NCBI RefSeq assembly: GCF_030464345.1 | Contig: NZ_VCYH01000001.1 | Location: forward strand, 186,001 to 250,000 | Length of the DNA: 64,000 nucleotides | Reading direction: 5' to 3' | DNA from: Methanoculleus frigidifontis | GTDB lineage: Archaea; Halobacteriota; Methanomicrobia; Methanomicrobiales; Methanoculleaceae | Made by a program: the position numbers and the translations under genes | Shown here: positions 1 to 64,000 of the stretch, one piece after another | Numbering within the stretch: position 1 is the stretch's first letter | Layout: every line of letters begins with the position of its first letter | Notes under the pieces: generated by a model | Database searches by the model: none | What the model was told of the DNA's origin: nothing | What the model saw: only the letters and a program-made list of their open reading frames with translations

Positions 1-687
1 GCGAGCCGGACGGTGCCGTTCGTCTCCAAGGCGACCGGGATCCCGCTTGCCAAAGTGGCGGCGAAGGTGATGATCGGCAAAAAGCTCGCCGAGATCGGCA
101 TCACCGAACGCGAGATCAACCATGTGGCGGTCAAGGAGGTGCTGCTCCCCTTCAACAAGCTTCCCGGTGTTGATACGGTGCTTGGCCCGGAGATGAAGAG
201 TACCGGCGAGGTCATGGGGATCGACTACGACTTCGGGCGGGCGTACTACAAGGCCTGCACGGCCGCCGACAACACGCTCCCGGTCAGGGGCAACGTCTTC
301 ATCTCGGTGACCGACGAGCAGAAAGAAGAAGTGATGCCGATAGCGCAGAGGCTCACCGCGATGGGTCTCTCCCTCTACGGCACCAGTGGGACGGTTGAGT
401 TCCTCGGCCAGTGCGGCATTGAGGCGAACCTGGTGCGCAAAGTGCAGGAAGGCTCCCCGAACGTCATCGACCTGATGCGCAACGGCAGCATCAGCCTCAT
501 CATCAACACCCCTGCCGACAAGGCATCGCGCCAGGACCATCTCCAGATCATGCGGATGGCCGTCGATTACGGCATCCCCTACATCACCACCCTGCAGGCG
601 GCCCGTGCCGCCGCGATGGCGATCGACGCGATCAAGCGCCAGGAAATAACCATCGAGCCCCTGGGCCACTACCTCAAAGCGCAGTGA
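1..687 (+). CDS. carB: Carbamoyl phosphate synthase large subunit, C-terminal part (5' end outside window)
   Basis: The frame is open from the first base, so the gene starts upstream. The 228 visible residues hold the end of the second ATP-grasp half, including the conserved stretch SRTVPFVSKATGIPLAKVA, then a C-terminal MGS-like regulatory domain (from about NVFISVTDEQ to the INTPADKASRQDH region and a YITTLQAARAA helix). CarB makes carbamoyl phosphate from bicarbonate, ammonia and ATP, feeding arginine (argF and argG are nearby) and pyrimidine synthesis (pyrC, pyrE). Nothing suggests damage. The small subunit carA is not in the window. Confidence 0.96.
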   Translation, partial: ASRTVPFVSKATGIPLAKVAAKVMIGKKLAEIGITEREINHVAVKEVLLPFNKLPGVDTVLGPEMKSTGEVMGIDYDFGRAYYKACTAADNTLPVRGNVFISVTDEQKEEVMPIAQRLTAMGLSLYGTSGTVEFLGQCGIEANLVRKVQEGSPNVIDLMRNGSISLIINTPADKASRQDHLQIMRMAVDYGIPYITTLQAARAAAMAIDAIKRQEITIEPLGHYLKAQ

Positions 688-747
688 ACCGTGCCGGAGG
701 GAAGCTTTTCCCCCCTCCACATACCGGCACTGGTCTTTTTTCAGACT

Positions 748-1293
748 CTATGCCGTTGCCGATGCTGCCCCTCCGCTTCCGGAGGTAAACCCGTAGATGA
801 TCCCGAGGATGCCGAAGATCACTGCATAGATGCCGAGCACCCAGATGATCGTGACTGCGCCGAGGAGCGGGTAGAAGAGCAGAACGGCGCCGAAGATCAC
901 CGACACGATGCCGAGGAGCACGAGAAGCAGCCGTGTTCCCATGCCCGCCGGGGCGAACGCGGCGATGAAGTCGCCGATGCCGGTGACGATTGCCCAAAGC
1001 GCGATGATGATGACGATAAGGGCTGTAAACTGTGCCGGGAAGACCAGCGTGAAGATCCCGATGAGTATCCCGATGATGCTGAGCAGTATGATCGGCCATC
1101 TGGATCCGCCGGCCAGTTCCGGTGCGGCGGCTCCTGCGACGAGTGCAAACGCCGATACGATGATGGCAAAGAAGCCGAAGAAGTAAACGAGAAACTCGAG
1201 AACGACTGCCGGCCATATGATGGCGGCGATCCCGAAGAGGAGCGCGATGAGTCCTCTCAGGACATAGTACCATTTCATACTGTTTCCGTTCAT
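748..1293 (-). CDS. HdeD/DUF308 family integral membrane protein
   Basis: The 181-residue product is almost entirely hydrophobic, with about six transmembrane helices separated by short loops and a glycine/serine/alanine-rich tail. The pattern (short charged start MKWYYVLRGLIALLFG, repeated FGIAAIIWP and LIGIFTLVFP helix pairs) matches the HdeD/DUF308 family, linked to acid stress in enterobacteria but of unknown role in archaea. I chose the ATG at 1293 because GGAGG lies just upstream on the coding strand; a longer frame starts at 1332. It is convergent with carB. Confidence 0.8.
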   Translation of the reverse strand: MNGNSMKWYYVLRGLIALLFGIAAIIWPAVVLEFLVYFFGFFAIIVSAFALVAGAAAPELAGGSRWPIILLSIIGILIGIFTLVFPAQFTALIVIIIALWAIVTGIGDFIAAFAPAGMGTRLLLVLLGIVSVIFGAVLLFYPLLGAVTIIWVLGIYAVIFGILGIIYGFTSGSGGAASATA

Positions 1294-1379
1294 GGTTACC
1301 CTCCAGTACAGGGCAGCATACAGCGCTTGCACTATTTATATATGAGGGGAGCCTTCGCCGGCAGGGAGGCGGCGGGATG

Positions 1380-1440
1380 CGGGGTGAAACTGAGCCGACC
1401 CGGATGCGCCGGACCGTAGGGGCAATCTCCATGGGGAGGG
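1380..1440 (-). repeat. Right half of a split short repeat (E element) flanking MITE-like copy A
   Basis: Read on the minus strand, this stretch (CTCCCCTGCCCC, then CATGGAGATTGCCCC, then GGTCCGGCGCATCCGG) matches the right half of the uninterrupted copy at about 10530-10590. The matching left half lies at about 1885-1965, on the other side of the 400-bp element at 1461-1860. Edges are by eye. Confidence 0.6.
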
Positions 1441-1460
1441 GGCAGGGGAGGAGGCCGGCC

Positions 1461-1860
1461 CCATGAGCGCTACCCGTAGCTCAGGGGATTTGCGCGTATA
1501 CCGCGTTCTTCCCCTGACGAGGCTGGTGCCGGACCGGGCTTGTCCCGGGCGTCTCCCCGTGCCGTGGATCGTGGCGGCTAATCGCCCCCGGGGTGGGGCT
1601 GACGGGGAGAGGTTTTCCCCTCCCCTGTCTCCTGCGAAGATCCCCAGACAGCATCAACCCCGCCCCACCCGGCCGCCGGCCTCCTCCCCCGCCCCTTAAG
1701 GGGCGGGGGTAGTCATGGCGATACCCAATGGAAAGCCGTGCCCCCGAATACCCCGGATTGCGGCCATCCGGAGCAAGAGATGGAACCTCATCACGTGCCT
1801 GGATCCCGCCGATAGCACCAGGAATTTCGGTGCACCCAGAGGGTACGGTAGCGTATATGG
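1461..1860 (-). repeat. MITE-like intergenic element, copy A (400 bp, terminal inverted repeats)
   Basis: The ends are imperfect terminal inverted repeats, CCATGAGCGCTACC at the left and GGTAGCGTATATGG at the right. The interior matches copies B (21097-21498) and C (26444-26813) over nearly its whole length, in reverse orientation to them. It holds a perfect palindrome centred on TTAA at about 1697 (CGCCCC/GGGGCG arms) and a GGGGAG...CTCCCC hairpin. No conserved protein frame is shared among copies, so the element is non-coding. It sits inside a second repeat (E element). Confidence 0.8.
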
Positions 1861-1884
1861 CGGCCGCCCCCCTTCCCTGGGATC

Positions 1885-1965
1885 CCTCGCCCTGCACGAC
1901 CTCCTTCACGGTCCGGTGTATCTGACCTCCCGTGCCATTCATACCTCTGAAGCGTATGCCCGCTC
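1885..1965 (-). repeat. Left half of the split E element
   Basis: Read on the minus strand, it carries CAGAGGTATGAATGGCA, then GGGAGGTCAGATACACC and GGACCGTG, matching about 10450-10515 with few changes. The order of the two halves around copy A is what insertion of copy A into an E element would give. Confidence 0.6.
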
Positions 1966-2143
1966 CGAACTGCTCCTGATCGCGGTCGGACCTGCGTCTT
2001 CTTAAGCCTCTGTTCGTGCAGTGAGCCTCCGCAGGGTTCCGGACGGAGGTGGGGCGTCATCCCCGTAGTGCGGCGGCCGCCGGCGATGAAAACGGATCCG
2101 GCGCGGTCTTCTCACGGGGAGAGGCGTTCGGGAAATATCCCGT

Positions 2144-2755
2144 TCAGTTCGCATCCAGAAAAAGTGAGGCATACCTCTCTGCAAGCAGGGAATCGAGCGT
2201 GGGTTTGTCGTCGTCCAGCCACGCATAGAATCCCGACATATAGGGTGCGGGCGTCCGCTTACCCTGAAACACCAGGTCGCCGGCGGCGTCGCGGACGACT
2301 TTCAGGTAATCCTCCTTTCCTTTCGGTTTGAAATAGATGACGGGCGTGTATGCCGGAATATCAAACGCGATCACCACTCTGCTGAACCGTCGGGTCACGT
2401 CGTCGGCATACAGGACGGTGTCTTTTATCCTGATCTTCCTGTCGTAGCACCGCTTCGACGCCGGACTCCTCCAGTGTGCCCAGCATAATCTTCTTTGAAA
2501 GCGGGTTTATAGCCGATGCGATTGCGTCTATCCCATCTTCTTTGTAGGAGAGCATGACACTGATGACTGTATTCCTGTTGCCGTCGTGGATCTCTTTGTA
2601 GTCGAAGGGATCTCTGGGGCGAATATTGGTAAGATCAATCAGTTTCGGATGAGGGGCAGGTGTTTCTGGACGCTTTCGCAGCGACCCCTCGTAGGAGGGC
2701 TTCTGTGAGGGTCGAAATTCGGAAGGATTTGCTCCGGATTGCTGATATATAAGCG
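2144..2755 (-). pseudogene. Hypothetical gene broken by a frameshift
   Basis: Two minus-strand frames join near 2440-2490. The upstream frame reads sensibly through DPFDYKEIHDGNRNTVISV and MLSYKEDGIDAIASAINP to about LEESGVEA, then turns into arginine-rich nonsense. The other frame picks up with CYDRKIRIKDTVLYADDV and runs to the stop at 2144. Together they would make a protein of about 200 residues. I do not recognise the family. The 5' boundary is uncertain: no convincing start or ribosome site is visible near 2750-2780. A sequencing error is the alternative to true decay. Confidence 0.5.
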
Positions 2756-2855
2756 TTGCTTGACCGGTGCTGTTTTGCACAAATCCTCCCGGGATCTCCG
2801 GGTGCTAGTACTCGCGTGCACTCGTTCATTGACACCCGCAATCGGACGGCAATGC

Positions 2856-3052
2856 TGATTGATCTCAGCCGGCCTCCTCCAGACTATACCACCCATATTC
2901 TGCCGCAGGTTTACAGTGAGATTGTCCGGGTGCTCCTTTACCGATGCGATTGCCGTCACGGTCTCCTGTACGTTTGCCGCGTCACCGCAGACCGGGCACG
3001 GGGTGAAGGACTGCCGAGACCCTCGTGTGTTCCGGCAAAGCCGAAAAAAAGG
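2856..3052 (-). other. Possible gene remnant with a CPVCG zinc-knuckle motif
   Basis: On the minus strand, an open stretch with no start codon before the motif reads PCPVCGDAANVQETVTA and goes on through VKEHPDNLTVNLRQ before losing protein character. It lies between the stop of the betaine-binding protein gene and the frameshifted gene at 2144-2755. It may be the eroded 5' part of a degraded gene. Support is composition and one motif only. Confidence 0.25.
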
Positions 3053-3934
3053 TTATTCTGTGCCGATCCAGGCGTTCACCTGGTCGGGGTGGGCGTTGAC
3101 CCACTCTTCAGCGGCATCCTCTTCGGACGCACCATTCTCGATCGAGAGCATCACCGACTCCATGTCGGCGGCCGTCCAGCTGAACCGGGTCAGGATATCG
3201 TAGACACCGGGCTGATCTTCCTGCAGTCCCTGGCGTGCGAGGGTTGCGATGTACTCTTCACCGCCGTAGACCCCCTTCGGGTCATCGAGGTACTTCAGAT
3301 CCCAGCGGGCGAACTTCCAGTGCGGCGTCCATCCGGTCACAACGATCCACTTCTCGTCCTGGACGGCGGAGCGGAGTTCTGCAGCCATGCCGGCGCTGCT
3401 GCTCGATACGAGCTCGTAGTTGAGGCCGTACTCGGTGATCGCCTCTTCGGTGTTCTGCATGATCCCCGCACCGGGCTCGATGCCGGTGATCTTGCCATTG
3501 AATTTGTCCTTGACGCTGTTCAGTTCATCGATGGAGTCGATCGTCACGTAGGTCGGGACGACGAGACCGATCTTGGCGCCTTCGAGGTTCTTGCGGACGA
3601 AGACGATATCGTCACCGTACGTCTCCCAGTAGTTCGCCTGCGTGGCGGGGAGCCATGCGGAGACCGTACAGTCGACGTCACCTTTCGCAACCGCCTGGTA
3701 GAGCGGTCCTGCATCGACGGCGACTATCTCGACATCGTATCCGGCCTTCTCAAAGACCTGCTTGAGCACATTGGTGCTGGCAATCTCCGAATCCCAGGTT
3801 ACGTAGCCGATACTGACTGCGCCCTTGGGTTCGTTCTCTGTCGTCGCCTGCTGACCGGTGCAGCCTGCAGCCAGAATGCTCAGGACGAGCAGGCACCCGG
3901 CCAGCGCAACGAGATTTCCTTTTTTGAAAAACAT
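3053..3934 (-). CDS. opuAC: Glycine betaine ABC transporter, substrate-binding lipoprotein
   Basis: The 293-residue product begins with a lipoprotein signal (MFFKKGNLVALAGCLLVLSI) and lipobox LAAGC, so Cys25 should carry the membrane anchor. The mature part has the OpuAC/ProX layout of two lobes with tryptophan-rich segments (SAWLPATQANYW, VTGWTPHWKFARWD) that form the aromatic cage for quaternary amines in this family. It captures betaine outside the membrane for the permease encoded upstream. A 212-nt gap with its own TATA box and two AGGTC dyads separates it from the permease gene, so it can be transcribed separately from opuAA-opuAB. Confidence 0.93.
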   Translation of the reverse strand: MFFKKGNLVALAGCLLVLSILAAGCTGQQATTENEPKGAVSIGYVTWDSEIASTNVLKQVFEKAGYDVEIVAVDAGPLYQAVAKGDVDCTVSAWLPATQANYWETYGDDIVFVRKNLEGAKIGLVVPTYVTIDSIDELNSVKDKFNGKITGIEPGAGIMQNTEEAITEYGLNYELVSSSSAGMAAELRSAVQDEKWIVVTGWTPHWKFARWDLKYLDDPKGVYGGEEYIATLARQGLQEDQPGVYDILTRFSWTAADMESVMLSIENGASEEDAAEEWVNAHPDQVNAWIGTE

Positions 3935-4097
3935 ACATTCACCTCGTAGTTTGTTAGCCCGCCCCAGATCCGTCTGGTCGCCGGGGCAGGGCGAATCGCG
4001 TGCAGAACCGCCTGCACGATGAAAAAGGATGCTCCGGCATGCTGCCGGGGATATGGAATAAACCTTTCTCTTGACCGTTCTGCACGGGACGTCAAAA

Positions 4098-4142
4098 AGG
4101 TCAGAATTGACCTGATTCTACATTAGGTCCTGACCTTATAAA
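4098..4142 (-). promoter_or_regulatory. TATA box and two AGGTC-type inverted repeats upstream of opuAC
   Basis: On the minus strand a TTTATAA box (4136-4142) predicts transcription starting near 4113. One perfect dyad, AGGTCAGAATTGACCT (4098-4113), lies at that start; a second, AGGTCCTGACCT (4125-4136), touches the TATA box. This is a typical layout for a repressor that blocks TBP/TFB or polymerase. The regulator is not identified, and the dyads are not seen in front of opuAA. Confidence 0.6.
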
Positions 4143-4146
4143 GGGG

Positions 4147-4998
4147 TTATGGGGAGGTTTTATTGGGGAGAATATTCTGGGTGACCCGGTCGAGGATGAT
4201 CGCGATGATGACAATGGCAAGACCCGCCTCGAATCCGCCCCCGATATCCACGCGCTGGATCCCTTTCAGCACCTCCAGCCCGAGACCCGCCGCACCGATC
4301 ATCGAGGCGATGACCGTCATCGAAAGGGCGAGCATGATGCACTGGTTGACGCCCGCCATGATCGTCGGGAGGGCGACGGGGAGCTGCACTTTGATGAGTT
4401 TCTGCCAGGGAGTCGTGCCGAATGCATCCGCAACCTCGATAAGATCGGTCGGGATCTGCCGGATCCCGAGGTTCGTAAGCCGCATGGCGGGCGGCATTGC
4501 AAAGACCACGGTGGCGATGATCCCCGGCACATTCCCGAGGCCGAAGAAGATAACGGCCGGAATCAGGTAGACGAAGGAGGGCATCGTCTGCATGAAATCG
4601 AGCCCCACCCGGAGCACGGCGTTGAGATGGTCATTGGTTGCCGCGAGGATCCCGAGTGGGATGGCGATGGCGAGCGCCAGCAGGGTCGCGGAGATCACAA
4701 GAGCAAACGTGAGCATCGCGAGATTCCAGAGCGCGAGATCCCAGATCAGCAAAAGCCCGATCGCCGTGAGGACGGCGATCTTACTGTCCCGGCGGGTCAG
4801 GAAGTAGACCGCGATCGCGGCAAGGACGATGAAGATCGGTGCCGGGATGAGGAGCAGAAGGTCCTGGAACCCGTCGACCAGGAACTTGAGCCCTGCGCTG
4901 ACGCCGTCCAGCAGCCAGCCGAAATAATCTTCTAGCCAGTCGACCAGCGCCTCCACGGCATCGCCGAGAGGAAGTTTAGGCAGCGTCTGCATCTGCAT
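4147..4998 (-). CDS. opuAB: Glycine betaine ABC transporter, permease
   Basis: The 283-residue protein has an N-terminal amphipathic stretch, then about six or seven transmembrane helices. The cytoplasmic coupling loop is clear: EVADAFGTTPWQKLIKVQLP followed by ALPTIMAGVNQ, the EAA motif of binding-protein-dependent permeases that contacts the ATPase. Length and layout fit OpuAB/ProW. The start overlaps the end of the ATPase gene by 23 nt, so the two are translationally coupled. Confidence 0.93.
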   Translation of the reverse strand: MQMQTLPKLPLGDAVEALVDWLEDYFGWLLDGVSAGLKFLVDGFQDLLLLIPAPIFIVLAAIAVYFLTRRDSKIAVLTAIGLLLIWDLALWNLAMLTFALVISATLLALAIAIPLGILAATNDHLNAVLRVGLDFMQTMPSFVYLIPAVIFFGLGNVPGIIATVVFAMPPAMRLTNLGIRQIPTDLIEVADAFGTTPWQKLIKVQLPVALPTIMAGVNQCIMLALSMTVIASMIGAAGLGLEVLKGIQRVDIGGGFEAGLAIVIIAIILDRVTQNILPNKTSP

Positions 4999-6265
4999 CC
5001 ACCTCCTTCTCCGTCAGGACGGTCTGCTGCACCGAAGCCTCCGGTGCGGCAGACCACCCTCCTTCAATCTCCTTGCGTGCCAGGGCGGCGAGCACCGAAC
5101 CCCGGACAATGATGCCCCGGATCTTTCCGAAGACGTCGACGACGCCGATCGGATATTTGCTGTCGGCGATCACCGGGATGATCTCTGCGACGGGTGTATC
5201 GCAGGTGACGGTGGGAACGTCGGTTATCAGGACATCTTCCAGCATTTTCCCGGTCTTGAGTGCGTCGACGACGTCGTCGATCAGTGCGAGCCCCCGGATC
5301 TGCCGCTGCCGGTTGACGACGAAGATGCTGGCGATGTCGTGCTCCTCCATAAGGTGCAGGGCGACTCGCGGCCCGGCGGTGCTCGGTGCCACCGGTTCCG
5401 GGCGTTTCATGACGTCGCTCGCCGTCAGCACCTTGGCCATATCCACGTCTGCGACGAACTTCTCGACGTATGCATTGCTCGGGTTTGTCAGGATATCCTC
5501 GGACGTACCGATCTGGACGATCTCACCGTCTTTCATCAGGGCAATCCGGTCGCCGAGTTTCAACGCTTCGTCGAGGTCGTGCGTGACGAAGATGATGGTC
5601 TTGCTCAGCCGCTCCTGCAGTTCGATGAGCTCGTCCTGCATGTCCCGCCGGATAAGCGGATCGAGTGCAGAGAATGCCTCGTCCATCAGGAGAATGTCCG
5701 GGTCGCTCGCGAGCGCGCGTGCGAGTCCGACGCGCTGTTTCATACCGCCCGAGAGCTGGTCAGGCATGCTCTCTTCGTAGCCGGCGAGCCCGACAAGGGC
5801 GAGGGCTTCCCGTGCTTTCTTGTGCCGCTCTTCCTCGGGCATGCCCTGCACCTCAAGCCCGAATCCGACGTTTTCGAGGATGCTCCGGTGGGGGAGCAGG
5901 GCGAAGTTCTGGAAGATCATGCCGATCTTCCGCCGCCGCGTCTCTCGCAGTTCTTCCGGCGACATGGCTACGATGTTGCTGCCCTCGATGAGGACCATGC
6001 CGGCAGTCGGTTCAATGAGCCGGTTGAGACACCGCAGCAGGGTCGATTTTCCGCATCCCGATAGCCCCATCAGGACGAATATCTCACCCGGATAGACCGA
6101 GAAAGAGACGTCCTTCAGGGCGAGGATGTGGTCGGTCTTCTCTTTGATATCCTGTTTTGAGCAGCCTGACTGCAGAAGCTGTAAGGCCTTCTCGGATTTC
6201 GGACCAAAGATCTTCACCAGGTTCTCGACCTGCACCGTTGGTCTCTCTTCTGTCAAATTTTCCAT
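4976..6265 (-). CDS. opuAA: Glycine betaine ABC transporter, ATPase with CBS domains
   Basis: The 429-residue protein has Walker A GLSGCGKST (67-75), the ABC signature LSGGMKQR (170-177), Walker B LLMDEAF (191-197) and a switch histidine in VTHD. The region from about 280 to 400 is a pair of CBS domains, which in OpuA/ProV sense ionic strength and switch uptake on under osmotic stress. It is the first gene of the cluster, followed by the overlapping permease gene. An acidic tail (EKEVDADADAA) ends the protein. Confidence 0.95.
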   Translation of the reverse strand: MENLTEERPTVQVENLVKIFGPKSEKALQLLQSGCSKQDIKEKTDHILALKDVSFSVYPGEIFVLMGLSGCGKSTLLRCLNRLIEPTAGMVLIEGSNIVAMSPEELRETRRRKIGMIFQNFALLPHRSILENVGFGLEVQGMPEEERHKKAREALALVGLAGYEESMPDQLSGGMKQRVGLARALASDPDILLMDEAFSALDPLIRRDMQDELIELQERLSKTIIFVTHDLDEALKLGDRIALMKDGEIVQIGTSEDILTNPSNAYVEKFVADVDMAKVLTASDVMKRPEPVAPSTAGPRVALHLMEEHDIASIFVVNRQRQIRGLALIDDVVDALKTGKMLEDVLITDVPTVTCDTPVAEIIPVIADSKYPIGVVDVFGKIRGIIVRGSVLAALARKEIEGGWSAAPEASVQQTVLTEKEVDADADAA

Positions 6266-6776
6266 AAGATCCTCTCAAAAAAATTGGATATCATATGTAA
6301 GTGTATACAACACCAACAGATATGGTTTCTATTCATGCCTCTTTATAATTTTTGGTTTCCGAATTCTGGCATTTATGGGCGGATTTTTTAAAAAATGGAT
6401 TTTTTGCAGGGGTATTCCAATTCATTGTCCAGTCTGTCCCTGAATCTCTGTATTTGCCGATATTTCGGCATTAGGCCTGATATGCGAGGTATTCTGGATG
6501 TTTTAGCAGCGGCAGGGTGACGCAGAGTCCCTTGGCCGCCCGAGAGGAGTTCTGCGCGTGATGCAGCGGTGTGCGGCTGCAGTGGATCTGCTCTCGTTTT
6601 GCATCCGGCCGGGCTCAGTTGGCCGCTCTCCCGCCGGTTTTCCGGAAGAATTATCGATGGTGCAGGATACGCACTGATTCGCGATACCATTCATTTATTG
6701 GGAGAAAGATCCTACTACTGTGGACTGTATCGTTCTGCTACAGATATACATCCAGCGCGACGTGGGAGTTTGGAAA
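6266..6776. other. Divergent intergenic region between opuAA and argG
   Basis: About 510 bp without a credible gene. Near opuAA the DNA is AT-rich; on the minus strand an AAAATTATAAAG box at about 6341-6352 is a candidate TATA for the transporter. On the argG side ATTCATTTATTGGG (about 6688-6701) could be a weak TATA. The short frames in the middle share nothing with known proteins. Confidence 0.45.
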
Positions 6777-7964
6777 ATGGAAAAGGGTAAAGTCGTCCTT
6801 GCTTTTTCGGGAGGTCTCGACACCTCCATCTGTGTCCCCCTGCTGCGGGAGCACTACGGTTTCGATGAAGTCGTCACCGTCGCCGTCGATGTCGGCCAGC
6901 CCGAAGAGGATATTCAGCGAGCGACCACGAAAGGTCGGCTGCTCGCGGATCAGCACTACACGATCGATGTCAAGGAGAGGTTCGTCGATGAATACATCTT
7001 CCCCTCGATCAAGGCGAATGGTTCATACGAGGGCTACCCGATGGGTACAGCCCTTGCCCGGCCACTGATCGCCGAAGAGATCGTCAGGATTGCAGGAGAG
7101 GAGGGTGCCCGGTGCATCGCACACGGGTGCACCGGAAAAGGGAACGACCAGCTGCGGTTCGATTTCATCTTCAGGGCGGCAGGCTACGAGATCATCGCAC
7201 CGATGCGGGAGATGAACCTGACCCGCGAGTGGGAGATCCGGTATGCGGAGGAGCACAACATCCCGGTGACCGTGGTCAAGGAGAAACCCTACAGCATCGA
7301 TGAAAACTGCTGGAGCCGGAGTATCGAAGGTGGAAAACTGGAAAACCCATCCTTCCACCCGCCCGATGACATCTACGCCTGGACGGTCTCGCCGAAGGAT
7401 GCTCCCGATACGATGGAGGAGGTCTCGATCGAGTTTGAGAAGGGTGTCCCCGTAGCCCTCGACGGCGAGAGGCTCACCGGACTTGCCCTGATCAAGCGGC
7501 TGAACCTGATCGCAGGGAGGAACGGTGTCGGCAGGAACGACATGATCGAGGACCGGATCCTTGGTATCAAGGCACGCGAGATCTACGAGCACCCGGCGGC
7601 AACGGTGCTCCTTGCGGCGCACGGCGATCTTGAACGCCTCGTCCTGACCCGCAGCGAGCTGGCGTTCAAGCGGATCGTCGACGACCGCTGGTCCGAGCTT
7701 GGATACATGGGTCTCGTCCACGAGCCGCTCTTCCATGCCCTGAACGCTTTTGTCGATACGACGCAGGAGCGTGTCACCGGGACGGTCGACGTCGGTCTCT
7801 ACAAAGGCAGTGTCCGGGTGCTGGGACGCAGTTCCGCATCGATGCTGTACTCCGACGATCTCGTCTCCTTTGATACCGTCTCGATCGACCAGAACCATTC
7901 TGTCGGGTTCTCGACCTACTTCGGTCTCCAGGCCCGGCTCTGCAAAAATCTGAAAAACAGGTGA
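6777..7964 (+). CDS. argG: Argininosuccinate synthase
   Basis: The 395-residue enzyme joins citrulline and aspartate using ATP, the seventh arginine step. The N-type ATP pyrophosphatase loop AFSGGLDTS follows the start directly, and further family motifs are visible ([26 protein letters not shown]). I took the ATG at 6777, preceded by GTGGGAG at a good distance, rather than the upstream frame start at 6720, which would add 19 unrelated residues. argF lies 2.8 kb downstream on the other strand. Confidence 0.97.
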
Positions 7965-7977
7965 AGAAACCGGGTGC

Positions 7978-8382
7978 TTACAGCACCTGCTTTCCTGCTT
8001 CTTTTCCGGGCGTGCACTCGTACACGTCGGTGATCGACATAACGATGAGCGATTTTGCCGGATAGGCGTCGCTTTTTGCCTTCATCTGGCTGCGGAACTT
8101 CTCATACGCCTCGCCCGACGTCTGAATCTCTGCAGTCCCCTTGGCCTGAAAACACCGTTTGGTGTCGGGATCCCAGAAGTAGAGCGCCATCTTCGGGTTT
8201 TCTTTCAGATTTTCGAGCGTCTTGACCATGTAGTTATCCATGATCCAGACCGTCTCGTCGTCGGCGAGCTGTACCGATGCCATCGGAGCAACGTTCGGGA
8301 CACCGTCCTTCGACGCCGTTGCCATCGGGAATACCTTTGTCTTCGCAAAGACTGCCTTCATATCGTCGTTTAATGCAACCAT
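7978..8382 (-). CDS. Pyridoxamine 5'-phosphate oxidase-like flavin-binding protein
   Basis: The 134-residue protein has the split-barrel FMN-binding fold of the PPOX-like family: an N-terminal helix, then FPMATASKDGVPNVAPMAS, DETVWIMDNY and NPKMALYFWDPD. Proteins of this size in methanogens bind FMN or F420 and are mostly of unknown substrate. The ATG at 8382 follows a GGTGG site. It is convergent with argG with a 13-nt gap. A palindrome lies at its predicted transcription start. Confidence 0.82.
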   Translation of the reverse strand: MVALNDDMKAVFAKTKVFPMATASKDGVPNVAPMASVQLADDETVWIMDNYMVKTLENLKENPKMALYFWDPDTKRCFQAKGTAEIQTSGEAYEKFRSQMKAKSDAYPAKSLIVMSITDVYECTPGKEAGKQVL

Positions 8383-8437
8383 ACGTATACCACCTTCGAT
8401 ATGACCGGAGCGGCTCTCCCGGAGCCCGCCCTGTCAT

Positions 8438-8472
8438 CCACGTAGTGGTTACTCGTTCACGGTATATATAAT
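8438..8472 (-). promoter_or_regulatory. Promoter with palindrome for the PPOX-like gene
   Basis: On the minus strand an ATTATATATACC box (about 8461-8472) predicts a start near 8441. The inverted repeat CCACGTAGTGG spans 8438-8448, at that start. This would suit binding by a dimeric repressor. The regulator is unknown. Confidence 0.5.
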
Positions 8473-8566
8473 TCCGCTGGTCGGCTCATCCCGTCACGCT
8501 CCTATTTTACAGGTGAAAGATAGAAAGAATGCCGCAAAAAAACGCTTCTCTTTCAGCGATGGAAAA

Positions 8567-8574
8567 ATATAAAG
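8567..8574 (+). promoter_or_regulatory. TATA box for methanogenesis marker 14 gene
   Basis: AAATATAAAGG centred near 8570 predicts transcription starting at about 8596, two bases before the ATG at 8598. This makes the mRNA essentially leaderless and decides the start over the ATGs at 8529 (upstream of the promoter) and 8685. Confidence 0.6.
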
Positions 8575-8597
8575 GTACGGACAGAGAAACGACTACT

Positions 8598-10094
8598 ATG
8601 TGTGCCCGCTTTTTGGAGCGCTTTTTCAAACCCAAACCGCATATCGTAGAAAGCCCGTCTCCACCGTCTGTTTCCCATGGGGCGGGCATGACGTTCCCTG
8701 AGTACAAGGTAAAGCCGTATTTCATTGTAGCCTCCGTTGAGATGGGAAACACGACGACGAAATGCATCCTTACCGGGACGAACCTCGAGACCGGCCGGAC
8801 ATATATCATCAACAAGACGGTGACGATGAGCCGCGACGTCAGGCCACCGAAGCCCGGGGAGGAGGTCTTCGGCAGAACGCTGGACGGCACCGAACTGACC
8901 CGCGAGTCGGTGACCGAGCTCGTCCGCGACACCCTTATCCGCTGCCATAAGGAGGCAAACCTCTCCATCAAGGACGACCTCGACTTCGTGGTGCGGAGCA
9001 CGGGTGTCGTAGCGGCGATGGACTCGCCGGACCAGGTCGGCGATTTTGTCATCGCGCTTGCCAACGGGTGTCTCGAAGCGGGGGTGCCGCCCCGGAAGAT
9101 GACGCCCCCGATGTCGATCGAGAACCTCCCGAAGAAACTGCAGGAGCACAGCTACGCCGACCGGGTCGTCTTTGTTGGTGCGGTTGCGGGCGTCATTCCC
9201 CCGGTGGGCTGTACGGGTGTGGAGATGGTGGCAAACGAGATGGAGGGCGAACTCGCCATGGCTGGCATCAAAGAGGGAGCAAAGTGGACGCCGGTCGATT
9301 TCCGGAACCCGTGCCTCTCGATCGACTTCGGCACCACCCTCGACGGGCGGATCACGAGCGATGTCGCCCCGGACGAGCCCAATCCCTTTGCAAAGACCAT
9401 CGGAAACTTCTGCGGCCTTGCAGGAGCGATCCCCGATGCGATAGTCCGGGGGACCGGGCTCGTCAAGGACAGGACCGGGACGGCGCTCGACCTCTTCGGT
9501 GACCGGAGCATCAAAGGGAGTTTTTCAGGCGGGAAGAACGCCCTCGTCCAGAGATACGCCGACCGTATCCACGAACACATCGATATCCGGATCGTTCCTC
9601 CCGATCGTGATCGGTTCGGGCGGGTTCCAGTCTGTGCGGCGGCAGCCATGGAGTCGGGCGTGGCGCTCATCGGTTGTGACTGTGGCGTCAACGGCAGCGA
9701 AATGAGTACACTTAAAGAGATCGGCCACGAAATCTATGAGAGCCATGGTATCGGCGTCCTTACGCAGGTCGTCGATCACGTCTGCGCCCGGATGGCGCTT
9801 CGCCTCATCGATGTGACCGTCGAGCAGGGGATGGTTCCGCCAAACTCATCGATCGGGTTCACCGGTCGGGCTGCAATATCAGGCCGGAAACCGGAATATA
9901 TCCTGGACGGGGTTGCCGAGAGAAACCTCTACGAAAACCCGGTCGACCACCTTGTCTTCGTCGACGACGGCCTTGCCCGGGGCGCGGCGCTCATGGGACG
10001 CTGTATGAACTCAATCGGAAAACCGAAAGATCCGCTTGGAGGGGTTCGCGGAGGCCGCTGCATCATGGCCAGGCGGATCAAGATAGGAAAGTAA
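8598..10094 (+). CDS. Methanogenesis marker protein 14
   Basis: The 498-residue protein matches methanogenesis marker 14 (TIGR03285), found essentially only in methanogens and of unproven function. An ASKHA-like phosphate loop, VEMGNTTTKCI, lies near the start, and a second nucleotide-binding type segment, CLSIDFGTTLDGRI, in the middle; GFTGRAAISGRKPEYI and VFVDDGLARGAALMGR lie near the end. This suggests (inference) an actin-like ATPase that activates another protein. The start is set by the TATA box at 8567; if the ATG at 8685 is used, the protein loses 29 non-conserved residues. A small gene follows after 2 nt. Confidence 0.88.
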   Translation: MCARFLERFFKPKPHIVESPSPPSVSHGAGMTFPEYKVKPYFIVASVEMGNTTTKCILTGTNLETGRTYIINKTVTMSRDVRPPKPGEEVFGRTLDGTELTRESVTELVRDTLIRCHKEANLSIKDDLDFVVRSTGVVAAMDSPDQVGDFVIALANGCLEAGVPPRKMTPPMSIENLPKKLQEHSYADRVVFVGAVAGVIPPVGCTGVEMVANEMEGELAMAGIKEGAKWTPVDFRNPCLSIDFGTTLDGRITSDVAPDEPNPFAKTIGNFCGLAGAIPDAIVRGTGLVKDRTGTALDLFGDRSIKGSFSGGKNALVQRYADRIHEHIDIRIVPPDRDRFGRVPVCAAAAMESGVALIGCDCGVNGSEMSTLKEIGHEIYESHGIGVLTQVVDHVCARMALRLIDVTVEQGMVPPNSSIGFTGRAAISGRKPEYILDGVAERNLYENPVDHLVFVDDGLARGAALMGRCMNSIGKPKDPLGGVRGGRCIMARRIKIGK

Positions 10095-10096
10095 CG

Positions 10097-10342
10097 GTGA
10101 TACGGATGGCAGAAGAAGAGCTCTTTGATCTGATCGTTCCGCCGGGTGTGCCCCGGTTGATACTCATGGATATCGTGAAACAGTTTGATGTCGAGGTCGT
10201 GAGACGCCCGCAGAAACTGCACTTTGCAAACATGGATGGAGACGCCCGTGAGCTGCTGGCGTTCCGCGGCAAAAGGGAAGTCGTCGAGAGCGTGCAGGAC
10301 TACCTCTACGCACAGCTCCGTGACTACGTGAAGGAAGAATAA
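10097..10342 (+). CDS. Small conserved-type protein co-transcribed with marker 14
   Basis: The 81-residue soluble protein has alternating helix and strand character (MAEEELFDLIVPPGVPRLIL, then FDVEVVRRPQKLHFANMDGD) and no cysteine or membrane segment. It starts at GTG 10097 two bases after the marker 14 stop; an ATG at 10106 is the alternative. Tight coupling suggests a partner of marker 14. I do not recognise the family. Confidence 0.7.
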   Translation: MIRMAEEELFDLIVPPGVPRLILMDIVKQFDVEVVRRPQKLHFANMDGDARELLAFRGKREVVESVQDYLYAQLRDYVKEE

Positions 10343-10449
10343 CATCCGGCCGGTTGTTCCTCCGGGATGCATCAACTTTTTTCTGAACACTGCCACGGAT
10401 TTTTCGATACTTCTGCAAAGAGCCGGGTAATCGGATCGTGACAGACGTA

Positions 10450-10590
10450 CGCTCCAGAGGTATGAATGGCATGGGAGGTCAGATACACCGGACCGTGGAG
10501 GATGTCGTACCGGGGAGGGGGCTGACCCCCTCCCCTGCCCCACCCCCATGGAGATTGCCCCTGCGGTCCGGCGCATCCGGTTCGTTCAGG
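10450..10590 (+). repeat. Uninterrupted E element (about 140 bp)
   Basis: This intergenic repeat is continuous here, from AGAGGTATGAATGGCAT through GGAGGGGGCTGACCCC to GGTCCGGCGCATCCGG. Its two halves recur at 1885-1965 and 1380-1440 in reverse orientation, where a 400-bp element separates them. No protein frame is plausible. The surrounding DNA (10343-10739) has no other feature I can support. Confidence 0.6.
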
Positions 10591-10739
10591 TACCCTATTT
10601 CTTTCGGGGGTGTATCTCCACGGTCTAGCCATATCTCGATCTCCTGATAGAACCCCGAGTCGAACCGCCGGAGGCCATCCCCGTCACGACGTCGCGCCGC
10701 TTCCCCAGCAGCCAAAAAAGATATTGAAACCGTATCGCC

Positions 10740-11663
10740 CTATTCTCTGCCGCCGGTACCGATCAGGTCGACCAGCAGTGCTTTCTGGGCGTGGAGGCGG
10801 TTTTCAGCCTGGTCCCAGACGATGCTCTGCGGGCTCTCGATGGCCTCGTCGGTGATCTCCTCGCCCCGGTGAGCGGGCAGGCAGTGCATGACGACGGCAT
10901 CCGGCGACGCGCGCTGTATAAGCTCTGTGGTTATGGTGTACCCGGCGAACGCCCGGAGCCGGGCGGCACGCTCGGCCTCGTCGCCCATCGAAACCCAGAT
11001 GTCGGTGTAGAGGATGTCGGCGTCCGCTACGGCCGCAGCCGGGTCGTGGCCGATGCTGATCTTCGCCCCGGCACTTCGCGCCTGCTCCACGACAGCGTCT
11101 TTCGGTTGATACCCGCGTGGGCTTGCCACCGCGATCTCCATACCGGTCAGCGCGGAGGAGAGCAGGAGCGAGTTGCAGACGTTGTTTCCGTCGCCGATCC
11201 AGGCAAGCCGCAGCCCTTCGAGCGAACCGAACCGCTCTCTGATGGTCAGGATGTCGGCGAGGACCTGGCAGGGGTGCAGCTTATCGGAGAGGCCGTTGAT
11301 AACCGGAACGGCCGTGTAGCGTGCGAACTCCTCGATGACTTCATGATGGTACGCCCGGATCATCACGGCGTCGACGTAGCGTGCGAGGACCCTCGCGGTA
11401 TCCCGGATCTCCTCGCCGCGCCCGAGCTGCATGTCATGGGGGTTGAGAAAGAGCGCGTGCCCGCCGAGATCGGTCATCCCCACCTCAAAGGAGAGCCGTG
11501 TCCGGGTGGACGCCTTCTCGAAGATCATGGCGAGGCTTCTGCCCTGCAGGAGAGCGTGCTCCGCTCCCTCTTTCTTGAGAGCCTTCAGGCGCTCTGCCTC
11601 GCCGATGAGCCGGTTCAGGTCGTCCGCGGTCAGATCGGCGATCGAGAGAAAGTCTTTCTTCAT
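10740..11663 (-). CDS. argF: Ornithine carbamoyltransferase
   Basis: The 307-residue enzyme makes citrulline from ornithine and carbamoyl phosphate. The carbamoyl phosphate site [11 protein letters not shown], ornithine-side motif HPCQVLAD and C-terminal [12 protein letters not shown] are all present. I start it at ATG 11663, which overlaps the purD stop as ATGA; the longer frame adds 30 residues from inside purD. The overlap means argF is translated from the purD message. An unusual pairing, although both products draw on shared nitrogen metabolism. Confidence 0.96.
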
Positions 11664-12952
11664 AGGATCTCCTGCATGTGCCTGCACCGCCGGTCGAGGA
11701 CCTCCTGTGTCCCGATATCCTTTCTGTGGAAGGCGCGGCCGTCTACGGCACAAGCCGCACCCTCCGCGACACGCTCCGCCTCTGCAAGCGTATCGGCGAT
11801 GCCGACGAAGGCCAGCGTCCGGGAGGTCAGGGTGCGGAGCGTGCCCTCCCGCTCCTCCACGTTTGCATAGTAGGTGAGAGCGCTCCCGGTATCGCCGATG
11901 GAGAGGGGCTGGCCGGATACCGGTGCGTCCGGGTAGCCCTCCGGGACGAGGTATTTGCAGACCGTCGCCTTCTTCGCGAACGTTGCGTCCGATGCTGCGA
12001 GGTTCCCCTCCACGATCCGGCAGAGCAGCTCCGGAAAGTCCGACTCGAGGAGCGAGAGGACGTTCATCGCCTCGGGGTCGCCGAAGCGCGCGTTGAACTC
12101 GATGACTTTCGGGCCTTCCCGCGTGTTCATGAACTGCCCGTACAGGATTCCCCGGTAAGGAGCGGCGTGCGCCTTCATCGCGGCGACGGCATCCTTCATG
12201 ATCTGCAGTGCTTTATCGTAATCTGCCGCCGTTACGAAGGGAAGCCGGTGGTCGGGCATCGAGTAGGATCCCATGCCTCCGGTGTTCGGGCCCATATCCC
12301 CTTCATAGGCGCGCTTGTGGTCCTGGACGAGCGGCATCGGCGCCAGGTGGGTGCCGTCGACGAACGCCTGGAGCGTGAACTCCTCGCCGATAAGCCGTTC
12401 TTCCAGAACGACGTCTCCTCCGAGCTGGTTCACGTACTCGACGGCTCCCGCCCTGTCCACGTGTTCGCCCATGATCCGAACGCCCTTCCCCCCGGTCAGC
12501 CCGATGGGTTTGATGGCAAGGTCGCCGTCGTGCGACTCGATGAAATCGCATGCCGCCGCAGCGTCGTGGAATATCCGGTACTGCGGACACCCGGCAATCC
12601 CGTGCTCCTCCATCATCCGCCTGCAGAACGACTTGTCGGTCTCAAGCCGTGCCGCTATCCTGTTCGGGCCTACGCAGGGTATCCCGGCCTCCTCGAGCGC
12701 ATCTGCGATCCCTGCCTCGAGCGGAGCCTCAGGGCCGATGATCGCAGTATCGGCTCCGCATTCTGCGGCGAACTCTCTGATGCGCTGAACGTTGGTCTCT
12801 TTTTCTATCAGCACCCGCTCGGAGAGCCGGGCGATCCCGGGGTTCCTCCGTGCCATCGCAGAAAAAATCTGTACGTCGCTGTTGCAGGAGAGTGCTCTGG
12901 CGATAGCATGCTCTCTGCCACCACCACCTACAACAAGAATTTTCATATCCAT
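11660..12952 (-). CDS. purD: Phosphoribosylamine-glycine ligase
   Basis: The 430-residue ATP-grasp enzyme makes glycinamide ribonucleotide in purine synthesis. It opens with [18 protein letters not shown], typical of PurD, and contains [11 protein letters not shown] and the metal-ligand segment [17 protein letters not shown]. Length fits the family. An ATG two codons in (12946) is an equally likely start. It leads a two-gene unit with argF. Confidence 0.96.
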
Positions 12953-12979
12953 CTATTTGGTCTCCCTGCCGTTTAATGG

Positions 12980-13492
12980 TTATTCGTCCAGAACCTCGCT
13001 GATCCGCACCAGCGCGGAGAGCGTCACCCCATGGGATGCGAACGTTTCAAAGGCGCCTGCTTCGCGGTCTACGACGGTCACCACGGTATCGATACGGGCA
13101 CCGGCAGAGCGGAGCGTCTCCACACCATAGAGGGCACTCCCGCCGGATGTCGTCACATCCTCGACGAGCAGCACCGTTTTGTCCCTGACATTGCCGATAA
13201 TGGCGCCCGATTTTCCATGCTCCTTCTCCTCTTTCCGGATTACCGCAAAAGGCTTGCCGCTTGCAAGCGACACCGCTACGGCGACCGGGACGGCTCCTAC
13301 CGCGACGCCGGCAACGACCTCAAACTCCTGGGTCTCTGCAATTGCCTTCCCAATCGCTCCGAGAATTACCGGATTGGTCGTCGCAGTCTTGATATCGACG
13401 TAGTATCTGCTCCGTGCACCCGAGGCCAGTACGAAGTCTCCGAACTCTATTGCTCCCGAATCGATCAGCATTTGTGCGATAGCGTTTACCAT
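12980..13492 (-). CDS. pyrE: Orotate phosphoribosyltransferase
   Basis: The 170-residue enzyme makes orotidine 5'-phosphate. The PRPP-binding motif VLLVEDVTTSGGSAL is intact, with RKEEKEHGKSGAIIGN as the flexible loop. Its start overlaps the end of the CDP-archaeol synthase gene by 7 nt, so pyrE is the second gene of that unit. Length is normal for archaeal PyrE. Confidence 0.96.
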   Translation of the reverse strand: MVNAIAQMLIDSGAIEFGDFVLASGARSRYYVDIKTATTNPVILGAIGKAIAETQEFEVVAGVAVGAVPVAVAVSLASGKPFAVIRKEEKEHGKSGAIIGNVRDKTVLLVEDVTTSGGSALYGVETLRSAGARIDTVVTVVDREAGAFETFASHGVTLSALVRISEVLDE

Positions 13493-14034
13493 GGTACGTC
13501 CTTCACTCCTGTGAGATATCCGATAATGTTTGCCGCCCGGTGAAGCAGTGGTGTCAGAATGAGAATCCAGATCGCTATAGGCACTGTTATGGTGTTAAAA
13601 AACCATTCCGGGTTCCCGATCAGAACGAGGAGGAATGCCCCGATCACCAGGTCATACTGGTCCGCGACAGGCCACTTCTCTCCCCGCTCCTTCCCGAGCC
13701 GGCGTTTGAGGAAACTCTTGGCGAGGTCTCCGAGCAGTGCTCCGGCGGCGAGGAGGCTCACCGAGAGGAGTGTCTGCTCCGGAAGAAACGTCCAACCCAT
13801 AGCACTTCGCAGACTTATCTCGGCGACCCCTGCAAGGATGCCTATCAGTACACCGGCGAAGAACCCACGGTACGTCTTGCCGTTGCCAAAGATTCTCCGA
13901 CCGTCGGAGAAGTTCCTGCCAAGGTCGATGGGCCTTCCGCCGCCGAAGAGTGCGGCCGCAGAGTTCGGCACGTATGCCGGTATCATTATCCATATCGCCG
14001 CCAAGAGAGAAACCACAATGTAAGCGATATCCAT
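13486..14034 (-). CDS. carS: CDP-archaeol synthase
   Basis: The 182-residue membrane protein matches CarS (DUF46), which activates digeranylgeranylglyceryl phosphate with CTP, the step before polar head groups are added to archaeal lipids. Hydrophobic helices alternate with the conserved polar loops GGGRPIDLGRNFSDGRRIFG and NGKTYRGFF, then GALLGDLAKSFLKRRLG and a PVADQYDLV segment. I use ATG 14034; a TTG at 14049 would add five residues. It is divergent from a Tes-like lipid enzyme. Confidence 0.93.
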   Translation of the reverse strand: MDIAYIVVSLLAAIWIMIPAYVPNSAAALFGGGRPIDLGRNFSDGRRIFGNGKTYRGFFAGVLIGILAGVAEISLRSAMGWTFLPEQTLLSVSLLAAGALLGDLAKSFLKRRLGKERGEKWPVADQYDLVIGAFLLVLIGNPEWFFNTITVPIAIWILILTPLLHRAANIIGYLTGVKDVPW

Positions 14035-14048
14035 ACTTCCGGTCGCCA

Positions 14049-14080
14049 ATACTCTAGTATAAAGAGTAAATATAAAGATT
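14049..14080. promoter_or_regulatory. Shared divergent promoter region of carS and the Tes-like gene
   Basis: The plus strand carries AAATATAAAGA (about 14068-14078), pointing to a start near 14099 for the radical SAM gene. The minus strand carries CTTTATACTAG over the same region for carS. An inverted repeat TACTC-N9-GAGTA (about 14049-14067) lies between. Both lipid genes could thus answer to one regulator (inference). Confidence 0.5.
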
Positions 14081-14128
14081 AAGGTATCGAAATATGAGAT
14101 ACAGATGGACTACGGCACAGGTGATACG

Positions 14129-15592
14129 ATGATTCTCAAGACGACAAAGAGCCTCTGTCCGGTATGTCGTGCAGTTCTGGATGCAGACGTAGTGGAGGAG
14201 GACGGAAAGGTCTGGCTGGTGCGGACGTGCCCTGAGCATGGCCTGTATCGGGGTCTGTACTGGTCGGACTCAGAAATGTACAAGCGATTCGAAGAGTACG
14301 AGGTTATCGGGAATGGTGTGGCAAACCCCCAGAAGACCGCAGCTCCGGAGGAATGCCCCCACGCCTGTGGGCTCTGCAACAACCACCGTTCGACCACCCT
14401 GCTCGCCAATATCGATCTGACCAACCGCTGTAACCTCAACTGTGATTTTTGTTTTGCAAACGCCCGTGCATGCGGTTTCGTCTATGAACCGTCGTTTGAG
14501 CAGATCGTCGATATGCTGCGCCTGCTGCGTGACGAGAAGCCTGTGCCGGCACCTGCAGTCCAGTTTTCGGGTGGAGAGCCCACGATGCGCGACGACCTTC
14601 CGGAGATCATCCGCACGGCGAAGGGTCTCGGGTTCCAGCAGGTGCAGATCGCGACAAACGGATTGGTGCTCGCAAAGGACGCTGGTTACGTGCAGGAACT
14701 CAAAGATGCCGGCCTGAGCACGGTCTACCTCCACTTCGACGGCGTCTCGCGGGCAACCAACCCGCTGCTCCCGCACAGCGAGAAAGCGCTCCAGAACTGT
14801 GCAGAGGTCGGTCTTGGGGTTGTGCTGGTGCCGACGGTCATTCGCGGAAGGAACGATCACGAGCTCGGGGAGATCATCCGGTATGCCGCCGAGCATATCG
14901 ACGTCGTCAGGGGCGTTAACTTCCAGCCGGTGGCGTTCACCGGGGCCGCGAGCGACGACGACGTCGCAAATGAGCGTATCACCATCCCGGACCTTGCCGA
15001 CTGCATCGATGAGCAGACGGGGGGCATCATCAAAAAGGACTTCTTCTACCCTGTCCCCTGTGTCGTTCCCGTCTCCGAACTCGTGGAAGCCTACACGGGC
15101 AAGCCGCAGCTCGTCTTCACGGCGCACCAGCACTGCGGCGCCGCAACCTATGTCTTTGTCACCGACGAGGGCATGATCCCGGTGAACAAGATGCTCGACG
15201 TCGATACGTTCTTCTCATCCATCAAGAAGATGGAGGCGAAGCTCCGGAAGGGCGGTTCGATCAATAAGTACGTCACGCTGGTCGAGGGAGTTCGCGACCT
15301 GCACGTCTCCGTGAAGAAAGGGGAGAGCGGCAACACGACGGAATTCTGGAAACTGATCGCAAAGGCGCTCGTCAAGCACAACTTCGAGGCCCTGCGAGAA
15401 TTCCACTGGAACGCCCTCTTCATCGGCACGATGCACTTTATGGACAGTTTCAATTACGATACCCAGCGCGTGCAGCGCTGCTGCATCCACTATGCAACCC
15501 CCGACGGGCGCCTCATCCCCTTCTGCAGCTACAACAGCGGCCCGGTCTTCCGGGAGCAGGTCTGGAAGGCGTTTGCAAAAGACGCAGAGTAG
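14129..15592 (+). CDS. Radical SAM protein, tetraether lipid synthase (Tes)-like
   Basis: The 487-residue protein has an N-terminal cysteine knuckle (C10, C13, C34 in CPVC...CPEHG), a second cysteine group CPHACGLC (76-83), the radical SAM motif CNLNCDFC (101-108), the SAM-binding GGE (148-150), and a C-terminal RCCIHYATPDGR...PFCSYN cluster. This multi-cluster layout and length match the Mj0619/MA_1486 family, shown to join two archaeol chains into tetraethers; Mj0619 had earlier been proposed as a methanopterin methylase. ATG 14129 follows a GGTGAT site; ATG 14105 lies almost at the predicted transcript start. Its position opposite carS favours a lipid role. Confidence 0.8.
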   Translation: MILKTTKSLCPVCRAVLDADVVEEDGKVWLVRTCPEHGLYRGLYWSDSEMYKRFEEYEVIGNGVANPQKTAAPEECPHACGLCNNHRSTTLLANIDLTNRCNLNCDFCFANARACGFVYEPSFEQIVDMLRLLRDEKPVPAPAVQFSGGEPTMRDDLPEIIRTAKGLGFQQVQIATNGLVLAKDAGYVQELKDAGLSTVYLHFDGVSRATNPLLPHSEKALQNCAEVGLGVVLVPTVIRGRNDHELGEIIRYAAEHIDVVRGVNFQPVAFTGAASDDDVANERITIPDLADCIDEQTGGIIKKDFFYPVPCVVPVSELVEAYTGKPQLVFTAHQHCGAATYVFVTDEGMIPVNKMLDVDTFFSSIKKMEAKLRKGGSINKYVTLVEGVRDLHVSVKKGESGNTTEFWKLIAKALVKHNFEALREFHWNALFIGTMHFMDSFNYDTQRVQRCCIHYATPDGRLIPFCSYNSGPVFREQVWKAFAKDAE

Positions 15593-15663
15593 GAGGTTCC
15601 GGTTCCCGTCTGTTTTTTGCCCGGACAAACCGGGCACTCCCGGCATCCGTCATCCGGCAGCTT

Positions 15664-16611
15664 TCAGGGAAACGGCAGGTCGATGCCGTCGGCATGCCGC
15701 ATGGCAACGGCTGCGATGGCCAGGTCCTGGACGGCAATTCCCGTCGAGTCGAAGATGGTGACCGCCCCGGACGAAGAGCGCCGTTTCATTCCGATCACCA
15801 CCTCGCCGAGCGTTCCGGCGATCTCGCCGGGGGTGTAGTGCCCTTCCCTGAGAGGGACATTGATCTCTCCCGAATGCACTGCCTGCTCTGAATCGTCCAC
15901 GTACACCTCAGCCCGGCGGAGGAGGGCAGGGTCGAGTTCCTGTTTACCGGGGGCATCCGCGCCGATGGCATTGATGTGCGTCCCGTCGGCTATCCATGCC
16001 GCATCGACGACCGGCACGGTGGACGGCGTGGTGGTCACCAGGACGTCGCAGTCGCATGCCTGCCTGATGGGCACGCTGCGGGCGCTGTAGTCGGGGTACC
16101 TTGCTGCAAATGCCTCCGCATGCTTCTCTTTCCGCGTCCAGACCTTCAGTTCCTCGATCGCCAGCTCGGCGGCGATCGCCTCGACCTGTGCTTCGGCCTG
16201 TCTGCCGGTGCCGACGAGGCCGAGCGTCACCCGCCGTTTCGGCGAAAGATACTTTGCCGCGACGGCTCCGGCCGCACCGGTGCGCATGGCGGTGAGTTCC
16301 GTGGCATTGATGATCGCCTGCGGAAGGCCGGTTGCAGGATCGAGAAGAACGGTGAGCGCCATCACCGTCGGCAGACCCCCGGATCGATTCAGCGGGTGCA
16401 CATTGACGACCTTCACCCCGGCGATGCCGAGTGCCGGCAGATAGGCGGGCATCGTCCGGAAATCCCCGGTATCGAAGGTTACGTAGATCTTCGGCGGCAT
16501 CTGCACGTTGCCTCTGCCGTGTTCGGCAAACGCCATCTCGATCGCACGGTTCACATCGGGTATGGAGATCCGCCGCCACGGCCCGGCATAGTATCGCATA
16601 CGAGTACTCAT
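15664..16611 (-). CDS. Ornithine cyclodeaminase / alanine dehydrogenase family (mu-crystallin type)
   Basis: The 315-residue protein has the OCD/mu-crystallin fold: an N-terminal substrate domain with PPKIYVTFDTGDFRTMPAY, the arginine motif ELTAMRTGAAGAVAAKYL, and a Rossmann NAD site LGLVGTGRQAEAQV. Members act as ornithine cyclodeaminase, archaeal alanine dehydrogenase or reductases of cyclic imines; the sequence alone does not settle which. It lies 31 nt downstream of the hydrogenase-linked roadblock gene on the same strand and may be the last gene of that operon. Confidence 0.88.
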   Translation of the reverse strand: MSTRMRYYAGPWRRISIPDVNRAIEMAFAEHGRGNVQMPPKIYVTFDTGDFRTMPAYLPALGIAGVKVVNVHPLNRSGGLPTVMALTVLLDPATGLPQAIINATELTAMRTGAAGAVAAKYLSPKRRVTLGLVGTGRQAEAQVEAIAAELAIEELKVWTRKEKHAEAFAARYPDYSARSVPIRQACDCDVLVTTTPSTVPVVDAAWIADGTHINAIGADAPGKQELDPALLRRAEVYVDDSEQAVHSGEINVPLREGHYTPGEIAGTLGEVVIGMKRRSSSGAVTIFDSTGIAVQDLAIAAVAMRHADGIDLPFP

Positions 16612-16642
16612 GCAGCGGAAGAAGAAAAATGAGTCTGGTTCG

Positions 16643-17341
16643 CTACGGCCTTACGAGATCTTCCTGGATGCGCCGTATCGCCAACCGGATGAGCCCGAGA
16701 TGAGCATCCGGCTCTGTCAGGACACAGATGAAGAGTTCACCGTAGGGAGCGGTGATCAGTTTTCCTTCCGGGGATTCGAGGATGATCTGCGTGAGGTCAC
16801 CCATCGCCATGTCGCTGACGATTCTGATGCCGGCACGGAGCAGGTCCTCGGCGACGGCGGCGATCTGCTCGACATCGGCGTTTCCGAATGACTGGAGCGC
16901 AAACCCCTCATGAAAGACCGAAACCGCAACGACGCCGGGCTGTTTTCCGATCTGCTCCAGCCGCTCCGCGCTCATCATCATCTCGATGTCCACCGGCTCC
17001 GGTTCAGGTTCCGGCTCCTCCACTGTCTCCCTGGCAACGGCGCAGCCGGCATCACAGCAGTAGTCCCATGCCTCGTCGAGCTCATCGGGCGTATATACCG
17101 CCATTTCACATTCGATCGTCGGCAGGCTCCGGATGCGTTCTATGGCCTCATCGCCCTGCTGGATCGAGATCCCGTCGTCATCTTCAAACCTGGCAGCAAT
17201 CGGGTGCCCCGTCTCGACGACGAGGAACCCGGCGCCTTCAGGGTCGGTGATCCAAAGCCTCCCGGTAAATCCGGGGGTGATGCTCATGAGATTCTCGAGC
17301 GGCCCCTGCATCTTTCCAAGCAGTCTCCCATCAGGCAGCAT
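16643..17341 (-). CDS. Two-part regulatory protein: FTG-type domain plus roadblock/LC7-like domain
   Basis: The 232-residue protein has an N-terminal domain around SITPGFTGRLWITDPEGAGF...VETGHPIAARFED, resembling DUF4388/DUF2226-type domains, an acidic hinge EEPEPEPEPVD (about 108-118), and a C-terminal roadblock/LC7-like domain (GVVAVSVFHEGFALQSFG, then VSDMAMGDLTQIILESP). Roadblock proteins usually dimerise and regulate small GTPases or motors. It starts 6 nt after the first roadblock gene in the hydrogenase operon. Domain names are by pattern and need a profile search. Confidence 0.65.
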   Translation of the reverse strand: MLPDGRLLGKMQGPLENLMSITPGFTGRLWITDPEGAGFLVVETGHPIAARFEDDDGISIQQGDEAIERIRSLPTIECEMAVYTPDELDEAWDYCCDAGCAVARETVEEPEPEPEPVDIEMMMSAERLEQIGKQPGVVAVSVFHEGFALQSFGNADVEQIAAVAEDLLRAGIRIVSDMAMGDLTQIILESPEGKLITAPYGELFICVLTEPDAHLGLIRLAIRRIQEDLVRP

Positions 17342-17347
17342 CAGACT

Positions 17348-17695
17348 TCACAGAGCAGCGGTTATCCGGTCGCGGTTCTTTTTCAGTTCGTACCTGATCC
17401 TGCCGACGTTGACGTTTGCGTTCGCGACGATGGCGATCAGCTCGTCCTCGGAGAGCGGTGATAACAGGATGGGGCCGTTCTCGAGCTCGACGAGCATCTG
17501 GCTCATCTCCCCTTTCCCGAGCTCGATGCTCATTGCCTCCGACGTACCCATGCCGGTCGACGCCATCGCTCCGAGCGCCTCGATGTCGAGATCGCCGGCG
17601 GTCACACTCTCGATGACGAAGCCGTCCCGGCCTGCAACAACGGCGGCCGTCACTCCGTCAAGCTTCAGGAATTCTCCAAGAATCTGTTTTAACAT
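17348..17695 (-). CDS. Roadblock/LC7 domain protein
   Basis: The 115-residue single-domain protein has the roadblock pattern: a first helix (MLKQILGEFLKLDGVTAAVV), the strand-turn AGRDGFVIESV, a central glycine/serine/methionine helix, then MSQMLVELENGPILLSPLSE and a final helix. It overlaps the end of the hydrogenase large subunit gene by 7 nt, so it is made with the enzyme. In bacteria similar proteins (MglB type) partner a small GTPase, but none is encoded nearby. A role in assembly, placement or control of the hydrogenase is inference. Confidence 0.82.
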   Translation of the reverse strand: MLKQILGEFLKLDGVTAAVVAGRDGFVIESVTAGDLDIEALGAMASTGMGTSEAMSIELGKGEMSQMLVELENGPILLSPLSEDELIAIVANANVNVGRIRYELKKNRDRITAAL

Positions 17696-19074
17696 TGGTA
17701 TCTCCTCGTTTGGGATTGTTCAACCTCGATCCTGATAGGCATCCGGCCTATGGCGTGGGTGGCGCACGAGATGCAGGGGTCGTAGGCACGGATCACCATC
17801 TCGATCCGGTTTGCGGCGCTCTCGGTCACGGCACCGTTTTCTACGACACGCCGGGCCATATCCTCGACGCCCCGATCCATCGCGTAGTTGTTCTGGCAGG
17901 TCGCCACGATCAGGTTGCAGTGCTCGATCATGCCGTTCTCATCCACGGAATAATCATGGACCAGCGTGCCGCGGGGTGCCTCGATGATCCCGACGCCGCG
18001 CCGGTTCTTGACAGCCTGCACCGGTGTCCTGACATCCTCGCCGGTAATGCCGCCGTCCGAGAGGAATGAGACTGCCTTTTCGCAGCAGGCCATGAACTCG
18101 ATGTACCGGGCGATGTTGTAGGCGAGGGTGGTCTGGGTATGCCTGCCGAAGGCCCCGCGGTACTCGGCGAGCGCCGCATCGGCATGCTCGCTTCCCATCT
18201 TCTCGATGATGTTGAGCCGGGCCAGCGGCCCGACCCGGTAGTAGTCGCCGGAGGTAAACCGGGCAAACTTCAGGTACGACCACGGTTCGGAGTACTCGTC
18301 GATATAGTCTGTGTACTCAGGACCCGCAAACGACCCGAGCCGGCTTCCGTCACGTCCGATCATCTCCACGGCGCCGTTGTAGGTCGAGAAGACGCCGCCG
18401 TCGCTCATGCCCATGAACGCGGTATCGACGGAGCCGTAACGCTGGTCGACATCGTCCAGCAGCCCGCGCGCGATCTCCCAGCCTTCCCGTGCTATGCCGA
18501 GCGACTCCTCCGCCATGGCAAGGAGTTCGGTCCGCCTGCTCTCGGAGAGCGGCATCGACATGCCGCCGGGAAGAGCATTCCCGGGGTGGATGGGCTTGCC
18601 GCCGATCGCTTCGCTGAGCCTCTGGCCGAATTTCCTGACCGCGATCGCCTTCTTCGCAATATCAGGCGACCGCTTTGCAAGCCCGAGCACGTTGCGCTCT
18701 TCTGCCGGCGCCTCGTGGCCGATGAGGAAATCGGGAGCCGCGAGCATGAAAAAGTGGAGCGCGTGCGAGTGGATGAACTGCCCGAGGTTGAGCAGTTCCC
18801 GCAGGTTTCTGCCGGTCGCGGGGGGCTCGACACTGAAGATCTGATCCGTCGCCTTCGCCGCGGCGAGGTGATGGGCTGACGGGCAGATCCCGCAGATCCG
18901 GGGGGTGATGCGCGGCGCCTCCTCGACGGCGGCGCCGATGAGGAATTTTTCAAATCCTCGCAGTTCGACGACCTGGAAGTGGGCGGATTCGACCTCTCCG
19001 GCATCGTTGAGGTAGATCTTAACCCCTGCATGCCCCTCGATCCTGGTGACCGGGCTGATGGTGATCTCTTTCAT
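17689..19074 (-). CDS. [NiFe] hydrogenase large subunit, Mvh-like (group 3)
   Basis: The 461-residue protein carries both nickel-binding motifs: RICGIC (C61, C64) and DPCISCATH (C434, C437). A 21-residue tail after His440 should be removed by a maturation protease, and one is encoded at 25082-25540. The start (ITISPVTRIEGHAGVKIYL) and SHALHFFMLAAPDF segment are close to MvhA, the F420-non-reducing hydrogenase. No MvhD or FrhB gene is here; the neighbours are a ferredoxin, a V4R protein and roadblock proteins, so the electron acceptor is not the usual Hdr-bound MvhD as far as this locus shows. It overlaps the small subunit gene by 4 nt. Confidence 0.92.
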   Translation of the reverse strand: MKEITISPVTRIEGHAGVKIYLNDAGEVESAHFQVVELRGFEKFLIGAAVEEAPRITPRICGICPSAHHLAAAKATDQIFSVEPPATGRNLRELLNLGQFIHSHALHFFMLAAPDFLIGHEAPAEERNVLGLAKRSPDIAKKAIAVRKFGQRLSEAIGGKPIHPGNALPGGMSMPLSESRRTELLAMAEESLGIAREGWEIARGLLDDVDQRYGSVDTAFMGMSDGGVFSTYNGAVEMIGRDGSRLGSFAGPEYTDYIDEYSEPWSYLKFARFTSGDYYRVGPLARLNIIEKMGSEHADAALAEYRGAFGRHTQTTLAYNIARYIEFMACCEKAVSFLSDGGITGEDVRTPVQAVKNRRGVGIIEAPRGTLVHDYSVDENGMIEHCNLIVATCQNNYAMDRGVEDMARRVVENGAVTESAANRIEMVIRAYDPCISCATHAIGRMPIRIEVEQSQTRRYQC

Positions 19075-19997
19075 CCGCTCCTCTCCTTGACAAGGTCCCG
19101 TATCTTCGAGTTCTCTTTGTCCTCCATGATCAGGCTCCCGATGGTGAATGCATACATCGTGTGGGCGACGTCGTAGAACTCCTTCTCGACCTCTTTCTGC
19201 GGTTTGTCCGTCAGGTCGGAGATGCGCCGCAGCATCATGTTGTAGATGTCGCGGCAGGGTTCACGGAGAACGTCGAGGGACGGGCCGTTGCACCCGGTGC
19301 ACGGCACGTTGTTCTTCGGGCATGCCGCCCCGCATCTCCCGAAGGTCACGCTTCCGAGACAGAGATATCCCTGCCCGAGCAGACAGTGCTCCCGGTCAGG
19401 TATGCCCTCGTGGCGCCTTTTGAGCGACCAGTTCTCAACAGGCCCCATCTTCCGGTCGCACTCCGCGCAGACGGACTTCCTGGAGAGAGCGAGGGTGTCG
19501 CCGGCGATGATCGCCGGGATGATCTGCCGCAAAAAAGCCTCTTTTGGCGGGCAGCCGGTGATGTAGTAGTCGATCTTCGTTATATCGCCGACCGCGAACG
19601 CCCGGTACAGGAACGGCGGCACGTCGTTGGGTATGACGCCGTCGTCATCTGCCGTCGCGGTTTCACGGTAGACGTAATTGAAGAGCTCGTCGTTGCTGCT
19701 GAGCATCGAAAGTCCCGAAACCCCGCCGTAACAGGCGCATGTCCCGAAAGCCACGACCTTCTTCGCCCGTTTCCGGAGCAGTTTCAGGCGTTCGTGGTTC
19801 TCTTCGTTTCTGATGGCGCCGGTCACGAATGCGATATCAATGCCCTCGGGCGGTTCCTTGACGTCCATAATCACCGGTGAGTAGACGATATCCGCCTGCG
19901 CTACGAGGTCGAGGAGCATCTCGTGGAGGTCGAGGACTGCTATCGTGCATCCCGAGCATCCTGCCAGTTCTTCGATTGCTATCTTCACGGAATGCAC
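19071..19997 (-). CDS. [NiFe] hydrogenase small subunit, Mvh-like
   Basis: The 308-residue protein carries iron-sulphur clusters from the active site outward. The proximal ligands ELAGCSGC (C14, C17), AFGTCACYGGV and YITGCPPKE are present, and later cysteines (CAECDRK, REHCLLGQGYLCLG, GRCGAACPKNNVPCTGC) supply medial and distal clusters. There is no twin-arginine signal, so the enzyme is cytoplasmic. It starts 1 nt after the V4R gene and ends overlapping the large subunit start as ATGA. Confidence 0.92.
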   Translation of the reverse strand: MHSVKIAIEELAGCSGCTIAVLDLHEMLLDLVAQADIVYSPVIMDVKEPPEGIDIAFVTGAIRNEENHERLKLLRKRAKKVVAFGTCACYGGVSGLSMLSSNDELFNYVYRETATADDDGVIPNDVPPFLYRAFAVGDITKIDYYITGCPPKEAFLRQIIPAIIAGDTLALSRKSVCAECDRKMGPVENWSLKRRHEGIPDREHCLLGQGYLCLGSVTFGRCGAACPKNNVPCTGCNGPSLDVLREPCRDIYNMMLRRISDLTDKPQKEVEKEFYDVAHTMYAFTIGSLIMEDKENSKIRDLVKERSG

Positions 19998-19998
19998 C

Positions 19999-20565
19999 TC
20001 ATTTCAGGATGAGCTTTTTGAGACAGGCGTTCGGCCCGGTATGGACGATCTCAAGTTTCGCCCTGCGGCCGGTGATCTCTTCGATGGCTCCTACGACATA
20101 TCCGAAGAGCGTCTGGCAGAGCGGGCCGCCCTGCTCCTGTCCGTTTCGCCGCAGCGTCTGGCGCACGATACAGTCGTGGAAGACGAGATAGATGAACGTC
20201 TGCCCGTCTTCCTCAATGATGAAGTTCTCTTTGTCTTCGGGCTTCCAGACCTCGAAGGTATACTGCCCCCGCAGGAGGTCTGAGAGCTCGTGCAGCGCTT
20301 CTTCCACATCATCGCGTTTCTGGAAGTATTTGGCGATCTCGTGGCCGAACTTTTTCCCCGCCCGATAGGTGACCGCATTTGCCCCCCGGCCTGCGATCTC
20401 CTCGAGGGACCGGATGATCAGTCCGTTGAGTTTCATCACGCCATGGAGCGTCTCTTCCATCTCGCTTGGGCGCGGCGTGCATTCGAGGGGAATGTCTTCG
20501 GAGCGATAGACGATGTCGGTGTGAAAACTCTCGTGCAATTCGTCGATATAGGATGCCGTCATCAT
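19999..20565 (-). CDS. V4R (4-vinyl reductase-like) domain protein
   Basis: The 188-residue protein matches the V4R/hydrocarbon-binding pattern: a glycine-rich helix (YRAGKKFGHEIAKYF), a strand-rich middle (YTFEVWKPEDKENF) and the C-terminal segment VFHDCIVRQTLRR...GGPLCQTLFGYVVGAI...NACLKKL, with three conserved-type cysteines. V4R domains bind small hydrophobic ligands or metals and often sit in regulators. It is translationally coupled to the ferredoxin gene (ATGA overlap) and the hydrogenase. It may be a sensor or assembly factor (inference). Confidence 0.7.
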   Translation of the reverse strand: MMTASYIDELHESFHTDIVYRSEDIPLECTPRPSEMEETLHGVMKLNGLIIRSLEEIAGRGANAVTYRAGKKFGHEIAKYFQKRDDVEEALHELSDLLRGQYTFEVWKPEDKENFIIEEDGQTFIYLVFHDCIVRQTLRRNGQEQGGPLCQTLFGYVVGAIEEITGRRAKLEIVHTGPNACLKKLILK

Positions 20566-20804
20566 ATCACCCTGTTCAGCATTTCACAGACCCGCATGTC
20601 GATGTAATGCCTCCGTGCCGGGTATATGCCCCGGTGCTCAAGTGCCTGAGCCGGGCAGATCTCGTGACAGGAGAGGCATCCCATGCAGTTCTTCGGTTTG
20701 ACGGGGACACTTACCCCGTCCCGGAGTTCATAGACATCCATGGGACAATCCTTGACACAGAGACCGCATCCGACACACGCGTCGGTATCTACACGTATAT
20801 CCAT
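20562..20804 (-). CDS. 2[4Fe-4S] ferredoxin, first gene of the hydrogenase operon
   Basis: The 80-residue protein has two full cluster motifs, CVGCGLCVKDCP (C10, 13, 16, 20) and CMGCLSCHEICP (C40, 43, 46, 50), and a 30-residue tail ending CEMLNRVI. It is the likely electron carrier or an extra subunit of the hydrogenase. The ATG at 20804 follows AAGG, and a TATA box lies about 50 bp upstream. Confidence 0.9.
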   Translation of the reverse strand: MDIRVDTDACVGCGLCVKDCPMDVYELRDGVSVPVKPKNCMGCLSCHEICPAQALEHRGIYPARRHYIDMRVCEMLNRVI

Positions 20805-20851
20805 CCTTGTAGCCTCATGATCGATTCAATCACTTTGATATAATCAAGCCA

Positions 20852-20868
20852 CGACATATAAATATGAT
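20852..20868 (-). promoter_or_regulatory. TATA box of the hydrogenase operon
   Basis: On the minus strand CATATTTATATGTC lies at about 20855-20868, with an AT-rich flank GATTATATCAAAG nearer the gene. It predicts transcription starting near 20835, about 30 nt before the ferredoxin ATG. No clear operator dyad is seen. Confidence 0.5.
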
Positions 20869-21096
20869 GGTTTCTGTCTGGCTGTCTTCAATCATTTTCT
20901 CATAATATCTCCGTTTTTATGTCGGGTTTGAAGGTGCGGGCTATCCAATGCACGGCACGGATCCGTTCGTGGGTGGTGTCCTGAGAAGCACCTGGTGACT
21001 CCTCGTGCGGGTTGCAGGCAGGTCGCGGTGCCACTTTGCCGCCCTCCCGGGTTTGGGGGGGCGCAGTGGCAATCACATGCAGGGGAGGGGGATGCC

Positions 21097-21498
21097 CCAT
21101 ATACGCTACCGTAGCCTCTGGGTGCACCGAAATTCCTGGTGCTATCGGCGGGATCCAGGCACGTGATGAGATCCCATCTCTTGCTCCGGATGACCGCAGT
21201 CCGGGGTATTCGGGGGCACGGCTTTCCCCTGGGTATCGCCATGACTGCCCCCGCCCCGTGAGGGGCGGGGGAGGAGGCCGGAGGCCGGGTGGGGCGGGGT
21301 TGATGAGGTCTGTGGATCTTCGCGGGAGACAGGGGAGGGGAAAACCCCTCCCCGTCGGCCTCACCCCGGGGGCGCTTAGCCGCCACGGTCCGCGGCATGG
21401 GGAGACGCCCGGGAAAACGGTCGTCCCCGGCACCAGCCCGGTCAGGGGAAAAACGCGGTATACGCTTGAATCCCCGTATCGAAGGGTAGCGCTAATGG
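21097..21498 (+). repeat. MITE-like intergenic element, copy B (402 bp)
   Basis: The ends are CCATATACGCTACC and GGTAGCGCTAATGG, imperfect inverted repeats of each other that extend outward through GCCC/GGGGGC. Inside are GGGGAGGGGAAAACCCC (part of a hairpin) and a CGCCCC/GGGGCG palindrome. It fills most of the gap between the hydrogenase operon promoter and the MinD operon. The flanks (20870-21096, 21499-21858) hold no gene I can support. Confidence 0.8.
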
Positions 21499-21858
21499 GG
21501 GCACACACCTCCCCCGGTCCATCCCGACGAAGACACACCTCATGATCCGGTATTTGCACAGTAGATTCGGGCAGCGGAGGGAGGCGGAGCCGTCCCTGAA
21601 CAGAGCAGGGTATCACGATTCATCGCCCAGGTCTGTGGCCGATATGGCTACAGCAATGGTTTTCGGTAATGAATACAGGATTGATCGCGGCAGGATACGT
21701 TCGGTTAGATTTCCCAAAAGAAATTTTTTAATCCAATCCTGGAGCACTATCGCACTCTTCGGAGCAGATCTCCGAGATGTTCTCCCGACGTCGGCACCGG
21801 GCAGAAAGTAAAAAAAAGACGTTCATGCCGCTTCCCCGGCAGGAGCGGTTCACCTGGC

Positions 21859-22050
21859 TCATCTGAAATTGATGTTTTTAGTGGCAGAGATGAGCATCTC
21901 CAGATCCTGATTTGAGAACTCCAGATTCTGTCCGAGCTGGTCAAGTTCATCCTGCTGCTGTTTGATGCGCCGGTACATGACGTACATCATGAAGAGCTGA
22001 AAAAGAACGACGAGGGCGAAGAAGACGAGCAGTAAGCGCTCAAGAGTCAT
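21859..22050 (-). CDS. Small membrane protein with a coiled coil
   Basis: The 63-residue protein has one N-terminal transmembrane helix (LLLVFFALVVLFQLFMMYV) followed by a basic turn (YRRIKQQQ) and a heptad-like helix (DELDQLGQNLEFSNQDLEML). Its start overlaps the minD stop by 4 nt. It is last in the MinD operon and may be the membrane partner of that ATPase (inference). No known family recognised. Confidence 0.7.
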   Translation of the reverse strand: MTLERLLLVFFALVVLFQLFMMYVMYRRIKQQQDELDQLGQNLEFSNQDLEMLISATKNINFR

Positions 22051-22838
22051 CGTTTCCCTCTGAAGAGTGCTCTGGCCAGCCGGTCGACGAATCCCTCCCG
22101 TGCGGGTGTATCCGGTTCCTCCGCGGGACTCTCAATGCCGGCGAGATTCGCAGAGATGCGTCGGAACGCCCGGGATGCAGTGGAAGAGGGATATTTGACG
22201 ACGATCGGAAGACGGCCCGCAGATGCGCGCCGGACGTTCGGGTCTTCGGGAATGATGCCGATGATCCGAACGCCGAGCAGTTTCTCCATCTGCGCCCGGC
22301 TCATCTCGCCGTTGCTTGTGGTCACCCGGTTCAGGATTGCTCCTTCGACGCGCCCTCCCACCGTCTCGGTCAGGATCTTTGTCTTCAGTGCATCAACGAT
22401 GGAGGAGATCTCCGGATTGACCACCAGAATAACCCCGTCTGCGACGGTCAGCGGAATGACACCGTCTCTGCTGATGCCTGCCGGTGCATCGATAAGCAGT
22501 ACGTCGAAGTCATTGACGATATCGTTCATGACGTCCCGCAGGCGGTCCGGGTTGGAGTTCTGGAATCCCTGCAGCGAAAGGCCGCTTGGAACCACTTTTA
22601 CACCGAGCGGCCCGTCATAGATGGCATCTTTGACTGCCGCTCTCCCCCCGAGGACTTCGTGAAGCGTTACCGGAAGGTTCTCAAGCCCCAGAATGAGCCC
22701 GAGGTTGGCCATCCCGACATCTGCATCCAGAATACAGGTCTTTTTACCGTACTGCGCAAGCATCGGGCCGAGGTTTGCCGTAACCGTTGTCTTCCCTGTC
22801 CCCCCTTTCCCGGATGCAATCGTATATACCTGAACCAT
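22047..22838 (-). CDS. MinD/ParA-type positioning ATPase
   Basis: The 263-residue protein has the deviant Walker A SGKGGTGKTT near the start, DADVGMANLG, and Walker B-like VLLIDAPAGISRD. The C-terminal end (FVDRLARALFRGKR) is an amphipathic basic helix like the MinD membrane-targeting sequence. Such proteins cycle between membrane and cytosol and position division rings, archaella, chemotaxis arrays or other complexes. Here it lies in an operon with roadblock-type and FTG-domain proteins, not with minE or minC. Confidence 0.9.
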   Translation of the reverse strand: MVQVYTIASGKGGTGKTTVTANLGPMLAQYGKKTCILDADVGMANLGLILGLENLPVTLHEVLGGRAAVKDAIYDGPLGVKVVPSGLSLQGFQNSNPDRLRDVMNDIVNDFDVLLIDAPAGISRDGVIPLTVADGVILVVNPEISSIVDALKTKILTETVGGRVEGAILNRVTTSNGEMSRAQMEKLLGVRIIGIIPEDPNVRRASAGRLPIVVKYPSSTASRAFRRISANLAGIESPAEEPDTPAREGFVDRLARALFRGKR

Positions 22839-22886
22839 TCAACCACACATTCCCTGTCGTGTATCTTTTGGTCTTGCCGACATCAA

Positions 22887-23447
22887 TTACACCCATCTCT
22901 GGAGGGCATCACCAACATCGTTCTTCAGCAGTTCCAGGGCGTCTCCGGGGATCTGCCGCATCGTTCGAGCGACACCGATCACCGTCTCTCCTTTGTGGGG
23001 GACGCCGATAAGCGTGACTTCCTTCTCATCGGGCGTCTTCCCCTGAAGGTAGAGATAACTGAATTCCGCCGCCTCCTCCTGCGGGTCCGGGCGGGTCGAC
23101 CCGATGACGAGGCCGTCCGACGAGGCGAGTGTGAAAGATGTGAGACTATACTTCTCGCCGATGGCCGAGAGGTGAGCCTGCATGCTCTCCGCACCGGCCA
23201 GATCGATCTCGGATCGCACCGTGCTCTGTGACTCGGCAGGAACCGGATCTGCATAGCCCAGGTGTTGCTCAAGGGAAGACTTCACCTGCGGCTGAAGGGT
23301 GACCCTCTGGTGGAGATCCACGATCATCGCAAGATCCGTGCGGAGGTTCACGATCCAGTACAGGCATCCGGCAACGGCGATCACCAGAATGACTGCCGTT
23401 ATCGCTACAAAGGTCAGAAGGAACAGAGTGTATCCTGTTGGGTCCAT
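22887..23447 (-). CDS. Membrane-anchored roadblock-like protein
   Basis: The 186-residue protein begins with a transmembrane helix (FLLTFVAITAVILVIAVAGC) and has a cytoplasmic stalk and a C-terminal domain with the roadblock pattern (SFTLASSDGLVIGS, then EVTLIGVPHKGETVIGVA). It is the third roadblock-type protein in 7 kb. It lies between the FTG-domain gene (16 nt) and minD (48 nt), all on one strand. A membrane docking role for the MinD system is inference. Confidence 0.68.
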   Translation of the reverse strand: MDPTGYTLFLLTFVAITAVILVIAVAGCLYWIVNLRTDLAMIVDLHQRVTLQPQVKSSLEQHLGYADPVPAESQSTVRSEIDLAGAESMQAHLSAIGEKYSLTSFTLASSDGLVIGSTRPDPQEEAAEFSYLYLQGKTPDEKEVTLIGVPHKGETVIGVARTMRQIPGDALELLKNDVGDALQRWV

Positions 23448-23463
23448 AGACGGGTATCAACTC

Positions 23464-24069
23464 CTACGCATCGCTGTCCTGAATAAGGTGCTCCAGATCG
23501 ATTCTCCGGAGCAGATCCTTACAATCCGTCCTGAACGAACCGTTGAGGGTTTCGAGATCCATGGCCTCGATCATCTGGACAAGGGCGTCGAGCTCTTCAT
23601 GCTGCCCCTGGTCGGCCGCGACCGGTCGACCGGTACTCCCCTGCGACGTGCGCTCTGTTGGCGCAGTGGGAGGTGCTGGCTGCGTGCGACGCTCCGGGCG
23701 TGCGGGGGGTCTCTCTGTCGCTCTGACCCTGCCGCCTCTCGTCCCTTTCTCTCCTCGCACGGCAGCCCCTATCTCGAAACTCCGGTTGAACTCCCGCGTC
23801 AGTTTGATCTGTTCGGATGTAAGGATATTCAGTTCTGCAGTCGCCTCGCGGTCCCACTTTTCCTTTGCGTCGTCCAGTGCATGCTGTCCTTGTTTTGCAC
23901 CGCACCCGGCGAGCAGCACCTGCCCCCTATCGTATACTAGAATGGTGCTCTCACCTCCGAGTGCTATGGTGCAGTACCCCGTAAACTGCGTCTTCTGCAG
24001 TTCGTCCGTCAGTGAACGGATGGTGACTGACTTATAAATGCGGTGGAACTTTCCGCGCGGCAGCTGCAT
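23464..24069 (-). CDS. FTG-domain (DUF2226/DUF4388-like) protein, intact copy A
   Basis: The 201-residue protein has an N-terminal domain around SVTIRSLTDELQKTQFTGYC and ALGGESTILVYDRGQVLLAG, similar to archaeal DUF2226 proteins by pattern, a helical segment, a proline/arginine-rich linker (about 115-150), and a short helical C-terminus. A good TATA box lies just upstream. It is the first gene of the MinD operon. A second, damaged copy lies 876 bp upstream. Confidence 0.7.
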   Translation of the reverse strand: MQLPRGKFHRIYKSVTIRSLTDELQKTQFTGYCTIALGGESTILVYDRGQVLLAGCGAKQGQHALDDAKEKWDREATAELNILTSEQIKLTREFNRSFEIGAAVRGEKGTRGGRVRATERPPARPERRTQPAPPTAPTERTSQGSTGRPVAADQGQHEELDALVQMIEAMDLETLNGSFRTDCKDLLRRIDLEHLIQDSDA

Positions 24070-24103
24070 ACAAACACTTCACGCCACTGTTATTTAACAT
24101 ACC

Positions 24104-24122
24104 GCGTATTTATATTTTTGTC
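24104..24122 (-). promoter_or_regulatory. TATA box of the MinD operon
   Basis: On the minus strand AAAAATATAAATACG lies 35-55 bp before the start codon at 24069. The equivalent bases in the duplicated copy (about 24985-25000) read AGAACTATGAACGTG, so the TATA box has been lost there. Confidence 0.55.
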
Positions 24123-24209
24123 GTTATTGGTATCTCTCCAGAAGTGGATGTCGGCAATATTCTGTAACTACAGGAACGCAAAAAAGTATCCGGGTGCTGA
24201 CGGGTTTTA

Positions 24210-24455
24210 TCACTTCGTCTCACCGTGCACACCTCCGGATGCTTTTCTGGTCTCCTCGTCGACTGTCGGACAGCCCGTGACGTCGACCGCCACCACCCTG
24301 GCCGGTGTCCCGCGTTCGCGTACGATGCAGAACACGTCCGGAAGGCTGCTCTTCTGCAGCCCGAGCGTGTCGCGGCACGCCTGAAAGGGCTCGCCGAATA
24401 CGCGGACGTCCCTGTGATGCACGGCGTGCCGGCACTTCGTGAGGCGACCGAGCAT
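24210..24455 (-). pseudogene. C-terminal remnant of a duplicated hydrogenase maturation protease
   Basis: In this frame the segment DVRVFGEPFQACRDTL, then LPDVFCIVRERGTPARVV and AVDVTGCPTVDEE, lines up with DVRIFRGNPPARGGTL, LGDVIAVARELGIPTEVV and TVGIEVGSVEE of the intact protease at 25082-25540. The N-terminal half with the metal-binding motif is missing, so it cannot be active. Confidence 0.75.
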
Positions 24456-24528
24456 GCCCCGGGCGCGGTGCAGACTGCTCTCCCGTTCGTGCCCTGGTCT
24501 GCTGCACCCCGGTTGCCCCTTTCCCGCT

Positions 24529-24639
24529 CTGGCGATCTGCAGCCATCCTGCTGCTGCTCTTTCGGTCCAGGTGCCAGTACCTAAACCAATTCAAAAAAAA
24601 CTGGCGATCTGCAGCCATCCCGCTGCTGCTCTTTCGGTC
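24529..24639. repeat. Two 39-bp direct repeats at the fusion point of the duplication
   Basis: CTGGCGATCTGCAGCCATCC followed by T/CGCTGCTGCTCTTTCGGTC occurs at 24529-24567 and again at 24601-24639 with one difference. The repeats lie where the damaged FTG gene meets the protease remnant, and probably mark the rearrangement that joined them. Confidence 0.8.
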
Positions 24640-24641
24640 TT

Positions 24642-24945
24642 TTAGAACCTCACAGGCCCGATTGAATTCCTGCGCCAGTTCGATCTGTTCGGGTGTAAAG
24701 ATATTCAGTTCTGCGGCTGCTCCGGCCGCCCCCTGTCCCTGCACGGTATCCAGTGCAGCATCTCCTCTCTCTATGCCGCACTCGGCGAGCAGCACCTGCC
24801 CCCTATCGTATACCAGAATGGTGCTCTCACCTCCGAGTGCTATGGTGCAGTACCCTGTAAACTGCGTCTTCTGCAGTTCGTCCGTCAGTGAACGGATGGT
24901 AACTGATTTATACATGCGGTGGAACTTTCCGCGCGGCAGCTGCAT
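24642..24945 (-). pseudogene. FTG-domain protein, damaged copy B
   Basis: The first 101 residues are nearly the same as copy A (MQLPRGKFHRMYKSVTIRSL through EQIELAQEFNRA). After that the frame enters the 39-bp repeats (DRKSSS twice) and then reads the protease remnant out of frame, to a stop at 24220. The TATA box found before copy A is degraded here. It is probably not functional, though a fused product of up to 241 residues could still be made. Confidence 0.72.
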
Positions 24946-25081
24946 ACAAACACTTCACGCAGCTGGTATGTAACACGCCCCACGTTCATAGTTCTATCGC
25001 TCGTGGGACCGCCCCAGAAACGTCTCCCCGATATCGGGTGACGATGTGGATACGCCGAGACATCAGGGAAAGGATACAGCG

Positions 25082-25540
25082 TTACTCCTTCATCTCCCGA
25101 AGTACGCATGCATATGCTGCCCGTACTCCCTCTTCCACCGCGGGATCGAGCCTGTCTGAGTATTCCTCCACCGAACCGACCTCGATACCGACCGTCACCA
25201 CCTCGGTCGGTATCCCGAGTTCGCGTGCGACTGCGATGACGTCTCCAAGGTCGATCTCATGCAGCGCGAGCGTGCCGCCGCGTGCCGGAGGGTTCCCCCG
25301 AAAGATGCGGACGTCGCCGATGCGGTTGCCGATCCCGACCATTGCATCCACAACGACGACCTTTGTACATTCCTCCATGAGCGGTATCAGCCCGAGCCCC
25401 CCGACGCCGGCGTCTACCGCATCAATATCAGGGTTGTTCTCATGCAGGAGGTTCAGCACTGCGATTCCTGCCCCGTCGTTTCCCATAAACGGGTTTCCGC
25501 AGGCGATGACGCGCTTATGGGGGTCAGTAGCGGTGTTCAT
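25082..25540 (-). CDS. Hydrogenase maturation protease (HycI/HyaD type)
   Basis: The 152-residue endopeptidase has the family start RVIACGNPFMGNDGAGIAVL, with the acidic residue that ligates nickel in the precursor, then VDAGVGGLGLIPLMEE and VVVVDAMVGIGNRIGDVRIF. It trims the large subunit C-terminus after nickel insertion. The likely substrate is the hydrogenase 6 kb away, which has a 21-residue extension; other hydrogenases elsewhere in the genome are possible. ATG 25540 fits the family; the longer frame adds 63 unrelated residues. Confidence 0.9.
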   Translation of the reverse strand: MNTATDPHKRVIACGNPFMGNDGAGIAVLNLLHENNPDIDAVDAGVGGLGLIPLMEECTKVVVVDAMVGIGNRIGDVRIFRGNPPARGGTLALHEIDLGDVIAVARELGIPTEVVTVGIEVGSVEEYSDRLDPAVEEGVRAAYACVLREMKE

Positions 25541-25629
25541 CTTCACCACCGGTTTTATTGTGCCGGGTAGAAAAAGGTACGTACGAACCGCCCGGGAAGC
25601 GTCAGCACTCCTGCAGCGGAGAGGCGAAC

Positions 25630-26433
25630 GTGAGAACCATGATCTACATTGTACCGAAACCGACCGATACGCCCGATGACAACTCCACCGGGCAGGTAAT
25701 CCATGAGCTTGAGAAGGCCGGGGCAGCATATCGGATACTCGACCTCGACGACGTCGACCCCTTGAAGAGCGGGCTTGCGCACGAGGTCATCTGGGCGTGC
25801 GGCATCAGACAGAACGGCCACCATTTCGAGACGCTGAACGTTTTGTCGCTGGAGAACCGCGTCGTCAATACGCCGGAGAGCATCGTCACCTGCGCCTGCA
25901 AGGTGATGACGTCGGCGCTGCTGATCCGCCACGGCGTCCCGACGCCCACCACCCTGTTTACCTCTTCGCCGGACCGTGCGCATGCGTTCATCGGGGAATA
26001 TGGAAAGGCTGTATATAAGCCCCTGTACGGATTTGACGGAAACGGCATCCGGCTTGTCACCGACGGAGGTGACCTTGGGGAGCCGCCGTGGTACCTGCAG
26101 GAGTACGTCTGGAACGACCGTGATTTCCGGGTGTTTGTCATCGACGGGGAGGCCGTCGGCGCGATAGAGCGCGTCTCCGACAGCCTGACGCACAACATCC
26201 ACCAGGGAGGGATCGGAAGGCCGGTCGAGATTGATGAAGAGATGCGCTCCGTCACCGAGGCTGCCGCCACCGCCATTGGGATCGACTACTGCGGCGTGGA
26301 TCTGCTCCGTGACGGTGACGGATATACCGTTCTTGAGGTGAACGGGACGCCGAACTGGCACTGCATGGCGGCACCGATACCCCGGCTGCTTGCCGCATTC
26401 CTGATGGAGAAGGAACGGGAGATGCGGGCCTGA
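25630..26433 (+). CDS. RimK-type ATP-grasp ligase, MptN-like
   Basis: The 267-residue protein is an ATP-grasp ligase: KAVYKPLYGFDGNGIRLV is the glycine-rich ATP loop, WYLQEYVWNDRDFRVFVI the second ATP segment, and CGVDLL...YTVLEVNGTPNW the metal-binding end. It resembles tetrahydromethanopterin:alpha-L-glutamate ligase, which adds glutamate to the C1 carrier tetrahydrosarcinapterin, but other RimK-family substrates are possible. GTG 25630 is favoured by GGAG eight bases upstream; ATG 25639 is the alternative. It is divergent from the protease gene. Confidence 0.75.
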   Translation: MRTMIYIVPKPTDTPDDNSTGQVIHELEKAGAAYRILDLDDVDPLKSGLAHEVIWACGIRQNGHHFETLNVLSLENRVVNTPESIVTCACKVMTSALLIRHGVPTPTTLFTSSPDRAHAFIGEYGKAVYKPLYGFDGNGIRLVTDGGDLGEPPWYLQEYVWNDRDFRVFVIDGEAVGAIERVSDSLTHNIHQGGIGRPVEIDEEMRSVTEAAATAIGIDYCGVDLLRDGDGYTVLEVNGTPNWHCMAAPIPRLLAAFLMEKEREMRA

Positions 26434-26443
26434 GGGGCGTGCC

Positions 26444-26813
26444 CCATATACGCTACCGTACCCTCTGGGTGCACTGAATTCCTGTTGCTATCGGCGGGGT
26501 TCAGGCAATTGATGAGGCCGAATCTATTGCTCCGGGTGACCGCAATCCGGAGTATTCGGGGGCACGGCTTTCCCCTGGGTATCACCATGACTGCCCCCGT
26601 CCCTTGAGGGGCGGGGTTGATGATATCTATGGATCTTCGCGGGAGACAGGGGAGGGGAAAACCCCTCCCCGTCGGCCCCACCCCAGGGGGCGATAGCCGC
26701 CACAGTCCACGGCATGGGGAGACGCCCGGGACAAGCCCGGTCCGGCACCAGCCTCATCAGGGGAAGAACGCGGTATACGCTTGAATCCCTTTGTCGAAGG
26801 GTAGCGCTAATGG
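26444..26813 (+). repeat. MITE-like intergenic element, copy C (370 bp)
   Basis: The ends are CCATATACGCTACC and GGTAGCGCTAATGG, as in copy B, and the interior matches apart from a roughly 30-bp loss beside the GC palindrome. Its left end lies 10 bp after the MptN-like gene's stop. The DNA from 26814 to 27080 holds no supported gene. Confidence 0.8.
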
Positions 26814-27080
26814 GGGCCGGCCCCTCCCCCGGTGCGATCGCCGCTACGCTCCCGGATGTTTCCTGGAACATTGCCGATTGCCGCCACGTGTCGTCGGGAT
26901 TTGGGGGGAGGCGGACGTCGGGCGGATCCGGTGCCTTTGCATGCGGTCTTCTCCGGCTTCCGGGGTTCGGGACGAGCGCAGCGCCCGGGGTGCCGGGAAG
27001 GAGCTCTCCTGAAAAACGTTACAGAGATCCGTCGGCGAAGAGGGTTGTTGGGTGAGCGTTTGAAAAAGATATTCTAATAT

Positions 27081-27365
27081 TTATTGAAGATATTCGATCT
27101 CTTTGAGCGTTTTTTCCGCAAGTTCCCGCATGCGCGCCGAGATTCTTCCTGATGACGAAAACTCCACGTCTTTCATTGCGTTTGCAAGCTCTGTTCCGAG
27201 GACGAATATGGCATATTTATGCTCCATCTTGCTCTTATGAACCTGCGTCGGGTCGATCTTCAAAGAGTAATACTGTGAGAATTTTAGTTCAGGGTTCATC
27301 ATTTCAAAAAAGTCTTTAATTTCCGTAAGAATCCCATGTAACGTTATAAGCTCTTCCTTGTGCAT
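27081..27365 (-). CDS. UPF0058 family protein
   Basis: The 94-residue helical protein (MHKEELITLHGILTEIKDFF, then MEHKYAIFVLGTELANAMKD) matches UPF0058, a small archaeal family of unknown function. I start at ATG 27365; the longer frame adds 22 residues from an AT-rich promoter-like stretch (TTTATATATGTTT on the coding strand). It lies 62 nt downstream of dnaG. Confidence 0.82.
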   Translation of the reverse strand: MHKEELITLHGILTEIKDFFEMMNPELKFSQYYSLKIDPTQVHKSKMEHKYAIFVLGTELANAMKDVEFSSSGRISARMRELAEKTLKEIEYLQ

Positions 27366-27427
27366 ATTCCGTCCCTGAAATAAAAATTGTAAATATAAAC
27401 ATATATAAATTTGCACTAGCCAATCAG

Positions 27428-28660
27428 TCACCCTATCTTTATAAGCCTGAGAGAGAGCGGGCGCTTGATGATGCCTTTGAAGTCTCGTGCAGCGACGTAT
27501 TCCAGGTTTTTACTGCCGAGCAGATCGAGCATCCTCTGATCGACCACCCGGTCGATGACAAGCCCTTCGATGTTTCCATTCAGGTCCTCAAGCACGCTCT
27601 CCACGTCCGCCGCATTCGATTCCTTCATGACGGTAAAATCGGGGGTGAGGAAGCGTGCACGCTTTCTGTCCCTGACGTCCGCGATATGGTCTCCGAGTGT
27701 CGGTGTCGTCTTTGGCGCTTCTTTTCCCCGTGCCTGCTGCGGGGCGGGGTTCGCAGGAGGAGCCTCCTCCTCGACCGGGACCCGGATCTCGGTGACGATC
27801 GTCTTTGCCGGCACCGCCGGTTCCGACCCTTCCCGCTCGATCGCCTCGACGGTGAGCTCGGCCGGCACTTTGTTCCGGAGCGCCTTGACGATCTCTTTGC
27901 GGCTCAGCCCTTCGACGCTTTTGCCCCGCGGGCAGTATGCCACAAAGTCGATGTCGGCGATCTGCAAGAGTTCGCGCAAGATCAACTCGCCGCCGCGGTC
28001 GCCGTCGAGGAACGCCGTCGCGGTCTTGCGGGAGCAGAGATCGATGATGATATCCGGGACGTTCGTCCCCTCCACGGCGACTGCATTCTTGATGCCGTAA
28101 CGGAGGAGGTTGATGACGTCCGCCCGTCCTTCGACGACGATGATCGCATCGGAGTCGATGACGTTCGGGCCTGCCGGCACCTTCTCGTTGCCGAGCAGCT
28201 CGAGTTTCTCGATCCTGATGACCTCCCGCACCTCGTCGAGCAGGTCGTTGCTGTTGATCTCGCCTTCGTCGAAATTTTCGAGGAGCAGCTCTTTTGCCCG
28301 GTTGACGATGTTGCGGCGTTTCGTCACCCGGATATCCTCGATTCTGTCGACGGCTACGCGGGCTGCGCAGGGGCCGACGCGGTCGATGGTCTCAAGGGAC
28401 GACGCGAGAAGCGCCGTCTCTGCGCGGTCGAGCGAGGAGGTGATGAGGATCTCGCCCTTCGTCTCACCCCGTTTTGTGGTTATCTGGACATCTATCCTTC
28501 CGACACGCCCCGTCCGCTGAAGATCCCGCAGGTCGAGGTCTTCGCCGAGTAAACCTTCGGTCTGGCCGAATATGGCACCGACCACATCAGGTTTATCGAC
28601 CACCCCCTCTGTCTGCAGGATAAGGTGAATAAGATACTTGGTAGTTTCCGGTGAATACAT
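27428..28660 (-). CDS. dnaG: DnaG-type primase, archaeal
   Basis: The 410-residue protein has the archaeal DnaG layout: N-terminal YSPETTKYLIH domain, helical linker, and a central TOPRIM domain with the catalytic glutamate in AIIVVEGRADVINLL and the acidic FLDGDRGGELI. In archaea this protein is mainly found with the exosome, where it helps choose poly(A)-rich RNA, and may also make primers. ATG 28660 has GGGGGTG before it; the longer frame (28696) adds 12 residues. Confidence 0.94.
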   Translation of the reverse strand: MYSPETTKYLIHLILQTEGVVDKPDVVGAIFGQTEGLLGEDLDLRDLQRTGRVGRIDVQITTKRGETKGEILITSSLDRAETALLASSLETIDRVGPCAARVAVDRIEDIRVTKRRNIVNRAKELLLENFDEGEINSNDLLDEVREVIRIEKLELLGNEKVPAGPNVIDSDAIIVVEGRADVINLLRYGIKNAVAVEGTNVPDIIIDLCSRKTATAFLDGDRGGELILRELLQIADIDFVAYCPRGKSVEGLSRKEIVKALRNKVPAELTVEAIEREGSEPAVPAKTIVTEIRVPVEEEAPPANPAPQQARGKEAPKTTPTLGDHIADVRDRKRARFLTPDFTVMKESNAADVESVLEDLNGNIEGLVIDRVVDQRMLDLLGSKNLEYVAARDFKGIIKRPLSLRLIKIG

Positions 28661-28899
28661 GTGAGCACCCCCGCCATGCGGGAACGTAATTGCCATATGT
28701 CATGCAAAGATTCATATGCCTGAGCATAGGTCAAGCTATATATCTATAATGAAATTACTTAAAGTCAGTGGCCTCCCCATCAAACGGACTGGGGGCGTTA
28801 CATGACAAAAATACCGGAGATCCTGCAGTATTTTTAAATACTTGCTGAAATATATTGGTGTTGCTTATACTGCGCCGCGCAGCATATCTCTTCGGGTTC

Positions 28900-29220
28900 T
28901 CAGGTGCCGAGAAGCGGTTTGAGAACGGCGAGCACATCAGCGCGCGCCTTCCCGATGATTTGAATGCTCTTCTGGGACGATGTGGCTCCCGAGGCTATTG
29001 CTACGGACGATTGCGGGATGCCGATTGTATCGGCTACCACTCTGACGATCTCTTTATTCGCTCTTCCGCCGACGGCGGGTGCCGCAATCTGGCAGCGGAT
29101 ACTTCGCCGCCACTCGTTATAGCCTGCAGGGAAAACAGTCTTTTTTGCACCTGCGGAGACGTCGAGTGCGATACGTACGCCCGTATCCGTTTCGGTTACT
29201 GCGTCTGCAAAGGAAGTCAT
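28900..29220 (-). CDS. DUF167 (YggU) family protein
   Basis: The 106-residue protein has the DUF167 signature (SAGAKKTVFPAGYNEWRRSI, then APAVGGRANKEIVRVVAD and SGATSSQKSIQI). The family has a compact alpha/beta fold and no established function. The DNA to dnaG (28661-28899) and to pyrC (29221-29419) holds no other supported gene. Confidence 0.88.
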   Translation of the reverse strand: MTSFADAVTETDTGVRIALDVSAGAKKTVFPAGYNEWRRSIRCQIAAPAVGGRANKEIVRVVADTIGIPQSSVAIASGATSSQKSIQIIGKARADVLAVLKPLLGT

Positions 29221-29419
29221 ACGACCATCTGAGATGTTTCAGAAGTGTCGCCCGACACTAACAAGCGTGGATCACCGGTGGCTGGTGCCGTACCTCACCC
29301 GCTTTTACCCATATGCCGGGCGTGCCTGTCGCGCACCTGGGTTGTCCCGTGGTTCATGTCCAGGCATCTCGCCAGATGATCACCCGGGGACCTATAAAGT
29401 GCGCTATATCGGCTATGTA

Positions 29420-30691
29420 CTATAGGTCTTCTGAGGTATTATATCCAGCCCCCGGATGCCAGCGGGGGAGGGCGGCGGCAACTGCGCCGTCATGGTATGC
29501 GCGCACCCCCTGCACGATGACTTCGGCCGGGAAGACGGCATCGTATCCTGCGTACGGCGACCACCCGCACCGCGAATGGAGCTGATCCGGGTCGACCTTC
29601 GCTATTGATTCCGGATACAGGGCGTAGTCGGCACGGTCCCCGGGCGCAAAACCTGCGCGCGGGATGCCGAGCAGGTCGGCGGGTTTCCAGGAAGTCTTTT
29701 CGATCACTGATGGCAGGGGGATACGCCGCTTGCGCGCCTCCGCCACGAGCAGCGGAACCATCGTCTCGACGCCCGGGATGCCCGAGGGTGCGGCGGCAAT
29801 CCCGCGGCTCTTCTCTCCATGCGTATGCGGGGCGTGATCGGAGGCGATGACATCGATCTTCTCCCAGCGCGACCAGAGGCGTTTTCTCTCGCGCTCGCTC
29901 CGAAGCGGTGGGTTCACCTTCCCGGCGGCATCGTCGGGGTCGAAGGCTTCCCGGGAGAGGAAGAGGTGGTGCGGCGTCACCTCCACAGACCCTCTGGCTG
30001 CGTCCACGGCGTCGGCGGTGCTGAGGTGGCAGAAGTGGAGGCGGAGACCCGGCGGCGCCAGTCTGCCGACGGCTGTGACCGCCAGGACCTCGCCGGCCGC
30101 CGGACGCGCCCTGTCGTGGCCGGTGAGCGTTGCCAGCGGCCGGTCGCCCGCGACCTCCTCGGCATGAACCGTGGCAAGCCCGCCGAGCTGCCGTATCCGC
30201 TCAAACAGAGGTGCGAGGATCTCCGGCGGGAGCGCTTCACCGTAGCTTGAGGGGGCGGCGAAGGTCTCGCCGAATGCCAGCGCCCCTGCGCGCCACATCC
30301 CCGCAAGATCGGCATCGCCGGTGACGCCGGCGTTCACCGCAAACCCGCAGACGGCCTGCCTGTGTGCCTCTTCCACCCGCGAGCGCAGGCGCTCTGCGGT
30401 GGTGATCGGAGGGATGGTGTTCGGCTGGTCGACGACGACCGTCACCCCGCCGGCGACGGCGCTTGCTGTTCCTGTCGCAAAATTCTCTTTGTATGCCTGC
30501 TCGCCGCCCCGCATGTGGACGTGCATGTCGACGGCGGCCGGCAGGCAGAGCAGACGGCTGCAGTCGACGGTCTCGGCCGCCCGGAGCGGAGCGCCGACGT
30601 GCCTGACGACGCCCCTATCGACGGAGACGTCTGCGACCCGTCCGTCCGGGAGGGTCACGTTTTTGAGGAGAAGGTCTACCGGTTCTGTCAT
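29420..30691 (-). CDS. pyrC: Dihydroorotase
   Basis: The 423-residue amidohydrolase closes carbamoyl aspartate to dihydroorotate. The first metal motif DMHVHMRGGEQAYKENF, a histidine in TVHAEEVAG, HFCHLSTADAVDAA and the catalytic SDHAPHTHGEKSRG are all present, which fits class I enzymes. Its start overlaps the end of the DUF2156 gene by 4 nt. Confidence 0.95.
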   Translation of the reverse strand: MTEPVDLLLKNVTLPDGRVADVSVDRGVVRHVGAPLRAAETVDCSRLLCLPAAVDMHVHMRGGEQAYKENFATGTASAVAGGVTVVVDQPNTIPPITTAERLRSRVEEAHRQAVCGFAVNAGVTGDADLAGMWRAGALAFGETFAAPSSYGEALPPEILAPLFERIRQLGGLATVHAEEVAGDRPLATLTGHDRARPAAGEVLAVTAVGRLAPPGLRLHFCHLSTADAVDAARGSVEVTPHHLFLSREAFDPDDAAGKVNPPLRSERERKRLWSRWEKIDVIASDHAPHTHGEKSRGIAAAPSGIPGVETMVPLLVAEARKRRIPLPSVIEKTSWKPADLLGIPRAGFAPGDRADYALYPESIAKVDPDQLHSRCGWSPYAGYDAVFPAEVIVQGVRAYHDGAVAAALPRWHPGAGYNTSEDL

Positions 30692-31602
30692 CCGAGAATC
30701 GCCTGTATATCCTCTTTTCGCGCATAATGCACTTCAACCATGTGGTGGGGCTTGTAGCGCATCTTCGCCTCCCGCAGTCCGGGCACGCCCATGTCGCACT
30801 CGCGGTCGAGGCAGAGGTACCGGTCGGTGAGGGCGGCTGCGGTCTCGGCGTTGATCGCCCGGTAGATGCCGCGGTAGGCTTCGGGAAGCGCTTTTTCAAA
30901 GTGCACGACCGCCGTTCTCTCGTTCAGGTGCCCAACAACCGATATCGCGCCGATGCTCTCACCGACCCTGATGATCGTCCCGCAGAGGTGCAGGTCGAAG
31001 AAATGCTCCATCGCAAAGAGGACAGCTTCTCTTTCGTACGAGAGTATCGGCACCGAATCGCAGTCCTTCCACTCACACCAGACGATAAGGAACTCAAGCA
31101 CCTCATCGATATTCTCCCGCGTGATCGGCTCGACCCTGTAGGAGAACGCTCTCCTGAATTTGTTGAGGTTCCTGCGGATGTTGAGGTACTCCCCGCCGGG
31201 GAGCAGGGCGAGGTCGTCCGTTTTATAGATATAGTCGAAGAAGTCCCGGTCCGGGTGCAGGGGGAGCGCGGGGTAGACCTCCCGGATCCACGCGGTTGAA
31301 TCCGGGTCAAGCGTCAGCAGCGGTCTTTCGCCGCCGGTGCGTGCGGCAAGCTCCACGACCGCCTCGATGAGGTCGCGGTTCTTCGGGCCTATCGGTGCGC
31401 GGTACGTCGTCTCGCCGCCGATGGTGCTCGAGATCATGATCGCATCCCCGGCGACGGCGTAGCGGTAGTCTGCGTAGTGGTTCCAGCAGACCATATTCGC
31501 GAAGGTATTGTCGCTATGCACCTGGGGGTAGCGTGCGTAGTGTTCGCAGAATATATCCCGATCTTCCAGAGTTACCGGCTTGAAGTCTTTCTCCGACAGC
31601 AT
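30688..31602 (-). CDS. DUF2156 (aminoacyl-lipid transferase-like) protein
   Basis: The 304-residue protein matches DUF2156, a double-GNAT fold related to the C-terminal domain of MprF phosphatidylglycerol lysyltransferase. Visible features are FANMVCWNHYADYRYAVAGD, LNIRRNLNKFRRAFSYRVEP and a final CDMGVPGLREAKMRYKPHHM. Its substrate is unknown in archaea. ATG 31602 was taken because the stop of the upstream GNAT gene (31607) lies within its ribosome site. Confidence 0.82.
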   Translation of the reverse strand: MLSEKDFKPVTLEDRDIFCEHYARYPQVHSDNTFANMVCWNHYADYRYAVAGDAIMISSTIGGETTYRAPIGPKNRDLIEAVVELAARTGGERPLLTLDPDSTAWIREVYPALPLHPDRDFFDYIYKTDDLALLPGGEYLNIRRNLNKFRRAFSYRVEPITRENIDEVLEFLIVWCEWKDCDSVPILSYEREAVLFAMEHFFDLHLCGTIIRVGESIGAISVVGHLNERTAVVHFEKALPEAYRGIYRAINAETAAALTDRYLCLDRECDMGVPGLREAKMRYKPHHMVEVHYARKEDIQAILG

Positions 31603-31606
31603 TCTC

Positions 31607-32035
31607 TCACCGCTCACCATAGTAGCGCATGGGGACATATCCCTCGAGTCTTCCGAAACCCAGCGGCAGATAGAACTCGTCCGTCCCGGGTTCGGCGATC
31701 AGGCCGATCCAGCCGAGACCTGCAGCAGTACATTCGTTCAGCAGCGTTGATACCACCTTCGATCCGATCCCCCTGCCCCGGTATTCGGGCAGGACAACGA
31801 GATCCTGGATGTAGCCGTCCGAGACGCCGTCGGATATGATCCTGCCCATCCCGACGGCCCGATCGGTTGCAGGGTCGATGGCGACGGCAAATGCGAAGCT
31901 CCCCCGGATGAGCGCGGCCAGAGCCGCCGGGTCCCACTCCTCGCTCCACCACCCGCCGGCACGGTAGAGATCGGCTATCGTCTCTTCATCCCATGCGGTC
32001 ACGATTCGTATCTCGATATCCGTCTGCTGCTCCAT
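31607..32035 (-). CDS. GNAT family N-acetyltransferase
   Basis: The 142-residue protein has the acetyl-CoA loop VVLPEYRGRGIGSKVVSTLL and the end segment EFYLPLGFGRLEGYVPMRYY, typical of small GNAT enzymes. The acceptor is unknown. I start at ATG 32035 because the longer frame is arginine/serine nonsense antisense to hypE. It is followed after 4 nt by the DUF2156 gene, itself an acyltransferase fold. Confidence 0.88.
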   Translation of the reverse strand: MEQQTDIEIRIVTAWDEETIADLYRAGGWWSEEWDPAALAALIRGSFAFAVAIDPATDRAVGMGRIISDGVSDGYIQDLVVLPEYRGRGIGSKVVSTLLNECTAAGLGWIGLIAEPGTDEFYLPLGFGRLEGYVPMRYYGER

Positions 32036-32135
32036 GGGTTCTCCATCTCCGGTCTCTGATCCCTTCCGTATGCCATAAAACAGGTAGTGGTCGCCGTGCA
32101 CCGTGTGCTGATAAAAAAGGGTGCTGAGGACTTCT

Positions 32136-33131
32136 TTAGCAGACCCGGGGAACCGGGTCGCCGACCGGCGGTTCGATGAACCTCTCTCCGCCGATGGCCG
32201 TCCGCATGACGACGCTCTTGCCCTCGACGACCGTCCCGATGATCGCCGCGTCCCTGCCGTAGGGGTGCGACCGGAGCGCCGCAAGCACGGCCTCGGCGTC
32301 GCCCGGTGCCACGCCCATGAGCACCTTCCCTTCGTTCGCCACCTCGAGGGGATCGATGCCGAGCATCCCGGCAGCGCTCCGGACGTTCTTTCTGATCGGC
32401 AGATGCTCCTCCTCGATGACGATGCCCGTGCCGCTCTTGTGCGCCATCTCGTTGATGGCGTTGGCGAACCCGCCCCGGGTCGGATCCTTCATCGCATGGA
32501 TATCTCCCGCTGCCAGCGCGTCTTCGATGAGCGTCCAGAGCGGGGATACGTCCGAGCGGATCTGGCCGCCGAAGTCGAACCCCTCGCGGTGCGCCATGAT
32601 GGCGATCCCGTGGTCGCCGAGCGTGCCGCTGGTGATGATGGTGTCGCCGACGATGAGGCCGTTGTCGCGCACGACCGTCTCGGCGACGCCGATCCCTGCG
32701 GTGTTGATGACGATGCCGTCGAGCGCGCTGCGCTCCAGCACCTTCGTATCTCCGGTGACGAGATTTGCACCGCACTCGCCGAGCGCCTCGTCCATCGAGG
32801 CTACAATCCGCTCAAGGTCGGCGACGTCGAATCCTTCCGGGATGATCATGCCGCAGGAGAGCGCGATCGGTCTGCCGCCCATCACCGCGAGATCGTTGAC
32901 CGTCCCGCAGACGGCAATCCTGCCGATGTCGCCCCCCGGGAAGAATATCGGAGAGACGACGTGGCTGTCGGTGGTGAATACAATGTTCTGGCCGTTCAGC
33001 GGAATTACCGCTCCGTCGTCCAGCGATTCAAGGCCGATTCCGCCGGCGTTGTTGTGCTTCAGGTTCGTGATGGTCGCAAGAAGTTCGCCCATCACCTCGC
33101 CGCCGGCACCATGCATGAGGTTTACTTTCAT
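32136..33131 (-). CDS. hypE: Hydrogenase maturation factor HypE
   Basis: The 331-residue PurM-like ATPase dehydrates a carbamoyl group on its C-terminal cysteine to the cyanide ligand of the [NiFe] centre. The conserved end is present (GDPVPRVC, Cys331), as are LMHGAGGEVMGELL and MKDPTRGGFANAINEMA. It is 160 nt downstream of hypA on the same strand. HypB, HypD and HypF are not in the window. Confidence 0.95.
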   Translation of the reverse strand: MKVNLMHGAGGEVMGELLATITNLKHNNAGGIGLESLDDGAVIPLNGQNIVFTTDSHVVSPIFFPGGDIGRIAVCGTVNDLAVMGGRPIALSCGMIIPEGFDVADLERIVASMDEALGECGANLVTGDTKVLERSALDGIVINTAGIGVAETVVRDNGLIVGDTIITSGTLGDHGIAIMAHREGFDFGGQIRSDVSPLWTLIEDALAAGDIHAMKDPTRGGFANAINEMAHKSGTGIVIEEEHLPIRKNVRSAAGMLGIDPLEVANEGKVLMGVAPGDAEAVLAALRSHPYGRDAAIIGTVVEGKSVVMRTAIGGERFIEPPVGDPVPRVC

Positions 33132-33291
33132 GTCACATTCACTTCTCAGAGAGAGCTGTATCGATGGTTTTGGGATGTGCCGTCCCGGGTCTTCTCTCGC
33201 GACGGTCGGTTCGGCTGATGCGAATTGTTTGGCCGATAATCAGATAAGATACACGCTTTGTACGTCGGAGGCTTCTGCGGTGCCCGCACCG

Positions 33292-33630
33292 TCAGTCTGC
33301 GACCTCTATCTCGATGTTGGTGACTACGACTTCCCTGCCGTCGACGATCTCAGGCAGCTTTCCACACTCCGGGCAGACGAACCGTTCGTTCCCCTCGTAG
33401 CCGCAGGGGCACCTGCTCCTGGTCTCGACATCGCGGCAGTCGAGCCGCGCGCCGGTAAAGAGCGGGTCCTCCTCGATGATAACGTCGAAGAGGAACTTCA
33501 CCTGCTCGGGGTTGACCATCGCCATCGCGCCGAAATCGACGTGGACACAGGTCACCTGCGCTGCCTGGTTCTCAAGAGCTGCACGCCGGGCGGTCGAGTA
33601 GATGTCGTAGGCGATGCTGTACTCGTGCAT
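33292..33630 (-). CDS. hypA: Hydrogenase nickel insertion protein HypA
   Basis: The 112-residue protein has the nickel-binding N-terminus MHEYSIAYDI (His2) and a zinc finger with CPCG and CPEC pairs. It delivers nickel to the large subunit precursor with HypB. The ATG overlaps the hypC stop by one base, so the two are coupled. Confidence 0.95.
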   Translation of the reverse strand: MHEYSIAYDIYSTARRAALENQAAQVTCVHVDFGAMAMVNPEQVKFLFDVIIEEDPLFTGARLDCRDVETRSRCPCGYEGNERFVCPECGKLPEIVDGREVVVTNIEIEVAD

Positions 33631-33857
33631 TACTCCTCCATCATCGCCGCATAAACCTGACGGAAGATCTCGCGGGTCTCAAGCCCCTCCTCCCGGGAGA
33701 GTTTCTGGATGGCGAACCCGACGTGGACAAGCACGAACTCCCCGACCTTGACATCCACCAGGTCGAGCCGGACCTCCTGCTGCAGGTCGCCGAAGTCCAC
33801 AACGCCGATATTTTCCTCTTTTATTTCCAGCACTTCAGCGGGCATTGCGATGCACAT
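33630..33857 (-). CDS. hypC: Hydrogenase assembly chaperone HypC
   Basis: The 75-residue protein begins MCIAMPAEV, with the Cys2 that binds the Fe(CN)2CO precursor together with HypD. The beta-barrel pattern (VDFGDLQQEVRLDLV, VLVHVGFAIQKL) is intact. It leads hypC-hypA-hypE. Confidence 0.95.
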   Translation of the reverse strand: MCIAMPAEVLEIKEENIGVVDFGDLQQEVRLDLVDVKVGEFVLVHVGFAIQKLSREEGLETREIFRQVYAAMMEE

Positions 33858-34152
33858 AGCAGTTCCTCATAAGTACTTTGGATGATGCGGACAAAAAAGG
33901 TTGGCACTCCTGCAGAAGGTGCAGCCTGCAGGCAAATCCTGCATTTTTTTCCGGACACTCCGGTGTCCGGTACGGTGCCGGGAATACTCGGCCGCTGCAC
34001 CGGGCGGAACAATACCATTATATGATGCACCCGCACTGCATCGGTTGTTCTGCAGCGGGAGTGCGGGATGCCCCCGGGCATGGTCGGGAGAAGATAGGTC
34101 TGCTGCGGCGTCTGCACCCCGCTGCCCGCGAACGATGCCGGAAGTGGTGATG

Positions 34153-35364
34153 ATGCGAAGGAAAACGGTTCGGGATATTGATGTGAGCGGCAGGCGGGTA
34201 CTGGTCAGGACCGATTATAACGTACCGATGGATGATCACGGCGTCATCTCCGACGATATGCGGATACGGGTGACGCTGCCCACGATACGCTATCTGCAGG
34301 AGAGAGGAGCGCGGATCATCATCTGCTCCCACCTCGACCGGCCCGGCGGGAAGGTGGTGGAGAGCCTCCGGCTTGCTCCGGTGGCCCGGCGGCTGTCGGA
34401 GCTGCTCGGCGAGCCGGTCATGCCTCTCCGGGAGGTTGTCGGAAGCGGGGTGGAGAGCGCGGTTTCGGAGATGCAGCAGGGGGATGTCGTCATGCTGGAG
34501 AATCTCCGGTTCAATCCCGGGGAGAAGGCGAAGGATCCGCAGTTCGCAGAGGATCTTGCGCGTCTTGCGGATATCTACGTCAACGACGCATTCGGTGTCT
34601 CGCACCGGGCTGCGGCATCGCTTGTGGGCGTCCCGCAGCACCTGCCGGCGGTGGCGGGGCTGCTGCTGCAGAAGGAGCTTGATGCCTTCGCCGACGTTCT
34701 GGAACAGCCGGAACGGCCGTTTGCAGCGGTGATAGGCGGTGCCAAGGTGAGCGACAAGCTGGGCGTTCTGGAGAACGTCCTCACCCGGGTGGATCACCTG
34801 CTTATCGGGGGAGGGATGGCGTCGACGTTCATCCGGAGCGAGGGGTACGGCACCGGAGCTTCACGCGTCGAAGCGGAGCAGCTGGACGCGGTCCGGCAGA
34901 TCGAGAAGAAGGCGCAGGCGCAGGGCGTCGATCTCCATCTCCCGAGCGACGTCGTGGTGGCCGATTCGTTGAAGGCGGACGCGCAGGTCCGCACCGTGCC
35001 GGCGGCCGAGATCCCCGACGGCTCCATGATCGTCGATATCGGCCCCGCCACCATCGATGATTTTGCGCGGACGCTCTCGCGGTGCCGCACCGTCGTCTGG
35101 AACGGGCCGATGGGGGTCTTCGAGAACCCCGGATCCGCTGAGGGGACGCGCAGAATCGCCGCCGCGATCGCATCCATCAATGGAACGACGGTTATCGGTG
35201 GCGGTTCGACCGCTGAAGCGGTAGAAAAGTTCGGGTTTACAGACCGGATGTCGCATATATCGACCGGAGGCGGCGCCGCACTTGCACTGCTGGCGGGAGA
35301 GCGCCTGCCCGGCGTGGAGGCGCTCCCGGTGCGGGAAGCGGAGACGATCGGGACGGCGGCCTGA
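34153..35364 (+). CDS. pgk: Phosphoglycerate kinase
   Basis: The 403-residue enzyme converts 1,3-bisphosphoglycerate and 3-phosphoglycerate, used by methanogens mainly in gluconeogenesis. Motifs are complete: VLVRTDYNVPMDDHG, ICSHLDRPGGK, AFGVSHRAAASLVG, GGAKVSDKLGVLENVL, WNGPMGVFE and GGGSTAEAVE. ATG 34153 has GGAAG eight bases upstream; ATG 34150 is possible. The frame upstream to 33901 is not protein-like. Confidence 0.96.
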   Translation: MRRKTVRDIDVSGRRVLVRTDYNVPMDDHGVISDDMRIRVTLPTIRYLQERGARIIICSHLDRPGGKVVESLRLAPVARRLSELLGEPVMPLREVVGSGVESAVSEMQQGDVVMLENLRFNPGEKAKDPQFAEDLARLADIYVNDAFGVSHRAAASLVGVPQHLPAVAGLLLQKELDAFADVLEQPERPFAAVIGGAKVSDKLGVLENVLTRVDHLLIGGGMASTFIRSEGYGTGASRVEAEQLDAVRQIEKKAQAQGVDLHLPSDVVVADSLKADAQVRTVPAAEIPDGSMIVDIGPATIDDFARTLSRCRTVVWNGPMGVFENPGSAEGTRRIAAAIASINGTTVIGGGSTAEAVEKFGFTDRMSHISTGGGAALALLAGERLPGVEALPVREAETIGTAA

Positions 35365-35376
35365 TCTCTGGGAGAG

Positions 35377-36348
35377 ATGATGAAGCGGATCGGGGTCCTG
35401 ACGAGCGGCGGCGACGCGCCGGGCATGAACGCCTGTATCCGTGCGGTGGTGCGCACCGCACTCGCAAATGAGCTGGAGGTCGTCGGGATTCGCCGGGGGT
35501 ATGCCGGGCTCATCCGGGGAGAGACGGTGCCGCTTGACCGGAGGGCTATCCGGAACACCATCCACATCGGCGGCACGATCCTCGAGACCTCCCGCAGCCC
35601 GGAGTTCCGGACGCCGGAAGGTCGGACCCGCGCTGCAGCGAGTATCGAGGAGGCGGGTCTCGACGGGGTGGTGCTGATCGGGGGCGACGGGACGTTCCAG
35701 GGCGGCAGCCTTCTTGCGGAGGAGTGGGGGATACCGGTGGTCGGTGTGCCGGCGAGCATCGACAACGACGTCTACGGGACCGATTACTGTATCGGATTCG
35801 ACACGGCGGCGAACTGCGCCCTCAATGCGATCGACCGGATCCGGGACACGGCACGTTCCCACGATCGCCTCTTCTTTGTCGAGGTGATGGGCCGGGAGAG
35901 CGGGTTCCTTGCCCTGGAGAGCGGCATTGCCGGCGGCGCCGAAGAGCTGATCATCCCGGAAGAATCTTTCTCGCCTGCTGACGTGAGTGCCCGCCTTCGG
36001 GAGGGGTTCCGTCGGTTCGGCAAGAAGAGCGCCATTGTGGTGGTGGCTGAGGGGGAGATGCCCGGGAGGAGCTTTGAGATCGCCCATGAGATCCGGGAGC
36101 ACCTCGGCTACGAGTCCCGTGTCGTCGTTCTCGGGCACCTCCAGCGGGGAGGGCCTCCCACGGTCCGCGACCGCGTTCTCGGTAGCATGCTCGGTGTGGC
36201 GGCCGTCACGGCACTCCTTGATGGCCGGAACGGGTGTATGGCGGGAGAGGTGAAGGGGGAGATCGCCTATACCCCACTCGGGGAGACGGGGCGGGTGAAA
36301 TCGCTCGATCCAGACCTGATGCGGATATTTCCGCTCCTTTCGGAGTAG
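35377..36348 (+). CDS. pfkA: 6-phosphofructokinase, bacterial PfkA type
   Basis: The 323-residue enzyme has the classical PfkA layout: RIGVLTSGGDAPGMNACIRA, GGDGTFQGG (102-110), PASIDNDVYGTDY (125 on), EVMGRESGFLAL and LGHLQRGGPPTVRDR. The glycine in GGDGT, where PPi enzymes have aspartate, and alanine rather than lysine before SIDND point to ATP as phosphate donor. Many archaea instead use ADP-dependent or PfkB-type enzymes. It follows pgk after 12 nt, so glycolytic and gluconeogenic steps share a message. Confidence 0.94.
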   Translation: MMKRIGVLTSGGDAPGMNACIRAVVRTALANELEVVGIRRGYAGLIRGETVPLDRRAIRNTIHIGGTILETSRSPEFRTPEGRTRAAASIEEAGLDGVVLIGGDGTFQGGSLLAEEWGIPVVGVPASIDNDVYGTDYCIGFDTAANCALNAIDRIRDTARSHDRLFFVEVMGRESGFLALESGIAGGAEELIIPEESFSPADVSARLREGFRRFGKKSAIVVVAEGEMPGRSFEIAHEIREHLGYESRVVVLGHLQRGGPPTVRDRVLGSMLGVAAVTALLDGRNGCMAGEVKGEIAYTPLGETGRVKSLDPDLMRIFPLLSE

Positions 36349-36438
36349 GGGTGCGGGTGCTCCAAAGTATTATCAGGTCTTATGTCGACGATGCTGCCCT
36401 TGCGGTTCCGGGTCGTCGGGGAACCGGGAGTCGAGCGT

Positions 36439-36546
36439 ATGAATGGTACGAAAATTGTCATTGCAGGACTGGTGCTGGTCGGCATCGCCGCCGCAGCCTG
36501 CGCCGTGATGAAGGTCAGGCGTGCAGGGTGCCCGTACTGCTCCTGA
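36439..36546 (+). CDS. 35-residue single-span membrane microprotein ending in CPYCS
   Basis: The frame starts at an ATG with GGGAG eight bases upstream, an unusually good site. The product has one transmembrane helix (VIAGLVLVGIAAAACAV), a basic turn (MKVRRAG) and a C-terminal thioredoxin-like CPYC pair. It may place a redox or metal-binding cysteine pair at the membrane. No family recognised; too short to be sure it is expressed. Confidence 0.4.
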   Translation: MNGTKIVIAGLVLVGIAAAACAVMKVRRAGCPYCS

Positions 36547-36927
36547 TAGAGGCGGGGGAGGGTGGAACCGTCCCCTACTGCGATTACAACAAACCCGAAT
36601 TGCCGCTATTTTTTGATGGTATCCGGGATTTCCGGGGCCGGATACCGGCGCTGCAATTCATTGAACCATATCGTCCTGATTGCCGAGAAACGGGAAATTC
36701 GTCGGGTTACAACGGCGATATGAGCCGGGGTAATCCCCGGGAGGGCGTCTACCATACCTCGCGGTGAGATCGGCTGTCTACGGGTTTTCGGTGATGGTCG
36801 AAATTCCGGCGGATCCGGATCTAATTCGGGGTATTTAAGCGGTACTTGATCGCAATGGCTGCCGATCGATCCTGCGGCGCCGTTTTATTGACGGATAGAG
36901 CAGTATACAACATTCAGAAAAATCGAG
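36547..36927. other. Intergenic region with no gene seen
   Basis: About 380 bp between the microprotein and tRNA-Ser. Frames here are short and not protein-like. There is a small GGGGTAATCCCCGGG palindrome near 36731 and nothing else I can support. Confidence 0.4.
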
Positions 36928-37012
36928 CGCCGGGAGGGAGATTTGAACTCCCGAGGTGCCGAGCACCAGAGGCTTTCAAGGCCCCCGCCTTTCCGGACTA
37001 GACTATCCCGGC
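36928..37012 (-). tRNA. tRNA-Ser (UGA)
   Basis: The 85-nt sequence folds as a class II tRNA: acceptor GCCGGGA/TCCCGGC, anticodon stem GGGGC/GCCTC with loop CTTGAAA (anticodon TGA), a long variable arm (GGTGCTCGGCACC), and T arm GGGAGTTCAAATCTCCC. The 3' CCA is not encoded and there is no intron. A TATA-like CCTATTTTTAG lies about 30 bp upstream on the coding strand. Confidence 0.95.
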
Positions 37013-37051
37013 TCGCCGTATACTGTTTGCGCTCCGGCTAAAAATAGGTAT

Positions 37052-38179
37052 TCACCTCTGCCTGACAAAGAGCAGGACGAGGAGTGCAAAAACGCCGAGG
37101 ATCGCCGGCAGGGGCGTCGCCTGCGGTGTCGTGGCCGGTGCGCCGCCGAAGGCCGCCGGCACCGTCTGGCTTGTCTGGACGGTATCGGCGTTCTCGACGG
37201 TGAGCCGGACGGTGCCGCTATCGGTGTAGCTCATCGGGTAGACTTTGACGTAGACCGTTCCGCCTCTCGCGGTGAAGGTTGCCTTCTCTCCCTCGACCAT
37301 GCCTTTCTCATTCACTTTATGAATCGTCGCGTCCTCGTCGGCATACTCGATGACCCAGTCGATGCCGGGAGAGGTCTCGACCGTCACCGTGCCGGTCTTC
37401 GTATCGACGGCGAAGTACGCAGGCGCGTCCCGTGAGGCGCTGGCGGTCGCGGTGATGGCGGTGGACGAAGGCGTCGTGGTGGGGGCGGCGGTCGTGGTGG
37501 GCGCCGCCGGCCCGCCGGTCACCAGGAATTCGGCCGCCGTGATGAATCCTGCAGCGTCTGCAAAGCGGACCTGGTACGTCCCGCCCTCCCGGATCGGCAC
37601 CGTGAGCGCAAAAGCTCCTGCCTCTGTGGTCTGGATGTAGGTCGGGCCGAAGACGTTCTCACCGTCGTGACGCACCTCGACCTGGACGCCTGCGTTCCCG
37701 ACTCCCGGGAGGCTGCCGGCAATATCCAGTGTCCCGTCGTAGGCCTGGGTCGCTGGCGACGTGACGGTGATCTCGTCTGCCCGGTTGACGATGGTGACCC
37801 AGCGAAGCGTGGTCGAACTGCCGCCGAAGGTAGTCTTTGTCGGATCGACGATCTCGACGGTGTACTGACCGCCGCGGAGCCCCGCCGTCCCGAAGATTGC
37901 GGTAAACGTACCGTCCTGCTGGACGACGACGGTTCGTCGGGCTATCTCCTGCTTCGTCCCTGTTGCATAGTAGAGGACGATCTCGGTCGAAAAGCCCGGG
38001 TTCAGGGTCGGTTTCGAGAGTCCTTCGACGTTGGCGGTGCCGGTGACCACGAGCGGTTCGCCCGCCTCCACGCGATCGGGTACACTGATCGCAACGTATG
38101 CTGCGGATGCGGAGCTCACGATCAGCAACATGCTGATAAGGGTTGTGAGTGAAAGCCATGCGATCCTTTTCATAATCAT
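37052..38179 (-). CDS. Secreted cell-surface protein with C-terminal membrane anchor
   Basis: The 375-residue protein has a signal peptide (MKRIAWLSLTTLISMLLIVSSASA), two or three beta-rich repeats of the type 'bend' or Ig-like (VAISVPDRVEAGEPLVVTG; EITVTSPATQAYDGTLDIAG), a threonine/alanine-rich linker (about 225-250), a further beta domain and a C-terminal helix LPAILGVFALLVLLFVRQR. The Thr-Pro-rich stretch before the helix resembles archaeal surface proteins of the PGF-CTERM type without a clear PGF motif. ATGs at 38179 and 38173 are both possible; the longer frame runs through the divergent RaSEA gene. Confidence 0.78.
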   Translation of the reverse strand: MIMKRIAWLSLTTLISMLLIVSSASAAYVAISVPDRVEAGEPLVVTGTANVEGLSKPTLNPGFSTEIVLYYATGTKQEIARRTVVVQQDGTFTAIFGTAGLRGGQYTVEIVDPTKTTFGGSSTTLRWVTIVNRADEITVTSPATQAYDGTLDIAGSLPGVGNAGVQVEVRHDGENVFGPTYIQTTEAGAFALTVPIREGGTYQVRFADAAGFITAAEFLVTGGPAAPTTTAAPTTTPSSTAITATASASRDAPAYFAVDTKTGTVTVETSPGIDWVIEYADEDATIHKVNEKGMVEGEKATFTARGGTVYVKVYPMSYTDSGTVRLTVENADTVQTSQTVPAAFGGAPATTPQATPLPAILGVFALLVLLFVRQR

Positions 38180-38192
38180 AGAATGAACGGAT

Positions 38193-39188
38193 ATGGTGTT
38201 AATGATATCCAAAAACGTTGAGAAACCTCTGGCGTGCTGGCGCGGAAAGGATCTTTTTGAAGGGCAGGTTCTCGAAACGCTGACCGTTATCTTCAGGACT
38301 GCCGGGTGCTCCTGGAACCGGTGCACAATGTGCGGCTACCGGCACGAGCGCTACCCGCCGCTTTCGGAGGAAGAGCTCACCGGCCGGCTTCTCGCGCAGC
38401 TGGCCTGGGTGAAAGAGTCATACGCCGATGACGACTACCGGATGGTGAAGATCTTTACGTCGGGAAGTTTCTTCGATCCGGCCGAGGTTCCGCCCGCAGT
38501 CCTGGACGCTGCCGCGGCGGCGTTCCGGGGGAAGGTGGTCGTCGCGGAGAGCCGGCCGGAGTTTGTGCAGGACGAGGTGCTGCGGCAGTTCGCGGACGGG
38601 CTCGACGACGGCACCTGGACAACACCCCTTTTTGTAGCGATGGGGCTTGAGACGACGGACGACGCCATCCGCGAAAAGAGCATCGACAAGGGGTTTTCCT
38701 ACGCCGATTTCCTGCAGGCGGCAGCGGCGGCACGCAGCGCCGGAGCGGGCGTTAAGGCATACCTGATGATGAAGCCCCCGTTCCTGACCGAAGCGGAGGC
38801 GCGGGACGATATGATCCGCTCCATCGCAACGGTCGCCCCCGTCGCCGACCTGATCTCCATGAACCTCTGCACCGTCCAGAGCAGGACCGAGGTCGAGCGG
38901 CTCTGGAAGCAGCATGCCTACCGGCCGCCGTATCTCTGGAGCGTCCTGGATGTATTGATCCAATCGCCGGTCCATATCCTCTGCGACCCGGTCGGCGGCG
39001 GACAGATCCGCGGGCCGCACAACTGCGGTGCCTGCGACGGCCCGATTGTAAAAGGGATCGCCGAATTCTCCCTCACCGCCGATAAAGAGCTCCTCCGCGT
39101 GCTTGCGGAGACGGAGTGTCCCTGCAGGCAGGAGTGGGAGTTCGTGCTTGAGCAGGAGCAGCCGTTCTGCATGCCGCTTACGCGGTAG
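38193..39188 (+). CDS. Archaeosine synthesis radical SAM protein RaSEA
   Basis: The 331-residue protein matches the TIGR01210/RaSEA family, which works with ArcS to turn the lysine adduct of preQ0 into archaeosine at position 15 of tRNA. The cluster-binding cysteines lie in AGCSWNRCTMCGYRHERYP (C39, C44, C47). Later motifs include VAMGLETTDDAIREKSIDKG, DPVGGGQIRGPHNCGACDG and CPCRQEWEF. ATG 38202 is an alternative start. Its start is only 14 nt from that of the divergent surface protein. Confidence 0.88.
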   Translation: MVLMISKNVEKPLACWRGKDLFEGQVLETLTVIFRTAGCSWNRCTMCGYRHERYPPLSEEELTGRLLAQLAWVKESYADDDYRMVKIFTSGSFFDPAEVPPAVLDAAAAAFRGKVVVAESRPEFVQDEVLRQFADGLDDGTWTTPLFVAMGLETTDDAIREKSIDKGFSYADFLQAAAAARSAGAGVKAYLMMKPPFLTEAEARDDMIRSIATVAPVADLISMNLCTVQSRTEVERLWKQHAYRPPYLWSVLDVLIQSPVHILCDPVGGGQIRGPHNCGACDGPIVKGIAEFSLTADKELLRVLAETECPCRQEWEFVLEQEQPFCMPLTR

Positions 39189-40416
39189 CCTCTCCACTCT
39201 GCTCTTCGAGCTGCTTTGCCAGCAGTGCCAGGAACGCTCCCGCATCGCTGACGACACCGATCGCCTGCGTCGTGCCGCGGTCCATCAACTTCGTCACCGA
39301 TGCCGGGTTGATGTCCACGCAAACGGTCTTGACGTACGAGGGGAGGCAGTTGCCGACGGCGACGGAGTGGAGAAGCGTTCCGATCATCAGCACCATGTCG
39401 ACGTCCCGGATCTCTTCGCGCATGGCGTCCTGGGCCTCTATGACGTCGGTGATAACGTCCGGCAGGGGGCCGTCGTCCCGGATGGAGCCTGCAAGCACGA
39501 ACGGTATGTTGTTCTGCACGCATTCGTACATGATGCCGCCGGTGACGATCCCCTGCTCGACCGCTTTCTGGATCGAACCGGCGCGCATGATCTCGCTGAT
39601 CGCGTAGATGTGGTGCTTGTGCCCGCCCGTCACCAGTGTGCCGCTCCTGAGATCCATGCCGAGCGACGTGCCGAAGAGGTTGTACTCGATGTCGTGCGTG
39701 GCAAGGGCGTTTCCTGCAAACAGAACGTCGATGTAGCCCTCGCGGATCATCGACGCAAGCGCCTCCGTCGCACCGGTGTGGACGATCGCCGGGCCGCCGA
39801 CGATGGCGATCCTGCCGCCCTTTCGCTTCATCGCCAGGATCTCACGGGCGAGTTTGCCGATGATCGTCTCGCTCGGCCGTTCGGAGGAGACCTTGCCGTG
39901 CATGAACTCGAAGGTGCTGATCTTTCTCGGCCGTTCCGGATAGATGACGCGGACGCCGTTCTCCCCGATGACGATGGCATCGCCCGCCCTGAGCTTTGAG
40001 AGGGGTGTGCAGACGGCGCGCATCGCCTCCTCTTCAACGACGATCAGACAGTCCATCTCGATCCCCTCGACCGGCAGCCACGCGTCCCGGTACTTGACGA
40101 AGGTCGTGTGGTTGGTGGTCGAGTAGAACCCTTTCGGCACGATCCTGTCACCCTCTGCCGGTTTGAGGGTTACATCGCTGATCTCGGGCGACCGCGCTCC
40201 GAGGCGGTGCAGCTCGGAGAGGATCAGATCGAGCTGCCGGTCGTCGGGTGCGGTGACTCTGAGCCGCGCGTAGCTCGGGTCCTTCTTGTTCTTCCCGACA
40301 TCGAAGATCAGGATCTCAAAGTCCCCGCCCATATCCATTATTTTGTCGAATACGAGGGTCATAACTCCCGAATCGATGATATGACCCTCAAGTTCGATCT
40401 CCCGGCAGAGTTCCAT
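39178..40416 (-). CDS. Archaeal-type ornithine cyclodeaminase (LOR/SDH-like, TIGR00300)
   Basis: The 412-residue protein matches the archaeal ornithine cyclodeaminase family, unrelated to the mu-crystallin type, that makes proline from ornithine. The N-terminal LOR domain (GHIIDSGVMTLVFDKIMDMG, FYSTTNHTTFVKY) is followed by an NAD-binding half (GGRIAIVGGPAIVHTGATEA, FAGNALATHDIEYNLFG, VDINPASVTKLMDRG). It is convergent with RaSEA and overlaps its end by 11 nt. Confidence 0.86.
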   Translation of the reverse strand: MELCREIELEGHIIDSGVMTLVFDKIMDMGGDFEILIFDVGKNKKDPSYARLRVTAPDDRQLDLILSELHRLGARSPEISDVTLKPAEGDRIVPKGFYSTTNHTTFVKYRDAWLPVEGIEMDCLIVVEEEAMRAVCTPLSKLRAGDAIVIGENGVRVIYPERPRKISTFEFMHGKVSSERPSETIIGKLAREILAMKRKGGRIAIVGGPAIVHTGATEALASMIREGYIDVLFAGNALATHDIEYNLFGTSLGMDLRSGTLVTGGHKHHIYAISEIMRAGSIQKAVEQGIVTGGIMYECVQNNIPFVLAGSIRDDGPLPDVITDVIEAQDAMREEIRDVDMVLMIGTLLHSVAVGNCLPSYVKTVCVDINPASVTKLMDRGTTQAIGVVSDAGAFLALLAKQLEEQSGEATA

Positions 40417-40514
40417 ACAGACATGTCGGATATACTTCGATATGACTGTTTCTCTCTAATAATCGGGAAAGCAGGGAAATTATCCGTGTATGGGCGTGCC
40501 CGGGAAGAAACTTC

Positions 40515-41102
40515 TCAGCAGAGGAACGACTGCACCCGTGCAAGTTCGTCACGGGTGTTGATATTGAAGGCGAGCCGGCGATCGCAAAGGAGGATCTGCA
40601 CCTCGTCCTGCGGCTCGCCGAGCGCCCCCGCGTCGACGATGTTGATGCCTACGGGACAGGCGGCCACGCCCTCAACCGTTTCGATGTACTCCGTCCTGCA
40701 CCCGTGCTCGCGGCAGAGGTCGCGGGGCACCCAGACGGAGCAGGCCGGCATCATTGATGCGCGGTAGCGCTCCTCGATCGCGCGAACGATCTCAGTCGTC
40801 AGGCAGGGAAGATCGGCGACGCAGGTGAAGGCCGGGCCGGTAAGGTCGAGGGCAGCGGCTGCCTCCTGGAGATCTTCGATATACCCGGCGCCGCCGGCCT
40901 CGTAAAGGTCGATGCCGCGCGCACGGCACCAGTTCCTGGTATAGGGCGTCCGCGGCGATGCGATGACAGCCGTCTCGTGACCTGCGGCCGCAAACGCATC
41001 GAGGACGTAGGCGATCATCGGCTTTCCGCAGATGGTAACAAGCGGTTTTTCACCCATTCCGAGGCGGGAGCCGACGCCCCCTGCCATGATCAGGGCAAGC
41101 AT
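40515..41102 (-). CDS. cobY: Adenosylcobinamide-phosphate guanylyltransferase, archaeal CobY type
   Basis: The 195-residue nucleotidyltransferase starts with ALIMAGGVGSRLGMGEKPLV, the GTP-binding loop, and has the metal-binding segment FTCVADLPCLTTE. It activates cobinamide phosphate with GMP in corrinoid synthesis, the job of CobU in bacteria. It overlaps the end of cobD by 13 nt, which supports the assignment over MobA-type proteins. Confidence 0.88.
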   Translation of the reverse strand: MLALIMAGGVGSRLGMGEKPLVTICGKPMIAYVLDAFAAAGHETAVIASPRTPYTRNWCRARGIDLYEAGGAGYIEDLQEAAAALDLTGPAFTCVADLPCLTTEIVRAIEERYRASMMPACSVWVPRDLCREHGCRTEYIETVEGVAACPVGINIVDAGALGEPQDEVQILLCDRRLAFNINTRDELARVQSFLC

Positions 41103-42088
41103 GCCTCGAGCGCCTCGATGAGCTCCCTGTTCTCTTCACGGGTGCGGACCGCGATCCTGATATGTTCCGGAAGTCCGAACGACGAGCAGTCCCTGACGAG
41201 GATATTGCGGGAGAGGAGCCGCTCTGTCATCTCGTTCGCCGTGGTCGGGAGCGCGATCAGAATATAGTTGGCGGCGGGTGTGCCATATGCAAGGCTCAGC
41301 CGGTCGAGCTCGCCACAGAGCCGGGAACGCTCCCGGGCGATGGCCGTACGCGATTCTTCGAGATCGCCGTAGCGGGCGAATGCCTCGATGGCGTAGGCCT
41401 CCGCAAACGCGTTGACCGTCCAGGGCATTCTGGCGACTTCTATCCGCTCGATGAGATCGGGGTCCCCAAACCCGTACCCGAACCGGATCCCGGGGACGGC
41501 GAAGCTCTTGGTGAGGGAACGCAGGACAAAGAGGTTCTCGTGCCGGAGATCGACGAGGCTCTGCCCCGGGTCAGAGAGCTCGATGAACGCCTCGTCCAGA
41601 AAGAGATGGGTGCCGGATGCGGCGGCATCCTCGAGCAGCCGGACGACCTCCTCGCGCCTGCGGAGCGTTCCGGTCGGGTTGTTCGGGTTGCAGCAGAACC
41701 GCACTACCGCTGCGGACGGGTCGGCGGCCTTCTCTGCTCCCGCAAGCCGCGCAGCAAGGTCGTACTCCCCGAATGTCGGGTTCTCGACGAAGAAACGGTC
41801 GCCCGTATCCAGGACGACCGCAGCAAACGTCCGGATCAGTTCGACGGACCCGTTTCCTACGGCGATCTCGGAGATGTCTCTTCCAAACGTCCTGCCGATG
41901 ACCGTCTTTAGTCGCTCGTAGCGATCGTCCGGATAGTCCCCGAGGACTGCAGGATCGGGTTTCCAGTCGACGTCGGGAGGGTACGGGTTGAGATTCGCGC
42001 TGAAATCGAGCAGCTCTCCCCTTCCTTTGAACGTATGCCACAGGACGGTACCGCCGTGCACCGCCTTCTTCGGAAATTGTGATTTCAT
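41090..42088 (-). CDS. cobD: L-threonine-O-3-phosphate decarboxylase, CobD type
   Basis: The 332-residue PLP enzyme resembles histidinol-phosphate aminotransferase but has the CobD start (KKAVHGGTVLWHTFKGRGEL, LDFSANLNPYPP). The PLP lysine lies in LRSLTKSFAVPGIRFGYGFG. It provides aminopropanol phosphate for the cobamide loop. Coupling with cobY favours CobD over HisC. Confidence 0.88.
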   Translation of the reverse strand: MKSQFPKKAVHGGTVLWHTFKGRGELLDFSANLNPYPPDVDWKPDPAVLGDYPDDRYERLKTVIGRTFGRDISEIAVGNGSVELIRTFAAVVLDTGDRFFVENPTFGEYDLAARLAGAEKAADPSAAVVRFCCNPNNPTGTLRRREEVVRLLEDAAASGTHLFLDEAFIELSDPGQSLVDLRHENLFVLRSLTKSFAVPGIRFGYGFGDPDLIERIEVARMPWTVNAFAEAYAIEAFARYGDLEESRTAIARERSRLCGELDRLSLAYGTPAANYILIALPTTANEMTERLLSRNILVRDCSSFGLPEHIRIAVRTREENRELIEALEACLP

Positions 42089-42198
42089 AAATCCGGCTCT
42101 TTGCAGGTAAATTGTGGATTGCTATGCATAAAACCGTTTTGAGATGCTGCGGATTAATTTAAGAAGGTTTTTATACTATCGGGATGTTATTTGGGATT

Positions 42199-42260
42199 GT
42201 CTGATGTTGTCAGATATAAAGATGACCATAGTCTGACAGAAAGCAGACAATTGTCTGCTT
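42199..42260 (+). promoter_or_regulatory. TATA box and GTCTG-box operators of the RHH-ftsZ operon
   Basis: A GATATAAAG box (42213-42221) predicts a start near 42243. A perfect 20-bp palindrome, AAGCAGACAATTGTCTGCTT (42241-42260), sits at that start. A half-conserved pair GTCTGA...TCAGA (42199-42214) overlaps the upstream side of the TATA, and a further GTCTG lies at 42231. Such repeated short boxes suit RHH dimers binding side by side, so autorepression by the first gene is likely (inference). Confidence 0.72.
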
Positions 42261-42283
42261 TATGCAAGACATGAGAGATTGAG

Positions 42284-42463
42284 ATGATGGACCGAATCAC
42301 GATCCGACTGCCCAGGCAACAGGTTGAGATGCTCGAGAAGCTGGTAGAGGCCGGGGAGTTTCCTACCGTTTCAGAGGCCGTACGGTATGCCGTCCGGGAG
42401 CTTGTCGAGAAGCATGGCAACCGTGTCCTCCGCGAGATCGACCAGGTTTCATTCGAAGTTTAG
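42284..42463 (+). CDS. Ribbon-helix-helix (CopG/NikR-like) regulator
   Basis: The 59-residue protein begins with the RHH strand [20 protein letters not shown], followed by [20 protein letters not shown], the two helices with the SxAxR core of the fold. It ends 11 nt before ftsZ, so both lie on one message, and repeated operators lie in front. ATG 42287 is an alternative start. Confidence 0.88.
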
Positions 42464-42474
42464 GGGGTTTATCC

Positions 42475-43602
42475 ATGCAGACAATCATTAATGAGGCTTT
42501 GAAACACGCAGAACGCGAGAAGTTTATGAGAAACACCATGGACGACGACGGCGACGACATGATCGGTCAGCCGCGTATCGTCATCGTCGGGTGCGGCGGC
42601 GCCGGGAACAACACGATCAACCGCCTGTATCATATGCAGGTCAACGGCGCCGAGACGATTGCTATCAACACGGACAAGCAGCACCTGGACATGATCCAGG
42701 CGGACAAGCGCGTCCTTGTGGGAAAATCGCTCACCAAAGGTCTCGGTGCCGGCGGCTTCCCCGATGTCGGAAGGCGTGCAGCCGAGATGGCGCGCCCGAC
42801 GCTCGAGAGCCTGCTTGCCGACGCCGACCTGGTCTTCATCACCGCGGGCATGGGCGGCGGCACCGGTACCGGCACCGCCCCGGTCGTAGCACAGATCGCC
42901 AAGGAGCAGGGAGCCATCGTCGTCGGGATGGTCAGCTATCCGTTCCAGGTCGAGAAGGCGCGGCTCCTGCGCGCCGAGGAGGGTATGGAGGCTCTTGCCG
43001 CGTCCGCCGACTCGGTTATTGTTCTCGACAACAACCGGCTCATCAAATACGTGCCGAACCTCCCGCTCGGCCAGGCCTTCTCGGTCATGGATCAGCTCAT
43101 CGCCGAGACCGTCAAGGGTATCAGCGAGACGATCACCGAACCGTCGCTCATCAATATCGACTACGCAGACGTGCGTGCCATCATGAGCAAGGGCGGCGTC
43201 GCAGTGATGCTCGTCGGCGAGAGCAAACAGCAGAACAAGGCGGAGAGCGTCGTGCACGAGTGCCTGAACCACCCGCTCCTCGACATCGATTACCGTGGAG
43301 CGACCGGCAGCCTCATCCATATCACCGGCGGCAACGACCTGACGCTGCAGGACGCCGAGGAGATCGCAAGTTCCCTCACCTACGAGCTTGACCCGCATGC
43401 CGATGTCATCTGGGGGGCACGGGTCAACAGCGAGTACGAGGGCAGAGTCCGGGTCATGGCCATCATGACCGGTGTCAAGAGTGCGCAGATCCTCGGGCAG
43501 CAGCGCACGTTCGAAACCGCGGCAACGAGGCACAGCACGTCCTCCTCACGCCGCGCATCGTCGATGGACGCCCCAAGCGGCCATCTCATCGACTTCCTCT
43601 AA
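42475..43602 (+). CDS. ftsZ: Cell division GTPase FtsZ
   Basis: The 375-residue protein has [16 protein letters not shown], the tubulin signature GGGTGTGT (127-134) and [19 protein letters not shown], the T7 loop. It ends with a short hydrophobic peptide (GHLIDFL) after a serine-rich linker, as FtsZ proteins that bind a membrane anchor do. Whether it is archaeal FtsZ1 or FtsZ2 needs a tree. It is second to the RHH gene. Confidence 0.96.
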
Positions 43603-43941
43603 CCCACCTCTCTTCTTTTTCCTTCCGTGAACCGAATGTACGCCCGGCGAAATACTTAATAGGGCAGATGACATTTGAATAATAGAACGTTCCTGTAAAA
43701 TCCCGCCATACGGGGGGTTACGGGCGTCGGCCGGCGCAAAATCTAACACGCCGGGTCCGCCGCCCGAGGTACCGGGGGTTGAACATCATGAGCAGACAGA
43801 TGAACATCGGCCGTGGACACGACTGTCCGGCGAACCGTCTTTTGTTATGTTGTTGTAGCACTGTGAGAGCCTCCGGTATCGAAGAAACCCCGGCGTGGCG
43901 GGCATGCCAGACAGGTACCGAATGTTGAGGATTGGTAGTGG
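43603..43941. other. Intergenic region after ftsZ; possible promoter and GC-rich stems
   Basis: About 340 bp without a credible gene. AAATACTTAATAGGG (about 43651-43665) looks like a promoter. Downstream, CGGGCG (43729) can pair with CGCCCG (43762) around a GGCCGGCGC loop, and a GTGGACACGACTGTCC hairpin follows at 43811. A small RNA or a long leader of the coiled-coil gene is possible; I cannot decide. Confidence 0.35.
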
Positions 43942-44802
43942 ATGTTGAACGATCTAGTTGATAAGAGAAAGAAATTTCTTGCAGAGTCTGAACAGCACAA
44001 AACCCGTAGAAACGAGCTGAACGCGCTCGCAAGCAAATATGCCCGTGAGCGGAACGTGCTCAACAACCAGACTCGCGAGTTCGTCGAGGAGGCGCAGAAG
44101 CACAAGGAGCTCCGGGACAAGAACAACGAAGAAGTCCAGGCGTTAAAAGAGCAGCGCAACGAGCACAATGAGAAGGCGAACGAACTCTTCGAAGAGATCG
44201 AAGCCTTCAAGAAAGAGCACGGCAGCCTGAAGAACCGGGGTATCAAGGAGCTCCAGAAGCAGATCGAGCACCTCGAGTTCAAGCAGCAGACGGAGGTCTA
44301 CAGCACCGACAAAGAGCGGGAACTGATCGAGAAGATCAAGCACCTGAAGGCCGGCGTGAAAGAGCAGGAGGCCGAGCTTGAGCAGAACAAAGAGATGCGC
44401 ACGAAGCTTGCCGATGCCCGTGAGTTCCGCAGGCTCGCCTCGGAGATCCACAAGGAAGTCACCGAGAAGGCCGAACTTGCACAGCAGCACCACGACCTGA
44501 TGGTCGAGTCGTATCGCAAGGCCGACAAGTCCCGGGAGTCCGCCGACCAGTTCCACCAGCAGTTCGTCGAGGCGCAGGAGTCTGCCGACGAGGAGCACAA
44601 GCTCTTCATCGCCTGCCAGAAGGAGCTGCGCGACTACGACAAGGTGATCTCGGGTCTCCGCCAGAAGACCAAGAAGACGAAGGTCACCAAGGAGCAGAAG
44701 GCGGTACGGAAGGAAGCCGAGCGGATCTTCCAGCAGTTCCGCGGCGGCGAGAAGCTGACGACCGACGATCTGCTTCTCCTCCAGCGTGCAAAACTCATCT
44801 AA
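43942..44802 (+). CDS. Long coiled-coil protein (COG1340-like)
   Basis: The 286-residue protein is almost all charged heptad helix (LVDKRKKFLAESEQHKTRRN; KELQKQIEHLEFKQQTEVYS) rich in Glu, Lys and Gln, with a short non-coiled end (GGEKLTTDDLLLLQRAKLI). Proteins of this type are widespread in Euryarchaeota (COG1340) and often misannotated as phosphoserine phosphatase. Function unknown. It has no membrane segment. Confidence 0.82.
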   Translation: MLNDLVDKRKKFLAESEQHKTRRNELNALASKYARERNVLNNQTREFVEEAQKHKELRDKNNEEVQALKEQRNEHNEKANELFEEIEAFKKEHGSLKNRGIKELQKQIEHLEFKQQTEVYSTDKERELIEKIKHLKAGVKEQEAELEQNKEMRTKLADAREFRRLASEIHKEVTEKAELAQQHHDLMVESYRKADKSRESADQFHQQFVEAQESADEEHKLFIACQKELRDYDKVISGLRQKTKKTKVTKEQKAVRKEAERIFQQFRGGEKLTTDDLLLLQRAKLI

Positions 44803-45011
44803 TCATACCTTTTTTGGATTTGCGGTTTTTAAAAGCCTGCACTGCGCGGGTGATCGTCTGCTCGCAGCCGCCTCTTGCGCCGATACGTGAAGGAAGATTC
44901 CCCTCACCGATGCTGCGCCTCATCGCTCACCTCCGGAGGATGCAGTCGCGGCGGCCCGGTTTTCCCGACACTTGAAAATCATTTAATAGATTTGCAGCGA
45001 TCTTTATTGAG

Positions 45012-46136
45012 ATGTCACGAGACCGGACGCTCATCCTCTGCGTTGATCGCGATGATGATATCGGGTATAAGGCCGGGATAGCAGGTCCGGTCGTCGGGAG
45101 GGAGGCGTGCCTCAAAGCAGCGAACGCGCTCGCTCTTGCCGACGCCGAAGACTCCGACATAAACGCGATATTCGAGACTATCAGGCTCTACGACGATCTC
45201 TATGGCCGGGGCGAGGAGGTTGTCGTTGCGGTCATCAGCGGCAACCACCTCAATATGCTTGAGGGCGACCGGCGGATTGCGACCGATCTCGATACGATCC
45301 TTGCGGCCACCGGTGCCACTTCCAGCGTCCTGGTCACGGACGGTGCCGAAGACGAATACGTTCTCCCCATTATCCAGTCCCGGGTTCCGGTGAGCAGCAT
45401 CCGTCGGGTCGTGGTGAACCAGATGCCGAACCTGGAGGGGACCTACTATATTCTTAAACGGCTGCTCGACGATCCCAAGATTGCACGGATCGTCCTGGTG
45501 CCGCTCGGCCTTGCCATGCTCCTCTACGCGGCCGCCTACCTGCTCGGGTATCCCGAGTTCGCCGTCATCGTCGTGGTCGGCGTTATCGGCACCTATCTCC
45601 TCTTCAAGGGGTTTGGTTTCGACGAGATCTTCCACTACTTCGTGACGTCGCTGCAGGCATCCCTTCGAGGAGGGAGGTTTACGTTCGTCTCCTATATTGC
45701 AGCGATATTGATGGTGATCGTGGGTATCATCATGGGGTTGACGAGCCTTCTGACCCTGTACAAGACGTCGGGGATCTTCTTCTATGTCCTGACGTTCATC
45801 TACGGTGCAATCATCTGGTTCACTGCAGCGGGCCTGGTTGCCTCGCTCGGGAAGATCGTCGACATCCTCCTGAACGAACGTGAGAGCATCCGAAGGGTCG
45901 TGGCACTGCCGTTCTTTGTTCTGGCGCTCGGTGCCATCGCATACGGTGCAAGCATCTATACGCTCTCCATCAGCGAGATCCCGCAGTTCCCTATCACCGA
46001 GGATGTGGGCATCCGCTACATCGTCTTTGCAACGATAGGCGGACTGTTTCTGGCCTTCTTCGGGGTCTATCTCCAGTCGCTTCTCGGCAGGTGGGCCGGA
46101 GAGCACGGCGCCAGACATCTTGAGAACGACGCATAA
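45012..46136 (+). CDS. DUF373 family membrane protein
   Basis: The 374-residue protein has a soluble N-terminal domain (LILCVDRDDDIGYKAGIAGP; VVVAVISGNHLNMLEGDRRI; RRVVVNQMPNLEGTYYILKR) and about six C-terminal transmembrane helices. This is the archaeal DUF373 layout. Function unknown; aspartate-rich N-terminal motifs suggest nucleotide or metal binding. It runs convergent to the small secreted protein. Confidence 0.88.
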   Translation: MSRDRTLILCVDRDDDIGYKAGIAGPVVGREACLKAANALALADAEDSDINAIFETIRLYDDLYGRGEEVVVAVISGNHLNMLEGDRRIATDLDTILAATGATSSVLVTDGAEDEYVLPIIQSRVPVSSIRRVVVNQMPNLEGTYYILKRLLDDPKIARIVLVPLGLAMLLYAAAYLLGYPEFAVIVVVGVIGTYLLFKGFGFDEIFHYFVTSLQASLRGGRFTFVSYIAAILMVIVGIIMGLTSLLTLYKTSGIFFYVLTFIYGAIIWFTAAGLVASLGKIVDILLNERESIRRVVALPFFVLALGAIAYGASIYTLSISEIPQFPITEDVGIRYIVFATIGGLFLAFFGVYLQSLLGRWAGEHGARHLENDA

Positions 46137-46358
46137 CGCTCCCGGTCATGTGCACGTGCCGGGGTGCACTCTTTCTCCCGGATTCTATGAATCCGGCAGG
46201 CGTTTTTCGGGTCGTGCTCCGGGACACACAGGGTGACAGCGTACCGTAGGGCACTGCGGTTCCCGGGACCGGGGAAGTGGCTCGTGGAGATACACGACTT
46301 ATCAACCAGCCTCTGCAATGAACGAAAAAGAGAAAGCGTCAACCGGAACGGCCATGGG

Positions 46359-46811
46359 TCAGGTGGCGGCGAAGTATCCGATACCGCCCGGCACTTCCCG
46401 CACATGTGTAAAGCGCCTGGTCTCCTGCGGTGTGGTGACGGTGAGATCCGGTATCTGCACCGTGAACGTATGCTTCGGGAACCAGTAGGTGCCACCGCCG
46501 TAGTCGTCCGATGCATTGCTCACGATAACGACGGCACGGTTGAGGTCGAGCCGCTGAACCCGGGCATTCTCAAAGTCCAGCACTTCAAGTACCTTCCGCC
46601 TGAGATCCGATTTGCCGAGCAGCATAACAAGCAGGCTGATCCCATCGTCTATGGTGTAGTCGACGGTGACGACGGCGTGCTCCTCTGCAAGGTTGATAGA
46701 GACGTTTTCTATGGAGATGTAACTGTATCGCGCCGAATCATCGTTTGCAAAGGCTGGAGCAGCCAGTACGGCGAGGAGCATCAGTACGATGACAGGTGCC
46801 GCCCATCTCAT
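46359..46811 (-). CDS. Small secreted protein, hypothetical
   Basis: The 150-residue protein has a signal peptide (APVIVLMLLAVLAAPAFA) and then a beta-rich domain (YSYISIENVSINLAEEHAVV; YTIDDGISLLVMLLGKSDLR). There is no C-terminal anchor. I do not recognise the family. Confidence 0.7.
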   Translation of the reverse strand: MRWAAPVIVLMLLAVLAAPAFANDDSARYSYISIENVSINLAEEHAVVTVDYTIDDGISLLVMLLGKSDLRRKVLEVLDFENARVQRLDLNRAVVIVSNASDDYGGGTYWFPKHTFTVQIPDLTVTTPQETRRFTHVREVPGGIGYFAAT

Positions 46812-47031
46812 GCTTCAGTACGTTTGAGAGCAGCCGATAAATCCTTTATGGTATCCCTGAAGAAATGGTGTGGGATCTACCGTCGGCGGTGGGGGGATGT
46901 CGACAGAATAGGGGTGAAAGAGGCCGTAGCGTGGGTTGCCGTTCGGTGAATGTGTTCCCGGGCCTATACTCTTCTCGGAGCCCGGGATCGTCGCTGAAGT
47001 GCAGAATATAGGATGACGTGTCCCGACCTGC

Positions 47032-47307
47032 TCACCGTGCCTGAATGAGTACAATCTCGATGCTCGATACGTTGGTCTTGCCGGTATCGGTATCGATCAT
47101 CTCGGTGGATGTGAAGATCTCCTTCTTACTGACGTTCTCGAGAAACCGGTTCAGGGCGATCTCGGCCGTATCGACCGCCCGCGAGATTGCCTTGCCGCGT
47201 GCTTTGATTGCAACCTCGCCCGCTCCGTTGTTGAACTGGGTTACCACCGCGAGCACGTAGTTCATGACAGGTTTGTTCCCTACGAATACTGTGTTGTCTT
47301 TAATCAT
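47032..47307 (-). CDS. albA: DNA/RNA-binding protein Alba
   Basis: The 91-residue protein matches Alba: [20 protein letters not shown], then [20 protein letters not shown] with the nucleic-acid-binding lysine region, and a beta hairpin with SSIEIVLIQ. It compacts DNA or binds RNA as a dimer. It lies 15 nt after asd on the same strand. Confidence 0.94.
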
Positions 47308-47322
47308 CGTTGACCCACCTCT

Positions 47323-48339
47323 TTAGAGATACTTTTTCGAATAGATCAGCTCGGCATTGAGCACGGAAGCACCGGCAGCCCCACGGATGGTGTTGTGACC
47401 GAGTGCAATGAATCGCAGTCCCTCCCGTATTCTCCCAACCGAGACCGTCATGCCTCTTCCCCTGTTGCGGTCAAGGCGCGGCTGCGGACGATCGGGCTGG
47501 TCGAAGATCTCAACTGGCTTTGCCGGTTGTAAGGGAAGATTGCTGAACGGGGATTTAAAGTTTGCGTAAGCTTTTTTCACTTCGGATACCGGGGCCCCCA
47601 CATCCATCCACACTGCAAGCGTGTGGCCATCGATAACCGGAACGCGGTGGCAGCTTGCACTCACGCCGAATGGAGCGTCTTCGATCTCCGAACCGGTGAA
47701 CCTCCCCATGATCTTGCGGGTCTCGGTCTCCATCTTCTCCTCTTCAGAGCCGATGTAGGGAATAACATTATCGTAGATATCCATTGCGGATACCCCCGAG
47801 AACCCTCCGCCCGAGATCGCCTGCATGGTCGCGACACGCACATCAGTGAATGCAAACGAGCGCAGCGGTGCAAGCGCCATAACGAGTACGATGGTGGAGC
47901 AGTTCGGGTTTGTGACGATGAAGCCGTCCCTCCCCCGATCCCGCTGCAGATCGATGAGGCCGAGATGGTCGGGATTGACCTCCGGCACGACCAGCGGGAC
48001 GTCCGGGTCCATGCGGTGTGAGCGGGCGTTGCTGCAGACGGCGACGCCGGCCTCTGCGATGCCGGCCTCGAGCGGCGTCGCAATCTCGGCAGGAAGCGCC
48101 GAGAATACCAGATCGCAGTCCTTCACGCTCTCGACGGTCGTCGGAGTGACGACGGTCTCGCCGATAGAATCCGGGAACGGCGCATCAAGGCGCCAGTTCA
48201 CGATACTGCCGTATTTTTTTCCTGCACTCCGTTCGGAAGCGGTGAGCGTATGGAGATTGAACCATGGATGATCAGCCAGAAGCTGAACGAAGCGCTGTCC
48301 CACCGCTCCAGTGGCACCAAGCACCCCTACGTTTATCAT
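47323..48339 (-). CDS. asd: Aspartate-semialdehyde dehydrogenase
   Basis: The 338-residue enzyme reduces aspartyl phosphate for lysine, threonine and methionine synthesis. NADP motif GVLGATGAVGQRFVQLL, catalytic cysteine in VTNPNCSTIVL and the active-site histidine in SASCHRVPVIDGHTLAV are present. ATG 48339 is preferred over TTG 48345. Confidence 0.95.
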   Translation of the reverse strand: MINVGVLGATGAVGQRFVQLLADHPWFNLHTLTASERSAGKKYGSIVNWRLDAPFPDSIGETVVTPTTVESVKDCDLVFSALPAEIATPLEAGIAEAGVAVCSNARSHRMDPDVPLVVPEVNPDHLGLIDLQRDRGRDGFIVTNPNCSTIVLVMALAPLRSFAFTDVRVATMQAISGGGFSGVSAMDIYDNVIPYIGSEEEKMETETRKIMGRFTGSEIEDAPFGVSASCHRVPVIDGHTLAVWMDVGAPVSEVKKAYANFKSPFSNLPLQPAKPVEIFDQPDRPQPRLDRNRGRGMTVSVGRIREGLRFIALGHNTIRGAAGASVLNAELIYSKKYL

Positions 48340-48345
48340 AGGCAA

Positions 48346-48944
48346 GAGTATCTGTAGTGTTGGTGTTATTAAATAATGTGATTTCTATCCCGTACGGCGG
48401 GAAGACCCGGTTCCACAAGCGTTAGGCTGAAAGGGCTCCCTCTCTCAATCCCAAATGGCTTTAAGCCTCTGCAGCGCCACGAGATTGGTTGGGAGGGTAT
48501 TCATACCTGAGATGCATACTGCTCGAAACCCGAAGGTGAGTTGGCCGTCCCGGTTCCCAGGGGACTATCTCACGGGATGTCGATTCTCAAGCCCCTCAGT
48601 GCGGCGAACGCTCTGACGATGCCGTCATATGATTTTTTCCGCTGCATGGCGTCCGGATCTGCTCCGGCACTCGCACCCGGCCCTGGCTGTTTTCAGCGGA
48701 TACTTCCGTTTTGTCTCTCAAGCAGGTGGCTAATAGGATGTGTGTCTCGATGAGCCGTTTCCCCGACCCCGGGAACCGTGGTGGCACCAGCGTTGGGGGA
48801 AGGGTGAGGGGGGAGACCCGCCCTCCCCTCGCCCCACCCGCCGTGAGGATGTCGCCGCGGTACGCCGCCAGATTGCGGCACCCGGGAGGTTGGGCGTGGA
48901 GACATCGTGTCGCGTTCAGGTAGTGCCCTACGAAACAACTGATA
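48346..48944. other. Repeat-rich intergenic island upstream of asd
   Basis: No credible gene. The DNA near 48770-48850 is GC-rich with GGGGGAAGGGTGAGGGGGGA and CCCTCCCCTCGCCCC tracts like those flanking the MITE-like copies. The rest (48346-48720) shows no protein-like frame or clear structure. Together with 48945-49498 it separates asd from the dap genes. Confidence 0.4.
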
Positions 48945-49145
48945 CTCCCTTTGTTGCGATCGCGTCCGGGTGTTCCCGATTGATTGCAACCCGGGGGCAC
49001 GGCTTTCCATTGGGTATCGCCATGACTGCCCCGCCCCCATGGCGATAGCCACCACGGTTCACGGCATGTGGGCATGCGTGAGAAAAAAGGCCGAACTTCG
49101 GGAACCGGCCAGGTCCGGCACTAATCCCGTCAGGGAAGAATGACA
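48945..49145 (+). repeat. Degenerate partial copy D of the MITE-like element
   Basis: CGGGGGCACGGCTTTCC, GGGTATCGCCATGACTGCCC, GGCGATAGCCACCACGG and GTCCGGCACTAATCCCGTCAG follow in the same order as in copies B and C, with deletions and no recognisable terminal repeats. It is probably an old copy. Confidence 0.6.
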
Positions 49146-49498
49146 GCCGGAATAGGGCTTCACCAGAGCCCGATACTGGAAATCTTCTCCCTATGGTTTT
49201 TTTTCATGAACGCGGGTTGGTGGATAGCGTAATTTCGGTCGGATTCTCTGAGATCAAGCATCAGGTATATGCTGGAGCACTACCCGCGTTCAGGTGTTTC
49301 CCGGAGCACCGCCATTTTTCACGAGTACGATCTTCACGTTCCTCGGAAAATGGAAAGGTGCACCCCGGAGCATCGCTCGGGTGTGCATCCTCAACGAAGA
49401 TCAGCAGTCGTTGCAAGTATGCTACGGTTGTGCTGCAGAGGCGTTTCACGAGAAGAAGAATGAAGCAGGATGCCGTCCCGCGCTATGCGGGCGGCGAT

Positions 49499-49672
49499 TT
49501 ACTCCATAGAGATTGCTTCGGCGGGACACTCATCGACACAGGATTCGCAGTCCACACAGAGATCGACGTCGACCTTTGCTTTGCCGTCTTCCATGGTGAT
49601 AGCCTCGGCAGGGCAGATGTCGACACAGGTTTCACAGCCGGTACACTTTTCAAGGTCAATCTTTACTGTCAA
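49499..49672 (-). CDS. 2[4Fe-4S] ferredoxin
   Basis: The 57-residue protein has two motifs, CTGCETCVDICP and CVDCESCVDECP, spaced as in clostridial-type ferredoxins. The start is TTG 49672: it has GAGGAA just upstream and gives the usual short N-terminus (TVKIDLEKC). The upstream ATG at 49708 would add extra cysteines not normal for the family. It lies 75 nt after dapB. Confidence 0.9.
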   Translation of the reverse strand: MTVKIDLEKCTGCETCVDICPAEAITMEDGKAKVDVDLCVDCESCVDECPAEAISME

Positions 49673-49747
49673 TGTATTTCCTCTGACTGTACATGTGCAG
49701 CAAAACATGTAAAATAATTTTTGGTTCCGGCTTTCATTCCGGCGGAT

Positions 49748-50506
49748 TCATATGCCGAGAACGTCTTTCATCGAGTAGATCCCTGGGTCCCGGCCCGCCA
49801 CCCAGCCGGCCGCCCTGACTGCGCCCTGGGCAAAGACCGCCCGGTCGTAGGCGCGGTGCGAGAGTTCGACACATTCGAAGTTCCCGGCAAAGAGCACGGA
49901 ATGGTCGCCGACAATATCGCCGCCCCGGATCACGTGGACGCCGATCTCATCTTTGCGCTCGCCCATTCCCTCCCTGCCGTAGGCCTTCTCCCGTTTTCCG
50001 ACCTCCTGGTCGAGAATCTCGAGGATCGTCTTTGCCGTGCCGCTCGGGGCGTCTTTCTTATAGCGGTGGTGCGCCTCCGTCACCTCGATATCGTAGTCGC
50101 CGAGCAGCCGGGCTGCCTCCCTGACGATCTGCCAGAAGATGTTGACGCCGATACTGAAGTTGGTCGAGATGACCGCAGGGACGGTGCCGGCGATCGCATC
50201 CTCGATCTCCGCACGCTGCTCGGGCGTAAACCCGGTCGTGCCGACGACGAGCGCAACATTGTTCCGGGCTGCCGCTTTGATGTTCTCCACCGCAGCGTGG
50301 GCGATGGTGAAGTCGATGAGGACGTCGGGGCGTGTCTCCTGCAGGAATGCATCGATCCGATCCGATGTCACGACTTCGGCACCGAAGAGCGATCCGTCTT
50401 TGATATCGATGCCGCCGACGAGGTGCATGTCGGGCGATTCGTCGACGATCCTTCCGATCGTCGTCCCCATCCGGCCGAGGGCTCCGGCGATGGCAATCTT
50501 AGTCAT
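49748..50506 (-). CDS. dapB: 4-hydroxy-tetrahydrodipicolinate reductase
   Basis: The 252-residue enzyme has the NAD(P) motif IAGALGRMGTTIGRI, VVGTTGFTPEQ, and the catalytic EAHHRYKKDAPSGTAK. It makes tetrahydrodipicolinate for lysine. It overlaps the dapA end by 8 nt. Confidence 0.95.
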   Translation of the reverse strand: MTKIAIAGALGRMGTTIGRIVDESPDMHLVGGIDIKDGSLFGAEVVTSDRIDAFLQETRPDVLIDFTIAHAAVENIKAAARNNVALVVGTTGFTPEQRAEIEDAIAGTVPAVISTNFSIGVNIFWQIVREAARLLGDYDIEVTEAHHRYKKDAPSGTAKTILEILDQEVGKREKAYGREGMGERKDEIGVHVIRGGDIVGDHSVLFAGNFECVELSHRAYDRAVFAQGAVRAAGWVAGRDPGIYSMKDVLGI

Positions 50507-51374
50507 ACTGCCCGAGCACCTCCCGCAGCTGCTGTGTCTTCGCCGCGTCGAGGTCGTCGAGCGGCAGCCGCACCGGCCCGGCCGCCATACCGCGGAGCCC
50601 GACCGCTTTCTTCACCGGAATCGGGTTGGTGTCGATGAACATGGCGCGGAAGAGCGGCGAGAGTTCGTAGTGCACCTCCTGCGACCGTTCGAGGTCGCCT
50701 GCCATAAAGAACTCGTGGAGGTGCACCATACGCTGCGGTTCGACGTTCGCCGCAACCGAGATGACGCCGTCTCCGCCGAGCGCCAGGATGGGAAGGGTCA
50801 TTGCGTCGTCTCCCGAGAGCACGACGAACTCTTCGTCGCGGGTCTCCTCGATGATCTGGGAGACCTGGACGATGTCTCCGCTCGCCTCTTTGATCCCGGC
50901 GATGCCGGGGTGCTCTGCGAGCTCGGCGACCAGGTCCGGCTGCAGGTTCTGCCCCGTTCGACCCGGTACATTGTAGAGGATCACCGGGATGTCGAGGTCG
51001 GCGAGCCTGGTGAAGTGTTTGATGAGACCCGAGTGGTTCGGCTTGTTGTAGTAGGGGCTGATGACGAGGACGCCGTCCGCCCCGGCGTCTTTTGCGGAAC
51101 GGGTCAGCCTGAAAGCCTCTTCGGTGTTGTTCGAGCCGGTGCCGGCGAGCACAGGAACCTTGCCGTTCACGACGTCGACGGTCTCGCTGATGACGCGTTC
51201 GTGCTCCTCAAAACTGAGTGTGGCCGACTCACCGGTCGAACCGCACGGGACGATGCCGTGAATGCCGTTCTGCAGGAGAAAAGTGATGTTAGACCGTAAT
51301 CCTTCAATATCGAGATCCAGCGCATCGCTCCTCGTGAAAGGGGTAATGATTGCTGGAAGAACTCCCTCAAACAT
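50499..51374 (-). CDS. dapA: 4-hydroxy-tetrahydrodipicolinate synthase
   Basis: The 291-residue aldolase has GIVPCGSTGESATL, the catalytic tyrosine in ILYNVPGRTGQNL and Schiff-base lysine in IAGIKEASGDI. It condenses pyruvate with aspartate semialdehyde. It lies 10 nt after the S17e gene. Confidence 0.95.
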   Translation of the reverse strand: MFEGVLPAIITPFTRSDALDLDIEGLRSNITFLLQNGIHGIVPCGSTGESATLSFEEHERVISETVDVVNGKVPVLAGTGSNNTEEAFRLTRSAKDAGADGVLVISPYYNKPNHSGLIKHFTRLADLDIPVILYNVPGRTGQNLQPDLVAELAEHPGIAGIKEASGDIVQVSQIIEETRDEEFVVLSGDDAMTLPILALGGDGVISVAANVEPQRMVHLHEFFMAGDLERSQEVHYELSPLFRAMFIDTNPIPVKKAVGLRGMAAGPVRLPLDDLDAAKTQQLREVLGQYD

Positions 51375-51384
51375 GATATGACGT

Positions 51385-51573
51385 TTACCGTCTTCTTCTA
51401 TTTATCTTTCTTGAGATATATCCGGCGACCCGGTTGCGGACACGTTTGCTGTCGATCACGGCAACTTCCATGACTGCGTGCTTGTTTTCGTCGAAGTTGT
51501 TGCTAAACTGGCTGCCGTGTTTTGCAATCAGTTCTTCTCCAAGATTTTTGATATATGACGGTTTAATGCCCAT
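51385..51573 (-). CDS. rps17e: 30S ribosomal protein S17e
   Basis: The 62-residue basic protein (MGIKPSYIKNLGEELIAKHG; DSKRVRNRVAGYISRKINRR) is a typical archaeal S17e. It leads the run S17e-dapA-dapB-ferredoxin. GGTC with AGGAAAGG upstream serves as ribosome site. Confidence 0.95.
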   Translation of the reverse strand: MGIKPSYIKNLGEELIAKHGSQFSNNFDENKHAVMEVAVIDSKRVRNRVAGYISRKINRRRR

Positions 51574-51584
51574 GGTGACCTTTC

Positions 51585-52136
51585 CTATAATTGTGCATAT
51601 GTTATGCGCGTTGACAGTTTAAGAATATTATGTGCGACGATTCCGGGATCTTCGCCGAGTATCCGGATCATGGGTTCTTTTCCGACAGCGCCGCGATCGT
51701 AGATAACATCCGGCATGCCGTCCCTGCAGCACGACGCCACGCCCCAGTCCATCGTCTGGACGCCGGGCGGCTCCGATGCGCGGTCAAAGGAACAGACCTC
51801 GAACATCATGGTGTCAAATTCGGGGAGCAGCGCCTCCGAGAACCGGATATTCGCCGCGCTCCGGATCGCGGGGTCGAACTTCATGGCAGTCATCACGATC
51901 CGGGCGACATGGTCGCTGGCGCCGAAGGCGACAGTGCCGACCGGATGCACCTGATCGCCGAGTTTCACGATCCTCCCCTGAACCGCCGCGACGTCGTCTC
52001 TGCTCCGCGGATCCGGGAGTGCATAGGCGATGTTCATGCCGACCTCCGGGATGAGGCGGACGTCCATCGACTGGGCGAGCATCCCGACGGCCTGCTCCAG
52101 GCTGCGCATGACCTGTGCGCGTTCATCCGAGATCAT
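51585..52136 (-). CDS. ThiN-domain protein (thiamine-phosphate synthase family)
   Basis: The 183-residue protein is a stand-alone ThiN domain: LIPEVGMNIAYALPDPRSRD, GTVAFGASDHVARIVMTAMK, VQTMDWGVASCCRDGM, GAVGKEPMIRILGEDP. ThiN replaces ThiE in many archaea, usually fused to ThiD or to a DNA-binding domain; a lone domain could be the enzyme or a thiamine-phosphate sensor. I start at ATG 52136. Confidence 0.78.
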   Translation of the reverse strand: MISDERAQVMRSLEQAVGMLAQSMDVRLIPEVGMNIAYALPDPRSRDDVAAVQGRIVKLGDQVHPVGTVAFGASDHVARIVMTAMKFDPAIRSAANIRFSEALLPEFDTMMFEVCSFDRASEPPGVQTMDWGVASCCRDGMPDVIYDRGAVGKEPMIRILGEDPGIVAHNILKLSTRITYAQL

Positions 52137-52176
52137 AGCACATACCCTTCGCAGATGAACGGGATAAGGATACCGC

Positions 52177-52752
52177 CTATGCGAGGCCGACCCGGTCGCG
52201 ATCTTCGGCAAGCCCCTCGATCGCCAGGCGGTAGAGTGTCTCGAGATCCATCAGGGGCTCGACGGCGCGTATCCGGTCGCGTTCGCATCCGGCGGCGAAC
52301 GCTTTCTCCCTAAACTTCTTCCGGACGGTCTTTGGGGTGACGTCGTCGATCCTGCCGCCCTTCACCAGTGCACAGGCAAGCACCAGTCCCGAGACGCTGT
52401 CCGACGCCTGAAGGGCGATCTCGACCGGTGCGGTGTAATCTCCAAAGAGCATGTGGTTGTGCCGCATGACGACCCGTGCCTGGTCTTCGGGAAGACCGCT
52501 TTCGGTCAGGATACGGTATCCCTCACGCCCGTGCCGGGTCATATCGCCCTCCGTGACCTCGTAGTCGATATCGTGCAGAAGGCCGATGACCTCCCAGGTG
52601 CCGGCATCTTCGCCGAGGTGCTCTGCAATCTTCCGCATCACTGCCGCTGTGGCATAGCTGTGGATCAGGAGCGACCCGGTCGTTACGTACTCGTGGAGGA
52701 GCCTCTCCGCTCCGGCTCTGTCCATAGGTTCGGGTTTTGGCTGCAGGATCAT
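52177..52752 (-). CDS. HD-domain protein
   Basis: The 191-residue protein has the HD metal motif split as HSYATAAVMRKIAEHLG, GLLHDIDYEVTEG and RHNHMLFGDYTAPVEIALQA. Such proteins hydrolyse nucleotides or phosphoesters; the substrate is unknown. A GGTATATCC box about 40 bp upstream supports ATG 52752; ATG 52725 is also possible. Confidence 0.8.
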   Translation of the reverse strand: MILQPKPEPMDRAGAERLLHEYVTTGSLLIHSYATAAVMRKIAEHLGEDAGTWEVIGLLHDIDYEVTEGDMTRHGREGYRILTESGLPEDQARVVMRHNHMLFGDYTAPVEIALQASDSVSGLVLACALVKGGRIDDVTPKTVRKKFREKAFAAGCERDRIRAVEPLMDLETLYRLAIEGLAEDRDRVGLA

Positions 52753-52823
52753 AAAGATGGCGGTAGATGCGCTCCCGACGAATGCATAAAGGATATACCC
52801 GCTCCGGGCAAACATTCCTTATC

Positions 52824-53006
52824 ATGCAGAACCGAATCATCGAGGTCTTGGTCGCGGTTGCAACCCTTGCGCTCTACATTGCGCTGATCGTGCTCCTGCC
52901 CATGGTCATGGCCGAAGCTCAGGGCCTCGCGTATCTCGTCGCTCTCGTGATCTTTATCGTCACGCTCAGCGCAGCAGGCTACCAGCTCGATAAAAGAGTT
53001 GCCTAA
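52824..53006 (+). CDS. 60-residue membrane protein with two helices
   Basis: The product has two transmembrane helices (VLVAVATLALYIALIVLLPM; YLVALVIFIVTLSAAGYQL) and a charged end (DKRVA). The end overlaps the convergent priL stop by 4 nt. No family recognised. Confidence 0.65.
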   Translation: MQNRIIEVLVAVATLALYIALIVLLPMVMAEAQGLAYLVALVIFIVTLSAAGYQLDKRVA

Positions 53007-54016
53007 GCCTGCTTTGGCTTCCCGATCTTCTTCTTTTTCCGCCGATAGTACGAGAGCGGATGGTTGACCTGCTCGCAGATTGCATCGCGATTGAGGCAGA
53101 GGCCGAACGTCCGCATCGTTGCGCACGACGGCGGCGTATACGCCGTTCCGCTGCTTCCTGAGATGTGCTCCACCTGATACATCGTCTTTTCCGGGTCGAA
53201 GTCAGGGGCGCGTGCGAAGACCTCGCCGATCTGGAAGGTGTTCATCCCGATGGTGTGGAGAAATGCGGTGATGGCGAACCGTCCCATATGCGTCAGGTTC
53301 GTTCCGGCGGTGACTGCCCCGATAAGCCCGCCGATGCAGGGGGGGAATGCCTCTTCCTCGACCGCTCCGAACTGCTCCAGCATCTGCTGCTGGTATGCAG
53401 CGCCGATCTCGTCAATGATCGGGGCAAAGCGTTCGCAGAGCGTTGACGGCACCCGTAGCGGGAGATTCCGGAGAAGCACCACCCGGATCCGTTCACGGAG
53501 CAACTCGTCGTACTCGGCCGCCTCAAGCCTGACGAGGCCGCTCTGGATGTCGCGGTTAATGAGGCGCCACCGGGCATCGCGCAGCTGGGTGATCAGTTCG
53601 ATGTACTCGGGCACCGGCAGCGAACTCTTCGCAAGATCGAGACCGACGAACTGCGCGACGTATCGCTTCTTCTCCGCCTCTTCACTCTCCAGAAAATGCG
53701 ATACAGCGATCGCTTCATACCGGGTGAGCCGTTCGGGGAGCAGACGGTCTCCTGCGCAGGAGACCAGGATCCGGGCGAGGGCGTAGCTCGCGATCTCGAT
53801 CTCGGGGGGGAGCCGGTGCGCGTCCTCCTCCCGAAACTCCCACTTCGGGTCGATGGCGTCGAGGATGCGCTCTTTTGCCCGCTGAAGCGCTTCATCTCCC
53901 CGGGGTCCTGAGAGGAACCGGTCGAGTGAGTCAAAGTGTTTCCTGACGAGCTGCTCCGATTCTTTTAAAAAAGGATATTTTGCAAGGTCTTTGTAGTCAA
54001 ACGCGATGACCATCAA
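53003..54016 (-). CDS. priL: DNA primase large subunit
   Basis: The 337-residue protein is the PriL regulatory subunit. Its C-terminal part has the four cysteines of the [4Fe-4S] cluster: FPPCIGG, PPSCATMRTFGLCLNRDAIC. The catalytic PriS is not in the window. Its start overlaps the PCNA gene end as ATGA, so clamp and primase are made together. Confidence 0.92.
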   Translation of the reverse strand: MMVIAFDYKDLAKYPFLKESEQLVRKHFDSLDRFLSGPRGDEALQRAKERILDAIDPKWEFREEDAHRLPPEIEIASYALARILVSCAGDRLLPERLTRYEAIAVSHFLESEEAEKKRYVAQFVGLDLAKSSLPVPEYIELITQLRDARWRLINRDIQSGLVRLEAAEYDELLRERIRVVLLRNLPLRVPSTLCERFAPIIDEIGAAYQQQMLEQFGAVEEEAFPPCIGGLIGAVTAGTNLTHMGRFAITAFLHTIGMNTFQIGEVFARAPDFDPEKTMYQVEHISGSSGTAYTPPSCATMRTFGLCLNRDAICEQVNHPLSYYRRKKKKIGKPKQA

Positions 54017-54759
54017 TCAGCCTCGATCCGGGGAGCAAGTAGATACTCGACCCTGCCGTTGCCGTCAGCGATATCGAATGCGAACTTCACCGGGTGATCG
54101 ACGCCCAGGTTGACCTCGACCTCGTCGGCCTTTGCCATGACTTTGCCCATGTCCTTGAGGTAGTCGAGCGAGAAGAGGGAGCGTGCGCCGACCGGGTTCA
54201 AGGCGACGAGTTCGTCCTCGCCGAGAGCGAGCTTGATATGATCGGTGTCCCCTTCCGCCTCCATATAGAAGGTCATGGCATCGGGATCGATGCCGAGGGC
54301 TATCTTGTCCGATATGACTGCCGCCGCCTTGATGGCGTTGTTCAGCGCGCTCCCGGAGATGACCGCCTTTCCGGGCAGTTCTATCGTCGGGGGGCTTGGA
54401 TCCTTTCTGATGGTGCTGGCGTCAAGGAGGGTGATCGAATACTTGTAGCCCTTGAACGCAAGTTCCAACTTCCGCTCCTCGTCGAGGAGGTTCAGTGTCA
54501 GTGCATCGCCTCTGCCCATCATCCCCAGAATATTCTTCATCTTGGCGATGTCAAGGCCGAGTTCACCTGCCGTTGCCGAATACGCGTCAAAGGCCGTGCT
54601 CTTCAGTTCCAGCGAGACCATCGCCACGTTTGCGGTGTCGACGGCTCGCGTTACGAGCATATCCTCCTCTGTATGGAGCCGGCACTCGGTAACAAGAGCC
54701 GCAATTGCATCAATGGACTCCCTGAATATCTCCGCATCAATCGTTGCCTTTAGCATCAT
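54013..54759 (-). CDS. pcn: DNA polymerase sliding clamp PCNA
   Basis: The 248-residue protein has the PCNA layout of two similar halves (MLKATIDAEIFRESIDAIAA; HIKLALGEDELVALNPVGAR; FSLDYLKDMGKVMAKADEVE) and ends YLLAPRIEAD. A strong TATA, GATTATATAGG (about 54790-54800), lies about 35 bp upstream on the coding strand. ATG 54756 is an alternative. Confidence 0.95.
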   Translation of the reverse strand: MMLKATIDAEIFRESIDAIAALVTECRLHTEEDMLVTRAVDTANVAMVSLELKSTAFDAYSATAGELGLDIAKMKNILGMMGRGDALTLNLLDEERKLELAFKGYKYSITLLDASTIRKDPSPPTIELPGKAVISGSALNNAIKAAAVISDKIALGIDPDAMTFYMEAEGDTDHIKLALGEDELVALNPVGARSLFSLDYLKDMGKVMAKADEVEVNLGVDHPVKFAFDIADGNGRVEYLLAPRIEAD

Positions 54760-54969
54760 GACCCCTTATAAAACTCAATTATAACCTATATAATCATACT
54801 TTTACTAATAGTGTTTTGCGATTTTTCCCTTCTCCCACTCCAATCGGTTTGTTGCCTGAATGCTATACCTTGATGTTGCAGGAAAGTACATTAGATCACT
54901 GATCTTTTCATGATCCATCGGTGCGCCGTCTCCCCAATGTCGGCCACCCACAGAAGGAGTATTTACAGA

Positions 54970-55551
54970 ATGGGTTCTCAGTGGGCGAGAGACAAGGTCT
55001 ATACACGCGCCATGAAGGCCGGGTACCGGTCACGCGCCGCATACAAACTCCTGGAAGTCCAGGAGAGGAACGAGATCATCAGACCCGACGACAACGTGGT
55101 CGACCTGGGCGCCGCACCCGGGAGCTGGCTTCAGGTGCTGCGCGAACTGACCGACGGCAAGATTGTCGGTGTCGACGTAAACCCTATCGCACCGATCGAG
55201 GGTGTTACCACCATCGTCGGGGACTTCACGGAGAGCGAGGTTCAGGAACGGATCTGCGCTGATCTCGAGGTCGTGAACGTCGTTGTATCGGATGCGTCTC
55301 CGAAACTCTCGGGGCAGAAGAGCTATGACCAGGCACGAGCCGTCGCGCTCGGGGAGGAGGCTCTCGCGTTCGCCTGCAACGTCCTCAAACCCGGGGGCAA
55401 CCTCGTCATCAAATCGTTTCAGGGCGAACTCTTCGCCGACCTGATGAACGAGATCAAAGAGCATTTCCGGTCGGTCAGGGGATACCGGACGAAGGCATCG
55501 CGGAAAGGCAGTGCCGAGACGTACATCATTGCAAAAAATTTCATAGGATGA
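54970..55551 (+). CDS. rlmE: 23S rRNA (uridine-2'-O-)-methyltransferase RlmE (RrmJ)
   Basis: The 193-residue enzyme has the K-D-K-E tetrad regions: RSRAAYKLLEVQE, SAM loop VVDLGAAPGSWLQV, VVSDASPKLSG and NLVIKSFQGE. It methylates the A loop of 23S rRNA. ATG 54970 matches the family start (GSQWARDKVYTRAMKAGY). It is followed after 4 nt by moaA. Confidence 0.93.
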   Translation: MGSQWARDKVYTRAMKAGYRSRAAYKLLEVQERNEIIRPDDNVVDLGAAPGSWLQVLRELTDGKIVGVDVNPIAPIEGVTTIVGDFTESEVQERICADLEVVNVVVSDASPKLSGQKSYDQARAVALGEEALAFACNVLKPGGNLVIKSFQGELFADLMNEIKEHFRSVRGYRTKASRKGSAETYIIAKNFIG

Positions 55552-55555
55552 GAGG

Positions 55556-56434
55556 ATGGTATTACAAGACGCATACGGCCGGACCGTGACGAATCTCCGC
55601 ATCAGCCTGACGCAGCGATGCAACCTTGCGTGCATCTACTGCCACGCCGAAGGGGAGGTCGATCCGAAGGAGCAGATGAGCGTAGAGGAGATCGCCGAGA
55701 TCATGCAGGTCGGCAAGAAGTTCGGTATCAGGAGCATCAAGCTCACCGGCGGCGAGCCGTTGCTCCGCCCCGACATCCTTGATATCATCCGTGCCGTGCC
55801 CCCGGGCATCGAGGTCTCCATGACGACCAACGGGACGCTGCTTGCAGAGAAGGCGCAGGCTCTCAAGGCAGCGGGTTTATCGAGGGTCAACGTCAGTCTC
55901 GACACGCTGAAGCGCGAACGCTACCAGGAGATCACCGGCAAGGATCAGCTGGACCGGGTGCTTGCCGGCATCCGGGCCGCGATCGATGCCGGGCTGACGC
56001 CGGTGAAGCTCAACATGGTGCTCCTCAAGGGGATCAACGACGACGAGCTCGACGACTTCATGGCGTTCGTCCGCGGAAACCGAGATCTGATCCTGCAGGT
56101 GATCGAGCTGATGGACTTTGGGAACTGCACCTCCCACAGCGACGTCGACGGCGTCGAGCGCGACCTGGATACCCGGGCGACGCAGATCGTGACGCGGCGG
56201 ATGCACCACCGCAAGAAATACTGCCTCGACAACGCCGAAGTGGAGGTCGTGCGGCCGCTCCACAACACCGAGTTCTGCGCCTTCTGCAACCGGCTTCGCC
56301 TCACCTCCGACGGCAAGCTCAAGCCCTGCCTTCTGCGGAGCGATAACCTGGTCGATATCCGGGGGAAGCACGGAGACGAACTCGAGGCGGCCTTCCAGAA
56401 AGCCGTCGAGATCCGGGAACCGTTCTTCCGGTAG
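55556..56434 (+). CDS. moaA: GTP 3',8-cyclase MoaA
   Basis: The 292-residue radical SAM enzyme starts pterin synthesis for the molybdenum or tungsten cofactor, needed by formylmethanofuran dehydrogenase. N-terminal cluster CNLACIYC (22-29), KLTGGEPLLRPD, and the C-terminal cluster FCAFCNRLRLTSDGKLKPCL are present. It is slightly shorter than bacterial MoaA, as in other archaea. Confidence 0.94.
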   Translation: MVLQDAYGRTVTNLRISLTQRCNLACIYCHAEGEVDPKEQMSVEEIAEIMQVGKKFGIRSIKLTGGEPLLRPDILDIIRAVPPGIEVSMTTNGTLLAEKAQALKAAGLSRVNVSLDTLKRERYQEITGKDQLDRVLAGIRAAIDAGLTPVKLNMVLLKGINDDELDDFMAFVRGNRDLILQVIELMDFGNCTSHSDVDGVERDLDTRATQIVTRRMHHRKKYCLDNAEVEVVRPLHNTEFCAFCNRLRLTSDGKLKPCLLRSDNLVDIRGKHGDELEAAFQKAVEIREPFFR

Positions 56435-56512
56435 GCCGCGTCTCCCCCCTGGGGGCCTCCAGATCATCCTTTTTCCTCCAAAGCAACATTTTATATCTCT
56501 CTCCCCAATAAG

Positions 56513-57031
56513 ATGGGTATGCTGGAAGAGAACGAGTATACTCATGTCATGAAGAAGCTGTATCACAAGTCGCTGATCCTTGAGGACCCCTCCGACTTCC
56601 ATCCCGTGCTGAATTTTTACTTCGTCGATGCAATTGCACACCTCGATTTTACCCTGGGGATGCTCGCGTACAACTACATGTCCCCGAAAAATATCATGAG
56701 TATGGAATATCTCCGCTGGCGCCTCGACCAGGAGAGCGAGGGGGACCGGCCCTACTTCCCCGGGTTCATCAACTGGCTGAAGCAGGAGCGCAACGAGATC
56801 TTTGAGTCGCTTCCGCTCCTCTGGAGCGGCATCTATGACAGCGACGACCCGGCATGCTACCGGAGCTTCCGTATCGTGCTGAACCCCGACGATAAACGGC
56901 CGATCCCGGCGGAATATTTCGGGCTGTTCGCCGATCAGCTCTTCGACCGGCCGTTTCTGCAGCAGATCTACCGGGGTTCGCCGCTCGCGAAGCTCTTCGA
57001 TGAATATGTGAGAAGCCAGAAGTCGGCGTGA
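56513..57031 (+). CDS. Hypothetical soluble protein
   Basis: The 172-residue protein is mainly helical with many aromatics (DFHPVLNFYFVDAIAHLDFT; MLAYNYMSPKNIMSMEYLRW; FPGFINWLKQERNEIFESLP). I do not recognise the family. A TTATAT box at 56491-56496 predicts a start close to 56519, so the second ATG (56519) may be used without a leader. It lies 10 nt before the M20 deacylase gene. Confidence 0.72.
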   Translation: MGMLEENEYTHVMKKLYHKSLILEDPSDFHPVLNFYFVDAIAHLDFTLGMLAYNYMSPKNIMSMEYLRWRLDQESEGDRPYFPGFINWLKQERNEIFESLPLLWSGIYDSDDPACYRSFRIVLNPDDKRPIPAEYFGLFADQLFDRPFLQQIYRGSPLAKLFDEYVRSQKSA

Positions 57032-57041
57032 GGGGATATCC

Positions 57042-58214
57042 ATGGATGTCGCCCATCTCTGTTCGTCCCTTGTGCAGATCCAGAGTGAGAACCCGCCGGG
57101 AAGCACCGCCGAGGTAGTCGAGTACATCAAGGGTTTTCTTGATTCGCTCGGCGTTCGGAGCGTGGTCGACAGCCACCCCGGCGGCAGGGCGAACCTCGTT
57201 ACGACAGCGCCCGGCGCCCGGCTCCTCCTCTGCGGCCATCTCGATGTGGTGCCCGCCATCGCCGACGGCTGGACGCACCATCCGTACAGCGGCGATGTTG
57301 CGGACGGCTACGTCTGGGGACGCGGTGCCACCGATATGAAAGGTGGCTGTGCTGCGCTCCTCGCGGCGTACCAGAAGCTCGTCAACGCCGGCGAAGAGGC
57401 GGCCGTCCAGTTTGCCTTTGTCTGCGACGAGGAGACCGGCGGAGAGTACGGCATCCAGTCCCTGCTCGCACAGGATCTGCTCGTGCCTCGCGACTGCCTG
57501 ATCGCGGAACCGACCCCGCCGCTCTGCCCCACCATCGGCCAGAAGGGGCTCTGCCGGCTGGAGATCGACTTCACCGGTGAACCGGGGCATAGCTCGCTCT
57601 ACCCGGTGGTCGGCAGGAGCGCCGTCATGGAGGCTTTCGACCTTCTTGAGTACATGAAGGAGCTGCACCAGCAGCGGTACGTTGCCGGGGAAGCGATGCA
57701 GGATCTCGTGGAGCGGTCGTCGCAGGCGCTCGAGGAGGTCTTCGGGATGCAGGGGCTCCGGGACGTCCTGACCCGGATCATGTACAACCCCGGGCGGATC
57801 GAGGGCGGGGAGAAAGCAAATATTGTTGCCGAGCGGTGCAGGATGGAGCTCGATATCCGTGTCCCCTGGGGCTGCTCGGCCGGGACGCTCCTTGCTGCGA
57901 TAACCGCCCGTGCAGAGCATGCAGCGGTCCGCGAGATCAATCTCGCGGACCCGACGCTGACGCCGGCCGACACGGTGCTCGTCGGGACACTCTGTTCAGC
58001 GATTGAAGCGGTCTACGCCGCTCCGGCGGCGCCGATCCTTCAGTGGGCGGCGACGGATGCCCGGTACCTGAGGGCGGCAGGTTTCGATGTTGCCGAGTAC
58101 GGGCCCGGCGAGATCACCCTGCTCCACGCTGTGGACGAGCGGGTCGGCGTGGCGGACCTCGAGAACGCCGCCCGGGTCTACCAACGCGTCATGGCCGCTT
58201 ACTCCGGCGTGTGA
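57042..58214 (+). CDS. M20 family deacylase (ArgE/DapE type)
   Basis: The 390-residue zinc enzyme has the first metal motif LLLCGHLDVVP, GRGATDMKGGCAALLA, the catalytic CDEETGGEYG and GEPGHSSLYPV. It could be acetylornithine deacetylase or succinyl-diaminopimelate desuccinylase; with argF, argG, dapA and dapB in the region either is plausible and sequence cannot decide. Length is normal. Confidence 0.85.
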   Translation: MDVAHLCSSLVQIQSENPPGSTAEVVEYIKGFLDSLGVRSVVDSHPGGRANLVTTAPGARLLLCGHLDVVPAIADGWTHHPYSGDVADGYVWGRGATDMKGGCAALLAAYQKLVNAGEEAAVQFAFVCDEETGGEYGIQSLLAQDLLVPRDCLIAEPTPPLCPTIGQKGLCRLEIDFTGEPGHSSLYPVVGRSAVMEAFDLLEYMKELHQQRYVAGEAMQDLVERSSQALEEVFGMQGLRDVLTRIMYNPGRIEGGEKANIVAERCRMELDIRVPWGCSAGTLLAAITARAEHAAVREINLADPTLTPADTVLVGTLCSAIEAVYAAPAAPILQWAATDARYLRAAGFDVAEYGPGEITLLHAVDERVGVADLENAARVYQRVMAAYSGV

Positions 58215-58338
58215 GGGGCGTGCTCCCCCATCCCCACCGCCGTGAAGATCTCCCCCCTTTCGATCGTCGATAGGCGGGATCGGATGTGGTCGGGAACGGG
58301 AAGAGAGATCCTGCATGAACCCTGGCTCTTGCCGGCCT

Positions 58339-58609
58339 TTACAGCGTCTTCCAGGTGTGCTGCCGGCTCATGAGGTAGTTCCCGGTGAACGCGGCGAAAT
58401 ATTCCTGCCGGATTTGTGACACGGCAGTAAATGCCCGTGATATCGGTGAGGCCGTAAAGGAAGGGGGCGCTGATGAAAAACCCGGAGAGCCCGACCAGCC
58501 CGAAGGAGACAATCTTTGTCCATTCGCTCCAGAATGCGCCGTCCCGGTGCCGGAGTGCCTGAAGGTTGATATCGGTAAACTTACGGAGGCATGCGCCAAT
58601 CCTGGGGGT
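58339..58609 (-). pseudogene. GtrA-family membrane protein remnant, frameshifted
   Basis: One minus frame reads KFTDINLQALRHRDGAFW then SEWTKIVSFGLVGLSGFFIS and APFLYGLTDITGIY, typical of the first GtrA helix. Near 58425-58435 the sense moves to another frame reading SQIRQEYFAAFTGNYLMSRQ and HTWKTL, the usual GtrA end. An upstream stop (58610-58612) cuts off any N-terminal glycosyltransferase part. It is clearly broken. Confidence 0.65.
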
Positions 58610-58767
58610 TTAAATTTGCTTTCCCGCTATTTCCGGTCGCTGAAGGTGGACGGGTTCCCTGTGGCGGCGTATCGTCGACCGCCTCGATGGCGGCTGTGTT
58701 CTCCTCTTCGTTGCAGGTGGAATGGTGACGATGAGAGGAGAATCGGTATTTATCGGTGTATTCTGCA

Positions 58768-60153
58768 TTACCCCGATTTGAAAGCGTACGTTTCCATATG
58801 CAGCCTTGTGAAGGCGATGTTCTGCTGGATCCGTGCGAGGGTGTCACCTTTAGGGTTTGCAGCCATGATGTCGCCGGTGAAGGCGGCGAGCGTGCGCGTA
58901 TCGGGATGCGGTTCCCGGATCGGTGCAAGGCCGTCCGCTGTCATCCCTTCGCGGCCATCGGAATGCTCGCGCCAGTCGTTCTTCTAGAATCCCGGATAGT
59001 AGGAGGCGTAGAACGGAATGTTGATGAGCGCGATGACTGCGATGAAGGCGTAGATGGTTTTCTTCGTACCAAGCGCGCCGACGAGTGCCTGGTTTGATGC
59101 GGCAATGCCGACGAACCAGAACGGCAGCAGGCAGATGAGATGGTGCGGCATCATCGGCATGCTCCCTGCGAGAAGGGCACTGACGATCAGCGGGAGAACG
59201 ATCATGCCGGCGATGAGGGCCGCTCCCTTTCTGGTCTCTCGCCAGATGAACCAGAGTCCGACGGCGAAGAGGATCAGGAAGAAGGCCAGGACGAGCTCGC
59301 TGTACCATGAAACCTTCAGGAGCGTCTGGGAGATGACGGGAAGACTCTGCATCCCGTAGGTCGTGGCTGCTGCCGTCCGCACGACGAAGGGCTCGGCGGT
59401 GACGGCGATGGCGAAGGCCAGAGCTCCGATAGCCGGGTTCCGGAGCGTCATCGGGTTCTGCCGCACCGCCTGTATCTTCGACGCCGCGGCGAAGAGCAGG
59501 AGGAGGCCTATTGGGAAGAAAGCATAGAAGTGCGTCCAGAAGGCGAGAGAGCCCAGGATGCCAAAGATGACCCACGACCCGAGGTCGTCGGTCCGCAGCG
59601 CCTTTATGTAAAAGGGCAGGGAGAGCGCAAAGAAGAAGAGCATCGGTGCGTACGCCCATGCCTCCTGTGCGTAGAAGATATGGAATGGGGAGAAGGTCAT
59701 GAGTGCTGCCGCGATGATGCCGGTGTTCTTGTCCCGGAACGTCGCCCCGACAAAGTACATGATCGGTATCGTCAGGACCCCGAGGAGTGCCGGGATGAAG
59801 CGGAGCACAAACTCGCTCTCGCCGAAGAGCAGCATGACGTTCTCCATCCCGGAGAAGAGCGGTGGGGCGAATTCACCTCCAGCCATAGAAGCCCAGATGC
59901 CTGCGAGGCTCTGCCCGGCAAAGTGCAGTGTCTGTCCCTCGCCTGGCCAGAGCGGGTTGTAACCGGGGTGGTAGCACCGCAGCAGCAGACCGACTGCGGT
60001 GAGGACGGTGAGCAGCCTCATGTAGACGCATCCCCTGAGGAGTGCAACGATCCGCTCAGGGAGTGTGTTCGCAGCGGCGATTGTCTCGGTTTCACAGAGC
60101 GTGCTCGCCGGCGCGACTGTGCTTTCTGCCTGTTTTCCCTGCTTCGTGTCCAT
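58768..60153 (-). pseudogene. Glycosyltransferase family 39-like membrane protein with in-frame amber codon
   Basis: From ATG 60153 the frame gives 389 residues: a cytoplasmic start, an Asp/Glu loop (GEGQTLHFAGQSLAG) and about nine to ten helices typical of lipid-dependent sugar transferases (TFRDKNTGIIAAALMTFSPF; FYAQEAWAYAPMLFFFALSL). It ends in YYPGF and TAG (58984-58986). The same frame stays open for 71 more codons to 58768, beginning KNDWREHS, which resembles the DWR motif that normally follows in this family. So the stop is probably a nonsense mutation. The short product could still fold in the membrane. Confidence 0.65.
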
Positions 60154-60399
60154 TCAGAATCATACCCCCTTGTGTACAGACGTAGATAATGATTGCTGGT
60201 CGTTTCGATCCCGTCCGGAGCCGCTGAGTCGCTTGCTGCCTGGCCGCGGGAACGATCCGTTCCCACCTGCCGTTCACGGCGAACGAGATCCTCTCCGACG
60301 GTGATTGATTGTGAATTCCTTATTTATACACATGCATTTTCCATTCCTCCCCTATTTCAGGATAAAAGAATAAATACTGGGTTGGATAACTCCTATTCC

Positions 60400-61044
60400 A
60401 TGAAGCGGGTGTATGGCGCGATATTTATGGCGGCGGTTCTGACCCTTGCTCTCGCCTCGGCGGGATGTGCCGAGCTGCCGCCTGAAGAGACTCCCTTCTG
60501 GTCAGGCGGAGGGTCGTCGGGAGATGGCGGGCAGGAGGGGCCGTCAGCATCGCCCACCCCGACCTATGTGACACCCGCAACACCCTATCCGACCGAAAGG
60601 GCAATCGCCGAGGTCGCACAACCGACCTATCGCACCCCTCCCGAATCGGAGCGGCTCAACAACGAGTACCTCGAGATATACAATAAAACGGCGCGCTACG
60701 ACTACACGAAGGAAGCGTTCGTCTACAACCTGACCGCCCCGCCGCTGCTCGTCGCGTTCACGGTAGACCCGGACACCATCACCCGGACAAAGACCGTTAC
60801 CAGCCAGTACGGGTCGCAGAAGACCCAGACCGTAAAATTCACCAACATCGACAGCAATGTCTGGTTCGAGATCACGATCCGGGATCAGGGCACCGGGGCT
60901 GTCGTTGCGCAGGACGGGTTTGCCCGGCTGTACAGCAGCGAGACCCAGAAGGAGATGGTCGTCCGGACGGCAGGCGTCTACCTGGTTGAGATCACCGGGA
61001 ACAAGGTGCACGTCGACCTGCTAATGCGCGCGAAGTCCCTGTAA
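60400..61044 (+). CDS. Secreted lipoprotein, hypothetical
   Basis: The 214-residue protein has a lipoprotein signal (FMAAVLTLALASAGC, with lipidation at Cys23 or so), a Gly/Ser and Pro/Thr-rich linker (to about 75), then a beta-rich domain (FVYNLTAPPLLVAFTVDPDT; VWFEITIRDQGTGAVVAQDG). I do not recognise the domain; similar lipoproteins are common in Methanomicrobiales. ATG 60400 fits the signal peptide. Confidence 0.78.
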   Translation: MKRVYGAIFMAAVLTLALASAGCAELPPEETPFWSGGGSSGDGGQEGPSASPTPTYVTPATPYPTERAIAEVAQPTYRTPPESERLNNEYLEIYNKTARYDYTKEAFVYNLTAPPLLVAFTVDPDTITRTKTVTSQYGSQKTQTVKFTNIDSNVWFEITIRDQGTGAVVAQDGFARLYSSETQKEMVVRTAGVYLVEITGNKVHVDLLMRAKSL

Positions 61045-61236
61045 GATTCCCGCCCGTAATCGCCATCTTTTTGTGCTCGTGCCTTCGGAAATCCGGCGGG
61101 AATGGGGGATCTAGCGATCTGTGGCCGTCATTTTTCGTGAGAGCGGTGTTTTTCGGGATGCAGAACCCTCCCCGCGCTGTGCAATCCTTTTTATCTCTGA
61201 AAGATCTACCTTATTAGGTAGGGTACAGCCCCAGAA

Positions 61237-61308
61237 GTCCCGGTAGGGTAGAGGATATCCTAGAAGCCTGCGGAGCTTTTGACCCGGGTTCAAATCCCGG
61301 CCGGGGCG
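61237..61308 (+). tRNA. tRNA-Arg (GCG)
   Basis: The 72-nt sequence folds as a normal tRNA: acceptor GTCCCGG/CCGGGGC with one U-G pair at 2-71, D arm, anticodon stem GAAGC/GCTTT with loop CTGCGGA (anticodon GCG), and T arm CCGGGTTCAAATCCCGG. The CCA end is not encoded; a T-rich stretch (TTGTTTTTGTG) follows as a likely terminator. GGTAGGGTA occurs both inside (61242) and just before (61218) the gene. Confidence 0.93.
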
Positions 61309-61574
61309 TCTTGTTTTTGTGTATTTCTTTGATTGCAGCATCTGCTTTGTACGCGCCTTCTTTGAGGCGCCTGCAGCACCCTGCTCTATCAGGCTGGTGT
61401 CGTCAGCGTCGCCATGACCATTGGACGAAGATCGCGACTGTCGGGTCTGCGAGAGGAGCGGCCCCTCGAAGAAAAATCGAATGCAGCGGGGGGTAGCTCC
61501 CGCCTGCCGGAGCGTGTGTGATGGTCTCAGCGGCAACCCGTTCCCGAAAGGTCTTCGCCTTCCGGCGTTGCCCC

Positions 61575-62876
61575 TCAGGCCTCCCGGACGATCTCCGCGA
61601 TGTACGCTACCCCGAGTTTCGCTTTGCGCACCCGGGTGCTGTCCAGGAGGTGGCGCATATCCAGGAACTCCCCGTCGGTCACGATCCGCCGGATCTGGCG
61701 TTCGAGGTCGAGCGACCCGTCCCAGGGGATCCCCCGGAAGATAACGGCGTGGTTGTGCAGATACTGATCGGCAGATCCGCGGTTGGCAGGATGGTGGTAC
61801 GAAAGCGCACCGATCGCCCCGGGATCGTAGGCGGAGAGATCGCCTGCAAGGTTTACGCCGATGCCGAAGCCGACCATCGTATCGCCGCGGTACTTCGGCT
61901 CCTCGTCGACGGCAATCCAATCCTGAATATGCTGTGGGTCCATGATGGATCTTTCGTTCGCCGGGGCGGCGTCGCGGAGGGGAGCGCGCTTGATCCCCGA
62001 ACTGCAGATCCCGGCGGTCACCGCCCAGATGGCGACGGCGACCACCCCGGCGTGGTCGCGCCTCCGCTCCGCCGCCAGCGAAAAGATCAGCCGGTAGAGG
62101 TCTGCGAGGGTGATCCCTTCGTCGCTCTCGGTCTCTATGGTGATGGTCTCGGCAAACGGCCCGTCGAGGGTTACGTTGAACCCCGAATAGATCCTGACGT
62201 CCCCCGTATCCTGCATCGCGTTCAGAAAATCCGGCGTGTCGTGACCGTCCGTCGGCAGCCAGACCATCGAGCCGTGGAGTGTGATCATCTCGCCGAGCAG
62301 GGTCATCGCATCCGCCGCATTCTCCCCGAGCGCTCCGAGGCCGAGGGAGTATCCCGTGTCGGAGAAGCGCAGGGCATGGATCGCCGCTTCATCGATCCTG
62401 GCGAAGAGGACGTCCTGAATACTGCCGGTCACCCGGAGCCTGCCCGGATCGCGTGAGGTGGTCTCGATCGAGTAGCGCACCCCGTCCCGCACCCGTGACG
62501 GATTCTCGATCTCATGGAGCACAGAGAGACTGTCGCCGGAGGCGGAGCAGGCGTCGACCGCCGCATCGAGCGTCGGATACGAGAGGATAACGGTATGCAC
62601 CCCCGCCATCTCCAGCACTTTTCGCGGGTAGTCGCCGACGCGGGCAAGAACAACGGTCCCGCCGCGCTCCTTCAGCCGCTTCTTCAGCGCGATGAAGATG
62701 CGGATCCCGGCACTGCTGAGATAGGTCATCCTCTCGCAGTCGATCGCGATCGACCGGTCGTCGTCCTGCAGGGCTCCGGCGATGGCCTCTTCGAGGCGGC
62801 CCGCCCCGTAGCCGTCGAGTCTTCCGGCAACCCCGGCGATCAGCACCCCGTTTCTTCTCTCGGTATGAATATCCAT
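61575..62876 (-). CDS. STAS-domain protein with a large unknown C-terminal region
   Basis: Residues 1-105 form a STAS (anti-anti-sigma-like) domain; the phosphorylation site region reads MTYLSSAGIRIF, with Ser54/Ser55. The remaining 325 residues hold a helical and strand-rich region I cannot assign (SLGLGALGENAADAMTLLGE; IYSGFNVTLDGPFAETITIE; ITLADLYRLIFSLAAERRRD). Archaea lack sigma factors, so the STAS part more likely acts in a phospho-switch with a serine kinase. No kinase or phosphatase lies nearby. Confidence 0.75.
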   Translation of the reverse strand: MDIHTERRNGVLIAGVAGRLDGYGAGRLEEAIAGALQDDDRSIAIDCERMTYLSSAGIRIFIALKKRLKERGGTVVLARVGDYPRKVLEMAGVHTVILSYPTLDAAVDACSASGDSLSVLHEIENPSRVRDGVRYSIETTSRDPGRLRVTGSIQDVLFARIDEAAIHALRFSDTGYSLGLGALGENAADAMTLLGEMITLHGSMVWLPTDGHDTPDFLNAMQDTGDVRIYSGFNVTLDGPFAETITIETESDEGITLADLYRLIFSLAAERRRDHAGVVAVAIWAVTAGICSSGIKRAPLRDAAPANERSIMDPQHIQDWIAVDEEPKYRGDTMVGFGIGVNLAGDLSAYDPGAIGALSYHHPANRGSADQYLHNHAVIFRGIPWDGSLDLERQIRRIVTDGEFLDMRHLLDSTRVRKAKLGVAYIAEIVREA

Positions 62877-63027
62877 TGCTGGTACGGTATCGGGGCGGCG
62901 TCAGTTAAGCGTTGTCAAAGAGCACCCGCAAGCGCTCTTTCCGCCTCGCCGAGGTCTTGCGAATGCGCTACGTTTAACATGGATGAGCGTCCTTGACGAG
63001 ACAAACCGCCGATTCGCGGAGGAATGC

Positions 63028-63258
63028 ATGATGGTGAAAGTGACAATCGACCGGGAAGAATGTATCAGCTGCGAGGCCTGCTGGCTGCTCTGTCCGGAGT
63101 TCTTCGAACAGAATCCCGAGGACGAGAAGAGTCAGGTCGTCGAGGAATTCCGGACCGGCGGTGACCCGGCGGAGGGTGATGCTCCTGAGGGAAGCGAGGC
63201 GTGTGTCCGGGAGGCTGCCGATGAGTGCCCGGTGACGGTGATCTTTGTCGAGGACTGA
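63028..63258 (+). CDS. Ferredoxin, single [4Fe-4S] cluster type
   Basis: The 76-residue acidic protein has CISCEACWLLCP near the start and a second short pair CVREAADECP near the end, with a gap between, as in one-cluster ferredoxins with a disulphide. ATG 63028 or 63031 is used; the longer frame from 62983 adds 15 residues. Confidence 0.85.
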   Translation: MMVKVTIDREECISCEACWLLCPEFFEQNPEDEKSQVVEEFRTGGDPAEGDAPEGSEACVREAADECPVTVIFVED

Positions 63259-63297
63259 CGGTGCCCGGTAATGGACACGGTCATGGCCGACAAAAAT

Positions 63298-63472
63298 CTA
63301 TATACTATAGAGTCTCTGGGGTGCTTGCCTGAGGGAGGGATCGCACCTGAAGGTGCATCGCCATGGTAGGGTGAATGCATAAGCCGAGCCGGTACAAGGC
63401 TTATGTGTGACAAAAACACCCTGCCACAGTCCGAAATGCACCCAGGGTATGTATTTCTCCCTCGGGCACCCC
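63298..63472 (+). ncRNA. Candidate structured RNA, copy 1 (with promoter)
   Basis: CTATATACTATAG (63298-63310) is a TATA box that predicts a start near 63320. From 63318 the sequence can fold: GCCTGAGGG pairs with CCCTCGGGC and closes the structure, extended by GGGGT/ACCCC; inside are GCACC/GGTGC (loop TGAA), GGTAGGGTG/CACCCTGCC, GCATAAGCC/GGCTTATGT and AAATGCA/TATGTATTT. Copy 2 differs mostly in ways that keep the pairs. No shared protein frame explains the conservation. No known RNA class recognised. Confidence 0.68.
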
Positions 63473-63707
63473 GTTCTTCTTCGGTTCCAACCTATTTTGA
63501 CCGGCGATGTTGACGGACCCTGGGAGCATGCCGCATCGACCTTTGGTCGTGCACTGTATACGTTCTTCTCCACGGCCCGCCGTCCCGGAAGATATTCTCG
63601 TGCGAGCCTTCCAAAGCCGCACTCTTCACCGTTCGTTTGCCGTAATCGACGACGAGCGCGGCCGTTACACACCCGATTGTCATTGCTGCGGCAGTGGTAA
63701 AAGAATC
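63473..63707. other. Spacer between the two candidate RNA genes
   Basis: About 235 bp not shared by the two RNA copies. A minus-strand frame reads MTIGCVTAALVVDYGKR, protein-like only briefly. I see no supported gene. Confidence 0.4.
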
Positions 63708-63882
63708 ATTATATACTATAGAGTCTCTGGAGTGCTTGCCTGAGGGAAGGATCATACCTGAAGGTGCATCGCCGCGATGGGGTGAATGCATAAACCGAGC
63801 CGGTACAAGGTTTATGCATGACAAAGACACCCCACCGCAGTCCGAAATGCACCCAGGGTATGCATTCAACCCTCGGGCACCG
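63708..63882 (+). ncRNA. Candidate structured RNA, copy 2 (with promoter)
   Basis: It lies 411 bp after copy 1 and matches it from the TATA box (TTATATACTATAG) to the closing stem. Changes from copy 1 keep pairing: AAGCC/GGCTT becomes AAACC/GGTTT; AG/CT in the GGTAGGGTG stem becomes GG/CC (one flanking pair is lost); ATGC/GTAT becomes ATGC/GCAT. The outermost GGGGT/ACCCC extension is weakened (GGAGT/ACCGC). Conservation stops soon after 63882, where pyrimidine-rich TCTTCTTACG follows. Confidence 0.68.
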
Positions 63883-63928
63883 CTCTTCTTACGCCTCTCC
63901 TTTCATGACCGCAGGGTGTCGGTTTTCC

Positions 63929-64000
63929 TTATGGCCGTGGCCCCTTGACGTTCGAGAGCGATGTCACCTCTCCGTCCCCGCCCTGCGAGATGACGGAGAG
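63929..64000 (-). CDS. Possible C-terminal end of a gene cut by the window edge
   Basis: On the minus strand the last 72 bases read 23 codons (VISQGGDGEVTSLSNVKGPR) to a TAA at 63929-63931. The residue mix is protein-like, but the piece is too short to identify. Confidence 0.3.
   Translation of the reverse strand, partial: LSVISQGGDGEVTSLSNVKGPRP

Follow-up and report, generated by a model that had tools for sequence, protein, structure and literature searches.

The window, a 64,000-nt stretch of the Methanoculleus frigidifontis genome, carries six ORFs on the minus strand between 16643 and 20804, which encode a ferredoxin (fdx), a V4R-fold protein, MvhG-like and MvhA-like [NiFe] hydrogenase subunits and two roadblock proteins (rob1 and rob2). 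An ORF check placed all six at the positions listed below and in the same direction, in agreement with the co-directional operon described in a first-pass annotation. At the junctions, neighbouring genes overlap by 4, 4 and 7 nt or are separated by 1 and ~6 nt. A putative promoter with the TATA-like sequence TTTATATG lies ~55 nt upstream of fdx; TATA-like motifs, out of register, precede fdx in several genera. The annotation was right about the span of the six genes but overlooked the upstream continuation to ~25.7 kb (minD, ftg, hycI). The island reaches 25729 and also includes MinD, a short coiled-coil protein of the membrane, proteins of the FTG type and a maturation protease (HycI). Its features are as follows.

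16643..17341, minus strand: rob2, an alpha/beta 'FTG' domain of ~100 aa plus a C-terminal roadblock domain (Pfam, fold match)
17348..17695, minus strand: rob1, 115-aa roadblock/LC7 protein (Pfam)
17689..19074, minus strand: [NiFe] hydrogenase large subunit with both CxxC motifs and a 21-residue tail after DPCISCATH (Pfam, PDB match, tree)
19071..19997, minus strand: small subunit of the [NiFe] hydrogenase, resembling MvhG along almost the whole sequence (Pfam, alignment)
19999..20565, minus strand: V4R-fold protein, 188 aa, obligate companion of the hydrogenase (fold match, co-occurrence)
20562..20804, minus strand: fdx, 2[4Fe-4S] ferredoxin of 80 aa that opens the operon, presumed electron partner (Pfam; immediately before V4R in 37 loci)
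21859..22050, minus strand: coiled-coil protein of 63 aa with a single membrane helix at the N-terminus, adjoining minD
22047..22838, minus strand: MinD-family ATPase, part of the roadblock module (TIGR01969)
22887..23447, minus strand: membrane-anchored protein, roadblock-like by eye only, without a Pfam match
23464..24069, minus strand: ftg, cytoplasmic, with an FTG-type N-terminal domain, without a Pfam match
24220..24945, minus strand: second tandem copy of ftg, divergent in its 3' half
25082..25729, minus strand: hydrogenase maturation protease of the HycI type; homology covers 25103-25513, start likely internal

Pfam matches above the curated cut-offs were obtained for NiFeSe_Hases, Oxidored_q6, the 2[4Fe-4S] ferredoxin and Robl_LC7, the last in both roadblock proteins (PF03259; 59.4 bits for rob1 and 31.8 bits for rob2 against a cut-off of 23). 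The genes are under strong purifying selection, with omega values of 0.03-0.07 for V4R, ~0.04 for rob1 and 0.11-0.14 for the large subunit. The most conserved operon protein is rob1, at 93-96% identity to near relatives.

The hydrogenase and its relatives

The large subunit contains L1 as RICGICPSAH and L2 as DPCISCATH, which conform to the RxCGxC and DPCxxCxxH motifs and are shared by its relatives. The catalytic motifs are intact, and the gene for a HycI protease lies in the vicinity. Against the PDB, the best match of the large subunit was the HydL/HydS-type subunit of the Acetomicrobium hydrogenase (7t2r, 407 bits); MvhA (5odc) scored 387 bits. The small subunit aligned with MvhG (5odc_E) at 257 bits over residues 4-287, cluster cysteines included. 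The same soluble heterodimer with aligned cluster cysteines is found in MvhAG/VhuAG of HdrABC-MvhAGD (group 3c). The window enzyme nevertheless differs from MvhAG/VhuAG in having no linked mvhD, a dedicated ferredoxin and V4R, and scores below the NCBIfam equivalog cut-offs: the large subunit reached 391 of the 800 bits for VhuA and the small subunit 245.6 of the 450 bits for VhuG. The FrhA equivalog cut-off was also missed (frhA, 201.3 against 392.5 bits), and no FrhB-like ORF was found among the operon genes.

In a large-subunit tree with few references, whose deep order is unsure, the V4R-type enzymes of Methanomicrobiales and Methanocella form their own clade (support 100/98), with MvhA, VhuA and the second Mvh of Methanocella joined in a separate one (97/97). 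The former stands beside, not inside, MvhA/VhuA. The Acetomicrobium enzyme groups with one Woeseiaceae enzyme outside the window clade, and neither V4R nor roadblock proteins were seen with it. The locus product is best read as a soluble group-3c-like [NiFe] hydrogenase of a lineage separate from the Hdr hydrogenase Mvh.

Distribution of the cassette

The co-occurrence of these genes was surveyed in 232 Methanomicrobiales genomes. In raw genome counts that ignore kinship, the hydrogenase is present in 78 of the 232 and the V4R gene in 76 of these 78, the two gaps being contig ends, which supports the V4R part of the earlier special-system reading. Apart from one 36-aa remnant, the V4R gene is absent from the 154 hydrogenase-less genomes. 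Of the 70 loci examined, 65 show the order v4r-small-large-rob1-rob2 and the other five are cut by contig ends, so the operon is not a product of chance. The dedicated ferredoxin lies directly upstream of V4R in all 37 loci that reach that far. No genome in the neighbourhood comparison carried the hydrogenase without the V4R/roadblock genes, contig ends excepted; such a case had been named beforehand as one that would overturn the special-system reading. The cassette recurs across Methanomicrobiales, in two Methanocella species (M. arvoryzae and M. paludicola) and in a further two families, and we therefore rejected the idea of an oddity peculiar to the lineage of the window genome. From genome position, with no other candidate and not via locus tags, we take MCP_2492-2493 to be the V4R-type enzyme of M. 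paludicola and Memar_1007-1008 likewise to be a V4R-type enzyme. In a literature search, no described system combined V4R, roadblock and hydrogenase.

That neither MvhD nor FrhB is encoded in the operon was confirmed. The single mvhD of the window genome lies on another contig, beside hdrA. No locus had mvhD beside a V4R-type hydrogenase, in line with the earlier reading, which an adjoining mvhD elsewhere would have contradicted; hits were confined to L009 (the hdr locus), L044, L167 and L169. The last three place mvhD beside other 3c-like hydrogenases, which shows that the query works, and an oversight of the search was rejected on this ground. MvhD itself occurs in 179 of the 232 genomes, among them members of families f3 and f6, which are without the V4R-type hydrogenase.

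The V4R-fold protein

The assignment of the V4R fold comes from structure comparison. The window protein had no hit to Pfam V4R (PF02830), its best Pfam match being a non-significant one to ATC_hydrolase (E 0.0017), and a PDB sequence search gave nothing significant; remote homologues showed weak Pfam V4R hits (E 0.009 and 0.044). With an AlphaFold2 model (pLDDT 73), Foldseek retrieved the phenol sensors MopR, DmpR and PoxR at E ~6e-5 and probability 1.00, and further TRAPPC3 and MJ1460, with TM ~0.5. The model thus predicts the fold of V4R sensor domains and TRAPP/Bet3-fold proteins. Unlike MopR, DmpR and PoxR, the window protein is stand-alone, without an AAA+ or DNA-binding domain. Cys131, Cys149, His174 and Cys180, a candidate metal-binding site in the Cys-rich C-terminal part, are kept in the hydrogenase-linked V4R homologues compared. 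In DmpR, zinc is bound by Cys151, Glu172, Cys177 and Cys185 (PMC7264223), and the positions of Cys149, His174 and Cys180 roughly match those of the DmpR ligands.

The roadblock/MinD module

The C-terminal domain of rob2 resembles MglB/LAMTOR-type roadblock proteins, with fold matches to an Asgard roadblock, p14/LAMTOR and MglB. It differs from them in the addition of an N-terminal domain unmatched to a known fold; neither for this domain nor for the FTG proteins did fold and Pfam searches return a named family. The islands, unlike the MglB/LAMTOR-type context, showed no Ras-like GTPase. Equivalents of the 63-aa protein (60-74 aa) come after minD in other loci.

In the earlier interpretation, the two roadblock proteins were part of the special hydrogenase system; they are not hydrogenase-specific, and this part did not hold as stated. 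Orthologues of rob1, mostly at 71-78% identity, occur in ~72 genomes without the hydrogenase, so a role as hydrogenase-specific subunits was rejected. Four loci (L130-L133) have lost the hydrogenase and kept both rob1 and rob2; because the two survive this loss, they have another job and the linkage could be hitch-hiking. In the loci examined of the hydrogenase-less family f6, rob1 is mostly beside type IV pilus assembly genes, and in many relatives rob1/rob2/MinD/FTG adjoin PilB, PilC and the prepilin peptidase. Adjacency to PilB/PilC was found in f6 loci, f2, f4 and part of f5. The window genome does not show it: pilB and the pilus locus are on contig C6, with no remnant of the block between the prepilin peptidase and c13. 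Since rob1 without the hydrogenase is mostly near pilus genes and four loci keep rob1/rob2, the module is an older, pilus-linked neighbour, and it is V4R and the ferredoxin that go with the hydrogenase. Archaeal type IV pili have roadblock and MinD proteins as known neighbours, and their loci with a FleN/MinD ATPase and roadblock/LC7 proteins (arCOG02603) are among the closest described systems (Makarova et al. 2016, PMC4858521). That census differs in leaving hydrogenases and V4R unmentioned, and the pilus genes of the window genome are on another contig. The roadblock/MinD block stays with the hydrogenase after both have separated from the pilus genes, and adjoins it in Methanocella and f9. 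Every complete genome having the hydrogenase also has rob1.

Discussion

We favor, at a probability of about 0.55, the reading that the locus encodes a distinct non-Hdr hydrogenase with its own ferredoxin and an obligate V4R partner, and that position or signal couples this enzyme to the roadblock/MinD-pilus module. The working unit would be the four-gene cassette of ferredoxin, V4R, small and large subunit, whose linkage is invariant and whose loss is joint. Electrons most likely pass through the enzyme between H2 and the dedicated 2[4Fe-4S] ferredoxin. The V4R protein would probably bind a metal, a small ligand or both, and gate, dock or mature the hydrogenase. Cell placement or signalling would then tie the hydrogenase to the adjoining rob1/rob2/FTG/MinD module, which is common to type IV pilus assembly. 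The linkage is observed; the functional coupling that the gene neighbourhood suggests is tentative. Because its own ferredoxin and V4R are always present and positioning/pilus-associated genes adjoin, the enzyme probably has a job other than the standard part in methane production. If so, a concrete testable link emerges between hydrogen metabolism and the archaeal roadblock/MinD/pilus machinery.

A simpler account, which we consider rather unlikely, is that of a plain anabolic or redox-balancing H2:ferredoxin hydrogenase, with V4R serving in its assembly or regulation and with a roadblock/MinD neighbourhood that is a functionless accident of history. The constant ferredoxin and V4R of the cassette would fit it, as would the separability of rob1 and rob2 from the hydrogenase, and the catalytic motifs, the C-terminal tail and HycI point, at the level of sequence, to a normal working enzyme. 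An accident of neighbourhood is harder to reconcile with a block that accompanied the hydrogenase through relocation from the pilus locus, adjoins it in Methanocella and f9, and is never missing from hydrogenase genomes.

In Methanoculleus and relatives, the '3c' or 'Mvh' enzyme has been treated as a bifurcating Hdr hydrogenase (PMC2686161, PMC11201294). The V4R-type enzyme is probably not the MvhD-HdrABC bifurcating hydrogenase of its usual annotation. Were it an ordinary MvhAG, an unlinked mvhD protein would join HdrABC and feed flavin-based electron bifurcation, with V4R and roadblock as mere neighbours, which we regard as doubtful. The almost end-to-end alignment of the small subunit with MvhG is consistent with such a role, and the mvhD beside hdrA could still serve unlinked. 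Anderson 2009 labels Memar_1007-1008 an F420-non-reducing hydrogenase, and in PMC11201294 the enzyme of Methanoculleus is termed a bifurcating hydrogenase of group 3c and shown to be expressed. Against this, the clade differs from that of MvhA, mvhD is unlinked and retained where the V4R-type hydrogenase is absent, and the obligate V4R is left unexplained. A 2021 study of Methanoculleus thermophilus reportedly found no hydrogenase with Hdr. The same species is cited for a formate-linked Hdr in PMC10579272. Methanocella keeps both hydrogenase types; M. paludicola has the V4R-type enzyme and a second Mvh near mvhD and hdr genes (PMC3146512). If the enzyme differs and has its own partners, hydrogenase assignment from subunit homology alone gives a wrong picture of energy metabolism across much of the order, and it becomes a sharper question how Hdr is fed in Methanomicrobiales.

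A role in H2-responsive control appears improbable. Here the hydrogenase-ferredoxin pair and a V4R receptor would signal H2, through the reduced-ferredoxin ratio or the V4R state, to a roadblock/MinD polarity module controlling the position, switching or output of type IV pili; hydrogen-limited methanogens could then tie attachment or movement to H2. The neighbourhood of archaeal type IV pili with roadblock and MinD proteins (PMC4858521) agrees with this scheme, as do the sensor-like fold predicted for V4R and the linkage with the pilus ATPase PilB in f2, f4, part of f5 and f10. In the window genome, however, the pilus genes are remote and the cassette encodes no kinase or transcription factor. 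The window enzyme does not belong to the sensory type of group 2 but scores 3c-like, retains its 21-residue tail and maturation protease, and shows neither the tail-less end, the group 2b phylogeny nor the partner histidine kinase of sensory [NiFe] hydrogenases. The lack of a C-terminal tail is a known trait of sensory hydrogenases, and the f9 enzymes do stop exactly at DPCxxCxxH, with zero cleavable tail.

Gene content of the operon and its surroundings

The six-gene operon described in the first-pass annotation was recovered in full, with spacing near zero, and Pfam upheld the domain assignments of the ferredoxin, the small and large [NiFe] hydrogenase subunits and both roadblock proteins (rob1 and rob2). 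The active-site motifs of the hydrogenase are intact and the operon genes are under purifying selection, the most conserved product being rob1, with 93-96% identity to near relatives and an omega of about 0.04. An upstream extension of the island had been missed in the first reading. It comprises a 63-aa membrane coiled-coil protein and then MinD, and further upstream a membrane-anchored roadblock-like protein, two FTG-type proteins and the hydrogenase maturation protease HycI.

14105-15592: tetraether lipid synthase Tes (739.5 bits, over cut-off)
15664-16611: alanine dehydrogenase/ornithine cyclodeaminase family gene
16643-20804, minus strand: ferredoxin, V4R, small subunit, large subunit, rob1, rob2
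20890-21540 and 26477-26833: GC-rich intergenic repeat, about 450 bp
23464-24069 and 24220-24945: FTG gene in tandem duplicate, 86% over 300 nt

The two genes downstream of the operon keep their place in Methanoculleus and its close kin. The upstream FTG copy is divergent in its 3' half and perhaps frameshifted. The GC-rich repeat has 59 matches in the genome, amounting to several dozen full or partial copies, one of which sits between the MinD group and the ferredoxin gene.

The V4R protein and its co-occurrence with the hydrogenase

The V4R protein had been assigned by eye; the call found no support in Pfam but gained structural support from an AlphaFold2 model built with 26 homologues (pLDDT 73, pTM 0.65, moderate confidence). 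Structures matching the model are the V4R-type domains of the phenol sensors MopR, DmpR and PoxR, together with TRAPPC3/Bet3 and MJ1460. Masked residues aside, Cys131, Cys149, His174 and Cys180 are kept in the compared hydrogenase-linked V4R proteins; the zinc ligands of DmpR are Cys151, Glu172, Cys177 and Cys185 (PMC7264223). The V4R protein is probably a partner of the hydrogenase that binds a metal or a ligand.

A protein search of 232 Methanomicrobiales genomes placed this hydrogenase in 78, belonging to families f1, f2, f4 and f5, and in f3 and f6 returned matches at the FrhA level only, short fragments aside. The V4R gene accompanies it in 76 of the 78, both misses being truncated contigs, and was not found in the 154 hydrogenase-less genomes except as one 36-aa remnant; these counts are raw and ignore the shared ancestry of the genomes. 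The order V4R-small-large-rob1-rob2 is intact in 65/70 loci, the remaining five stopping at contig ends. In the 37 loci where its position was scored, the ferredoxin gene directly precedes V4R.

Outside Methanomicrobiales, matches to a V4R profile run against 375 genomes of the phylum came from Methanocella paludicola and a second genome, which we take to be Methanocella arvoryzae, each with ferredoxin-V4R-small-large-rob1-rob2 and, further along, minD. Two other families outside the order differ in arrangement: ferredoxin-V4R-small-large-pilB-pilC in f10, and V4R-small-ferredoxin-large in f9, where one genome has the MinD/rob1/rob2 block. The genes for the ferredoxin, V4R and the small and large subunits form a four-gene unit. 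At three loci (L160, L161, L162), the V4R-linked large subunit stops exactly at DPCxxCxxH and lacks the C-terminal extension; by eye, a further ORF of 125-134 aa just upstream of V4R resembles V4R, and in two loci it gives a weak match.

Association with the roadblock/MinD module and pilus genes

The roadblock proteins do not belong to the hydrogenase exclusively, since about 72 genomes that lack the hydrogenase carry rob1. Four loci have lost the hydrogenase and retained rob1 and rob2. L130 still holds decayed fragments of the ferredoxin, V4R and small-subunit genes, and no remains of these three were found at L131 or L133. At L132 (genome G109) the first 25 ferredoxin residues are fused to the C-terminus of the large subunit, an apparent recent deletion, with rob1 and rob2 intact. 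From this distribution and these losses follows a nested pattern, in tallies of rob1 and pilB compiled by hand from the search results: incomplete genomes aside, the hydrogenase falls inside the rob1 set and rob1 inside the pilB set.

In the f6 loci examined, leuRS-PIN ATPase-hisI-prepilin peptidase and the gene c13 are followed by minD-membrane protein-ftg, divergent from rob1-rob2-pilB-pilC-pilC. The T2SSE protein, two T2SSF proteins and Peptidase_A24 protein of the equivalent locus L087 were verified with Pfam. The hydrogenase operon is placed within the pilus locus in f2, f4 and part of f5. The window genome has its pilus locus on another contig (C6), where it runs from the prepilin peptidase directly to c13 and pilB, and the whole hydrogenase-roadblock-MinD block has left it as one unit. 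Archaeal pili with roadblock and MinD proteins nearby are already known (PMC4858521), in a report that makes no mention of hydrogenases. The linkage of the hydrogenase unit to the roadblock/MinD module is long-lasting. At four loci (L081, L082, L084, L090) the place that minD takes in other genera, upstream of the ferredoxin gene, is occupied by a divergent second rob1/rob2 pair.

Proposed function

We propose that the hydrogenase would oxidise or evolve H2 against its own dedicated ferredoxin, and that the roadblock/MinD module would give it placement or signalling. By established thermodynamics, a soluble H2:ferredoxin enzyme without bifurcation would operate near equilibrium at the low H2 that these organisms meet, which would suit either redox balancing or H2 reporting. 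The V4R protein, the association with pili and the f9 large subunits that lack a tail make it attractive to regard the window enzyme as an H2 sensor, but we consider this unlikely because the enzyme retains both its C-terminal tail and a maturation protease.

Relation to the Hdr-linked enzymes

The Methanoculleus enzyme has been labelled the F420-non-reducing hydrogenase (PMC2686161) and a bifurcating 3c hydrogenase, the latter reported as expressed (PMC11201294). Despite these labels, comparison of genes and phylogeny indicates that the window enzyme is probably not the Hdr hydrogenase. In the large-subunit tree the V4R-type enzymes of Methanomicrobiales and Methanocella form one clade (100/98), and MvhA, VhuA and the second Methanocella Mvh form a separate one (97/97). 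The V4R-linked enzymes of f9 and f10 lie outside the V4R-type clade on long branches, so the tree does not prove that the V4R partnership arose only once. The NCBIfam scores of the window hydrogenase are about half of the Vhu cut-offs. M. paludicola has two Mvh sets, and that comprising MCP_2773-2774 and 2767, near mvhD and hdr, is not of the V4R type.

The lack of mvhD beside the hydrogenase, pointed out for the operon at first reading, extends to every V4R-type locus, and the same search detects mvhD near other 3c-like hydrogenases. The sole mvhD of the window genome accompanies hdrA on a different contig. MvhD is present in 179/232 genomes, including families without this hydrogenase, which is consistent with its known use together with formate dehydrogenase and Hdr (PMC10579272). 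At one locus adjoining mvhD (L169, G234:C39), the usual RxCGxC and DPCxxC motifs are missing from a 3c-like large-subunit homologue, which is possibly not a hydrogenase.
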